A stretch of 33,882 nucleotides of DNA. Source: Bacillota bacterium (lineage in GTDB: Bacteria > Bacillota > SHA-98 > UBA4971). This document shows positions 1 to 33,882 of this stretch, one piece after another. The stretch lies in contig JAAZLO010000014.1 of NCBI GenBank assembly GCA_012689375.1, positions 1-33,882 of the forward strand, read 5' to 3'. A model generated the notes under the pieces. It was not told the DNA's origin. It ran no database searches and was given only the letters and a program-made list of their open reading frames with translations. Position 1 is the first letter of the stretch. Each line of letters begins with the position of its first letter. A program made the translations under genes and the position numbers.

Positions 1-125
1 CCTTAGTTTGGCTGAATGCTATTCTGCAAAGTAATGTGTAACCTTTGGAACCGCCGTATACCGAACGGTACGTACGGTGGTGTGGGAGGTCGGCTACCCA
101 ATTAATGGGTAGCCTCCTACCCGAT
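1..125 (+). mobile_element. 3' end of a group II intron (domains V and VI), probably bacterial class C
   Basis: Positions 50-81 fold as a group II domain V. There is a 9-bp lower stem (50-58 with 73-81), a 2-nt bulge (71-72), a 4-bp upper stem (59-62 with 67-70) and a GAAC tetraloop (63-66). This is followed by a domain VI-like hairpin with a perfect 9-bp stem, GGCTACCCA (92-100) with TGGGTAGCC (106-114), and a CCTACCCGAT-type 3' end near 125. The shortened upper stem and a CGC-like triad in the lower stem fit class C introns, from memory of that family. The intron body and maturase would lie left of the window. The exact 3' boundary is an estimate within a few bases. Confidence 0.75.
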
Positions 126-146
126 TGGGAGAGGAAGTAGATAGGG

Positions 147-1217
147 TTGGTAAGACTCGAATCAATTTCGAAAGTGTTTCGAACAGGCTCGTCCCAAATA
201 GTCGCTCTTAAAAATGTAACTCTCCATGTGGCGCCCGGTGGAATTTTCGGAGTAATTGGGCTTTCCGGGGCGGGGAAGAGTACTCTAATCAGGTGTATTA
301 ACATGCTTGAAATACCTGACGGGGGAAAGGTTTACGTGGATGGGCATGAGATTACTGCACTCAAAAACAGGGAACTCCGCGAGGCACGAAAAAAAATAGG
401 TATGATATTTCAACATTTTAATTTGCTTTCATCCCGCACCGTCCTAGAAAACGTAGTTTTCCCTTTGGAAATAGCAAAAGTAGAAAGACATGAAAGGGAA
501 AAAAGGGGAAGAAAGCTTCTCGAACTAGTAGGTCTTGAGGATAAGGAGAATGCTTACCCTGCACAGTTAAGCGGTGGCCAGAAACAGAGGGTGGGAGTTG
601 CACGCGCCTTGGCAAACGATCCAAAAGTGCTTTTATGTGATGAACCGACGTCATCCTTGGATCCACAAACAACACGTTCTATCTTGGGCTTGCTTGATAC
701 AATCAACAAAAATCTTGGACTGACCATTATTTTAATCACTCATGAAATGGATGCAATCAGGCAAATATGTGATGAAGTAGCTGTAATTGCAGATGGGGAA
801 ATAGCTGAACTTGGGCGGGTTATAGATATATTTACCTGTCCGGTTCATGAGACAACAAAAGGCATGGTTCGGGGGTTGAATGGGATAGATGCTCCTGACT
901 GGGCTATCCGAATCCTGGAAGCATCAGCAAAGGCAAAGGATAAAAAGGTGATAAAGTTGTCCTTTGTAGGTGAGTCTACCGGACAACCTATAATATCGTC
1001 AATTGTCCGGGATTTTGGGGTGGATATAAATATTCTTACCGCCCAGATTGATCACATCAGATCAGTCCCCTTCGGTGTTATGCTTGTCGAGCTTTCAGGT
1101 AATAATGACAAAATTATGGAAGCTATAGATTATTTACATGATATCGGAGTATCTGTTGACATTATTGATGATATCAGCGGCTTTATGACAAAAATGAACG
1201 GAGGTGCAAATCTTTAG
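147..1217 (+). CDS. metN: Methionine ABC transporter ATP-binding protein MetN
   Basis: Cytoplasmic ATPase of the MetNIQ importer, which takes up D/L-methionine. Over 356 aa the sequence shows Walker A GLSGAGKST (38-46), Q-loop Gln89, signature LSGGQ (141-145), Walker B VLLCDEP (161-167) and the H-loop in ITHEMD. A C-terminal NIL (ACT-like) domain from about residue 275 is typical of MetN and binds methionine to inhibit transport. The start is TTG at 147, preceded by GAGGAAG at 131-137; no better start is present. The stop overlaps the metI GTG by one base. No S-box (SAM riboswitch), the usual leader of this operon in Firmicutes, can be seen, because the intron 3' end lies immediately upstream. 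Confidence 0.96.
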   Translation: MVRLESISKVFRTGSSQIVALKNVTLHVAPGGIFGVIGLSGAGKSTLIRCINMLEIPDGGKVYVDGHEITALKNRELREARKKIGMIFQHFNLLSSRTVLENVVFPLEIAKVERHEREKRGRKLLELVGLEDKENAYPAQLSGGQKQRVGVARALANDPKVLLCDEPTSSLDPQTTRSILGLLDTINKNLGLTIILITHEMDAIRQICDEVAVIADGEIAELGRVIDIFTCPVHETTKGMVRGLNGIDAPDWAIRILEASAKAKDKKVIKLSFVGESTGQPIISSIVRDFGVDINILTAQIDHIRSVPFGVMLVELSGNNDKIMEAIDYLHDIGVSVDIIDDISGFMTKMNGGANL

Positions 1218-1879
1218 TGATTGATTCCCGTTTGGTTCAAGTTATTATTAACAGCCTTGGAGAAACCCTTTATATGGTTGGGGTGTCTTGTGCCCTTGCT
1301 GTGATTTTTGGGTTACCTATAGGAATCATATTGGTGGTTACGGAAAAACAAAGCATTCTGGAAAACCGTGGTATAAACCAGACTTTCCAAGCTATAGTCA
1401 ATATAGGAAGATCAGTGCCTTTCGTTATCTTAATGGTGGCAATAATGCCTTTTACAAGATTTCTTGCAGGGACCTCCATTGGTACAACTGCAGCTATTGT
1501 TCCACTGACTCTGGCTGCAATTCCTTTTGTTGCAAGGATGGTTGAAACATCCCTCCGTGAAGTTGATCCCGGTGTCGTTGAAGCTGCTCAGGCTATAGGG
1601 GCATCTCCTTGGGATATTATAGCAAAGGTTTTAATTCCTGAGGCAAAACCTTCACTGATATTAGGAATTACAATCACCGCAATTAATCTAGTAGGTTATT
1701 CTACTATGGCAGGGGCTATTGGTGGCGGAGGGCTTGGGGATCTTGCTGTAAGATATGGATATCAGAGATTTCGTGGTGATGTAATGTTAGCTACAGTTAT
1801 CATTTTGGTTCTTTTGGTTCAAGGGATTCAAATGGTTGGAGGAACGTTGGCAAAAAAGGTGGATCACAAAAAAGGTTGA
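1217..1879 (+). CDS. metI: Methionine ABC transporter permease MetI
   Basis: Inner-membrane permease of the MetNIQ importer, 220 aa, the usual length for MetI. Five or so hydrophobic segments are visible. The EAA-type cytoplasmic loop that contacts the ATPase lies around EAAQAIGASPWDIIAKVLIP (about residues 120-140), followed by the family's AGAIGGGGLGDLA stretch. The start is GTG at 1217, overlapping the last base of the metN stop, which indicates translational coupling. A 121-nt gap separates it from metQ. Confidence 0.95.
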   Translation: MIDSRLVQVIINSLGETLYMVGVSCALAVIFGLPIGIILVVTEKQSILENRGINQTFQAIVNIGRSVPFVILMVAIMPFTRFLAGTSIGTTAAIVPLTLAAIPFVARMVETSLREVDPGVVEAAQAIGASPWDIIAKVLIPEAKPSLILGITITAINLVGYSTMAGAIGGGGLGDLAVRYGYQRFRGDVMLATVIILVLLVQGIQMVGGTLAKKVDHKKG

Positions 1880-2000
1880 TATTTGTGGTCTTTTAGATAT
1901 GCATGTTTAGTAGTCTTCCATTCTCAGGCAGTAATATGTGAATTGTTATGGGGAAGAAGCTACTATATGAATAAAGACATGAAGAAAAGGAGGAATAATA

Positions 2001-2846
2001 ATGAGAACAAGATCGAAAAAGGAAAACAATTATACGGTATTCCGCGCCTTACTGGTGGTTTCCGTACTTATGTCGGTGCTATATATCGGTGCGGCCTGTA
2101 GTGAGGCAGTGGGACCTACAAAATTAAGGGTAGGTGCAACCCCGGTCCCTCACAGTGAAATTCTAGGACTTGTGGAGCCAGTCCTGAAGGATAAGGGGAT
2201 CTTTCTGGAAATTATTGAGTTTACTGACTATGTGACCCCGAATCTTGCATTAAATGATGGTGATATAGATGCAAATTACTTTCAGCATATCCCGTACCTG
2301 GAGGAGTTTGCCGGGGACAGAGGCCTAGATATTACTTATATTGCCCGTGTACATATTGAACCTATAGGGGCTTATTCAAAAAAAGTCAGTAAGATAGAGG
2401 ATCTTAAGGATAAGGCAAAAATCGGGATCCCCAATGATCCGACAAACGGCGGTCGTGCACTTTCACTATTACAGGAAGCAGGGGTTATAAAACTTGCAGA
2501 TGAAGCCGGCATAACTGCAACAAAATATGATATAATCGAAAACCCCAAAAATGTTCAGATTATTGAGCTCGAGGCACCTCAACTTCCAAGATCTCTTGAA
2601 GATTTGGATCTTGCCGTTATAAATTCAAATTACGCTTTGGAGGCAGGGCTCGTTTCTACAAGAGATGCTCTTATTCTTGAAGATGCAGACTCGCCTTACG
2701 TAAATGTATTGGCAGTACGCACTAAAGATAAGGATAAGGTGGCCCTAAGGGAACTCGCGAAAGCTTTAACTTCTGATGCCGTATCGGAATTTATATCTGA
2801 AAAATACTCAGGTTCGATTGTTCCCGCCTTTGGATTGGAGTTCTAA
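2001..2846 (+). CDS. metQ: Methionine-binding lipoprotein MetQ
   Basis: Extracytoplasmic substrate-binding protein (NlpA/MetQ family) of the methionine importer, 281 aa. The N-terminus is basic, then hydrophobic, and ends at Cys33 in YIGAAC. That is a plausible but imperfect lipobox, with Gly where Leu is usual at -3. The mature part begins with KLRVGATPVPHSEIL and contains the family stretches DGDIDANYFQHIPYL and NPKNVQIIELEAPQLPRSL. The start ATG at 2001 has AAGGAGG 5-10 nt upstream. A rho-independent terminator follows at 2854-2897, so this closes the operon. Confidence 0.95.
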   Translation: MRTRSKKENNYTVFRALLVVSVLMSVLYIGAACSEAVGPTKLRVGATPVPHSEILGLVEPVLKDKGIFLEIIEFTDYVTPNLALNDGDIDANYFQHIPYLEEFAGDRGLDITYIARVHIEPIGAYSKKVSKIEDLKDKAKIGIPNDPTNGGRALSLLQEAGVIKLADEAGITATKYDIIENPKNVQIIELEAPQLPRSLEDLDLAVINSNYALEAGLVSTRDALILEDADSPYVNVLAVRTKDKDKVALRELAKALTSDAVSEFISEKYSGSIVPAFGLEF

Positions 2847-2853
2847 AATAAAT

Positions 2854-2897
2854 AAACCAACCTGCGGGTGAAACTTTTAATCCGCAGGTTGGTTTTC
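2854..2897 (+). terminator. Rho-independent terminator of metNIQ
   Basis: Perfect 14-bp stem (2854-2867 with 2882-2895), 14-nt loop, with a T-run in the 3' arm and immediately after it. It lies 8 nt after the metQ stop. The complementary A-run means it may also terminate the convergent radical SAM gene, which ends at 2929. Confidence 0.85.
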
Positions 2898-2928
2898 CAT
2901 TCTATATATAATACAGTAGTTATTTTAG

Positions 2929-4311
2929 CTATGTTGCCTTCGATTTAAGATCAGGTTGCTGTTTTTTTACATGATTCTTTTCCCATAAATCATCTGCTAT
3001 CTCGCCCCATGCTTTAGCATATCCATGGAGGGGTTGACAAAGGACTGAAGCAGTTAGTTTATCTGTCTGGGTTGGGTAAGCCCCAGTCTCCTCTACCATT
3101 TGCTGCAGTCTCTCAGGATTATCAATTAAGGGGCATGGTCTAAGGAGATTCTCGTTAAAGGGGATTGATTCTTGGTATGCTTTAAACAACGGTGATTTCA
3201 ATGCTTCCACTAAACTTGTATCTTTAATATTCATATTTGCATAATGTATAAACGCACATGGCTCAACTTCACCTGTGGCATTAATGTGGAAGTAGCTTCT
3301 TCCTCCTGCTATACATCCGCCTGAAGCCCAACCGTCATTCCAGAAGTCCACCACAAAGATGGGTTTTTCCGTGCGCCATTTATTAACTGCCTTATAAAGG
3401 TTTCGTCTTTGATCAGGTGTTGCCATGTATTCAAGATCAGCCCCACCACCTACTGGAACATAAGTAAACAGCCAACCGAAGATGCAACCCTTATCCACCA
3501 TTAGATCGATAAACTCGTCACTTTCAATTATTTCTGCGTTATCCCTGGTATAGGTAGCGGAAAACCCGTAGACGACGCCTGCTTCACGCAGATTATCCAT
3601 GGCTTGCATAACCTTTTTAAATACACCTTTACCGCGCCTGTCATCTGTTTGTTCTTCGAAGCCTTCAACGCTTATTGCAAAAGTCAGGTTTCCAATCTCC
3701 GCACATCTTTTTGCTGTTTCCTTATCAATCAAAGTTCCATTTGTGAATATATGAAATAGAAGTTCATCGTATTTTTCCGCCAAAGACAGGAGATCCTCCA
3801 TCCTTACGGTGGGTTCACCGCCTGAGACCACTATGAAGCGAATTCCCAGCTCTTCAGCTTCCCCGATGACCCTATCCAAGGTCTCATAATCCATATCCTT
3901 AGTGCGGTCGTATTCCGCTGCCCAGCACCCTTTGCATCTAAGGTTACATCTTCCCGTGGGATCGATGAGCATTGCCCACGGTATATGGATACCATATTTT
4001 TCTTCGGCTCGTTTACGATAAGAAGGGGCCAATATGCCTGCATGGACAAAGAAGTTAATACCTGTCTTATCACGAACATTGGGAGAAACCTGATTGAGGG
4101 TCCTTATTGCAAGTTTACGCCAGTTATTATCTTCTTCCTGCATAGCTTTAGCCCATGAACGGGTATATTCCTTATGTTTGGGGTCCCGCGCTAAAGTTTC
4201 GCCCCATTGAAGCATTCTGACAAGGTTTTTTTCAGGCTCATTTGATAAGTATTTAAGAATTTGCTTAATAACTGCTTCTCCGAGCATGGCTTTTGCGCCT
4301 CTGAACGCCAT
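2929..4311 (-). CDS. Radical SAM protein with SPASM-like C-terminus
   Basis: Radical SAM enzyme of 460 aa with the 4Fe-4S motif CNLRCKGC (C122, C126, C129), the GGEPT motif (SAM binding) and C-terminal cysteines (SGGCIAGG, EPCAF, RPCPL, VLCQPL) spaced like an auxiliary-cluster SPASM/twitch region. It is MoaA/NifB/PqqE-like (COG0535), but the substrate cannot be read from the sequence. An N-terminal extension of about 110 residues precedes the barrel. The gene lies 93 nt downstream of an arsR gene on the same strand, so it is probably the regulator's target and in the same transcript. No precursor peptide gene is visible nearby. Confidence 0.9.
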   Translation of the reverse strand: MAFRGAKAMLGEAVIKQILKYLSNEPEKNLVRMLQWGETLARDPKHKEYTRSWAKAMQEEDNNWRKLAIRTLNQVSPNVRDKTGINFFVHAGILAPSYRKRAEEKYGIHIPWAMLIDPTGRCNLRCKGCWAAEYDRTKDMDYETLDRVIGEAEELGIRFIVVSGGEPTVRMEDLLSLAEKYDELLFHIFTNGTLIDKETAKRCAEIGNLTFAISVEGFEEQTDDRRGKGVFKKVMQAMDNLREAGVVYGFSATYTRDNAEIIESDEFIDLMVDKGCIFGWLFTYVPVGGGADLEYMATPDQRRNLYKAVNKWRTEKPIFVVDFWNDGWASGGCIAGGRSYFHINATGEVEPCAFIHYANMNIKDTSLVEALKSPLFKAYQESIPFNENLLRPCPLIDNPERLQQMVEETGAYPTQTDKLTASVLCQPLHGYAKAWGEIADDLWEKNHVKKQQPDLKSKAT

Positions 4312-4336
4312 AGTATGTGCCTCCTTTATAGAAAAC

Positions 4337-4368
4337 TTGTTATTTCAGCGTACCTGCTAAAATAACAA
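4337..4368 (-). promoter_or_regulatory. Inverted repeat between arsR and the radical SAM gene
   Basis: TTGTTATTT (4337-4345) pairs with AAATAACAA (4360-4368), and an inner CAG/CTG extends the stem. It sits in the 93-nt gap before the radical SAM start and could be an attenuator, an mRNA processing hairpin or an operator. No downstream T-run makes it a clear terminator. Confidence 0.4.
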
Positions 4369-4404
4369 AATCAGGATACTGCCTACCATAAACCGGGTAC
4401 ATTA

Positions 4405-4707
4405 TTATAAACCAAACATTTGTTTTCGATCGAGAAGCGTATTAAGGAAATTCCGTGCCTCCTCGAGGAAGGAATGGTTCATGCTGCACAGGGTATACTT
4501 GCCATCCCTATGCAATCTAACCAAGCCAGCCTCTCTCAGCACTTTAAGTTGTTGGGAAATGGCAGATTGACTGATTCCAAGTTGCCTCTCGAGTTCTCCA
4601 ACACTAAATGTCTTTGATGAAACCAGGTCTAGTATTTTAAAACGTGTTTCCTGGCCAAGTGCCCGAAATGCCTGGACCGGATCTCTCGACTCTGTTATAG
4701 ACCCCAC
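4405..4707 (-). CDS. ArsR-family winged-helix transcriptional regulator
   Basis: 100-aa ArsR/SmtB-type repressor. Visible parts are the dimer/wing helix ALGQETRFKILDLVSS, the recognition region GELERQLGISQSAISQQLKV and the wing GLVRLHRDGKYTLCSM. The classical ArsR metal motif ELCVCDL is absent. The only cysteine sits in the wing (TLCSM), so the effector is unknown. The GTG start at 4707 abuts its GGAGG with no spacing. An ATA codon 9 nt further in would be ideally spaced, so the true start is uncertain. The gene is in line with the radical SAM gene downstream, and a dyad overlaps its promoter region (4798-4819). Confidence 0.9.
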   Translation of the reverse strand: MGSITESRDPVQAFRALGQETRFKILDLVSSKTFSVGELERQLGISQSAISQQLKVLREAGLVRLHRDGKYTLCSMNHSFLEEARNFLNTLLDRKQMFGL

Positions 4708-4766
4708 CTCCCTGGTATTGTTAAAGTAACATCATGTACCGTTTGTCCCCAACAATAACATCCTTC

Positions 4767-4796
4767 ATAGTAAAGGAAACATTTAACAAACGTCAA
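4767..4796 (-). promoter_or_regulatory. Putative sigma-A promoter for arsR
   Basis: On the minus strand a -35 TTGACG (4796-4791) is followed by an 18-nt spacer and a -10 TACTAT (4772-4767), about 60 nt upstream of the arsR start. These are good matches to the vegetative consensus. Confidence 0.5.
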
Positions 4797-4797
4797 T

Positions 4798-4819
4798 CAT
4801 ATTACCATTCACTAATATG
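4798..4819. promoter_or_regulatory. Candidate operator dyad upstream of arsR
   Basis: Perfect 7-bp inverted repeat CATATTA-N8-TAATATG, abutting the -35 of the arsR promoter. Its AT-rich dyad form is typical of ArsR-family sites. Autoregulation is inferred from position only. Confidence 0.4.
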
Positions 4820-4976
4820 TTAAACCCTGTTATTACTCTTGTCAATGTTGATTTTCAAATAAAGACTCAAAGAGTTCAAGGCTAAGACCTAACCTCGTTT
4901 ACTTAAAGGATACAGGTCCATATGTAGAGAATATTAGCATATATATCTTCTGCTCGCAATGAAAGGAGGGAAGGGC

Positions 4977-6635
4977 ATGGGATTTACTGTTCGGAAAGCT
5001 ATAGACTTGGGATATCTCGACAAGTGTACCTTATTAGCAGGCAGAAGTGGACTTGATCGTCAAATAAAGGCAATCAGTGTTATTGAGGTCCCTGACGGCT
5101 GTTCGTGGATTCGCGGTGGAGAGCTGGCGGTAACAGCACTTTTCGGGGTGAAAAAAAGTCTTAAAATGCAAGTTGCACTTGTAGAAAATTTAGCGAAGTC
5201 AGGAGGGGCAGGTCTTGTTATTTTTTATACTGGCAGATATATGGAATCACTGTCAGGAAACTTAGTAAATGCGGCTGAAAGATTCGGATTACCGCTTTTT
5301 CATGCAAGGGATCCGGATATGACTTATGCAGATTTAATAATGCCGATAACAGAGGAACTTGCTTTACGTAGATTTTCAAAGGATGTTATAGCATTAACCC
5401 GTAGCATAGATACAGGGGATGATTCCGAAGCTTGTGATCCTATAATGGGAGTCCTATCCGAAAGACTGGGGAAAAGCGTGGTATTATTAAACTCCGGGTT
5501 TAAAAAGCTTGAAGAATACATTCCAATAAGGGGCCGGGAAATCAATGCTTCACTAATAGAGATGTGTAAGCACAAATATGAGTCACAGGATTATCGGCTT
5601 ATAAATGGCGGCATTGTTGAGATTGAAGTCTACCCGGAATCTACAACCATGCTCCTGTGTAAAGTCAAAAGCAGTCATAATCAAGAGGCAAAATACCTGC
5701 TTATTGCAGAGGTCCCGAGGGGTATGGCAATCAGGGGTTCCAAGGCTTTCGTTTCAATTGTGCTCAAGCTATATGAGGCTCTCCATATGCAAAGAAAAAG
5801 GATCGACAGAAAGCATATAAGATATCAAAACGATTTTATAGTGGGCCTTCTTGATGGGAAACTGTCTTCGCCTGATATTATTGCGGAAAGGGCAAAACTC
5901 CTTGGCCTTAATATGCAGGACAAAAAGTATATAATTATCATAACCGGGGCAGAGACTAATGACAATAGCCCGGACATTGACTACATTTCTCAGGCTCTTA
6001 GGGGCATTAGTCCAGACAGCATATGCCTCCCCAGACATAACGAAATTATTGTTGCACCGGGATGTCTGGAAGGGGATCCTCACCGATCTAAAACAGAGCT
6101 TATTACGAAATTAACCAAACATATAAATAAATATTTTAAGGGGTACGTTCTATTGGGTATTGGCCTTTGCCAGCCGAGTTTTATTCATCTTCGTTGTAGC
6201 TATAATGAGGCGCGTGAGGCTATCCGACTTTATCGGGCACTGCCTTTTAAATTGCGTACCTGTGAGGATGCGGCTACAATAGTACGCTACAGAGATGTTA
6301 AATACTTAGTTTTAGCTGAACAACTGGCGGAAAACCCTTTAAATAAGAAATTCGGGGAGGATATCCTCAAACCTGTTATGGATTATGACAGCACTTATGG
6401 AAGTGAATTACTTGATACAATGCTCATATATATCTGGGAGGGTTTGGATACAGGGAATGCAGCAAAAAAACTGTTTATTCATAGAAACACATTAAGATAC
6501 AGGTTACAGACAATTCGTGATCTGCTTAAAGAAGATCCGTTTGCCCAAGGTAATCTCCCCAAGTATTTTATGGCCCTCTGTACCACACTGTTTAATCCAG
6601 ATCGGGAAAATAGGGATTTAACTGATCCAGATTAA
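4977..6635 (+). CDS. PucR/CdaR-family transcriptional regulator
   Basis: 552-aa regulator. It has an N-terminal PucR ligand-binding domain (about 1-125, containing IEVPDGCSWIRGGELAVTA) and a central GGDEF-like/CdaR-type region. A C-terminal PucR helix-turn-helix contains the hallmark IHRNTLRYRLQTIRDLL. Relatives activate purine, proline or other nitrogen catabolism genes in response to a small ligand. The ATG at 4977 is chosen because AAAGGAGGG ends 6-7 nt before it; an in-frame ATG at 4959 lies upstream of that ribosome binding site. The gene is convergent with the racemase gene, with stop codons overlapping by 3-4 nt. This suggests it controls the neighbouring minus-strand catabolic group. 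Confidence 0.92.
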   Translation: MGFTVRKAIDLGYLDKCTLLAGRSGLDRQIKAISVIEVPDGCSWIRGGELAVTALFGVKKSLKMQVALVENLAKSGGAGLVIFYTGRYMESLSGNLVNAAERFGLPLFHARDPDMTYADLIMPITEELALRRFSKDVIALTRSIDTGDDSEACDPIMGVLSERLGKSVVLLNSGFKKLEEYIPIRGREINASLIEMCKHKYESQDYRLINGGIVEIEVYPESTTMLLCKVKSSHNQEAKYLLIAEVPRGMAIRGSKAFVSIVLKLYEALHMQRKRIDRKHIRYQNDFIVGLLDGKLSSPDIIAERAKLLGLNMQDKKYIIIITGAETNDNSPDIDYISQALRGISPDSICLPRHNEIIVAPGCLEGDPHRSKTELITKLTKHINKYFKGYVLLGIGLCQPSFIHLRCSYNEAREAIRLYRALPFKLRTCEDAATIVRYRDVKYLVLAEQLAENPLNKKFGEDILKPVMDYDSTYGSELLDTMLIYIWEGLDTGNAAKKLFIHRNTLRYRLQTIRDLLKEDPFAQGNLPKYFMALCTTLFNPDRENRDLTDPD

Positions 6636-7378
6636 CCGAGACTACAAACCAGATCCATTTCTTCCCTTGACGGACTTTTATAAGCCCACATTTTACTATG
6701 GCTAAAGCCGAACCGTTTCTTTAGCTCAACTAAAAATTCGGCGTATTTTAAAGGTGCGGCAACTGCATCAATTACCGGAATTCCTATTTCTTCCTGGAGG
6801 TCTCTAAAAAAGCCAAGCTGCGCCGTACACCCAAGGATAATTACTTCAGCCATATCTTCCTCCATAGATCTCTTTGCAAGATCCGTTAACCTATCACGGG
6901 TGTGGCTCGGGTTCTTTCGGAATTCATGAACATCCAGATCTGCAGACTTGAATGATACTATGTTCTCATTAAATCCATGGTTTAAGAGATTACTTTTCAT
7001 TTTCGGTATACACTTCGGTTTGCTGACAATGACGGAAACACGCCGACCCAGTGTTATGGCGAGATGTAATGAGGACTCGCCCGGGGCAACGACAATTAGG
7101 CGATCTGTGATTTCGCGGGATTCATGCAACCCTGTATCATAAAAGCATCCTATAATTGCAGCATCATAACCTTCCTGTTCTGCCTGTCTTACCAAATTCA
7201 CTGTATCAAGGAGAACGCCAGCTTCATAGTAATGATAGTTGAGATGGGACGGACCTTTTTTTAAGGATACAACATTGATACATGTTTCAGGCTTCTTAAG
7301 AGAATCGAGGAATATTTTTATGGGCAGATCCAAGGCACTTATTCCAATTGGATTGATCCACATGATTCGTCTTTTCAC
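6632..7378 (-). CDS. Aspartate/glutamate/hydantoin racemase family protein
   Basis: 248-aa member of the Asp/Glu/hydantoin racemase superfamily (COG4126 type). The two catalytic cysteines expected for the two-base, cofactor-free mechanism are present: Cys78 in IIGCFYDTGLHE and Cys184 in IILGCTAQL. The phosphate/carboxylate-binding VVAPGESSLHLA is also seen. Allantoin, hydantoin and maleate-type isomerases share this fold, so the substrate is not fixed. The stop overlaps the stop of the convergent PucR gene. Upstream on the same strand, after a strong hairpin without a U-tract (7419-7452), lies a solute-binding protein gene, suggesting one transcript. Confidence 0.85.
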   Translation of the reverse strand: MKRRIMWINPIGISALDLPIKIFLDSLKKPETCINVVSLKKGPSHLNYHYYEAGVLLDTVNLVRQAEQEGYDAAIIGCFYDTGLHESREITDRLIVVAPGESSLHLAITLGRRVSVIVSKPKCIPKMKSNLLNHGFNENIVSFKSADLDVHEFRKNPSHTRDRLTDLAKRSMEEDMAEVIILGCTAQLGFFRDLQEEIGIPVIDAVAAPLKYAEFLVELKKRFGFSHSKMWAYKSPSREEMDLVCSLG

Positions 7379-7418
7379 GGTTGTCCTCCCACTCTTGCTT
7401 TCTATGTATTGATGGATC

Positions 7419-7452
7419 CGGTAGGGGGACCTTATAATAAGGCCCCCTACCG
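7419..7452 (-). other. Strong intercistronic hairpin without U-tract
   Basis: CGGTAGGGGG (7419-7428) pairs perfectly with CCCCCTACCG (7443-7452). CCTT/AAGG extends the stem past one bulged A. No T-run follows on either strand. It lies between the solute-binding protein and racemase genes. A role as an mRNA-stabilising or differential-expression element fits better than a terminator. Confidence 0.55.
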
Positions 7453-7494
7453 ATTCCCATAGCGGAGCAGTTTTTTATTTAAGTTTATCCGATA

Positions 7495-9162
7495 CTATCT
7501 TCCGGTTAAAGCTGCCCGTTTTTCCGGATAAATCTTCATGTCACGGAAATAGTCGGAATATCCCATAGCTGGACAAACGATTTCCCCACCGGCCTCCATG
7601 TGATCGGCTAGTGGCCAATCCATGTAGCCTGCCTGGTAAGCCCGTATTTCATAATGATCCACCAGCCATATGGTGGGACAAAGCTCCATTAGTCGATCTT
7701 GGATATCAGCGTAAAGACTGAAACGTTTTTTCTGGTCAATGGTTTTAAGGGCCTTTTCAATCATGGCGTCGATTTCAGCATCTTCGAGCCATTCCTGTTG
7801 TTCCCAGGTTCCACAAGTACTTGAATGGTACCTGGATTTTAACATTGATCCCGCTTCCGGGTAGTGGGTGCCTACAAACATTACACTACCGTGGGGTGTG
7901 GTTTCCTTAGTTTGCGCAGCAGCTATAATTTGTCCCCATTGTCTTTTCTGAATTTCAATTTCTATTCCGAGTTTGGCTGCATTGGCTTGGAGTAAAAGTG
8001 CAATTTTCTCCTCTTCCGGCACGTCTGCAGACCACGAAACTGCAACAGGATATTTGCTGCGTTCGTTATAATATTTGGATTTTCTTAGTTCCTCCTGGGC
8101 TTTTTCCAAATCGAATTCATATAATTTCAGATTACGATTGTGACCCGGCATTATAGAGATAACCGGTCCCTGAGACACCGGCGATCCTATATAGATTCTT
8201 TCTGATATGGTATTGTAATCCATGCAATGTGCAAGTGCTTTTCTGAAGTGTATATCATCTGTTGGTGCTCTTTTAGTATTGAGCATGATTTGGAGGTTTT
8301 GGACACAGGGCAGGTGGGCAAGTTCCACGCCTTCTATCTTTGCAGCTGTCAGTAGGTTTTCCATTGGCTGCCACATATCGGTAATTTCTAGCTCACGCCG
8401 TGCCAACATTGTTCTGACGGTTACCGGTTCACAGCTGGAAATGAGTTTAAAATAACCGGGGGCGTCCCCTTCAAACCCCTGCCAATAGTCCTCAAACTTC
8501 TTTGCAAGTAAATGTTCTTCAAGTTTCATTTCTTTTAACATGTATGGACCGCTGCCTGCGTCGTTTGTTAACAGCCATCTCTTTCCATAATCACCAAATT
8601 CATCGTACTGACCCGGTTTAATAATGTTAGCCATAACTTGGTTTTTATTAAGTATATATAACCGGACAAGCGCTTCCACGAAGGGCCCAAAAGGCTCTCT
8701 CAAACTAAACTCTACAGTGTACTTATCTATTGCTGCCGCCCCGGTGACATCATTAAAAAGATAGGCAAATCCTTCACCGATAGTTAATAGGCGCTCCATA
8801 CTAAACACAACGTCCTCAGCTGTCAGTTCATCACCATTGTGAAATTTAACTCCTCGTCTCAGTTTAAAGGTATGCTTTAAACCGTCAGGGGATACCGACC
8901 AATCCGTAGCCAAGTGGGGCTTAATCCCTTCTATTGGGTGGGGAAAGACCAGGCTGTCATATAGGTTACACAAGGCGATACATTCGACGTTTCCGTTGCC
9001 AACTGCCGGATCTGGATATAGCGGGAATGATCCTGATTCCCTGATGATTGAATCCTGGGGATTAGGAGCCTGTCCTCCGGCGATGGCACCTATTAACAAA
9101 GGCAACATGAGAACAAAGAACACAGACAATATCCTTGCTATGCGGCCGTTCTTTGAAACCAT
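7495..9162 (-). CDS. ABC transporter solute-binding protein, family 5 (peptide/nickel type)
   Basis: 555-aa extracytoplasmic binding protein of the DppA/OppA/NikA class (SBP_bac_5). It has a signal peptide (basic MVSKNGRIAR, hydrophobic core, cleavage near residue 30) but no lipobox cysteine. The family stretches LATDWSVSPDGLKHTFKLR and GVKFHNGDELTAEDVVFSME are present. No permease or ATPase gene is adjacent, so it is an orphan that must use a transporter encoded elsewhere. The start ATG has GGGAGG about 11 nt upstream. It is downstream of the M29/NicX-like gene and upstream of the racemase, all on the minus strand. Confidence 0.92.
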   Translation of the reverse strand: MVSKNGRIARILSVFFVLMLPLLIGAIAGGQAPNPQDSIIRESGSFPLYPDPAVGNGNVECIALCNLYDSLVFPHPIEGIKPHLATDWSVSPDGLKHTFKLRRGVKFHNGDELTAEDVVFSMERLLTIGEGFAYLFNDVTGAAAIDKYTVEFSLREPFGPFVEALVRLYILNKNQVMANIIKPGQYDEFGDYGKRWLLTNDAGSGPYMLKEMKLEEHLLAKKFEDYWQGFEGDAPGYFKLISSCEPVTVRTMLARRELEITDMWQPMENLLTAAKIEGVELAHLPCVQNLQIMLNTKRAPTDDIHFRKALAHCMDYNTISERIYIGSPVSQGPVISIMPGHNRNLKLYEFDLEKAQEELRKSKYYNERSKYPVAVSWSADVPEEEKIALLLQANAAKLGIEIEIQKRQWGQIIAAAQTKETTPHGSVMFVGTHYPEAGSMLKSRYHSSTCGTWEQQEWLEDAEIDAMIEKALKTIDQKKRFSLYADIQDRLMELCPTIWLVDHYEIRAYQAGYMDWPLADHMEAGGEIVCPAMGYSDYFRDMKIYPEKRAALTGR

Positions 9163-9244
9163 AATCTTTGCAACCTCCCTGTACTAATAATATTTAAGTT
9201 TTCTGTTCCTGAATGCTCAGCCTTTCAATAAAAACCTGTATCTT

Positions 9245-10291
9245 CTATTCCTTTCCCAGCCTCTTCGCCAATTCAATCAGGTCTTTGTGAACAACCTTGC
9301 CTTCATCAAGAAGTTGTTTTCCATCTATCCACGCCGAGGTATTCATACAGATTCCATCACTGTGCGAAGGTGCATAAATTGGGATATCCTCGTGGGAAAA
9401 AATGGGGCCGACGGCACCAATACCCCATTCTGTTGCACCCCAGACACGCTCATCTTCAACTATGTTCCCTGTGAGCTTGGCATTGGGATGGAAACTCCAG
9501 GCGGTATGTGCAAGCCTCCGCATTTGTGGGTGATTCCAACTATTCATCCACCTATCATACTCGCGGGCTTCACTGCCGCCCTCCACCTTTACAATTTCAC
9601 CTTTTTCCACTGTCATATAAATCGGTTCTTCTAGTTTCCTAAGAGGGGGATCGACGGCACCGTCAAACACTAATGTTCCGTTAATTGTCTCAAATTTCGG
9701 GGCAAAGGAAATCTGTCCCGCTAAAAAGTGAGATCCGGGTTTCTCTGCATAACCTTTTGATAAACTAATCCGTCTTTCCTGATCATTTACAAATTGGAGG
9801 TGTGTTCCAGCAGGTGTGGTAAACCTAAAATCTTTTCCTTTAATTGTTATATCATAGACTTTCTGCAGGAATTCACCTAGTACCGGATAATTCACTCTAC
9901 CGATAAGGCGAATCACCATTTCCTCATTCATACCTACCATATTTAGGTATCTCAGTGTTTTGTTGGCTTTCATCGCCTTGTTGTATGGGGTTGAATAAAG
10001 GAGCCATCCATTGTTAAATTCAACCCATGCATCAGCCTTCGTCAGTGCCGCAGTCAAAGGCTCTATCGGTAACATAGGATCCGCAGCTTCAGATACACCT
10101 AAAGGTGAGGCCAATAATACGACCATTGGTTTTGCACCTATTGCATGGGCTGCAGCCGCAGTTGCATTAACTACGCGTAAGTTACTTTCTGTGTCAGCAG
10201 TGATAACAAATGTTTCCCCCGGCTTGAGTTTGAAAAGTTCCTTCGTTAGAATTGTAGCAGCATTGGCTAATTCATATTCATAAAGAAACAA
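9245..10291 (-). CDS. M29 aminopeptidase / NicX-like metalloenzyme
   Basis: 348 aa from the TTG at 10291, which has AAGGAGG 9 nt upstream. A longer open frame to 10369 lacks such a site. The protein resembles the fold shared by M29 aminopeptidases (AmpT/AmpS) and the mononuclear iron enzyme 2,5-dihydroxypyridine 5,6-dioxygenase NicX. Candidate metal ligands are Glu288 in ATEWGIGAVG and the paired His310/Asp312 in APSHSDGI, with His268 in SFHPNAKL. These positions (268, 310, 312) and the total length are close to NicX (about 350 aa; ligands His265, His318, Asp320, from memory), while M29 enzymes are nearer 410 aa. Catalysis could be peptide hydrolysis or opening of an N-heterocycle. The PucR, racemase and binding-protein neighbours favour small-molecule catabolism. 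Confidence 0.75.
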   Translation of the reverse strand: MFLYEYELANAATILTKELFKLKPGETFVITADTESNLRVVNATAAAAHAIGAKPMVVLLASPLGVSEAADPMLPIEPLTAALTKADAWVEFNNGWLLYSTPYNKAMKANKTLRYLNMVGMNEEMVIRLIGRVNYPVLGEFLQKVYDITIKGKDFRFTTPAGTHLQFVNDQERRISLSKGYAEKPGSHFLAGQISFAPKFETINGTLVFDGAVDPPLRKLEEPIYMTVEKGEIVKVEGGSEAREYDRWMNSWNHPQMRRLAHTAWSFHPNAKLTGNIVEDERVWGATEWGIGAVGPIFSHEDIPIYAPSHSDGICMNTSAWIDGKQLLDEGKVVHKDLIELAKRLGKE

Positions 10292-10538
10292 TTTAGTCAG
10301 CCTCCTTAAATTTATCTCTACTGTACGGGAAAGTGTAATATCACTCCCTTTCCTTGCGGCAATAGACAATTACTGTATAAGCAATAATGGTTGTGTGATG
10401 ATTAATTGAATTTCCACTTTTCTAATTTCTTCCGGTAACCAGGGTTTACTTCCTTTGTGTTTTAATCCAAACACCAGGCCTATTGTTGTGTTTTATAACA
10501 AATACAACGATAAACCGAACTATGTAGAATCCTAAAAA
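10292..10538. other. Divergent intergenic region between M29/NicX-like gene and lepA
   Basis: This stretch separates the minus-strand metalloenzyme gene from lepA. Apart from the metalloenzyme ribosome binding site (10301-10307) and the lepA promoter at its right-hand edge, I see no gene or RNA. The in-frame 26-codon extension of the metalloenzyme (to 10369) is considered untranslated. Confidence 0.5.
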
Positions 10539-10567
10539 TTGTCGTGGATTCATGGTGATGTTATAAT
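10539..10567 (+). promoter_or_regulatory. Putative sigma-A promoter for lepA
   Basis: TTGTCG (10539-10544), a 17-nt spacer and a perfect TATAAT (10562-10567), about 60 nt before the lepA start. Confidence 0.65.
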
Positions 10568-10631
10568 GTTGTTAGCGTGGTTTGGTTTCTTTGTGGGCTG
10601 CGCTTTTTGAATATATGGGGGTGGAATATTT

Positions 10632-12428
10632 TTGTCAGGTTCCGCTATAAGGAATTTTTGCATAATTGCACATATCGATCATGGAAAATCTACATTGGCA
10701 GACAGGATACTTGAAGAAACGGCATCTATTTCCCGGCGTGATATGACTGATCAAGTTCTCGATAGCATGGATCTTGAACGTGAGCGGGGTATTACTATAA
10801 AGGCCAAGGCTGTAAGGCTTACTTACCGTTCACGCAGTGGAAAGGAATACATTTTGAATCTTATTGATACCCCGGGTCATGTGGACTTTGGATATGAAGT
10901 CTCGCGTAGCCTTGCTGCATGTGAAGGTGCAGTATTGGTTGTTGATGCTTCCCAGGGAATCGAAGCCCAAACCCTTGCCAATCTTTACCTCGCGATGGAA
11001 AATGATCTTGTGATAATCCCTGTGATAAATAAGATAGATCTTCCAAATGCAGATCCTAAAGAGGTTAGTAAGGAACTTCAGGATATAATTGGGTTCAATC
11101 CTGAAGAATTTATATTTACTTCTGCCAAGACAGGTCAAGGGGTACATGAAGTCTTAGAAGCCATTATTAACAGGATCCCATCGCCGCAGGGCAATTCGGA
11201 TGCACCCCTAAAAACTTTAATCTTTGATTCCCACTTTGATTCCTATAAGGGTGTCATTGCGTATACAAGAGTTGTAGACGGTTGTCTTAATACGGGAGCT
11301 CAAATAAAATTAATGGCAACAGGCAAAGTGTTCGAAGTATCGGAGCTTGGAGTTTTCAAGCCTGAAATGGAAGAAACACAGTCCCTATCTGCGGGTGAAG
11401 TCGGATATATAGCTGCCGGAGTAAAAAATGTCAGGGATATACGTGTCGGTGATACCGTAACTTTGGCAGAGTCTCCGGCTGAAAATCCGCTTCCCGGTTA
11501 CCGACAGGTGAAACCTATGGTATTTTGTGGGCTTTACCCTGTTGAAGCCAGCGGATATGAAAACCTCAGAAATGCCCTTACGAGACTCCAATTAAACGAT
11601 GCATCCCTTGTGTTTGAACCGGAAGTATCAGCTGCTTTGGGTTTCGGTTTCAGATGTGGTTTCCTAGGGTTATTGCACATGGATATAATCCAGGAAAGAT
11701 TGGAGAGGGAGTTTGATTTGAGCCTAATTACCACAGCCCCCAGTGTTGTTTACCAAGTTAAGACAATCCATGGAAAACGACAGGAAATTGATAATCCGTC
11801 TAAATTTCCTGAGGTCTGGGAAATTCAAGCTGTGGAGGAACCAGTTGTCCGGGCCGCAATTATTACCCCTGCAGATTATATCGGGCCTGTGATGGAACTT
11901 TGTCAGGGCAGACGCGGGGAGTATAAGAATATGGAATACCTAAATGAAAACCGGGTAAAGCTTACTTATGATCTTCCCCTTTCTGAAATCCTTCTGGATT
12001 TTTTCGATAAACTTAAATCCCGGACGAGAGGGTACGCCTCTTTAGATTATGAATATATCGGGCATCTTGAATCGGATCTTGTTAAACTGGATATTCTCAT
12101 CAACGGTGAACCGGTAGATGCACTTTCCTGCATGATTCATCGGGATAAAGCACAGGAACGTGGACGCCAGTTGGCGGAAAAACTGAGGGAAATCATACCA
12201 CGCCAGCTATTCGATGTTCCAATCCAAGCTGCTATCGGGGCACAGATTGTTGCCAGAGAAACTGTGCGGGCAGTCCGAAAAAACGTACTGGAAAAATGCT
12301 ATGGAGGGGATGTTTCACGCAAAAGGAAGCTCTTGGAAAAACAAAAGGAAGGGAAAAGACGCATGAAACAATTGGGGAATGTAGAAATACCCCAAGAAGC
12401 ATTTATGGCTGTTCTGAAAGTAGACTAA
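10632..12428 (+). CDS. lepA: Elongation factor 4 (LepA), ribosome back-translocase GTPase
   Basis: 598-aa translational GTPase of full family length that acts on stalled or mispositioned ribosomes. The G1 motif is AHIDHGKST (residues 13-21), with G3 DTPGH and G4 NKID. EF-G-like domains II, III and V follow, then the LepA-specific C-terminal domain (conserved [18 protein letters not shown] and [20 protein letters not shown]). The start is TTG at 10632, matching the usual N-terminus S[16 protein letters not shown]. hemW lies directly downstream, as in many Firmicutes. Confidence 0.98.
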
Positions 12429-12450
12429 ACCGGTTCCAAAGTTGTGTTGG

Positions 12451-13603
12451 ATGCAGTTTCGGCGTATATGTTCATATACCGTTTTGTCAGAGAAAATGCT
12501 CTTATTGTGATTTTAACTCCTATGCAATAGAGTCATTTATTGAACCAAGACAAATAATGAAGCGGTATATTGATGCAATTCTACTGGAAGCCCGGATCCA
12601 ATCTGAGAATCTTAAAAAACAACAAATGAGGATGAGCAGCGTTTATATAGGGGGAGGGACCCCAACGTGTTTACCATATAATTTATTGAGAACCATGTTA
12701 ACCGGGATTCTTGAAAGTTTTCCCCCGGATATTAATACAGAGATAACAATAGAATCTAACCCCGGTACAATAGATTATAAAAATTTAAAATATCTAAGGG
12801 ACAGTGGTGTAACACGTTTAAGCATTGGGATCCAATCCCTAAAGGATGACCTTCTATTAAGATTACACCGAACCCATAGTGTATCAGATTCTTTAAATGC
12901 ATTTTCCATTGCAAGGGACGTAGGGTTTACCAATATAAATGTCGATCTTATATATGGAATTCCAGATCAGACAATGAAGGATTGGCAGGAAACCTTAGAT
13001 GCCGTATTGAAACTGGCACCTGAGCATATTTCAGCGTACGGGCTGATGATCGAAGAAGGAACACCATTATGGAGCAGCGTAAATTCGGGTCTGGAAATTC
13101 CCTGTAACGAAGATCTTCAGACAGACATGTACTATTTTACCAAGGACAGGCTTGAAGCAGAAGGTTACAGGCATTATGAGATATCTAATTTTGCTTTACC
13201 CGGGTATGAGTGCCGTCATAATATGGTTTATTGGCAGTTACAGCCGTATATCGGGCTTGGGGCGGGCGCCCATTCATACATAAATAATGTAAGACGGAGC
13301 AATCTCCTTGATCCCCTAATCTATTCAGATTCAATTTTGAATTCAGGTGGTGCTGTTCAGGAAAGGGAAAGGTTTTCAAAAGCGGATGAAATGTCAACAG
13401 CTGTAATAATGCAACTGAGAACAGCCCAGGGTGTGGAGGAAGAGGAATTTAAAAAACGCTTTGGGATAGCAATGTATGGCGTTTTTAGCGATGCTATTGA
13501 AAAGGGAACAGCCCGAAAATTGCTTGAGTGGAACAAGGGAAGGTTAAGGCTCACCCGGTACGGATTAATGCTTTCAAATGAAGCCATGAAAGAATTTCTT
13601 TAA
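12451..13603 (+). CDS. hemW: Radical SAM heme chaperone HemW, apparent N-terminal frameshift
   Basis: Coproporphyrinogen III oxidase-like protein that inserts or carries heme, not HemN itself. The cluster motif is PFCQRKCSYCDF, where Phe follows the third cysteine group instead of the fourth Cys of true HemN. VYIGGGTPT, NVDLIYGIPDQT and the HemN C-terminal domain follow, giving about 380 aa. In this frame there is no ATG, GTG or TTG between 12296 (deep inside lepA) and the conserved GVYVHIPFC at 12461. An ATG at 12451 lies one frame off; dropping the single C at 12460 would give MQFGVYVHIPFC, a normal HemW N-terminus. I place the start there. Alternatives are a rare ATT start (12371 or 12401), the long ATG start at 12296 (435 aa) or a sequence error. 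Confidence 0.85.
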
Positions 13604-13672
13604 AGAACTTCTATAAGGATCTGGTTAATTCATGAAAAGTTCTGTTTATCTTAGCACTAAGGGGGATTTTAT

Positions 13673-14416
13673 GTGGTTAAATTTGGGATAATAGGAGGAA
13701 CGGGATTTTATAAAATGGAAGGCTTGCCGGTTTTAGAGAAAAAAGAGATCACAAATGAATATGGCAGGACCCATGTCTCCGTTGCCCGGTACAGGGATCT
13801 TAAAATAGCTTTTGTACCAAGGCATGGAACATCTCATTCTCTCCCCCCGCATGTGATAAATTACCGGGCAAATATTAAAGCAATGAAAGATATAGGCGTG
13901 AAGTACATAATGTCAACAGCTGCAGTCGGTTCTTTACACATGTTGCTCCCCCCAGGTGAACTTGTGTTGCTTTCCCAGTTTATTGATTGGACAAAGGGTA
14001 GGATTAGCACATTTTTTGACGGGGAAGATCCGAATTTTAAGCATGTGGATGTCACAGAGCCCTTCTCCGGGCTCCTCAGAAAGAAGGCGTTAAAGGCGGC
14101 AGAGAGTAGTGGAATCCATATACATCCGTATGGCACATACGTTTCCACTGAAGGGCCCAGGTTTGAAACCCCGGCTGAAATTAATATGATGAGGATGATA
14201 GGCGGTGATGTTGTCGGAATGACCGTTGTTCCAGAAGTCGTGCTTGCCAATGAAGCCGGGATAGATTATGCTACAGTAGCCGTTGTTACAAATTATGGTG
14301 CAGGGATGTTGCCCGGGGGGATTTACCATGAGGAAGTCGAGGGGATCTTTGCTTCAGCCAGACAGCGCCTTGAGGAGTTACTTATAGGCATATTTAATGC
14401 TGTAGCCAAGGAGTGA
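13673..14416 (+). CDS. mtnP: 5'-methylthioadenosine/S-methyl-5'-thioinosine phosphorylase family
   Basis: 247-aa purine nucleoside phosphorylase of the MTAP subfamily, which splits a 5'-modified nucleoside with phosphate to a base and a 5-modified ribose-1-phosphate. Visible are GIIGGTGFY (phosphate loop), FVPRHGTSH, the STEGPRFETPAE loop and VGMTVVPEVVLANEAG. At the purine-specificity site it reads VVTNYGAG (Asn207, Gly209), where adenine-specific MTAPs have TDYD. This suggests a 6-oxopurine substrate (methylthioinosine, 5'-deoxyinosine or inosine). The start is GTG at 13673 after GGGGGA. The stop overlaps the start region of the mtnA-like gene. Confidence 0.88.
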   Translation: MVKFGIIGGTGFYKMEGLPVLEKKEITNEYGRTHVSVARYRDLKIAFVPRHGTSHSLPPHVINYRANIKAMKDIGVKYIMSTAAVGSLHMLLPPGELVLLSQFIDWTKGRISTFFDGEDPNFKHVDVTEPFSGLLRKKALKAAESSGIHIHPYGTYVSTEGPRFETPAEINMMRMIGGDVVGMTVVPEVVLANEAGIDYATVAVVTNYGAGMLPGGIYHEEVEGIFASARQRLEELLIGIFNAVAKE

Positions 14417-14421
14417 AGGAC

Positions 14422-15453
14422 ATGACCTATGAAACACAGGTGAGACTCCCGTTTTTAATTCAACCAGATAATACAGTGCGCTATGAAAACGGGGAGGTCT
14501 TTGTTCTTGATCGCAGGATCTATCCTTTTAAGATCGAGTTCGTACGTTGTAAGACATATCAGGATGTAGCCCAGGCTATTAAAGATATGGTTACACAAAG
14601 TGGTGGCCCTCAATTTTGCGCAGGGTATGCCCTGGCCCAGGCTGCACATTGTTCCAGCAATAGGTCTGGTGAAGGTATTATGGAGGAATTAAAGCAGGCT
14701 GCAAAATGCCTAGTTGCCACGAGGCCGACTAATAATAGTATTATACTAATGACTGAAAAGATGCTAAAGATTGCCGAAAATGCACTTAAAGAAGGGCAAA
14801 ATACTGAAGATGTATTGGTCAGAGCCGTTGATGCTGAGTTCCAGGCACGGCATAGGCGGGGTTTGGAGATAGGTAAAAACGGGGCAAGCCTTATTGAAGA
14901 CGGCGATTCGATTTTAAATCATTGCTGGGCTGAGCAAGGGATTGTCTACACTGTTTATACAGCCCTTATGCAGGGGAAAAGAATTAAAGCATATTGTTGT
15001 GAAACTAGACCTTATCTTCAAGGCGCCAGGCTTACTGCTGATGCTTTATGTGATATGGGAGTTAATACAACTATAATTACAGATAGTACCCCCTCATACC
15101 TTATGTGGAAAGGAATGGTTTCAAAATTCTTTACAGGCGCGGACAGGGTTACGATGGATGGTAGTATAGTAAATAAAATAGGCACTTTTCAGATTGCCTT
15201 ATCAGCCCACTATTTCGGTGTCCCGTTTTTCGTATTTACTGACGGGCCTGATCCAGGGGCTCATATACCTGATGATGTAGTCATAGAAGAGCGGAACCCT
15301 GATGAAGTTCTGGAATGCTTGGGACAGCGTACAGCTGCACCCGGGGCTAAAGGTTACTACCCTGCATTTGACGTGACGCCTCCTGAATTTGTAAGTGCCA
15401 TCATTACAGAGAAGGGGGTATTTTCCCCGTATTCCATGAATCACAATAAATAG
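14422..15453 (+). CDS. mtnA: MtnA-like aldose-ketose isomerase (methylthioribose-1-phosphate isomerase / eIF2B family)
   Basis: 343 aa from the ATG at 14422, which has AAGGAG 8 nt upstream; a GTG at 14413 overlaps that site. The family isomerises 5-methylthioribose-1-phosphate to the ribulose form using a Cys/Asp pair. Both are present: Cys168 (in LNHCWAEQG) and Asp241 (in GADRVTMDG). CETRPYLQGARLTA and NKIGTFQIALSAH are also recognisable. It is a divergent member: the N-terminal RGAPAIG motif is degenerate (QSGGPQFCAGYA) and THCNAGxLA became NHCWAEQGI. The substrate could therefore be a related 5-deoxyribose-1-phosphate. It is coupled to mtnP and followed 20 nt later by the aldolase. Confidence 0.82.
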   Translation: MTYETQVRLPFLIQPDNTVRYENGEVFVLDRRIYPFKIEFVRCKTYQDVAQAIKDMVTQSGGPQFCAGYALAQAAHCSSNRSGEGIMEELKQAAKCLVATRPTNNSIILMTEKMLKIAENALKEGQNTEDVLVRAVDAEFQARHRRGLEIGKNGASLIEDGDSILNHCWAEQGIVYTVYTALMQGKRIKAYCCETRPYLQGARLTADALCDMGVNTTIITDSTPSYLMWKGMVSKFFTGADRVTMDGSIVNKIGTFQIALSAHYFGVPFFVFTDGPDPGAHIPDDVVIEERNPDEVLECLGQRTAAPGAKGYYPAFDVTPPEFVSAIITEKGVFSPYSMNHNK

Positions 15454-15473
15454 GTTTTACGGAGGAATCCAAA

Positions 15474-16079
15474 ATGGAATTTAAAGATCTCAGGATCAAA
15501 ATAATTGAAACATCCAAACTTATGTTAAAGTTAGGACTGACAGTGGGTACCGGAGGGAATGTCAGTGTCAGGTGCTCTGATAATGACAGGTTTTTGATTA
15601 CCCCGAGCAGTCTGCCTTATGAAACACTTAAACCTGAGGATATTGTAATGGTTGATATTAATAAAGGAACCCATGAGGGGCGTAATAAGCCATCTATTGA
15701 ATATCAGTTGCATAGGAGCGTATATCTTGCCCGTAATGATGTACGTGCCGTTGTACATGCCCATCCGCCGATTGCATCTGCGCTTGCAGTTTCAAGGAAG
15801 CCGCTCCCGCTTATTACAGATGCATGTACAATTGCATTCAAAGATAAGGTCCGGGTTGCGGAGTACGGGGCACCGGGCAGTCATGAGCTTGCTATTAATA
15901 CCGTAGAGGCGTTAGGTAATAATACTGCCGTATTTTTATCCAACCATGGGATTCTGTGTACAGGTGATGATCTTGATACTGCCCTAGAAAGATGTGTTAT
16001 TCTTGATAAAGCAACTCTGACTTATATTCTCTCCTTGTTGGCAGGGACACCTGTTTGTCTTAAGCCGCTCACTGATTAA
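15474..16079 (+). CDS. Class II (zinc) aldolase, FucA/AraD family
   Basis: 201-aa aldolase/epimerase. The zinc ligands His95, His97 (VVHAHPP) and His158 (SNHG) and the catalytic Glu76 (PSIEYQLH) match the FucA layout (Glu73, His92, His94, His155). GTGGNVSVR forms the phosphate-binding loop. Members next to mtnP/mtnA cleave 5-methylthioribulose-1-phosphate or 5-deoxyribulose-1-phosphate to dihydroxyacetone phosphate plus methylthioacetaldehyde or lactaldehyde, and that role is inferred here from context. The distinct MtnB-type dehydratase is the alternative, but no mtnW, mtnX, mtnC or mtnD gene is nearby. The ATG at 15474 has GGAGG upstream. Confidence 0.85.
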   Translation: MEFKDLRIKIIETSKLMLKLGLTVGTGGNVSVRCSDNDRFLITPSSLPYETLKPEDIVMVDINKGTHEGRNKPSIEYQLHRSVYLARNDVRAVVHAHPPIASALAVSRKPLPLITDACTIAFKDKVRVAEYGAPGSHELAINTVEALGNNTAVFLSNHGILCTGDDLDTALERCVILDKATLTYILSLLAGTPVCLKPLTD

Positions 16080-16208
16080 TCCTCTATTTCATCTGTTTCA
16101 TTAATCTCCAATTGAGAGTGTGACAGTTACTGCTTAAAAGGCATAGTATGTATGGTCCTGTCTAATAGGTCGGCTGATACATAAGTCCTGTTCAAGGAGG
16201 TCAGGGCT

Positions 16209-17198
16209 GTGCCTGCTCTAAAATCCCGAAATCCCAATCTTGTCCTTGTGGGCCTGGAAGAAGGGCGATTCAGCCCGGTTGAGGCAATACAGGCTTTAAG
16301 GGCATCCCATGATTCCCATGCAAGGAGGCGACACTTAAAAACAGAAGCCCCTGATTCTGCTGAATGGAAGTTAAATGATGTCCTTTCTGAATTAGACAGC
16401 TTAGTGGGACTTTCCGCAGTAAAGGCATTAGTTCGTGAGCTTGTAGCATACGTCAGGATTCAAAGGATAAGGGAGATGCGTCAACTTGCTTCGGAACCTT
16501 TAGTGTTACATATGGTCTTTAGCGGAAATCCCGGGACAGGAAAAACTACATGCGCCCGTCTTATGGGAAAGATCTTCCGCGAAATGGGTGTATTGGAAAA
16601 AGGCCATCTTATAGAAAGAGAACGGGCTGATCTTGTCGGGGAATATATAGGTCATACCGCTCAGAAAACCCGGGATCAGATTAAGAAGGCCTTAGGCGGC
16701 ATACTCTTTATTGATGAGGCGTATTCTTTGGCTACAGGCGGTGATAAGGATTTCGGAAAAGAATCAATTTCTACGCTTATTAAGGCAATGGAGGATAACA
16801 GAAATAGGTTTATAGTGATCCTGGCCGGCTATCGTGATGAAATGACAAGGTTTATTCAATCAAACCCCGGTATACGTTCACGGTTTCCTATTCATATAGG
16901 GTTTCCTGACTATACTACGGGGGAGTTGATGCTTATTGCCGATCTTATGTTAGGAAAGCGGGATTATAGGATGGATCTTGCTGCCAGAGCCAGATTAGAG
17001 GTTGTCTTAAGCAGAAACTCGGGATCTGACAGTGATTATTCAGGGAATGCTCGTTTAGTCAGGAATATTATTGAACGTGCAATTAGACGTCAGGCGCTCA
17101 GGCTTGTGGATGGAAAATCTTTAACCAGGGATGAACTTATGCTGATTCGGAGGGAAGACATAGAGAACAACTATGAAGCGGTGCATTGTGTTGGGTAG
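16209..17198 (+). CDS. spoVK: SpoVK/CbxX-CfxQ-type AAA+ ATPase
   Basis: 329-aa AAA+ protein of the CbxX/CfxQ family, called SpoVK in spore formers, where it is needed for spore maturation in the mother cell. Walker A is GNPGTGKT (106-113), Walker B LFIDEA (166-171), and the pore-loop region GEYIGHTAQKT precedes it. Sensor/arginine-finger segments (LAGYRDEM, GIRSRFP) follow. The N-terminal 60 residues are variable. The start is GTG at 16209, with AAGGAGG 9 nt upstream. The 3' end overlaps the GTPase gene by 26 nt. This is the first gene of a tightly overlapping four-gene block. Confidence 0.88.
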   Translation: MPALKSRNPNLVLVGLEEGRFSPVEAIQALRASHDSHARRRHLKTEAPDSAEWKLNDVLSELDSLVGLSAVKALVRELVAYVRIQRIREMRQLASEPLVLHMVFSGNPGTGKTTCARLMGKIFREMGVLEKGHLIERERADLVGEYIGHTAQKTRDQIKKALGGILFIDEAYSLATGGDKDFGKESISTLIKAMEDNRNRFIVILAGYRDEMTRFIQSNPGIRSRFPIHIGFPDYTTGELMLIADLMLGKRDYRMDLAARARLEVVLSRNSGSDSDYSGNARLVRNIIERAIRRQALRLVDGKSLTRDELMLIRREDIENNYEAVHCVG

Positions 17199-17787
17199 AC
17201 CAAACGTAGGCAAGACCCTTTTGGTTCTGGTCCTTGCCGAGCATATGAAAGTGAAAAATGTCGAAATAACTTTTCAAGATCCTAATGGTTCTGAATATAC
17301 TAGGAAGTATCCGATAGATGTTGCCATAAGGGAGCTTGTCGGTGCCTTGCCTCATCAAACAAAATGTCTCCAATCGCTTTCCCTTAATTTCAGGGTAGGG
17401 AAGGGTAGAAAGGAAGTAAAGATTATTGATACTACAGGTCTTATTGAAAAGATTCACGATGATCCCTTGATAAGAAAAGCTATGGCCCAAACTTTATCGA
17501 TAATACACAGTACACAAATTGTCATTCATGTGATGGATGCATATCTAATGGGTTGCAGGAATGCATTATCTGATCAGACTGAAAGAAATTTAGATATCCA
17601 ACTCGCAAGTTTTGCAGGACTAAGAGGTGGGTACTGTATTGCAGCAAATAAAATGGATATGCCTGAGGCTAAGCGTGGCCTTGTTAGGATAAGACGGTTG
17701 TTTGCAGGTTATAAGGTTCTTCCTGTATCGGCAATCACAGGGCAAGGTTTCAAGGAGGTTAGGAGGCATGTTCTTCAAAATCTCTAG
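17173..17787 (+). CDS. Small Era/Obg-type GTPase, unassigned family
   Basis: 204-aa single-domain GTPase. G1 GRPNVGKT (8-15), G3 DTTG (86-89), G4 NKMD (159-162) and G5 VSAITGQGF (185-193) are all intact and in order. The lysine after G1 is followed by Thr as normal. There is no KH or membrane domain, so it is not Era or FeoB. The start ATG lies inside spoVK (26-nt overlap) with only a distant GGAGGG, so it probably depends on translation of spoVK. A GTPase beside SpoVK and two membrane proteins suggests a role in sporulation or envelope assembly, by context only. Confidence 0.85.
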   Translation: MKRCIVLGRPNVGKTLLVLVLAEHMKVKNVEITFQDPNGSEYTRKYPIDVAIRELVGALPHQTKCLQSLSLNFRVGKGRKEVKIIDTTGLIEKIHDDPLIRKAMAQTLSIIHSTQIVIHVMDAYLMGCRNALSDQTERNLDIQLASFAGLRGGYCIAANKMDMPEAKRGLVRIRRLFAGYKVLPVSAITGQGFKEVRRHVLQNL

Positions 17788-18373
17788 GGTGTTTTCGGAC
17801 ATCCTTGCAGTGATGCTTGCCGGTATGACAATTAAACTTCTCGATGATTTTCTTGATCATACGATAGATTCAATATCTGAAAATCCATCCCTTATAGATG
17901 TTCTGGGGCCCGGGAGTGTAGTATACACTTTAGTTTTTGGGGTAATTGCATGCAGCATTAACTTGAAATTAGCAGCGCCTCTTATGCTTTCAGCTTATGC
18001 GGTAGGTATGTTAAAGGATCCTTCGGATATGCTTCCGTTAGGATTCAGCGCTTGGGTAGAATCAATGATTATTGTTGTTATTACATGGAACATATTCGGG
18101 TGGCGTACGACTTTAGCCAGTATCTTGATTATGACAACCGTAGAATTTGTAGATGATATAATTGATTATTCTCGGGACAGTGCAGTACATTCCGGTAACT
18201 TTGTTTATTCAATAGGAAAAGGCCAACTCATTTTAATTTCCCTTGCATTGTTTATCGCATCTTACATTGTAGACAGACGGATGACGATTGTTGTTGCCAT
18301 ATGTACTCCTACCATTGCAATTGCAGCAGATTTTATCAGTAGATCTCACAGGGGGGAACCGTATGTCCCTTGA
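17768..18373 (+). CDS. Duplicated membrane protein with two DDxxDxxxD motifs, unknown family
   Basis: 201 aa from the ATG at 17768 (tandem GGAGG and AGGAGG just upstream); an upstream in-frame start at 17702 would lie deep in the GTPase gene. It is strongly hydrophobic, with about six membrane segments. Two halves align: LAGMTIKLLDDFLDHTIDS (17-35) with LIMTTVEFVDDIIDYSRDS (120-138). Each is followed by a short loop with GxG and two more hydrophobic stretches. Both halves carry DDxxDxxxD at D26-D34 and D129-D137. I do not recognise the family. The pattern resembles the metal-binding aspartates of prenyl-transferring enzymes but is no proof of that activity. It overlaps the GTPase by 20 nt and the next gene by 11 nt. 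Confidence 0.8.
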   Translation: MFFKISRVFSDILAVMLAGMTIKLLDDFLDHTIDSISENPSLIDVLGPGSVVYTLVFGVIACSINLKLAAPLMLSAYAVGMLKDPSDMLPLGFSAWVESMIIVVITWNIFGWRTTLASILIMTTVEFVDDIIDYSRDSAVHSGNFVYSIGKGQLILISLALFIASYIVDRRMTIVVAICTPTIAIAADFISRSHRGEPYVP

Positions 18374-18635
18374 AGGATGGTTACTCCTTCTTGTCATAGC
18401 CTTTCTTATTGGGTATATAACTGGACATAGGCAAGGTAAGACAGAGGGATTCAGGGAAGGTGCGGTATTCGCACCAATCGAAATGCGTCATGCCACTTTA
18501 GAAAGGGGCAGGTGTATAATATGTGGGACAGCAGCCAAAAGAAAGCGTGATAAAGGACATGCACGGAATGCCCGGACTGATCCTGCAAAAAGAAATAACA
18601 GGACCATAGTTTATCCTGACGAACGAAATCCTTAA
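18363..18635 (+). CDS. Small membrane-anchored protein with CxxC, unknown function
   Basis: 90 aa from the ATG at 18363, with GGGGGAA a few nt upstream, overlapping the preceding stop by 11 nt. There is one N-terminal transmembrane helix (about residues 5-22). A glycine-rich GHRQGKTEGFREG follows, then CIIC (C51, C54), then a very basic C-terminal tail rich in Lys, Arg and Asn. The CxxC could bind zinc or be redox-active, but a single CxxC is weak evidence. It is the last gene of the spoVK-linked block and lies 16 nt before the PLP-enzyme gene. No family recognised. Confidence 0.7.
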   Translation: MSLEGWLLLLVIAFLIGYITGHRQGKTEGFREGAVFAPIEMRHATLERGRCIICGTAAKRKRDKGHARNARTDPAKRNNRTIVYPDERNP

Positions 18636-18651
18636 AAGAGGTGCTGATACA

Positions 18652-19956
18652 GTGAATAATATGGGCAGCGCAAATATAAAAAATTTAAATGCAGACCATG
18701 ATCTTACTGAACTTTTCATCAAAAGTAAGGAGGCAAAGAAATCTAGACTTCAGAATATCGAAGATAATCTGAAGCTTAACTTTACAAAGATCCTGAATGC
18801 TTTCAAGGCAGTAGGTGTTTCAGATCAGGATTTCACAGGTGCTACCGGATATGGGTACGATGATCGGGGAAGGGAAATCACCGAAAAAGTCTACGCTGAG
18901 GTATTCAGAGCTGAGGATGCACTTGTACGCCAACAGATTGTTTCAGGGACTCATGCATTATCCCTTTGCTTTTTCGGATTGCTTTTACCCGGGGATCATA
19001 TTCTTTTTGCCACGGGCAAACCTTACGATACATTACAATCGGTAATCGGTATGGACAAGCAGTTCCCGGGATGTCTTGCTGAATTAGATATTACCTGGGA
19101 TATAGTACCCGGAACGGCTGATACAGGATTCGATGAAGATAAAATTGCCCTAATTGCAGATTCTTTAAGAAACAATACAAAAGTTGTATTTATACAACGA
19201 TCCAGAGGTTATGCGTGGCAGCACTCTGTTTCCTGCAAGACTATTGCAAAGATTTCCGAGGCAATAAAATCTAAGAACCCGGATCTGGTCATAGTCGTGG
19301 ATAATTGCTACGGGGAATTCACGGAACCAGTTGAACCTATTGAAACGGGGGCTGATATCGTTGCAGGATCTCTTATTAAGAACCCGGGTGGAGGAATAGC
19401 CCCCACGGGCGGGTACATTGCCGGCAGGAAAGATTTAGTGGCAAGAATTGCCACAAGATTAACTGCCCCGGGAATAGGAGGGGAAATCGGACCCAGCCTT
19501 GACACCTCCCGCCTCATGTTGCAGGGGTTGTTTCTTGCACCCCAGATGGTGGCGGAATCATTGTCTGGCACATGTGTGGCAGGGAACGTATTCCGCCTTC
19601 TTGGGTATAAGGTTCTCCCTGACATTAATGAAATTCCTTCAGATAATGTGCTTGCCGTCAAGATGGGAGATGAAGAAAGATTGTTGACATTTTGCCAAGG
19701 CTTTCATTCGGCAAGCCCTATAAATACACTATATAGGCCTGTAGCTTCACCTATGCCGGGGTATGCTCATAATATAATTATGGCAGGTGGCACTTTTGTG
19801 CAAGGTTCTTCTTCAGAACTTACTGTTGATGCCCCTATATGTTCTCCATATATCATATATATGCAAGGTGGCTTACTCCGTTACCACGTAGAATTAGCTA
19901 CGATCTCCGGTCTTGCAGCGTTAAAGAGGCATAATTTACTTGAACCGCCGTATTAA
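18652..19956 (+). CDS. PLP-dependent methionine gamma-lyase family protein (aluminium resistance type)
   Basis: 434-aa fold type I PLP enzyme of the Met_gamma_lyase/aluminium-resistance family, common in Firmicutes and usually of unproven substrate. The PLP aspartate lies in IVVDNCYGEF (Asp217). The Schiff-base lysine is Lys243 in GSLIKNPGGGIAPTGGYIAG. IVSGTHALSL forms the phosphate-binding turn. It may cleave a C-S bond in methionine, cysteine or a cystathionine-like compound. The start is GTG at 18652 (AGAGGTG upstream); an ATG at 18661 is possible. It sits between the spoVK block and speD. Confidence 0.87.
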   Translation: MNNMGSANIKNLNADHDLTELFIKSKEAKKSRLQNIEDNLKLNFTKILNAFKAVGVSDQDFTGATGYGYDDRGREITEKVYAEVFRAEDALVRQQIVSGTHALSLCFFGLLLPGDHILFATGKPYDTLQSVIGMDKQFPGCLAELDITWDIVPGTADTGFDEDKIALIADSLRNNTKVVFIQRSRGYAWQHSVSCKTIAKISEAIKSKNPDLVIVVDNCYGEFTEPVEPIETGADIVAGSLIKNPGGGIAPTGGYIAGRKDLVARIATRLTAPGIGGEIGPSLDTSRLMLQGLFLAPQMVAESLSGTCVAGNVFRLLGYKVLPDINEIPSDNVLAVKMGDEERLLTFCQGFHSASPINTLYRPVASPMPGYAHNIIMAGGTFVQGSSSELTVDAPICSPYIIYMQGGLLRYHVELATISGLAALKRHNLLEPPY

Positions 19957-19974
19957 AGGAGAACACCAAGGCTC

Positions 19975-20002
19975 TTGACTTTCCCCGGGGATTTGCTAGT
20001 AT
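19975..20002 (+). promoter_or_regulatory. Putative extended -10 sigma-A promoter for speD
   Basis: TTGACT (19975-19980), a 16-nt spacer and TAGTAT (19997-20002), preceded by TGC (extended -10). It lies about 60 nt before the speD start and directly after the PLP-enzyme gene. Confidence 0.5.
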
Positions 20003-20062
20003 TATTTTGATCGGCATACTACCGACAGGAAGGGAGCGGTTTGAAGGGAGGCGGGACTTTGA

Positions 20063-20446
20063 ATGAATAATGTTCTTGGGTGCCATATTCTTATTGAGGC
20101 ATGTGATTGTGATCCCGGGATTCTCAACAATATAGAGGCTGTAAAGGAAACTATGATAAACGCTGCTTTACAGGCTGGTGCTGAAGTCTGTAACGTGGCG
20201 TTTCATAAGTTTAGCCCCCAGGGAGTCAGCGGTGTAGTGGTAATATCAGAATCCCATTTATCGGTTCATACATGGCCTGAATTTGGGTATGCTGCAATTG
20301 ATGTTTTTACATGTGGAGATACCGTAGATCCGTTAACTGCAGTGGAGCATATACGTGAAAAATTTAAGGCCCGCCGGGCTTTAGTGTCAGAGGTGAAAAG
20401 GGGGATCTTTGATACTCATTCTATTTCGAAGATCTCCCCAGGGTAG
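20063..20446 (+). CDS. speD: S-adenosylmethionine decarboxylase proenzyme SpeD
   Basis: 127-aa bacterial class 1B SAM decarboxylase, the short self-processing form. It makes decarboxylated SAM for spermidine synthesis. Autocleavage between Glu63 and Ser64 in ISESHLSVHTWPE gives the pyruvoyl cofactor. His69 and Cys84 (VFTCGD) are the processing and catalytic residues. ILIEACDCDPGILNNIEAV matches the usual N-terminus, supporting the ATG at 20063. No speE (spermidine synthase) is adjacent. The by-product of spermidine synthesis, methylthioadenosine, feeds the mtnP-type pathway encoded 4 kb upstream. Confidence 0.96.
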   Translation: MNNVLGCHILIEACDCDPGILNNIEAVKETMINAALQAGAEVCNVAFHKFSPQGVSGVVVISESHLSVHTWPEFGYAAIDVFTCGDTVDPLTAVEHIREKFKARRALVSEVKRGIFDTHSISKISPG

Positions 20447-20568
20447 GGTTGCATATAAAGCCAAACCCTTAAAGCAAATAAATTATAGAATAGGGGGCAG
20501 ATTTTCTGTTCCCTTTCTCGTTTCAGGGGATTTATAAATTTAGCTTAAGTGTATTAGGAGGGGCGGAA

Positions 20569-22026
20569 ATGAAACGCATGTGCCTTGCTTGTTTTATTGT
20601 TCTCATAGGTATCTTTGTAGCCATTTTATGTCCACACGTTTCTGCAGGGGAGGGGGAGACCGTGGAGAAAGCCACGTTGAGAGTCGGGGTTGAAGATAGA
20701 AAAGATTTATCCTTGACAATTTATAACAGCGGTATTGCATTGGTGAAAGATACCCGATTTATTCAATTTTCTAAAGGATTGAACTTAGCGGAAATATCGG
20801 ATCTTTCCGCTAATATGGATGCCACTTCAGTTTCATTTACGTCTTTAACAGATCCGGACGGGCTCTCCACTGTTGAACACAATTTTGATTATGGAATAAA
20901 TAACAGACAGGCATTCTTGGAGAAGTACATCGGGAAAGACATTTGGTTAGTCTTAGACGGCATTCGTATTTCCGCAAAACTTATATCCGTTGATGGGCAG
21001 GGTAGGCTTGTTGTGGATCTTGATGGAAGGATTATCCTTGATCCGCCGGGATCCATAGAGTTGCCTCAGCTGCCTTCGAAGATTATTACCCACCCTACAT
21101 TAACATGGTATGTAGAATCTGATTGGATTAGGCGGCATGAGGTGGAAATAGCCTATCTCACCTCAGGTCTCAACTGGTCAGCTGATTACGTATGTACTTT
21201 AGATGATAAAGATGAAAAATGTGTCTTAACCGGCTGGGTCACACTGAACAATAACAGTGAAACAACCTACCGGGACGCACACCTGAGATTAATTGCAGGA
21301 AACATACACATGCTCCCCGGGTTTGAATCCACGAGGGGCACCATGAAGACTATGATGGTTGCTGAATCAACAGTTAATCATGGAATAGGGTTTGAAGGAA
21401 AGTCTGGATTTGAATATTATACGTATTCATTACCGGAAAAAACTACGGTTGTTGCCAACCAGTTAAAACAAGTGCAACTTCTTGAAGCATCAAATGTACC
21501 GTTAAAAAAATTATATATTCTTGAAAGACCGGTAGTTCATTACGTATATGAAAAAGATGTTCAGCCTGGTCAAATTGAGACCGTAAGTGCCAAAGCGGTT
21601 TTAGAATTTATCAATAATAAAGAATCGGATCTCGGAATACCGTTGCCTGCAGGAAGAGTCCGTGTATATAAGGCCTTGGTTGATAAAAGTATGGATTTCA
21701 TCGGCGAAGATGCAATTTCCCATATCCCCCGTGATGAGACAGTGAGGCTCTACGTAGGTGATGCATTTGATGTCATAGGTGAAAGAATGGTGACTGATTT
21801 TAAAATTGTGGAAAAGAGCCGCGAAGAGGCATATTGCATCAAAGTGCGAAACAAAAAAGATGAGGATATAAAGGTCGCCGTTATAGAAAGGTTTTACGGT
21901 GATTGGACAATTTCGAGCCCGGTGCCGCATGAAAAGCCGGATGCCAACACCGTAGTGTTTAATGTGGATGTGCCTAAAGGCAGTGAGGTAGAAATCTTGT
22001 TCCGTGTTCACATTAGGCTTGAGTAA
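20569..22026 (+). CDS. Secreted DUF4139-type protein
   Basis: 485 aa with a clear signal peptide (MKRM, then a hydrophobic core, cleavage near HVSAGE at about 26). The first half has the conserved 'IYNSGIALVKDTR' and a stretch ending in LTWYVESD. The rest is beta-rich with SGLNWSADYVCTLDD, the core motif of DUF4139 proteins, and a C-terminal VEILFRVHIRLE. The function of the family is not known; the protein is probably exported and cell-surface associated. The ATG at 20569 has AGGAGGGG 7-8 nt upstream. A separate transcript is likely after a 120-nt gap. Confidence 0.8.
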   Translation: MKRMCLACFIVLIGIFVAILCPHVSAGEGETVEKATLRVGVEDRKDLSLTIYNSGIALVKDTRFIQFSKGLNLAEISDLSANMDATSVSFTSLTDPDGLSTVEHNFDYGINNRQAFLEKYIGKDIWLVLDGIRISAKLISVDGQGRLVVDLDGRIILDPPGSIELPQLPSKIITHPTLTWYVESDWIRRHEVEIAYLTSGLNWSADYVCTLDDKDEKCVLTGWVTLNNNSETTYRDAHLRLIAGNIHMLPGFESTRGTMKTMMVAESTVNHGIGFEGKSGFEYYTYSLPEKTTVVANQLKQVQLLEASNVPLKKLYILERPVVHYVYEKDVQPGQIETVSAKAVLEFINNKESDLGIPLPAGRVRVYKALVDKSMDFIGEDAISHIPRDETVRLYVGDAFDVIGERMVTDFKIVEKSREEAYCIKVRNKKDEDIKVAVIERFYGDWTISSPVPHEKPDANTVVFNVDVPKGSEVEILFRVHIRLE

Positions 22027-22106
22027 GAAATAGCGGGGAGAACTCCCGGATGAATACGGGTTTTATAAATATAAATTATTATATTAATGGAAGGACCTGA
22101 TACAAA

Positions 22107-22667
22107 TTGGATGAAGCACGAATCATGAAGGCAGTAAGGGAAATTTTAGAGGCTATCGGCGAAGACCCGGACCGGGAAGGATTAAAAGGTACACCTGATC
22201 GGATTGCCAGGATGTTTCAAGAAATATTCTCCGGGTTGGAAAAGGATCCGCGTGAGGAATTAACTCCTGTTTTTCATGAAGATCATGAAGAAATGGTAAT
22301 AATAAAGAATATCCCTTTTTATTCTATGTGTGAACATCATTTGCTTCCGTTCCACGGCAAGGCCCACCTTGCCTATCTTCCCAGGGGTGGCAGGGTAGTA
22401 GGACTTAGCAAGTTGGCAAGAGTAGTGGAAACACTTGCAAGAAGGCCCCAGCTCCAAGAAAGACTCACGAGCCAAGTTGCAGATATGATATTTGAAGCCC
22501 TAAAACCCCACGGTGTAGTTGTTATTGTAGAGGCGGAACATCTTTGCATGTCAATGCGTGGAATAAGTAAGCCCGGGAGCCGTGCGGTAACTTCGGCAGT
22601 CCGCGGGCTCTTTAATAAGGATGCAGCTGCAAGGGCTGAAGCACTTACTTTAATAAAAGGAGAGTGA
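22107..22667 (+). CDS. folE: GTP cyclohydrolase I
   Basis: 186-aa GTP cyclohydrolase type I, first step of tetrahydrofolate synthesis: GTP to dihydroneopterin triphosphate plus formate. The zinc ligands Cys75 and His78 (MCEHHLLPF) and Cys147 (EHLCMSMRG) are present, as are [11 protein letters not shown] and [10 protein letters not shown]. The start is TTG at 22107 (GGAAGGA about 11 nt upstream); an ATG at 22125 is the alternative. No other folate genes are adjacent. The stop lies 83 nt before the spoIVA start. Confidence 0.96.
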
Positions 22668-22673
22668 CAAGAC

Positions 22674-22700
22674 GAATAATTGTCTCCCCCACTCATATAT
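22674..22700 (+). promoter_or_regulatory. Possible sigma-E (mother-cell) promoter for spoIVA
   Basis: GAATAAT (22674-22680), 13 nt, CATATAT (22694-22700), about 50 nt before the spoIVA ATG. It resembles the sigma-E -35 (kmATAtt) and -10 (CATAcaaT) elements. spoIVA is a sigma-E gene in Bacillus subtilis, so the position fits. Confidence 0.4.
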
Positions 22701-22750
22701 ATTATTCTGAAAGCCAGATGTCTTATGGTGCCCAGGGGGAGGGACCAGAT

Positions 22751-24229
22751 ATGGAGCGATTTGATATCTTTCAGGATATGGCTACCAGGACCGGAGGGGA
22801 TGTTTACGTTGGAGTAGTCGGTCCGGTGAGGACTGGGAAGTCTACGTTTATTAAGCGGTTCATGGACCTCCTGGTTATTCCCAATATCGACAATGTCTAT
22901 GATAAAGAGAGATCCGTTGATGAGTTGCCTCAGAGCGGTGCAGGTAGGACTATTATGACCACCGAGCCTAAATTTGTTCCAAGTGAAGCAGTCTCTGTCA
23001 CGATTCAGGACAACATCGAAGTCAGAACAAGACTAGTTGATTGCGTGGGTTATTCTGTGGAGGGAGCATTAGGGTACGAGGAAGACGACGGACCCCGAAT
23101 GGTTATGACCCCTTGGTTTGATTATGAGATTCCCTTTGAAGAAGCCGCTGAATTCGGAACCCGGAAAGTTATTTCTGATCATTCTACAATTGGCCTCGTT
23201 GTTCTGACAGACGGCAGTATCACGGACATCCCAAGGGAGAATTACATTGATGCTGAGGAAAGAGTTATCAGGGAACTGAAGGATTTAGATAAACCTTTTG
23301 CCTCAGTATTAAATTCGACCCACCCTTGGGCGAAGGAAACTATGGATCTTGCTTCAGAACTTGCAAAGAAATATGGGGTACCTGTCATACCCATGGATTG
23401 TCTTAAGATGGATTTGGAGGATGTTCTTGATATCCTGAGAGAAGTTCTTTACGAGTTCCCAGTTCGTGAAGTGAGTATACGCCTGCCTGTCTGGTTGAAT
23501 GAGGTTCCGGCTGAACATTGGCTCAGAGAGAAGTTCCAGGAAGTTGTGATTTCGGCCGTAAAGGAAGTCGAAAGAATCCGCGATATTCCCGAAACTGTCA
23601 AAGGCTTTACAGAACATGATTTTATATCTTCTGCGAATCTCACAACTTTGGATCTAGGGACAGGTCAGGTAATAATTGATTTGAAAGCTCCGAGGGAATT
23701 ATTCTTCCAGGTTATCAAAGAAGCCAGTGGGCTTGAAGTGGAAGGGGATCATCACCTCCTGAGACTTATGAGGGAACTTTCCGTAGCAAAAAGGGAATAT
23801 GACAAGGTTGCTGACGGTCTGAAGGATGCAGATGAATTAGGGTATGGGATAGTTATGCCGCTCCTCGATGAACTTGAACTCGAGGAACCGGAGCTTATCC
23901 GACAAGGTAGCAGGTTTGGGGTGAGATTAAGAGCTGCCGCCCCTTCCATTCACATGATTCGTGCAGACATTGAAACAGAGGTTACCACATACGTGGGGAC
24001 GGAGAGGCAAGGGGAGGAACTTGCACGGAGATTAACTGATGAGTTCCAGGAAGATCCTGAGCGAATTTGGACTACAGATTTCCTTGGAAAGTCCCTACAT
24101 GAGCTTGTTAAAGAGGGGATAGAAAGCAAACTTTATAGGATGCCTGAAAATGCTCAGCAAAAACTCCAGGAGACATTACAGAAAATCATTAATGAGGGAA
24201 GCGGCGGGCTAATCTGTATAATTCTGTAG
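22751..24229 (+). CDS. spoIVA: Stage IV sporulation protein A (spore coat morphogenetic ATPase)
   Basis: 492 aa from the ATG at 22751, which has GGGGGAGGG upstream. This is the same length as Bacillus subtilis SpoIVA, so the in-frame codons back to 22664 are excluded. SpoIVA polymerises on the forespore surface using ATP and founds the coat basement layer and cortex assembly. Walker A is GPVRTGKS (24-31), preceded by DVYVGVV. The switch/sensor region [19 protein letters not shown] and the conserved C-terminus GGLICIIL are present. This is the firmest evidence that the organism forms endospores. Confidence 0.98.
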
Positions 24230-24290
24230 GCTCAAATCTCATAAATCCTCTTCGTTGTGGGCACTATACCTCCGAAAGGGGGATCAAAAC

Positions 24291-24563
24291 ATGACGAAGA
24301 CAGAGTTAGTTGAAAAGGTAGCAATGAAAACCGGTTTTACAAAAAAGGATTCAGCCAAAGCCGTTGATGCAATACTTACTGTAATAACAGAAACCCTGGC
24401 TGAGGGTGAAAAAGTGGCACTTGTAGGTTTTGGTAGTTTTGAGGTCCGCCAGAGAGCCGCAAGATCGGGGCGGGATCCGAGAACAGGGGCTGAAATCCAT
24501 ATTGCTGCAAGAAAAGCCCCTGTTTTCAAGGCAGGTAAGTCTTTAAAGGACGCTGTAAGGTAG
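24291..24563 (+). CDS. hup: DNA-binding protein HU
   Basis: 90-aa histone-like HU protein of standard length. It starts [20 protein letters not shown], followed by [20 protein letters not shown] and the DNA-minor-groove arm [20 protein letters not shown]. It bends and compacts DNA as a dimer. The ATG at 24291 follows AAAGGGGGAT. An upstream in-frame extension to 24255 is not needed. It follows spoIVA by 61 nt, as seen in several clostridia. Confidence 0.97.
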
Positions 24564-24672
24564 TGTAGGCCTAAATAACCCTGAAATAGAAGGACAATCA
24601 GTAATCCCATCGAATTCTTAGTATGTTGCCGGATTATTAAACAAGTTGCAGCAAGGGAAGGTGTAAAGCACG

Positions 24673-25470
24673 ATGGGGTTGCCGGGTTCAGATGAAATAA
24701 TAGAATCTATTTCAGTTTCAGGTAAACATAGTTCACGGCTGTCAGTTGATGTTCTTTTAACATCAAGTTTTTTAGCAGGGGCGTATATTGCATTCGGTGC
24801 TTTCTTAGCATTGATGGCAAGCACGGGGAATCCATGGCCTGAAGGGATCCTAGGTTTGCAAAAACTTGTGTACGCAGCTGTGTTTCCTGTAGGGGTTATA
24901 TATGTAATCCTAACTCATGCTGAACTCTTTACTGAAAATTGTCTTCTTATTACCGTGCCGTTCCTAAGGCGTGAAATCCATTTTAACAGCTTGCTGAGAA
25001 ATTGGGTTATTGTTTGGATTGGTAATTTTATTGGGTGTATTGCAGTTGCATATTTATTTGGATATGCAAGCGGTGTGCTTAGGGGGGGCCCGTGGCAGAG
25101 TTACCTCTATAGCCTTGCCCAAGGGAAATGCAGCAGGCCTTTTATTGAAGCATTTCTTAGAGGAGTAGGGGCTAACTGGATGAGCTGTCTTGCCGGATGG
25201 ATGGCTTTTAAAGGTAAAACGGTGCTGGATAAAGCTATAGCAATATACTTGCCGGTTATGACCTATGTTGCCCTTGGGATGGAAAACAGTGTTACAAACA
25301 TGTTCACTATATCCGCATCCCTCTTTGCAGTGGGATCTACTTCGGTTGTATCTTGGCAATCTTTTTTTCTTGCAAATCTTCTCCCGGTTTCCTTAGGTAA
25401 TATTGTCGGGGGTGCATTCTTTGTTGCAGGTATCTACCTGTTTATAAACAGAAGGACAGGACTGGTATAA
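24673..25470 (+). CDS. Formate/nitrite transporter (FNT) family channel, central His replaced by Asn
   Basis: 265-aa FNT channel with six membrane segments, forming pentamers for small monovalent anions (formate, nitrite or hydrosulfide). The family stretches HAELFTENCLL (first constriction loop), GVGANWMSCLAGWMAF and LGMENSVTNMF are present. The last corresponds to GFEHSxANMF of FocA and NirC. Here Asn205 occupies the site of the nearly invariant pore histidine. The start ATG at 24673 has GGAAGG about 12 nt upstream. Substrate cannot be decided. It is not beside pyruvate formate-lyase or nitrite reductase genes. Confidence 0.9.
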   Translation: MGLPGSDEIIESISVSGKHSSRLSVDVLLTSSFLAGAYIAFGAFLALMASTGNPWPEGILGLQKLVYAAVFPVGVIYVILTHAELFTENCLLITVPFLRREIHFNSLLRNWVIVWIGNFIGCIAVAYLFGYASGVLRGGPWQSYLYSLAQGKCSRPFIEAFLRGVGANWMSCLAGWMAFKGKTVLDKAIAIYLPVMTYVALGMENSVTNMFTISASLFAVGSTSVVSWQSFFLANLLPVSLGNIVGGAFFVAGIYLFINRRTGLV

Positions 25471-25494
25471 AAGATTGTGTGACGAAAGACAAGG

Positions 25495-25523
25495 TTGCAG
25501 ATATAACCGGGGTTTGGTATAAT
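25495..25523 (+). promoter_or_regulatory. Sigma-A promoter for tRNA-Pro
   Basis: TTGCAG (25495-25500), exactly 17 nt, TATAAT (25518-25523), 40 nt before the tRNA. Confidence 0.75.
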
Positions 25524-25562
25524 ACGTATACATTCTGATTATTAAATGCGCGGGTACACAGT

Positions 25563-25640
25563 CGGGGCGTGGCGCAGTTTGGCTAGCGCGCCTGAATGGG
25601 GTTCAGGAGGTCGCGAGTTCGAATCTCGCCGCTCCGACCA
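25563..25640 (+). tRNA. tRNA-Pro, anticodon GGG
   Basis: Complete cloverleaf: acceptor CGGGGCG (25563-25569) with CGCTCCG (25630-25636), D stem GCGC/GCGC, anticodon stem CCTGA/TCAGG with loop ATGGGGT (anticodon 25598-25600, G37), T stem GCGAG/CTCGC with loop TTCGAAT. The discriminator is A and CCA is encoded. Confidence 0.97.
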
Positions 25641-25657
25641 TTGTTTTTTAGGGACAA

Positions 25658-25706
25658 TAACAAACCGCCCGGATTCACCCTTGGCGGTTTGTTACGAGTA
25701 TTTTTC
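25658..25706 (+). terminator. Rho-independent terminator after tRNA-Pro
   Basis: Perfect 12-bp stem (25658-25669 with 25683-25694), 13-nt loop, then TATTTTTCTT a few nt downstream. Confidence 0.65.
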
Positions 25707-26045
25707 TTGCCGAGTTGCCTTTGCCGTTCTTATTACTCATAATTGACTTTTTTGTTTGCCTACATGTTTGTGTAATTCATTACTCAATCTGCCTGTTGTC
25801 CATTCAGCCTACACGTGGATATGTCAGCCGACGGTAACGGCATTCCCGAAGTGGGAGAATACATGTTCACAATAAGTGAAAGGTTTAAATTCTCCTTAAG
25901 AATATGACCTTTGCCATATTCCCTTCTCAATTGCCGTAGAACCGCCGGCAATCATATTCATGCCCTAGATAAGAAGGTTTTAATCATATATATATTGAAT
26001 TACGTTATAATACATTATGGTGTTATGCCCGTAATATGGGGTGTA
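25707..26045. other. Gene-free stretch between tRNA-Pro and acylphosphatase
   Basis: No coding frame with a credible start. It contains a small perfect hairpin (GAATATG 25900-25906 with CATATTC 25915-25921) and a TATAAT at 26006-26011 without a matching -35. An open frame from 25911 runs into the acylphosphatase, but its first 50 codons look non-coding. Confidence 0.5.
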
Positions 26046-26069
26046 ATGAATATCAAGGTGAAGTTGGTT

Positions 26070-26372
26070 ATGGCTGGGCCCAATAGCAATAAATGTAATG
26101 AATATGTGAGAGTTAGGGTATTAGTTTCAGGGAGAGTGCAGGGTGTAGGTTTTCGAAATTTTGCAGCGAGGTATGGAAATGCCCTAAAACTTACCGGGCG
26201 GGTAAAAAACTTGCATGACGGTTCTGTCGAGGTAATTGCAGAGGGAAAGAGAAAGGAAATCTCGGAGTATATAGATCTTCTGAAAAAGGGTCCGATTTGG
26301 GCAAGGATTGATAACATGCTTATTGATTGGCAGCAGTACAAAGGGGATTTTACTTTCTTTGGGGTTCAGTGA
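26070..26372 (+). CDS. acyP: Acylphosphatase
   Basis: 100-aa acylphosphatase, hydrolysing acyl phosphates such as acetyl or carbamoyl phosphate. The signature is intact: VSGRVQGVGFRNF, with the catalytic Arg of VQGVGFR, and VKNLHDGSVEVIAEG with the catalytic Asn. The C-terminus is slightly unusual (DFTFFGVQ). The ATG at 26070 follows AAGGTG; an in-frame ATG at 26046 after GGGGTG is an alternative and would add 8 residues. It is followed 14 nt later by the patatin-like gene, so the two may be co-transcribed. Confidence 0.9.
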   Translation: MAGPNSNKCNEYVRVRVLVSGRVQGVGFRNFAARYGNALKLTGRVKNLHDGSVEVIAEGKRKEISEYIDLLKKGPIWARIDNMLIDWQQYKGDFTFFGVQ

Positions 26373-26386
26373 GGAAGGTGTAGGAG

Positions 26387-27223
26387 TTGGGCACAGGACG
26401 TAAACGGGGTGTTGGTTTAGCTCTCAGCTCCGGTTCTGCAAGAGGACTTGCCCATATTGGGGTCCTTAAGGTCTTAGAAAAGGAAAGGATTCCAATTAAA
26501 GCGATTGCAGGATCAAGTATGGGGGCTCTCATAGGAGGGCTTTACGCTGCAGGTGTGCCTCCAACGGAGTTGGAAAACATTGCTTTAAAAGCAACAAGGC
26601 GTACAGTGCTTACTCACATAGATCTGATTCCGTCTCTTAAAGGCTTGGTACTGGGTAAGAAAATAGAAGGGATGCTCCGTTCTTTCGTCGGGGATAAGGA
26701 TTTCGGGGAGCTCAATATTCCAATGGCGATAGTGGCTACTGATATTTTTACCGGAGAGGAAGTAGTGTTTAAAGATTCCGGCGATCTGGTGGATGCCATT
26801 CGTGCCAGTATTTCCATTCCTGTGGTGTTTGTGCCGGTTCGCATAGGGGACAGAACCTTGGTAGATGGTGGGATAGTGAACCCGGTACCGGTGAATGTAC
26901 TGCCTGCGCTTGACTCTGATGCAGTACGTGTGGCAGTTAGTGTGATCCCTAAAATTGAACATAAACAAGGGGAAAAACCGACTCCCGTCGGTATGTTTCT
27001 TAATGCCTTCGATATTATGCAAAATAGGCTTTATCAAGCAAATAAGCCTCCTGCTACTATATCCATTGAACCTGATGTTTCCTTTGTATCAGGACTTGAA
27101 TTCTGGGAAGCTAAGCGTCTTATTGAATGTGGCGAGCGGGCGACTCTTGAAGCAATTCCTGAGATTAAGCGTAAATTAAAACCTTTTTCCTTCCTGTCTA
27201 TTTTTAGAAAACCGAGGATATAG
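26387..27223 (+). CDS. Patatin-like phospholipase (RssA/YchK type)
   Basis: 278-aa patatin-domain acyl hydrolase. The nucleophile Ser44 lies in GSSMG (42-46) and the catalytic Asp160 in DGGIVNP. The oxyanion-hole region is SSGSARGLAHIGV, close to the GSGxARG form seen in RssA-like proteins rather than GGGG. There is no signal peptide or membrane segment, so it probably acts in the cytoplasm on lysophospholipid or acyl substrates. The start is TTG at 26387, preceded by GAGGAAGG and TAGGAG. It is paired with acyP. Confidence 0.9.
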   Translation: MGTGRKRGVGLALSSGSARGLAHIGVLKVLEKERIPIKAIAGSSMGALIGGLYAAGVPPTELENIALKATRRTVLTHIDLIPSLKGLVLGKKIEGMLRSFVGDKDFGELNIPMAIVATDIFTGEEVVFKDSGDLVDAIRASISIPVVFVPVRIGDRTLVDGGIVNPVPVNVLPALDSDAVRVAVSVIPKIEHKQGEKPTPVGMFLNAFDIMQNRLYQANKPPATISIEPDVSFVSGLEFWEAKRLIECGERATLEAIPEIKRKLKPFSFLSIFRKPRI

Positions 27224-27425
27224 CCTGGTACAGACAAGAAGGGAAGGCTTAAAGGGAACTTGGGATCTGAATGGAATTGTCCTCCTGAAACAAAAGAATT
27301 TATTTTTTTATAAATATAAGAAGGGTAATCGCATAATTTAGTGAAGTATTTAAGCTATGCCTATCACTATTTAAAAGCCGGAGATCAAAATTCCGGCGGA
27401 AAAATCGTCAGGAGGTGTATAAAAA

Positions 27426-28595
27426 GTGAAAGGTTATCGAATGTATTTGGTGCTAATCTCCCTTGCTTTAGTCCTAGTGTCGGCATTGGGAACCGGTGCT
27501 CTTGGAGCAGGCAAACTTGATCCTATCAGAATCGGCCTTCAGGCGCCTATTACAGATCAGTGGGCTTACGAAGGAGAGATGGCCAAGAATTGTGTACAGA
27601 TTGTCGCAGATGAAATCAACGGAAAGGGGGGAATTTTAGGAGGTAGAAAAATCGAAATTGTTGTAGGTGACGATCAGGGTAGTGTAAGACAAAGTGCACT
27701 TACAGCCCAGCGAATGATTAGTGAAAAAGTTGTTGCAGTAATATCCACATATGGATCATCAGTAGCTGAACCTTCTGCTACTATTTACGAAAGAGAAGGT
27801 CTTCTTAATATAGCCTATGGTGCGACTGCAGTTGAACTTACTGAGCGTGGATGGAAATACTTTTTCAGGACATGTTTCAAAGATGATCACCAGGGGACTT
27901 TCTTTGCCCGATTTGTTAATGGTACCCTTAAGGTAGGGAATGTTGCTGTCCTTCATGACAATACAACATTTGGTAAGGGATTGGCAGAAGCTGCCCGTGT
28001 ATCTTTAGAAAACGCAAATAAGGCAAAAATTGTATTCTATGACGCTGTAACTCCGGGTGAAAGGGATTTTACCCCAATACTTACCAGAATGCAGAAAACC
28101 AATCCTGATGTAGTTTACTTTACAGGGTACTATCCTGAAGCAGGATTAATTGCGCGACAGATGAGAAGCTTAGGCAGTAAAGCCATATTTGTCGGTGGCA
28201 ATGCGGCAATTAACGATGAATTTGTTGAAATTGCCGGTATAGACGTGGCAAAAGGTTCTCTTACAACTCAGGAACCACTGCCTATCCACCTGGAATTTCC
28301 TGAATCTAAGGGGTTTTTAGATGAATATATTTCCAGGCATAATGCCCCCCCAAGTAGCCCATGGCCTGTTTATGCTGCAGATGCTCTTAAAGTGATTGCT
28401 GCTGCCATAGATAGTACAGGCTCAACTGATTCTAAGGTACTTGCTGATTACATCCGAAATGAAATGAAGGACTTACCCGGAATCACCGGCCCTATTGGTT
28501 TCGATAGTCTTGGAGACAGAACAGGTGCTATGTACCTGGCCTACGAAGTCACTCCGGACGGAACCCTCCAACCTTACCAACCTTACCAACCTTAG
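27426..28595 (+). CDS. livK: Branched-chain amino acid ABC transporter substrate-binding protein LivK
   Basis: 389-aa periplasmic-binding protein type I (Leu/Ile/Val, amide or urea type). It has a signal peptide (MKGYRMYLVLISLALVLVSA, cleavage near GALGAG) but no lipobox. KLDPIRIGLQAPITDQWAYEG and GKGGILGGRKIEIVVGDDQG are typical. The GTG at 27426 has AGGAGGTG 8 nt upstream. The C-terminus ends in PYQPYQP, encoded by a 9-nt tandem repeat whose third copy supplies the stop. First gene of livKHMGF. Substrate may be branched-chain amino acids or amides. Confidence 0.93.
   Translation: MKGYRMYLVLISLALVLVSALGTGALGAGKLDPIRIGLQAPITDQWAYEGEMAKNCVQIVADEINGKGGILGGRKIEIVVGDDQGSVRQSALTAQRMISEKVVAVISTYGSSVAEPSATIYEREGLLNIAYGATAVELTERGWKYFFRTCFKDDHQGTFFARFVNGTLKVGNVAVLHDNTTFGKGLAEAARVSLENANKAKIVFYDAVTPGERDFTPILTRMQKTNPDVVYFTGYYPEAGLIARQMRSLGSKAIFVGGNAAINDEFVEIAGIDVAKGSLTTQEPLPIHLEFPESKGFLDEYISRHNAPPSSPWPVYAADALKVIAAAIDSTGSTDSKVLADYIRNEMKDLPGITGPIGFDSLGDRTGAMYLAYEVTPDGTLQPYQPYQP
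28569..28595 (+). repeat. 9-nt tandem repeat at the livK 3' end
   Basis: CAACCTTAC (28569-28577), CAACCTTAC (28578-28586), CAACCTTAG (28587-28595). The in-frame unit encodes Gln-Pro-Tyr, and in the last copy TAC is TAG, ending livK. Confidence 0.9.
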
Positions 28596-28678
28596 GGGTC
28601 CCCATAATCCGATGTAGATTCGTCCTGCATTCCGGACGCAGTACCTATAAAAACGGATTGCTCGTATTATGGATCCCC
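28595..28678 (+). other. Structured intergenic element after livK
   Basis: An imperfect outer stem brings 28595-28608 together with 28666-28677 (core CCATAAT with ATTATGG). It encloses a 5-bp hairpin CGTCC (28621-28625) with GGACG (28634-28638) and a TCCG/CGGA pairing. No T-run follows. It may be a processing or stabilising element that limits transcription from livK into livHMGF. Confidence 0.4.
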
Positions 28679-28744
28679 GGCTATTAACAAGATATCCTGT
28701 GTTTGGTTTACAATAAAATGATTTTATAGAATTGAAGCCGGATT

Positions 28745-28813
28745 GGAGGTGCCCGCGCGGGGGTAGCTGCGTTATTTGCGTGTTGCTTATAACTTTCCCC
28801 CCGCGCGGAAAGT
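28745..28813 (+). promoter_or_regulatory. livH leader: Shine-Dalgarno separated from ATG by a GC hairpin
   Basis: GGAGGT (28745-28750) is followed after 2 nt by CCGCGCGGGGG (28753-28763), which pairs perfectly over 11 bp with CCCCCGCGCGG (28798-28808). Only AAAGT then separates it from the livH ATG (28814). No other good ribosome binding site lies near the ATG. Folding would reduce the linear 63-nt gap to about 7 nt. Confidence 0.65.
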
Positions 28814-29719
28814 ATGGTTTTATTTATTGAACAGCTTGTTAACGGATTAACAGTCGGTGCAGTCTATTCCCTGGTAGCGCTAGGGTACACTATGGTATAC
28901 GGCGTGATGAGAATGATAAATTTTGCACATGGCGATTTCTTTATGATTGGATCCTACCTTGGATTTACTCTCATCAGCAGTGCATTTTTAGGTAGAACTA
29001 TCCCCCTATGGGTTGCTCTTACCATTATGGTGCTCTTTTCCATGGGTGGGGTGGGAGCTATCGGAATTATAGTAGAACGTGCAGCATATCGGCCTCTAAG
29101 GAAAACAAGTAGGCTTACTGCGGTGGTTTCGGCAATCGGAGTTTCGATTTTTTTACAGAATGCCGTGATGTTAATTTGGGGACCAAGATACCGGGCATAC
29201 CCCTCTTGGTCTGTACCTGATGTAACCTGGCAGGTGGGGGGCATCTATATAAATCTTATGCAGGTACTAATTTTAAGTATTTCAATTGGTCTTATGGTTG
29301 CATTGTACTTCTTTGTTCAGCGTACAACAGTAGGTGCTGCAATTAGGGCGACTGCCATTGATCATGATACTGCCAGACTCATGGGGATAGATGTTGATCA
29401 GATAATACGGTTGATTTTTCTGATTGGGCCTGCATTAGGTGCTGCAGCCGGGGTATTGCTTGGATTATATTATAGGCAAATCCATTTTACCGTAGGTTGG
29501 ACTTACGGACTTAAGGCATTTACTGCCGCAATTATGGGTGGTATCGGAAACATACCTGGGGCCATGGCCGGCGGGCTCCTTTTAGGTATTCTGGAAATGC
29601 TGGGTGCAGGTTATATTTCTTCTGCTTGGAAAGACGTATTTGTGTTCTTCATTCTTATATTGCTTCTCATATTCCGACCTACAGGGCTTCTCGGAGAACG
29701 CATTGCGGAGAAAGTCTGA
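28814..29719 (+). CDS. livH: Branched-chain amino acid ABC transporter permease LivH
   Basis: 301-aa membrane permease. The N-terminus EQLVNGLTVGAVYSLVALGY and YTMVYGVMRMINFAHGDFFM are hallmarks of LivH. DHDTARLMGIDVDQI contains the coupling loop, and the C-terminal FRPTGLLGERIAEKV is typical. The ATG at 28814 gives the standard family N-terminus, and an in-frame stop at 28790-28792 excludes an upstream start. Translation initiation appears to depend on the hairpin-bridged ribosome binding site described separately. It is separated from livM by 16 nt. Confidence 0.95.
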   Translation: MVLFIEQLVNGLTVGAVYSLVALGYTMVYGVMRMINFAHGDFFMIGSYLGFTLISSAFLGRTIPLWVALTIMVLFSMGGVGAIGIIVERAAYRPLRKTSRLTAVVSAIGVSIFLQNAVMLIWGPRYRAYPSWSVPDVTWQVGGIYINLMQVLILSISIGLMVALYFFVQRTTVGAAIRATAIDHDTARLMGIDVDQIIRLIFLIGPALGAAAGVLLGLYYRQIHFTVGWTYGLKAFTAAIMGGIGNIPGAMAGGLLLGILEMLGAGYISSAWKDVFVFFILILLLIFRPTGLLGERIAEKV

Positions 29720-29735
29720 AAGGGTAGGTGTGAAA

Positions 29736-30746
29736 ATGCTTGCGGAAACAAAAGAAATAAATCCAAAGAATAGATTAAAGACATCCTTCCCTAAAATTAA
29801 AACTTATTTATCTAAATGGGGGCTGCTCTTTGTCATTGTACTAGCAATCATTTTTCCAATAATTGCTGATAATTACTGGGTAGATGTTGCTGTGTATTGG
29901 GGAATATATGTAATTTTAGGCTTGAGTCTAAATATAATAGTCGGAGAAGTCGGCTTATTTAATATGGGTCATTCTGCATTTTTTGCCATAGGTGCGTATA
30001 CAACTGCTATATTAAGTGGGAAATTTGCACTGTCCCTTTGGCTGTTAATCCCTATAAGCGGTTTTATCGCGGGAGTCGCCGGATACCTGCTTGCCAAACC
30101 TATAATCCATCTTCGTGGCGATTATCTCCTGATGGTAACAATAGGGCTTAATGAGATAGTACGGATTACACTTTTAAATAATCCTTTAGGGTTGACAGGT
30201 GGTCCGAACGGCATCATTATGTTGGATCAGTTCAAGATATTCGGATATACAATACAACGCCCTATAGATTTCTATTATCTTGTTTGGATATTTGTTGCAA
30301 TAACGGTAATTATTCTAATCCGGCTTCAGAATTCACGAATCGGCCGGTGTTGGAATTTTGTACGGGAAGACGAAATTGCAGCTGCAGCTATGGGGATTGA
30401 TACCCATTGGGCAAAACTGGTAGCATTTACCCTTGGGGCTTCAATTGCAGGTGCAGCCGGGACAATTTTTGCCGCGAAGATAATGGTAATTTCACCTGAG
30501 AGTTTTACCTTCATGGAATCTGTGATCCTCTTTTGTATAGTGATTCTTGGTGGGATGGGTTCAATTCCCGGGGTAATTTTAGGTTCAGCCGGTATGATGG
30601 TGCTTCCGGAGCTCCTTAGAAATTTTGCCCAATACAGAATGCTTTTTTTCGGTCTTGCCTTGGTTTTTATGATGATTTTCCGTCCTCAAGGCTTATGGCC
30701 AAGTAAACGTTGGATAACAATTTTAAGGGAGGGGGAAGAAACATGA
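29736..30746 (+). CDS. livM: Branched-chain amino acid ABC transporter permease LivM
   Basis: 336 aa from the ATG at 29736 (GGGTAGGTG upstream; a GTG at 29730 is possible). The upstream open frame back to 29604 lies in livH and is discarded. Signature stretches are GLSLNIIVGEVGLFNMGHSAF, shown here in part, HLRGDYLLMVTIGLNEIVR and VREDEIAAAAMGI (coupling loop). The C-terminal FRPQGLWPSKR matches the family end. About eight to ten membrane segments. The stop overlaps the livG ATG (ATGA). Confidence 0.95.
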   Translation: MLAETKEINPKNRLKTSFPKIKTYLSKWGLLFVIVLAIIFPIIADNYWVDVAVYWGIYVILGLSLNIIVGEVGLFNMGHSAFFAIGAYTTAILSGKFALSLWLLIPISGFIAGVAGYLLAKPIIHLRGDYLLMVTIGLNEIVRITLLNNPLGLTGGPNGIIMLDQFKIFGYTIQRPIDFYYLVWIFVAITVIILIRLQNSRIGRCWNFVREDEIAAAAMGIDTHWAKLVAFTLGASIAGAAGTIFAAKIMVISPESFTFMESVILFCIVILGGMGSIPGVILGSAGMMVLPELLRNFAQYRMLFFGLALVFMMIFRPQGLWPSKRWITILREGEET

Positions 30747-31615
30747 GAAATAAAGGGAAGGCCTTGCTTGAGCTTAGTGAATTAACTAAAAAGTTTGGGG
30801 GGCTTACAGCAGTTAACGGGTTTAATCTTGATATTTCTAAAAACAGTATCACAAGTCTTATTGGTCCTAACGGGGCGGGGAAGACTACTGTTTTTAACTT
30901 AATAACAGGTATTTATTACCCGGAATCCGGCAGCATAACCTTTAACGGGCAGAATCTTGCAGGGAAAGAGCCGTATCAAGTGGCAGAGGCTGGGATAGCC
31001 CGTACATTTCAGACCCTAAGACTATTCGAAAATCTAACTTGCTTTGAAAATGTGCTGTGTGGTCAGCATTGCCGTACTTATTCAGGTATAATCAGTTCTA
31101 TTCTGAGGACCTCCGCACAAAAACAGGAAGAAATCAAAGTGAGGGCTGAGGCTGAACGTTGTTTAAAGCTGACGGATATGTGGGAGTTCCGGGATGAGCC
31201 GGCAAAGAATCTCCCATACGGATACAGAAGGCGTCTTGAAATTGCCCGGGCGTTAGCAACCAAACCACAGCTATTGGTTTTGGATGAACCTGCCAGCGGG
31301 CTTAATGAAAAAGAAGCATTAGATCTTATGGTGTTAATTGAAAAAATAAGAAATTCCGGAGTTACAATCCTTCTTATTGAACACGATATGCAAGTAGTTA
31401 TGGGAATTTCACATTGGATAGCAGTCATGGATAATGGTAAGAAAATTAGCGAAGGCACCCCATACGAGATTCAAAACGATCCTAAGGCTATTAAAGCATA
31501 TCTTGGGACCGATGATAATGACGATTTTTACGGAAGTGAAATAGCGATGGCATTTAACGAAACTAAAACGGTGCCTGAGTACAAAGGGGGGGAAAGGGTA
31601 CATGGGGCTTCTTGA
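30743..31615 (+). CDS. livG: Branched-chain amino acid ABC transporter ATP-binding protein LivG
   Basis: 290 aa from the ATG at 30743, overlapping the livM stop by 4 nt, with GGGAGGGGGAAG upstream. Walker A is GPNGAGKTT, the Q-loop lies in ARTFQTLRLF, the signature is NLPYGYRRRLEIARAL (the LivG-type degenerate LSGGQ) and Walker B is LLVLDEPASGL. The C-terminal part has an extra 25-30 residues beyond the usual end (about 255-260 aa in LivG), rich in acidic and polar residues. The end overlaps livF by 14 nt. Confidence 0.95.
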   Translation: MRNKGKALLELSELTKKFGGLTAVNGFNLDISKNSITSLIGPNGAGKTTVFNLITGIYYPESGSITFNGQNLAGKEPYQVAEAGIARTFQTLRLFENLTCFENVLCGQHCRTYSGIISSILRTSAQKQEEIKVRAEAERCLKLTDMWEFRDEPAKNLPYGYRRRLEIARALATKPQLLVLDEPASGLNEKEALDLMVLIEKIRNSGVTILLIEHDMQVVMGISHWIAVMDNGKKISEGTPYEIQNDPKAIKAYLGTDDNDDFYGSEIAMAFNETKTVPEYKGGERVHGAS

Positions 31616-32324
31616 ACTCCATAATGTAGAAATAGCTTATGGAAATATCCAGGTAGTCAAAGGAATTAACCTTTCAATAAAGGACGGGGAAATTGTAACT
31701 TTACTCGGTGCTAACGGGGCAGGTAAGACTACTACTCTTCAAGCAATATCAGGTCTCCTTAAACTTAAATCAGGGACTATTACATTCAATAATGAAGAAA
31801 TCCAAACAATGCCTGCCCACAAAATTGTTGAATTTGGTATTTGTCATGTTCCTGAAGGAAGAAGGGTATTCGGGACTCTGACTGTAGAGGAAAATCTGAA
31901 CCTTGGTGCTTATAAGTACCGCAATAACTTAAAACATGTTAAGGCAGGGCGCGAACGTGTCTACTGTTTGTTCCCGCGGCTCGGAGAGAGACGTACACAA
32001 TTGGCAGGTACTCTTTCTGGTGGTGAACAACAAATGTTGGCTATTGGACGGGGTCTTATGTCTGATCCTAAGGTCCTTTTACTTGATGAACCGTCTCTAG
32101 GCCTCGCGCCTATACTGGTGCGAGAAATATTCCAGACAGTTTTAGAAATTAACAAACAAGGGGTGACTGTCTTACTTGTCGAACAAAATGCCCGTATTGC
32201 ATTAAGACTTGCTGAAAGAGCTTATGTGCTTGAAACTGGACGGGTTGTATTAAGTGGCAGTTCTTTGGAACTTAGGCAAGATCCTAGAGTGCAAAGGGCA
32301 TATCTTGGAATCAAAGGGGCATAA
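31602..32324 (+). CDS. livF: Branched-chain amino acid ABC transporter ATP-binding protein LivF
   Basis: 240-aa ATPase of standard length. Walker A is GANGAGKTTT, signature TLSGGEQQMLAIGRGLM, Walker B VLLLDEPSLGL. VPEGRRVFGTLTVEENL is the LivF hallmark. The ATG at 31602 has GGGGGGGAAAGG upstream inside livG. It is the last gene of the livKHMGF importer, followed by a 113-nt gap to tRNA-Leu. Confidence 0.96.
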   Translation: MGLLELHNVEIAYGNIQVVKGINLSIKDGEIVTLLGANGAGKTTTLQAISGLLKLKSGTITFNNEEIQTMPAHKIVEFGICHVPEGRRVFGTLTVEENLNLGAYKYRNNLKHVKAGRERVYCLFPRLGERRTQLAGTLSGGEQQMLAIGRGLMSDPKVLLLDEPSLGLAPILVREIFQTVLEINKQGVTVLLVEQNARIALRLAERAYVLETGRVVLSGSSLELRQDPRVQRAYLGIKGA

Positions 32325-32381
32325 AATATCAGAATATACCCAACGGTATTATCACAGGATAGTCACATTTTGCATCAAATA

Positions 32382-32410
32382 TTGATATTTTATGCCCTAT
32401 CTGATAAAAT
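32382..32410 (+). promoter_or_regulatory. Sigma-A promoter for tRNA-Leu
   Basis: TTGATA (32382-32387), exactly 17 nt, TAAAAT (32405-32410), 28 nt before the tRNA. Confidence 0.65.
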
Positions 32411-32437
32411 TGCGTTGCCTTGTGCAAAGGTGTAAGT

Positions 32438-32522
32438 GCGAGAGTGGCGGAATGGCAGACGCGCTAGACTTAGGATCTAGTGGGTAACACCCGTGGGGGT
32501 TCAAATCCCCCCTTTCGCACCA
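32438..32522 (+). tRNA. tRNA-Leu, anticodon UAG
   Basis: Class II tRNA with a long variable arm. Acceptor GCGAGAG (32438-32444) with CTTTCGC (32512-32518), anticodon stem CTAGA/TCTAG with loop CTTAGGA (anticodon TAG at 32471-32473), T stem GGGGG/CCCCC with loop TTCAAAT. Encoded CCA end. Confidence 0.97.
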
Positions 32523-32571
32523 TATTATTTATGTATTCCCGATAGCACAATAAAAAAGGGTGTATAAACTT

Positions 32572-32611
32572 ATCTCCGGGGGCGATAACAATAAGTCCTA
32601 CGCCTGGAGAT
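32572..32611 (-). terminator. Possible terminator hairpin between tRNA-Leu and the YbaK-type gene
   Basis: ATCTCCGGG (32572-32580) pairs with CCTGGAGAT (32603-32611), one G-U pair, extended by CG/CG past a 2-nt bulge. On the minus strand a T-run follows only after about 14 nt, so it could serve either gene or neither. Confidence 0.4.
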
Positions 32612-32633
32612 TTGTAATCACTGTGTACCTATA

Positions 32634-33110
32634 TTATATTGTCACCACTTTCCCACCGGTCATATTCTGAAGATCCTTAGGATCCAGCCTGAAAACAGAA
32701 TTAGATGTGCCGCCGGCTGCCCATACTTCCTTATATTGAAGTAGGTCCTCATCGATAAAAGTTAAGATATCCTGTAGATGCCCTAAGGGGGGGACCCCTC
32801 CTATCGAAAATCCTGTGATTGCCTTAACAGATTTAGCGCTTGCCTTTTTAATTGGCTCACCAATATATTCACCGATTATTCTTTCATTGACTCTGTTTGT
32901 TCCGCTGGCAACTACAAGAATAGGTTTGCCTGTTTGTTCTCCCTGAAATACCAGGGATTTAACTATCTGCCCTAATGTGCATCCGATGCTATTTGCGGCA
33001 TCAACTGCTGTTCTGGTTGTATCAGGTAATTCAACAACTTTGTATTCGAAACCCAGTGAATCTAAAAGATGTTGGATTTTTTCCGGGCCTGATTCGGGTA
33101 TTCCGATCAT
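32634..33110 (-). CDS. YbaK/EbsC-type aminoacyl-tRNA deacylase
   Basis: 158-aa member of the YbaK/ProX editing-domain family, which clears mischarged tRNAs (Cys- or Ala-tRNA-Pro in characterised members) or acts alone. The conserved lysine lies in GQIVKSLVF, followed by LVVASGTNRVN. FSIGGVPPLGH and WAAGGTSNSVFRL are the family's glycine-rich loops. It is a stand-alone editing domain without synthetase parts. The ATG at 33110 has AAAGGGGG just upstream. Specificity is not readable. A tRNA-Leu gene lies convergently beside it. Confidence 0.92.
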   Translation of the reverse strand: MIGIPESGPEKIQHLLDSLGFEYKVVELPDTTRTAVDAANSIGCTLGQIVKSLVFQGEQTGKPILVVASGTNRVNERIIGEYIGEPIKKASAKSVKAITGFSIGGVPPLGHLQDILTFIDEDLLQYKEVWAAGGTSNSVFRLDPKDLQNMTGGKVVTI

Positions 33111-33284
33111 TATATTACCCCCTTTGTATTAAATATCTTAATCAGTCCGTTTTAATCAGCATTTACTATCATAGATAATGAGGGCTAACCATAAATAGGC
33201 AATTCGTCTTTAGGACTTAATCATCTATATTAGGCTTATAGTTTCCAACGAACCCAATATACGTTACCGATTGGTTCTATTAAA
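33111..33284. other. Gene-free AT-rich stretch upstream of the YbaK-type gene
   Basis: Presumed promoter side of the minus-strand YbaK-type gene. I see no convincing -35/-10 pair, RNA or coding frame. Confidence 0.4.
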
Positions 33285-33461
33285 TAGATTTTCCTGGAAG
33301 TCCAGATTTATCTGCGGGTAAATAAGGGTTAAACTCGTATTGGTATTTCCCCTCTATTTTGCTTCATAGTAATCCTTGAATTTAAGGTTTTCTGCCGCTA
33401 TCCGAAATGAAGCCCAACCATCGGTTTTTTCTCTATGATCAGATCGTCTATTAATCTTAAA
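33285..33461 (-). pseudogene. Further minus-strand coding remnants
   Basis: An open stretch at 33354-33461 ends in a protein-like TDGWASFRIAAENLKFKDYY. At its stop, a one-base shift continues with IEGKYQYEFNPYLPADKSGL. There is no start or ribosome binding site. It is best explained as the broken remains of a gene, perhaps the same one as the fragment at 33512-33882. Confidence 0.35.
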
Positions 33462-33511
33462 TTAGGAGGCTGTCGTATGTTTTAGGATGTTTTTTGTCCA
33501 AAATGGATCCC

Positions 33512-33882
33512 TTACGTAAATAATGGGGTGTCATAAAAAACGTTAGGGGCATTGCCTCCGTATACACGTTCCCCGTTCCAAATTTGATCTTCATCTGGTG
33601 ATACATGCCAGTTTGCTTCTATCCATTCAATTCCGTACATTAGGATCTCAACAACAGTATTATTGGGCAAAGATAAGTCCTGTATAACCCCATAATAAAG
33701 TGCCTGACTTTTCCCCTACTTTGCTATATATTTGACAGTGGCTAAATATGAGTTAGTTAGAGTCTCATTAAGTGGTGTAAATTGACGGAACACCGAATGC
33801 CAGGTTCCCCGGATCTATAGTTTTAGGAGTAGTGTGGAGCTTGACAAGAGGGCGTCAATAGAGTATTCACAAGTTAAGCAAA
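33512..33882 (-). pseudogene. Decayed coding sequence, unknown family (two in-frame TAG codons)
   Basis: On the minus strand one frame runs from the window end to TAA at 33512-33514, interrupted only by TAG at 33815-33817 and 33716-33718. It reads like protein over its last hundred codons (for example TPLNETLTNSYLATVKYIAK before the second TAG; EILMYGIEWIEANWHVSPDE and IWNGERVYGGNAPNVFYDTP after it). No start codon with a ribosome binding site is present. Near the left part a second frame also looks coding (TTPKTIDPGNLAFGVPSI), suggesting a frameshift around 33790. No family recognised. The gene continues beyond the window or is a remnant. Confidence 0.5.

Follow-up and report, generated by a model that had tools for sequence, protein, structure and literature searches.

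The window, by which we mean the whole 33,882-nt stretch of contig JAAZLO010000014.1 analysed here, carries a gene for a small membrane protein, hereafter the compact protein, together with the following genes and features:

16209..17198, + strand: spoVK-like AAA+ ATPase gene (TIGR02881, E = 8.1e-116), overlapping the GTPase gene by 26 nt
17173..17787, + strand: small TRAFAC (Obg/Era-like) GTPase, 204 aa, overlapping the compact gene by 20 nt
17752..17758, + strand: AAGGAGG Shine-Dalgarno sequence of the compact gene, inside the codons for the conserved C-terminal KEV(K/R) of the GTPase
17768..18373, + strand: compact UbiA-like seven-helix membrane protein, 201 aa (open reading frame and translation, structure model, family alignment)
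17843..17869, + strand: first aspartate motif of the compact protein, DDFLDHTID, residues 26-34, at the predicted cytoplasmic end of helix 1
18152..18178, + strand: second aspartate motif, DDIIDYSRD, residues 129-137, at the predicted cytoplasmic end of helix 5
18363..18635, + strand: small CxxC protein, 90 aa, one helix, overlapping the compact gene by 11 nt
18652..19956, + strand: methionine gamma-lyase family gene (ynbB-like; PF06838, E = 1.9e-148)
22664..24229, + strand: spoIVA (TIGR02836, E = 2.9e-237), which marks a spore-former lineage

The compact gene is thus the third of four overlapping genes (spoVK-like, GTPase, compact and CxxC), and the ynbB-like gene, next in the operon, starts 16 nt after the CxxC gene. 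The open reading frame of the original prediction is present, with an ATG start and AAGGAGG 9 nt 5' of the start codon. That prediction overlooked the conserved GTPase and CxxC partners, between which the compact gene forms the middle of an overlapping trio. The spoVK-like protein scores 385.6 bits against TIGR02881, under the equivalog cut-off of 423, so that 'spoVK-like' is the accurate label. Elsewhere in the window, a methionine-salvage-like cluster (MTA phosphorylase, MtnA-like isomerase and class II aldolase) lies upstream of spoVK at 13673-16079, and a predicted exported protein of 485 aa, with a weak DUF4139 match at most, is encoded at 20569-22026.

A profile search of 101 related genomes found the compact family in 34, in a single copy each and with a sharp gap in the scores: matches had E < 1e-30, and none followed down to the limit of 1e-5. 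In an even sample of 399 genomes from across the phylum, 92 had the family, again as a single copy, and these were spread over many families; carriers include Orenia, Halonatronum, Fuchsiella, Halanaerobacter, Fervidicola, Thermovorax, Sporosalibacterium, Thermotalea and Alicyclobacillus. Our search of viral contigs found no relatives of the compact protein.

Judging from neighbour profiles, in 101/107 distinct loci the compact gene has the GTPase gene immediately before it and that of the one-helix CxxC protein immediately after it. Among the exceptions, the GTPase is found 2.8-2.9 kb upstream in two (L018/L040 from Frackibacter and L042 from Fuchsiella), and for L134, L163 and L170 the upstream sequence covered about 1 kb. 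In one Halanaerobacter locus (L048), the 5 kb flanking the compact gene on each side contain neither the GTPase nor the CxxC gene nor spoVK. Within the 101-genome set, each of the 34 carriers has the GTPase family; only three non-carriers have it, and in these it comes after spoVK with the membrane gene absent. In two genomes without the membrane gene (L120 and L121), spoVK and a diverged GTPase are followed by genes resembling ThiF/MoeB and an amidohydrolase, and then by ynbB; a different partner for the GTPase is possible in these two.

The GTPase displays the motifs G1 (GxxNVGKT), G3 (DxxG) and G4 (NKxD) of an Obg-like G domain, and among solved structures its closest relative is 1lnz, the G domain of Obg (E = 4.5e-16). 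It differs from Obg/Era-type TRAFAC GTPases in consisting of the G domain only (about 200 aa) and in having an invariant T63 and a near-invariant Q67 region of its own; the window protein scored far below every curated NCBIfam cut-off and falls in no named family. The GTPase gene ends about 20 nt into the membrane gene at most loci, and the KEV(K/R) codons of its C-terminal consensus GFxEVKxFV double as the AAGGAGG ribosome-binding site. In the window this dual-use stretch, C-terminus of the GTPase and Shine-Dalgarno of the next gene, spans 17752-17787, and it is kept across the family. The CxxC protein, which matched no Pfam family at cut-off, has one helix, with its N-terminus predicted from charge to lie outside, followed by a GHRxGxxEG stretch and the CxxC, the latter present in 48 of 50 sequences. 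At four loci (L015, L126, L127 and L128) no stop codon separates the CxxC gene from dapF (diaminopimelate epimerase), which continues in the same frame; the product may be a fusion protein, unless dapF uses its own start.

The original prediction had proposed a survey of co-occurrence with spoVK and sporulation. We found spoIVA in each of the 34 carriers among the 101 genomes and in a further 59, bringing the carriers checked to 93/93, and none of the 12 spoIVA-less genomes among the 101 has the compact gene (hypergeometric about 0.005, uncorrected for relatedness). In this survey the trio is found only in genomes with sporulation genes, spoIVA being a marker of such genes and not proof of sporulation. 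Upstream of the trio, spoVK was present in 50 of the 55 loci with room for it; downstream, ynbB was found in 24 of 56 loci, dapF in 19/56 and dapL in 18/56. The names dapF, dapL and hflX at these loci are those we presume from inspection of the sequences. In Bacillus subtilis, MurG is activated by SpoVK when the cortex is made (PMC10659427). The presence of spoVK together with the diaminopimelate genes suggests a connection to wall-precursor metabolism, which we take as a hint only because dapF is also a housekeeping gene. Our literature search, largely outside subscription papers, returned no description of the trio and no paper linking UbiA with spoVK, with this trio, or with sporulation and a GTPase; the words prenyltransferase and GTPase are absent from the main text of Galperin 2012 (PMC3533761) on sporulation genes.

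The two DDxxDxxxD motifs that had drawn attention to the compact protein are present 103 residues apart. The original prediction had staked itself on conservation of these aspartates, and D26, D30, D129 and D133, along with Y53, G80, M81 and E98, are invariant in 107/107 distinct homologues. D27 is kept in 104/107 and D130 in 100/107, so the strict core is a DxxxD in each half; position 137 is D or E in 95 of 104 ungapped homologues. A GxG was also said to follow each motif; both occur in the window protein (G47-x-G49 and G150-x-G152), whereas the family strongly conserves G150 only. Three homologues (L126, L127 and L128) have degenerate second motifs, and L126 and L127 degenerate first motifs too (DAAVD/DGVED in L126, DGVVD/DHWVD in L127), with the full module still kept.

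The proposed alignment of the two halves held up in a self-alignment. Over 40 residues without gaps, the halves of the window protein reached a BLOSUM62 score of 58, compared with a mean of 27 and a maximum of 52 in 2000 shuffles. Alignment of half against half with family profiles (hhalign) gave P = 1.2e-11 over 68 columns, as against 0.06 and 0.12 for reversed halves, and the per-sequence repeat Z averaged 5.5 over 35 homologues. The internal duplication is therefore real and well beyond chance.

AlphaFold2 modelled the window protein with seven helices (pLDDT 87.9, pTM 0.84) at residues 2-29, 49-64, 66-81, 95-110, 112-136, 151-168 and 170-193, and the homologue L032 likewise with seven (pLDDT 92.6, pTM 0.88). 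The earlier description of each half as one helix followed by two hydrophobic stretches fits this model, although it left the linking helix uncounted (3+1+3). Lysine and arginine are biased towards the motif side of the membrane (mean sum per sequence of 10.3, versus 2.0 on the opposite side), so both motifs should be cytoplasmic and the N-terminus outside. The invariant positions, spaced i, i+3/4, i+7, all fall at the ends of helices 1-5 on this predicted cytoplasmic side. As far as predicted helices and charge can tell, the two motifs would thus occupy the cytoplasmic C-ends of two parallel helices with three helices between them, as in UbiA. The question raised at the outset, whether the aspartates face one cavity, was judged from this topology and from the spacing of the invariant residues.

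The original prediction had noted a resemblance to UbiA-type prenyltransferases and DDxxD prenyl synthases, and Pfam, NCBIfam, profile and structure searches all point the same way. Searched singly against Pfam, NCBIfam, PHROGs and PDB sequences, the window protein gave nothing reliable, including no UbiA match and no score at the curated PF01040 cut-off; alignments and homologues alone were informative. Of 35 family members, 17 matched PF01040 (UbiA) at E <= 0.05 (best 5.9e-9), and one, the sole passer among the members scanned individually, exceeded the curated cut-off (36.0 vs 34.2 bits). No other Pfam family was matched by more than one member. Single, unrepeated matches to BrkB, ThiT/YuaJ and DUF373 were rejected as chance, and a reading as a PAP2 or CDP-alcohol phosphatidyltransferase protein was dropped, as none of the 35 members matches those families. 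The NCBIfam matches of these members, with modest E-values, were mostly to MenA, geranylgeranylglycerol-phosphate and other UbiA-type prenyltransferases. In profile searches of the PDB, trans-prenyl synthases and a UbiA-type enzyme ranked first, weakly (E 0.018-0.39 and 0.087-1.2), and hhalign gave P = 0.0014 to canonical UbiA and 0.001 to trans-prenyl synthases, with reversed profiles at 0.03-0.3. The UbiA match continues through an N-x-x-x-x-x-G segment after the motif. For L008 and L018, two of the better-scoring members, it is the second half of the UbiA profile that matches the first half of the protein, which is what repeated halves would produce.

Canonical UbiA itself was not matched in 10 of the 34 carriers, including the source genome and its six genus mates; in these ten, no UbiA-like protein other than the compact protein was detected. 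The source genome does have a trans-prenyl synthase.

Foldseek with the predicted structures, a check suggested at the outset, returned mainly trans-prenyl diphosphate synthases with probabilities up to 0.93, and at lower ranks class I terpene synthases and ApUbiA (4od4; rank 44, probability 0.33, TM 0.33). TM-scores of the relevant matches were about 0.3-0.44, and 0.33-0.44 for whole models against UbiA and prenyl synthases, all below 0.45 and under the usual threshold of 0.5, so the modelled helical plan is similar to that of UbiA and prenyl synthases and does not prove membership of the fold. Among viral proteins, Foldseek found nothing significant (viral UbiA, TM 0.40). Such low TM-scores, hhalign values of only about 0.001 and the lack of any match for the window protein alone are what one would expect had aspartate-rich helices arisen convergently, unrelated to prenyltransferases, with the scores reflecting nothing but membrane-helix composition and the aspartate motif. 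We consider this improbable: UbiA is the sole Pfam family recurring among the members, its match spans the N-x-x-x-x-x-G segment outside the motif, and reversed profiles score far worse. Homology of the compact protein to UbiA is, on these profile matches, a probable relationship in which we have good confidence.

In AfUbiA, nine transmembrane helices are arranged such that the first eight form two pseudosymmetric four-helix bundles, and TM2 and TM6 carry the aspartate motifs where they end on the cytoplasmic side; the fold is shared with trans-prenyl synthases and possibly arose by duplication (PMC4106721). Seven helices with motifs on the first and fifth would equal TM2-TM8 of this plan, without TM1 and TM9. 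The 59 residues between Tyr139 and Asp198 of AfUbiA may correspond to the 56 between Y77 and D133 of the compact protein, while equivalents of AfUbiA R22 and K146 are not evident. The original view that the layout differs from both enzyme classes was too pessimistic, because spacing and topology match UbiA TM2-TM8, with a shorter first loop.

Given these results, we favour, at about even confidence, a compact, internally duplicated UbiA relative that keeps the TM2-TM8 core and acts as a GTPase-coupled isoprenoid-phosphate enzyme of sporulation. Both aspartate motifs would bind Mg2+ together with the head group, phosphate or diphosphate, of an isoprenoid (farnesyl, geranylgeranyl or undecaprenyl being candidates) at the cytoplasmic face, and the protein would catalyse or control a transfer reaction. 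Further along the same line of thought, the GTPase might serve as its switch, while a subunit or tether role might fall to the CxxC protein, and the trio may act with SpoVK in the lipid-linked or wall-precursor metabolism of the developing spore. For catalytic isoprenoid chemistry as such we see the case as evenly balanced. The weakened motifs of L126, L127 and L128 leave room for a binding or sensing role, and a non-catalytic descendant of the UbiA/prenyl-synthase fold could bind polyprenyl phosphate or diphosphate as a sensor, a carrier or a membrane receptor of the GTPase. In its favour are the degenerate motifs of L126 and L127, where the whole module is kept, the incomplete first bundle, and the GTPase as a natural regulatory partner; the invariance of D26, D30, D129, D133, E98 and Y53 in all 107 homologues is instead as expected of an active site, and we regard this alternative as rather unlikely.

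The other half of the original suggestion, a small lipid-phosphate or cation-handling protein, survives merely as a rival, most concretely as a GTPase-gated divalent-cation transporter or channel of the sporulating cell, Feo-like in parts, in which five invariant acidic residues (D26, D30, E98, D129 and D133) would select the ion. Spores accumulate metal ions, and a dedicated GTPase and a CxxC protein are encoded in the same overlapping operon. These residues are, however, predicted to sit at cytoplasmic helix ends, not in mid-membrane, and sequence homology leads to UbiA and to no transporter family, which makes a transporter distinctly improbable.

Should the GTPase-coupled enzyme reading be true, the spoVK operon of many spore-forming Firmicutes encodes a so far undescribed isoprenoid enzyme, pointing to an unknown lipid or carrier step in the building of the spore envelope and offering an example of a UbiA-like enzyme that has a GTPase dedicated to it. 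Its most specific version, a minimal, near-symmetric UbiA-type enzyme, switched by the GTPase and completed by the CxxC protein, that processes an undecaprenyl-type carrier or other isoprenoid for the spore envelope beside SpoVK, is unlikely to hold in every part; on that version, the protein could lie near the ancestor with four duplicated helices that has been put forward for UbiA. UbiA has been proposed to originate by duplication (PMC4106721), a proposal for which the visible repeat is relevant, and the trio, being short and single-copy, is amenable to deletion testing.

Among known systems, the UbiA superfamily (PF01040; MenA, UbiA and DGGGP synthase) shares with the compact protein two aspartate motifs that terminate parallel helices, four apart, on the cytoplasmic side, longer cytoplasmic loops after them, a G-containing segment after the second motif and an internal pseudo-repeat. 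The second motif accords with the DxxxD of UbiA (D133xxxD137 in the window protein). UbiA differs in having eight or nine helices and about 290 aa, compared with seven and about 200 aa here, and in its first motif, NDxxDxxxD as against DDxxDxxxD, the N position being D in 107/107 homologues. In the compact protein, moreover, the sequence repeat is still visible, and a GTPase and a CxxC protein are encoded with it. Trans-isoprenyl diphosphate synthases (PF00348) share two DDxxD motifs and supply the top Foldseek matches, and the QLxDDxxD of the second motif resembles their FQxxDDxLD; they are soluble proteins of about 300 aa with another helix arrangement (TM about 0.4), whereas the compact protein has 201 aa and seven hydrophobic helices, and PF00348 was absent from the Pfam matches. 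The FeoA-FeoB-FeoC iron uptake system also combines a GTPase, a polytopic membrane protein and a small cysteine protein. Its parts are analogous to those of the trio, in which GTPase and membrane part are instead separate genes and the motifs are UbiA-like; no Feo family appeared among the Pfam or NCBIfam matches of the 35 compact members. Since its helix number and first motif depart from those of UbiA, the compact protein should not be filed as a member of the UbiA family; the most fitting description is that of a compact UbiA-like variant whose genetic partnership is new.

Follow-up and report, generated by a model that had tools for sequence, protein, structure and literature searches.

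A probable hairpin-bridged Shine–Dalgarno sequence ahead of livH in a chromosomal transport operon of the Bacillota

Among the closest described systems are genes 25 and 38 of phage T4, in which an intervening stem shortens the distance between the Shine–Dalgarno sequence (SD) and the AUG from 27 to 11 nt and from 22 to 5 nt, respectively (PMC3014915). Function was demonstrated by mutation, with less translation when the structure was destabilised, and the stem is kept in close relatives and missing in more distant ones, that of gene 25 being located at an intercistronic junction (PMC3014915). These split initiation regions were described by Nivinskas (1999) and by Malys and Nivinskas (2009), as summarised in a review (PMC3014915). 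In Escherichia coli, a hairpin extending from –14 to –48 is found between the SD and a single-stranded standby region of thrS (Sacerdot 1998), and the binding of ThrRS results in repression (PMC3936740, PMC3858243). Another class of distant SDs is that of the E. coli polyamine modulon (oppA, fis, rmf and others), where the gap is of moderate size, for instance 11 nt at one of the rmf SDs, and the bulged-out region has a spermidine-dependent structure (PMC7177335). In the open-access literature on structure between an SD and its start codon, the T4 review alone was found to be relevant; few subscription papers were covered, and a chromosomal precedent may exist.

The present analysis concerns a window of 33,882 nucleotides, the whole stretch of DNA analysed, from a Bacillota MAG (GenBank assembly GCA_012689375.1, contig JAAZLO010000014.1). 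Domain matches identified in it an operon with the order livK-livH-livM-livG-livF on the + strand (Table 1). The livK protein matched NCBIfam PRK15404 (2.2e-70) and the livH protein matched NCBIfam LivH PRK10740 (1.5e-74), both under the curated cutoff, and the livH N-terminus aligns with those of its orthologues (12 sequences). The livK gene has its own SD, GGAGGT, located 9 nt ahead of its GTG start, and its stop codon occupies 28593–28595. The coordinates and pairing that a preliminary description of this junction had given for the SD, stem, loop, linkers and ATG proved exact on recheck, and its reading of the distal SD as the sole strong one agrees with an anti-SD energy of –13.0 kcal/mol, versus –3.5 kcal/mol for positions –18 to –4. 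A second inverted repeat, with 11-nt arms that are 91% complementary and 49 nt apart, is located just past the livK stop (28602–28612/28662–28672); it shows no obvious conservation in relatives and is possibly a stabiliser of the livK mRNA 3′ end.

Table 1. Coordinates of the livK–livH junction and of the operon genes in the window
Feature	Coordinates	Strand	Remarks
livK-type periplasmic binding protein gene	27426..28595	+	Peripla_BP_6 E=3e-46; first gene, upstream of livH
livH SD GGAGGT	28745..28750	+	63 nt to ATG; GGAGGT and the next G invariant in 12 orthologues
SD-to-stem linker GC, 2 nt	28751..28752	+	Length kept in orthologues
5′ arm of stem, CCGCGCGGGGG, 11 bp, perfect	28753..28763	+	Pairing and covariation
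Loop, 34 nt	28764..28797	+	Neither length nor sequence kept in relatives
3′ arm of stem, CCCCCGCGCGG	28798..28808	+	Pairing and covariation
Stem-to-start linker AAAGT, 5 nt	28809..28813	+	Length kept; 6 nt in L045/L046
livH, branched-chain amino acid ABC permease, 301 codons	28814..29719	+	ATG; BPD_transp_2 1.4e-43
livM, livG, livF, downstream operon genes	29736..32324	+	BPD_transp_2 and two ABC_tran proteins

It is likely that livH has a split ribosome binding site, with a hairpin-bridged SD at work in an operon of a bacterial chromosome. On the polycistronic liv mRNA, 47–79 nt separate the SD from the AUG, with a very stable GC-rich hairpin taking up nearly all of this distance and leaving 2 + 5 nt unpaired. 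The 30S subunit could then hold the SD–antiSD helix and the start codon together with the hairpin extruded, the role of the stem being presumably to set the spacing, while the loop would be largely free to vary. From the sequences, we infer that the 30S subunit would initiate across the bridge and that breakage of the stem would lower LivH. Most likely, the arrangement is constitutive and fixes the level of livHMGF translation with respect to livK, rather than acting as a switch.

The evidence comes from a set of twelve livH orthologues, the window's own included, drawn from the same genus, the same family and GTDB genomes and representing two of the family's genera together with two MAGs of more distant relationship; all are MAG assemblies, mostly from one small family, and the sequences are consequently few and related. 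The order GGAGGTG, about 2 nt, GC-rich hairpin, 5–6 nt and ATG was found in the twelve. The linear SD-to-ATG gap is 63 nt in the window and 47, 55, 56, 63, 66, 78 or 79 nt in the others, and with flanks of 2 + 5 nt in nearly all rows, the change in length resides almost wholly within the hairpin. The stem sequences diverge yet pair (CCGCGCGGGGG in the window, CTGCGTGGGGG in L041 and CGGCACGGAGG in L044), and the loops vary in length and sequence even among sister species. Three outer stem pairs are G-U in L043, and the stem of L042 carries a bulge.

In the ten rows belonging to the family, 99.1% of stem cells were paired, against 89.7 (sd 1.9)% with the 3′ letters shuffled and only 40–59% with the arms slid by 1–3 columns. 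Cells changed on both sides numbered 15, versus 5.9 (sd 2.2) expected, and the covariation score was 0.459 versus 0.273 in shuffled data (0/500 shuffles), counts that should not be taken as probabilities because the sequences are related; the slid-arm controls carry equal relatedness, yet fail. The number of pairs showing a two-sided change was four, with no excess over shuffles. With all twelve rows, 89.3% of stem cells were paired and 15 two-sided changes were counted, the score being lowered by a one-column misalignment of the 3′ arm of L045 and L046, which have the 6-nt flank, an effect that the ten-row test avoids. The preliminary description had proposed that the hairpin joins the SD and the ATG, and had suggested comparing stem pairing and flank distances in relatives, naming a lack of covariation or of spacing conservation as evidence to the contrary. 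Such a lack was looked for in the orthologues and did not occur; rather, the stem covaries, the 2 + 5 nt flanks stay constant despite the varying gap and the SD is invariant, which supports the proposed joining.

The distal SD itself is, on comparison of the orthologues, under selection. Between the two genera, identity is 28% over the 40 nt preceding the SD, which is near chance, and 100% over the SD. Across the sequences, the distal SD has anti-SD energies of –13 to –15 kcal/mol and the pre-ATG region has energies of –0.1 to –5.4 kcal/mol, a standard anti-SD being assumed because a fixed-pattern search of the MAG did not locate the 16S 3′ end. The purine-rich nucleotides before the ATG, such as GGAGAGT in L040 and L041, could allow weak initiation there. 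A start codon (ATG, GTG, TTG or CTG) at 3–14 nt from the SD is absent in seven of the twelve sequences and none is shared across the set, and to judge from this alignment the livH ATG is the only conserved target of the distal SD. The SD of L045 and L046 is located 14 nt past the livK stop, which leaves no room for a promoter in between, and the simplest assumption for these two is that livH is translated from the livK mRNA. This short distance, together with the conservation of the SD, makes a transcription start within the hairpin unlikely.

A class-wide search covering 17 species of the class returned no further livH orthologues. In the LivH tree, the twelve bridged genes and L047 form one clade, in which L047, found without the bridge, is sister to L045 and L046; two changes are therefore needed, such as a single gain plus a single loss. 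In the 130 nt upstream of livH in L047 (at 3001), a perfect hairpin, CCAGGCTCCC/GGGAGCCTGG, is located farther upstream, and the nearest SD-like motif is AAGGA, 14 nt from the ATG. L047 may represent a natural loss or a transitional state of the bridge. Among livH genes farther removed (Caldisericota, Campylobacterota and others), the SD is an ordinary nearby one or cannot be recognised.

The stem is also difficult to obtain by chance, since, when the spacer was shuffled 300,000 times with its composition preserved, only 5 shuffles produced an outer helix with no fewer than 11 Watson–Crick pairs under the same flank limits. Taken as a whole, the 121-nt region has an ordinary folding energy (z = –1.66), and the case thus rests on the perfect stem, its placement and geometry, and its conservation. 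A strict scan for the SD–hairpin–start arrangement was run over about 677 kb, consisting of stretches of the own genome, which was covered in part, and of one relative. The livH locus ranked first by a wide margin, with a score of 33, where 0.05 hits were expected at a score of at least 30. A looser scan with folded spacers returned 91 hits versus 68 in shuffles and was hence uninformative. None of four livH paralogues in the own genome and two in G007 showed the SD–hairpin–start arrangement in the 110 nt read upstream. One paralogue (4832–5677 of L132, minus strand; G000:C16) has a perfect hairpin, GGGGTCCGCCT/AGGCGGACCCC, directly before its apparent start, with no SD on the far side. A dispersed palindromic repeat of the REP or MITE type was rejected, the livH hairpin being single-copy in the 1.83-Mb MAG (96% complete); a DNA match to the livK–livH gap at C9 (E=0.005) concerns another part of the gap. 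As a caution, folding in longer context gave the SD an unpaired probability of 0.07–0.36 at 37 °C, and this predicted partial pairing with its surroundings would count against the bridge.

The strict scan also picked a TRAP dctP gene in the sister genus g2 (L143:4305, minus strand; G007:C34:184305), a gene unrelated to livH that was assigned to the TRAP solute-binding family. Its layout is GGAGGT-GA-TGCGCCCGG-GAATG-CCGGGTGCA-CGTCG-ATG, with flanks of 2 + 5 nt, a 9-bp stem and a gap of 31 nt. The gene is present in five of six g2 species, and all five keep the SD, the stem and the distance (orthologues L154–L158). The stem is too uniform for covariation and an ATG directly follows the SD in four of the five species; for these reasons dctP provides supporting evidence and no proof. 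When strict scanning and conservation were combined over 886 kb from G007 and 696 kb from G010/G008, no third convincing case emerged, the remaining conserved hits being weak and resembling coding sequence or poor starts. Little credence is given here to the wider proposal that hairpin-bridged SDs could be a recurrent mode in transporter genes (livH and dctP) and a control point making the permease conditional with the binding protein left on; if it were true, the factor acting at the bridge would be a dedicated one or a feature of the ribosome.

The preliminary description had also suggested a conditional switch operated by temperature, a ligand or a protein, and this part was not borne out, given that the loops are unconserved, that the Rfam search matched no family at E up to 1 and that the stem is predicted to be formed still at 65 °C. 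In fact, between 25 and 65 °C no sequence had a predicted stem probability under 0.79, and the window's own still had 0.99 at 65 °C. A riboswitch or RNA thermometer was rejected, since there is no known aptamer or conserved loop and no melting is predicted in the physiological range. It is unlikely, on the same stem probabilities and Rfam result and without a conserved loop or bulge to receive a ligand or protein, that polyamines, a ligand, a translational repressor or a CsrA-like factor beside the GGA within the SD regulates the bridge, stabilising or melting the hairpin and so toggling livHMGF independently of livK, even though the hairpin sits at the translation start and both split-site hairpins as protein targets (E. 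coli thrS; PMC3858243, PMC3936740) and distant SDs responsive to polyamines (PMC7177335) are known. A transcription attenuator or intrinsic terminator has a practically negligible chance of being the explanation: a stable G+C stem does stand ahead of a gene, but the 11-bp stem is followed by AAAGTATGG and not by a T-run, a scan gives only a weaker, shorter-looped alternative across the 3′ arm, and the downstream sequence of the relatives is coding, ATGGC(A/T)TT.

Binding-protein genes are commonly separated from their permease genes by strong hairpins. This generality, and the weaker inverted repeat just past livK, would fit a hairpin serving as an mRNA processing or stability element (a 5′ stabiliser or an RNase III site), one that fixes the ratio of livK to livH, with livH initiating without the distal SD. 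Such an element is nevertheless quite improbable, because it leaves unexplained both the invariant SD at 2 nt from the far stem base and the constant 5 nt to the ATG, and because no good local SD is available. Very improbable, too, is a reading in which the SD belongs to a leader peptide or to some upstream start, the hairpin then being a palindrome that is there by coincidence or through recent insertion. A GTG overlaps the SD, another GTG occurs 6 nt past it in L040 and L041, and an ATG 5 nt past it in L042, but seven of the twelve sequences have no such start, none is conserved, and the hairpin is single-copy in the genome and covaries across genera. The in-stem ATG of L042 opens a 37-codon frame that is not that of livH and is not found in other species.

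A hairpin that joins the distal SD to the livH start is thus the preferred reading, and it relates to the known systems in different degrees. The site resembles thrS in that a cellular mRNA has a ribosome binding site interrupted by a hairpin, which in thrS is accommodated by the 30S subunit. However, the livH hairpin lies between the SD and the AUG, whereas that of thrS is located upstream of the SD, and for this reason, and because the livH product is a membrane permease, a thrS-type site was rejected. As in the polyamine modulon, the livH SD is unusually far from the AUG and the intervening structure would matter, but livH has a long, near-perfect stem. The likeness to T4 genes 25 and 38 is the closest, since there, as here, a strong SD is too far away for direct use, no adequate SD is found near the start and the intervening structure, in livH a predicted stem supported by covariation, leaves a functional spacing (2 + 5 nt). 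In livH, too, the structure is kept in close relatives (the 12 orthologues) and missing in L047 and in the more distant livH genes that were compared. Differently from T4, livH belongs to a bacterial chromosomal transport operon, its gaps of 47–79 nt would be cut to about 7 nt, and its stem is longer and GC-rich, with compensatory changes and freely varying loops. The parallel is one of mechanism between different genes and organisms, with no homology claimed, the function being shown by mutation in T4 and inferred in livH.

The bridging trick has so far been well documented mainly in phage T4, and here it would occur in a little-studied Bacillota group. Gene finders and models of translation rate generally expect the SD at a short linear distance from the start, whereas the livH operon keeps it up to 79 nt away and what is conserved, through compensatory changes, is the folded rather than the linear distance. 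The livH family may therefore offer a natural test of how a hairpin of 11–17 pairs is accommodated by the 30S subunit when it separates the SD helix from the P-site codon; work on this matter has so far relied mainly on two T4 genes, whose inserts are much smaller. By analogy, the livH junction most likely represents a chromosomal counterpart of the split ribosome binding sites of T4 genes 25 and 38.
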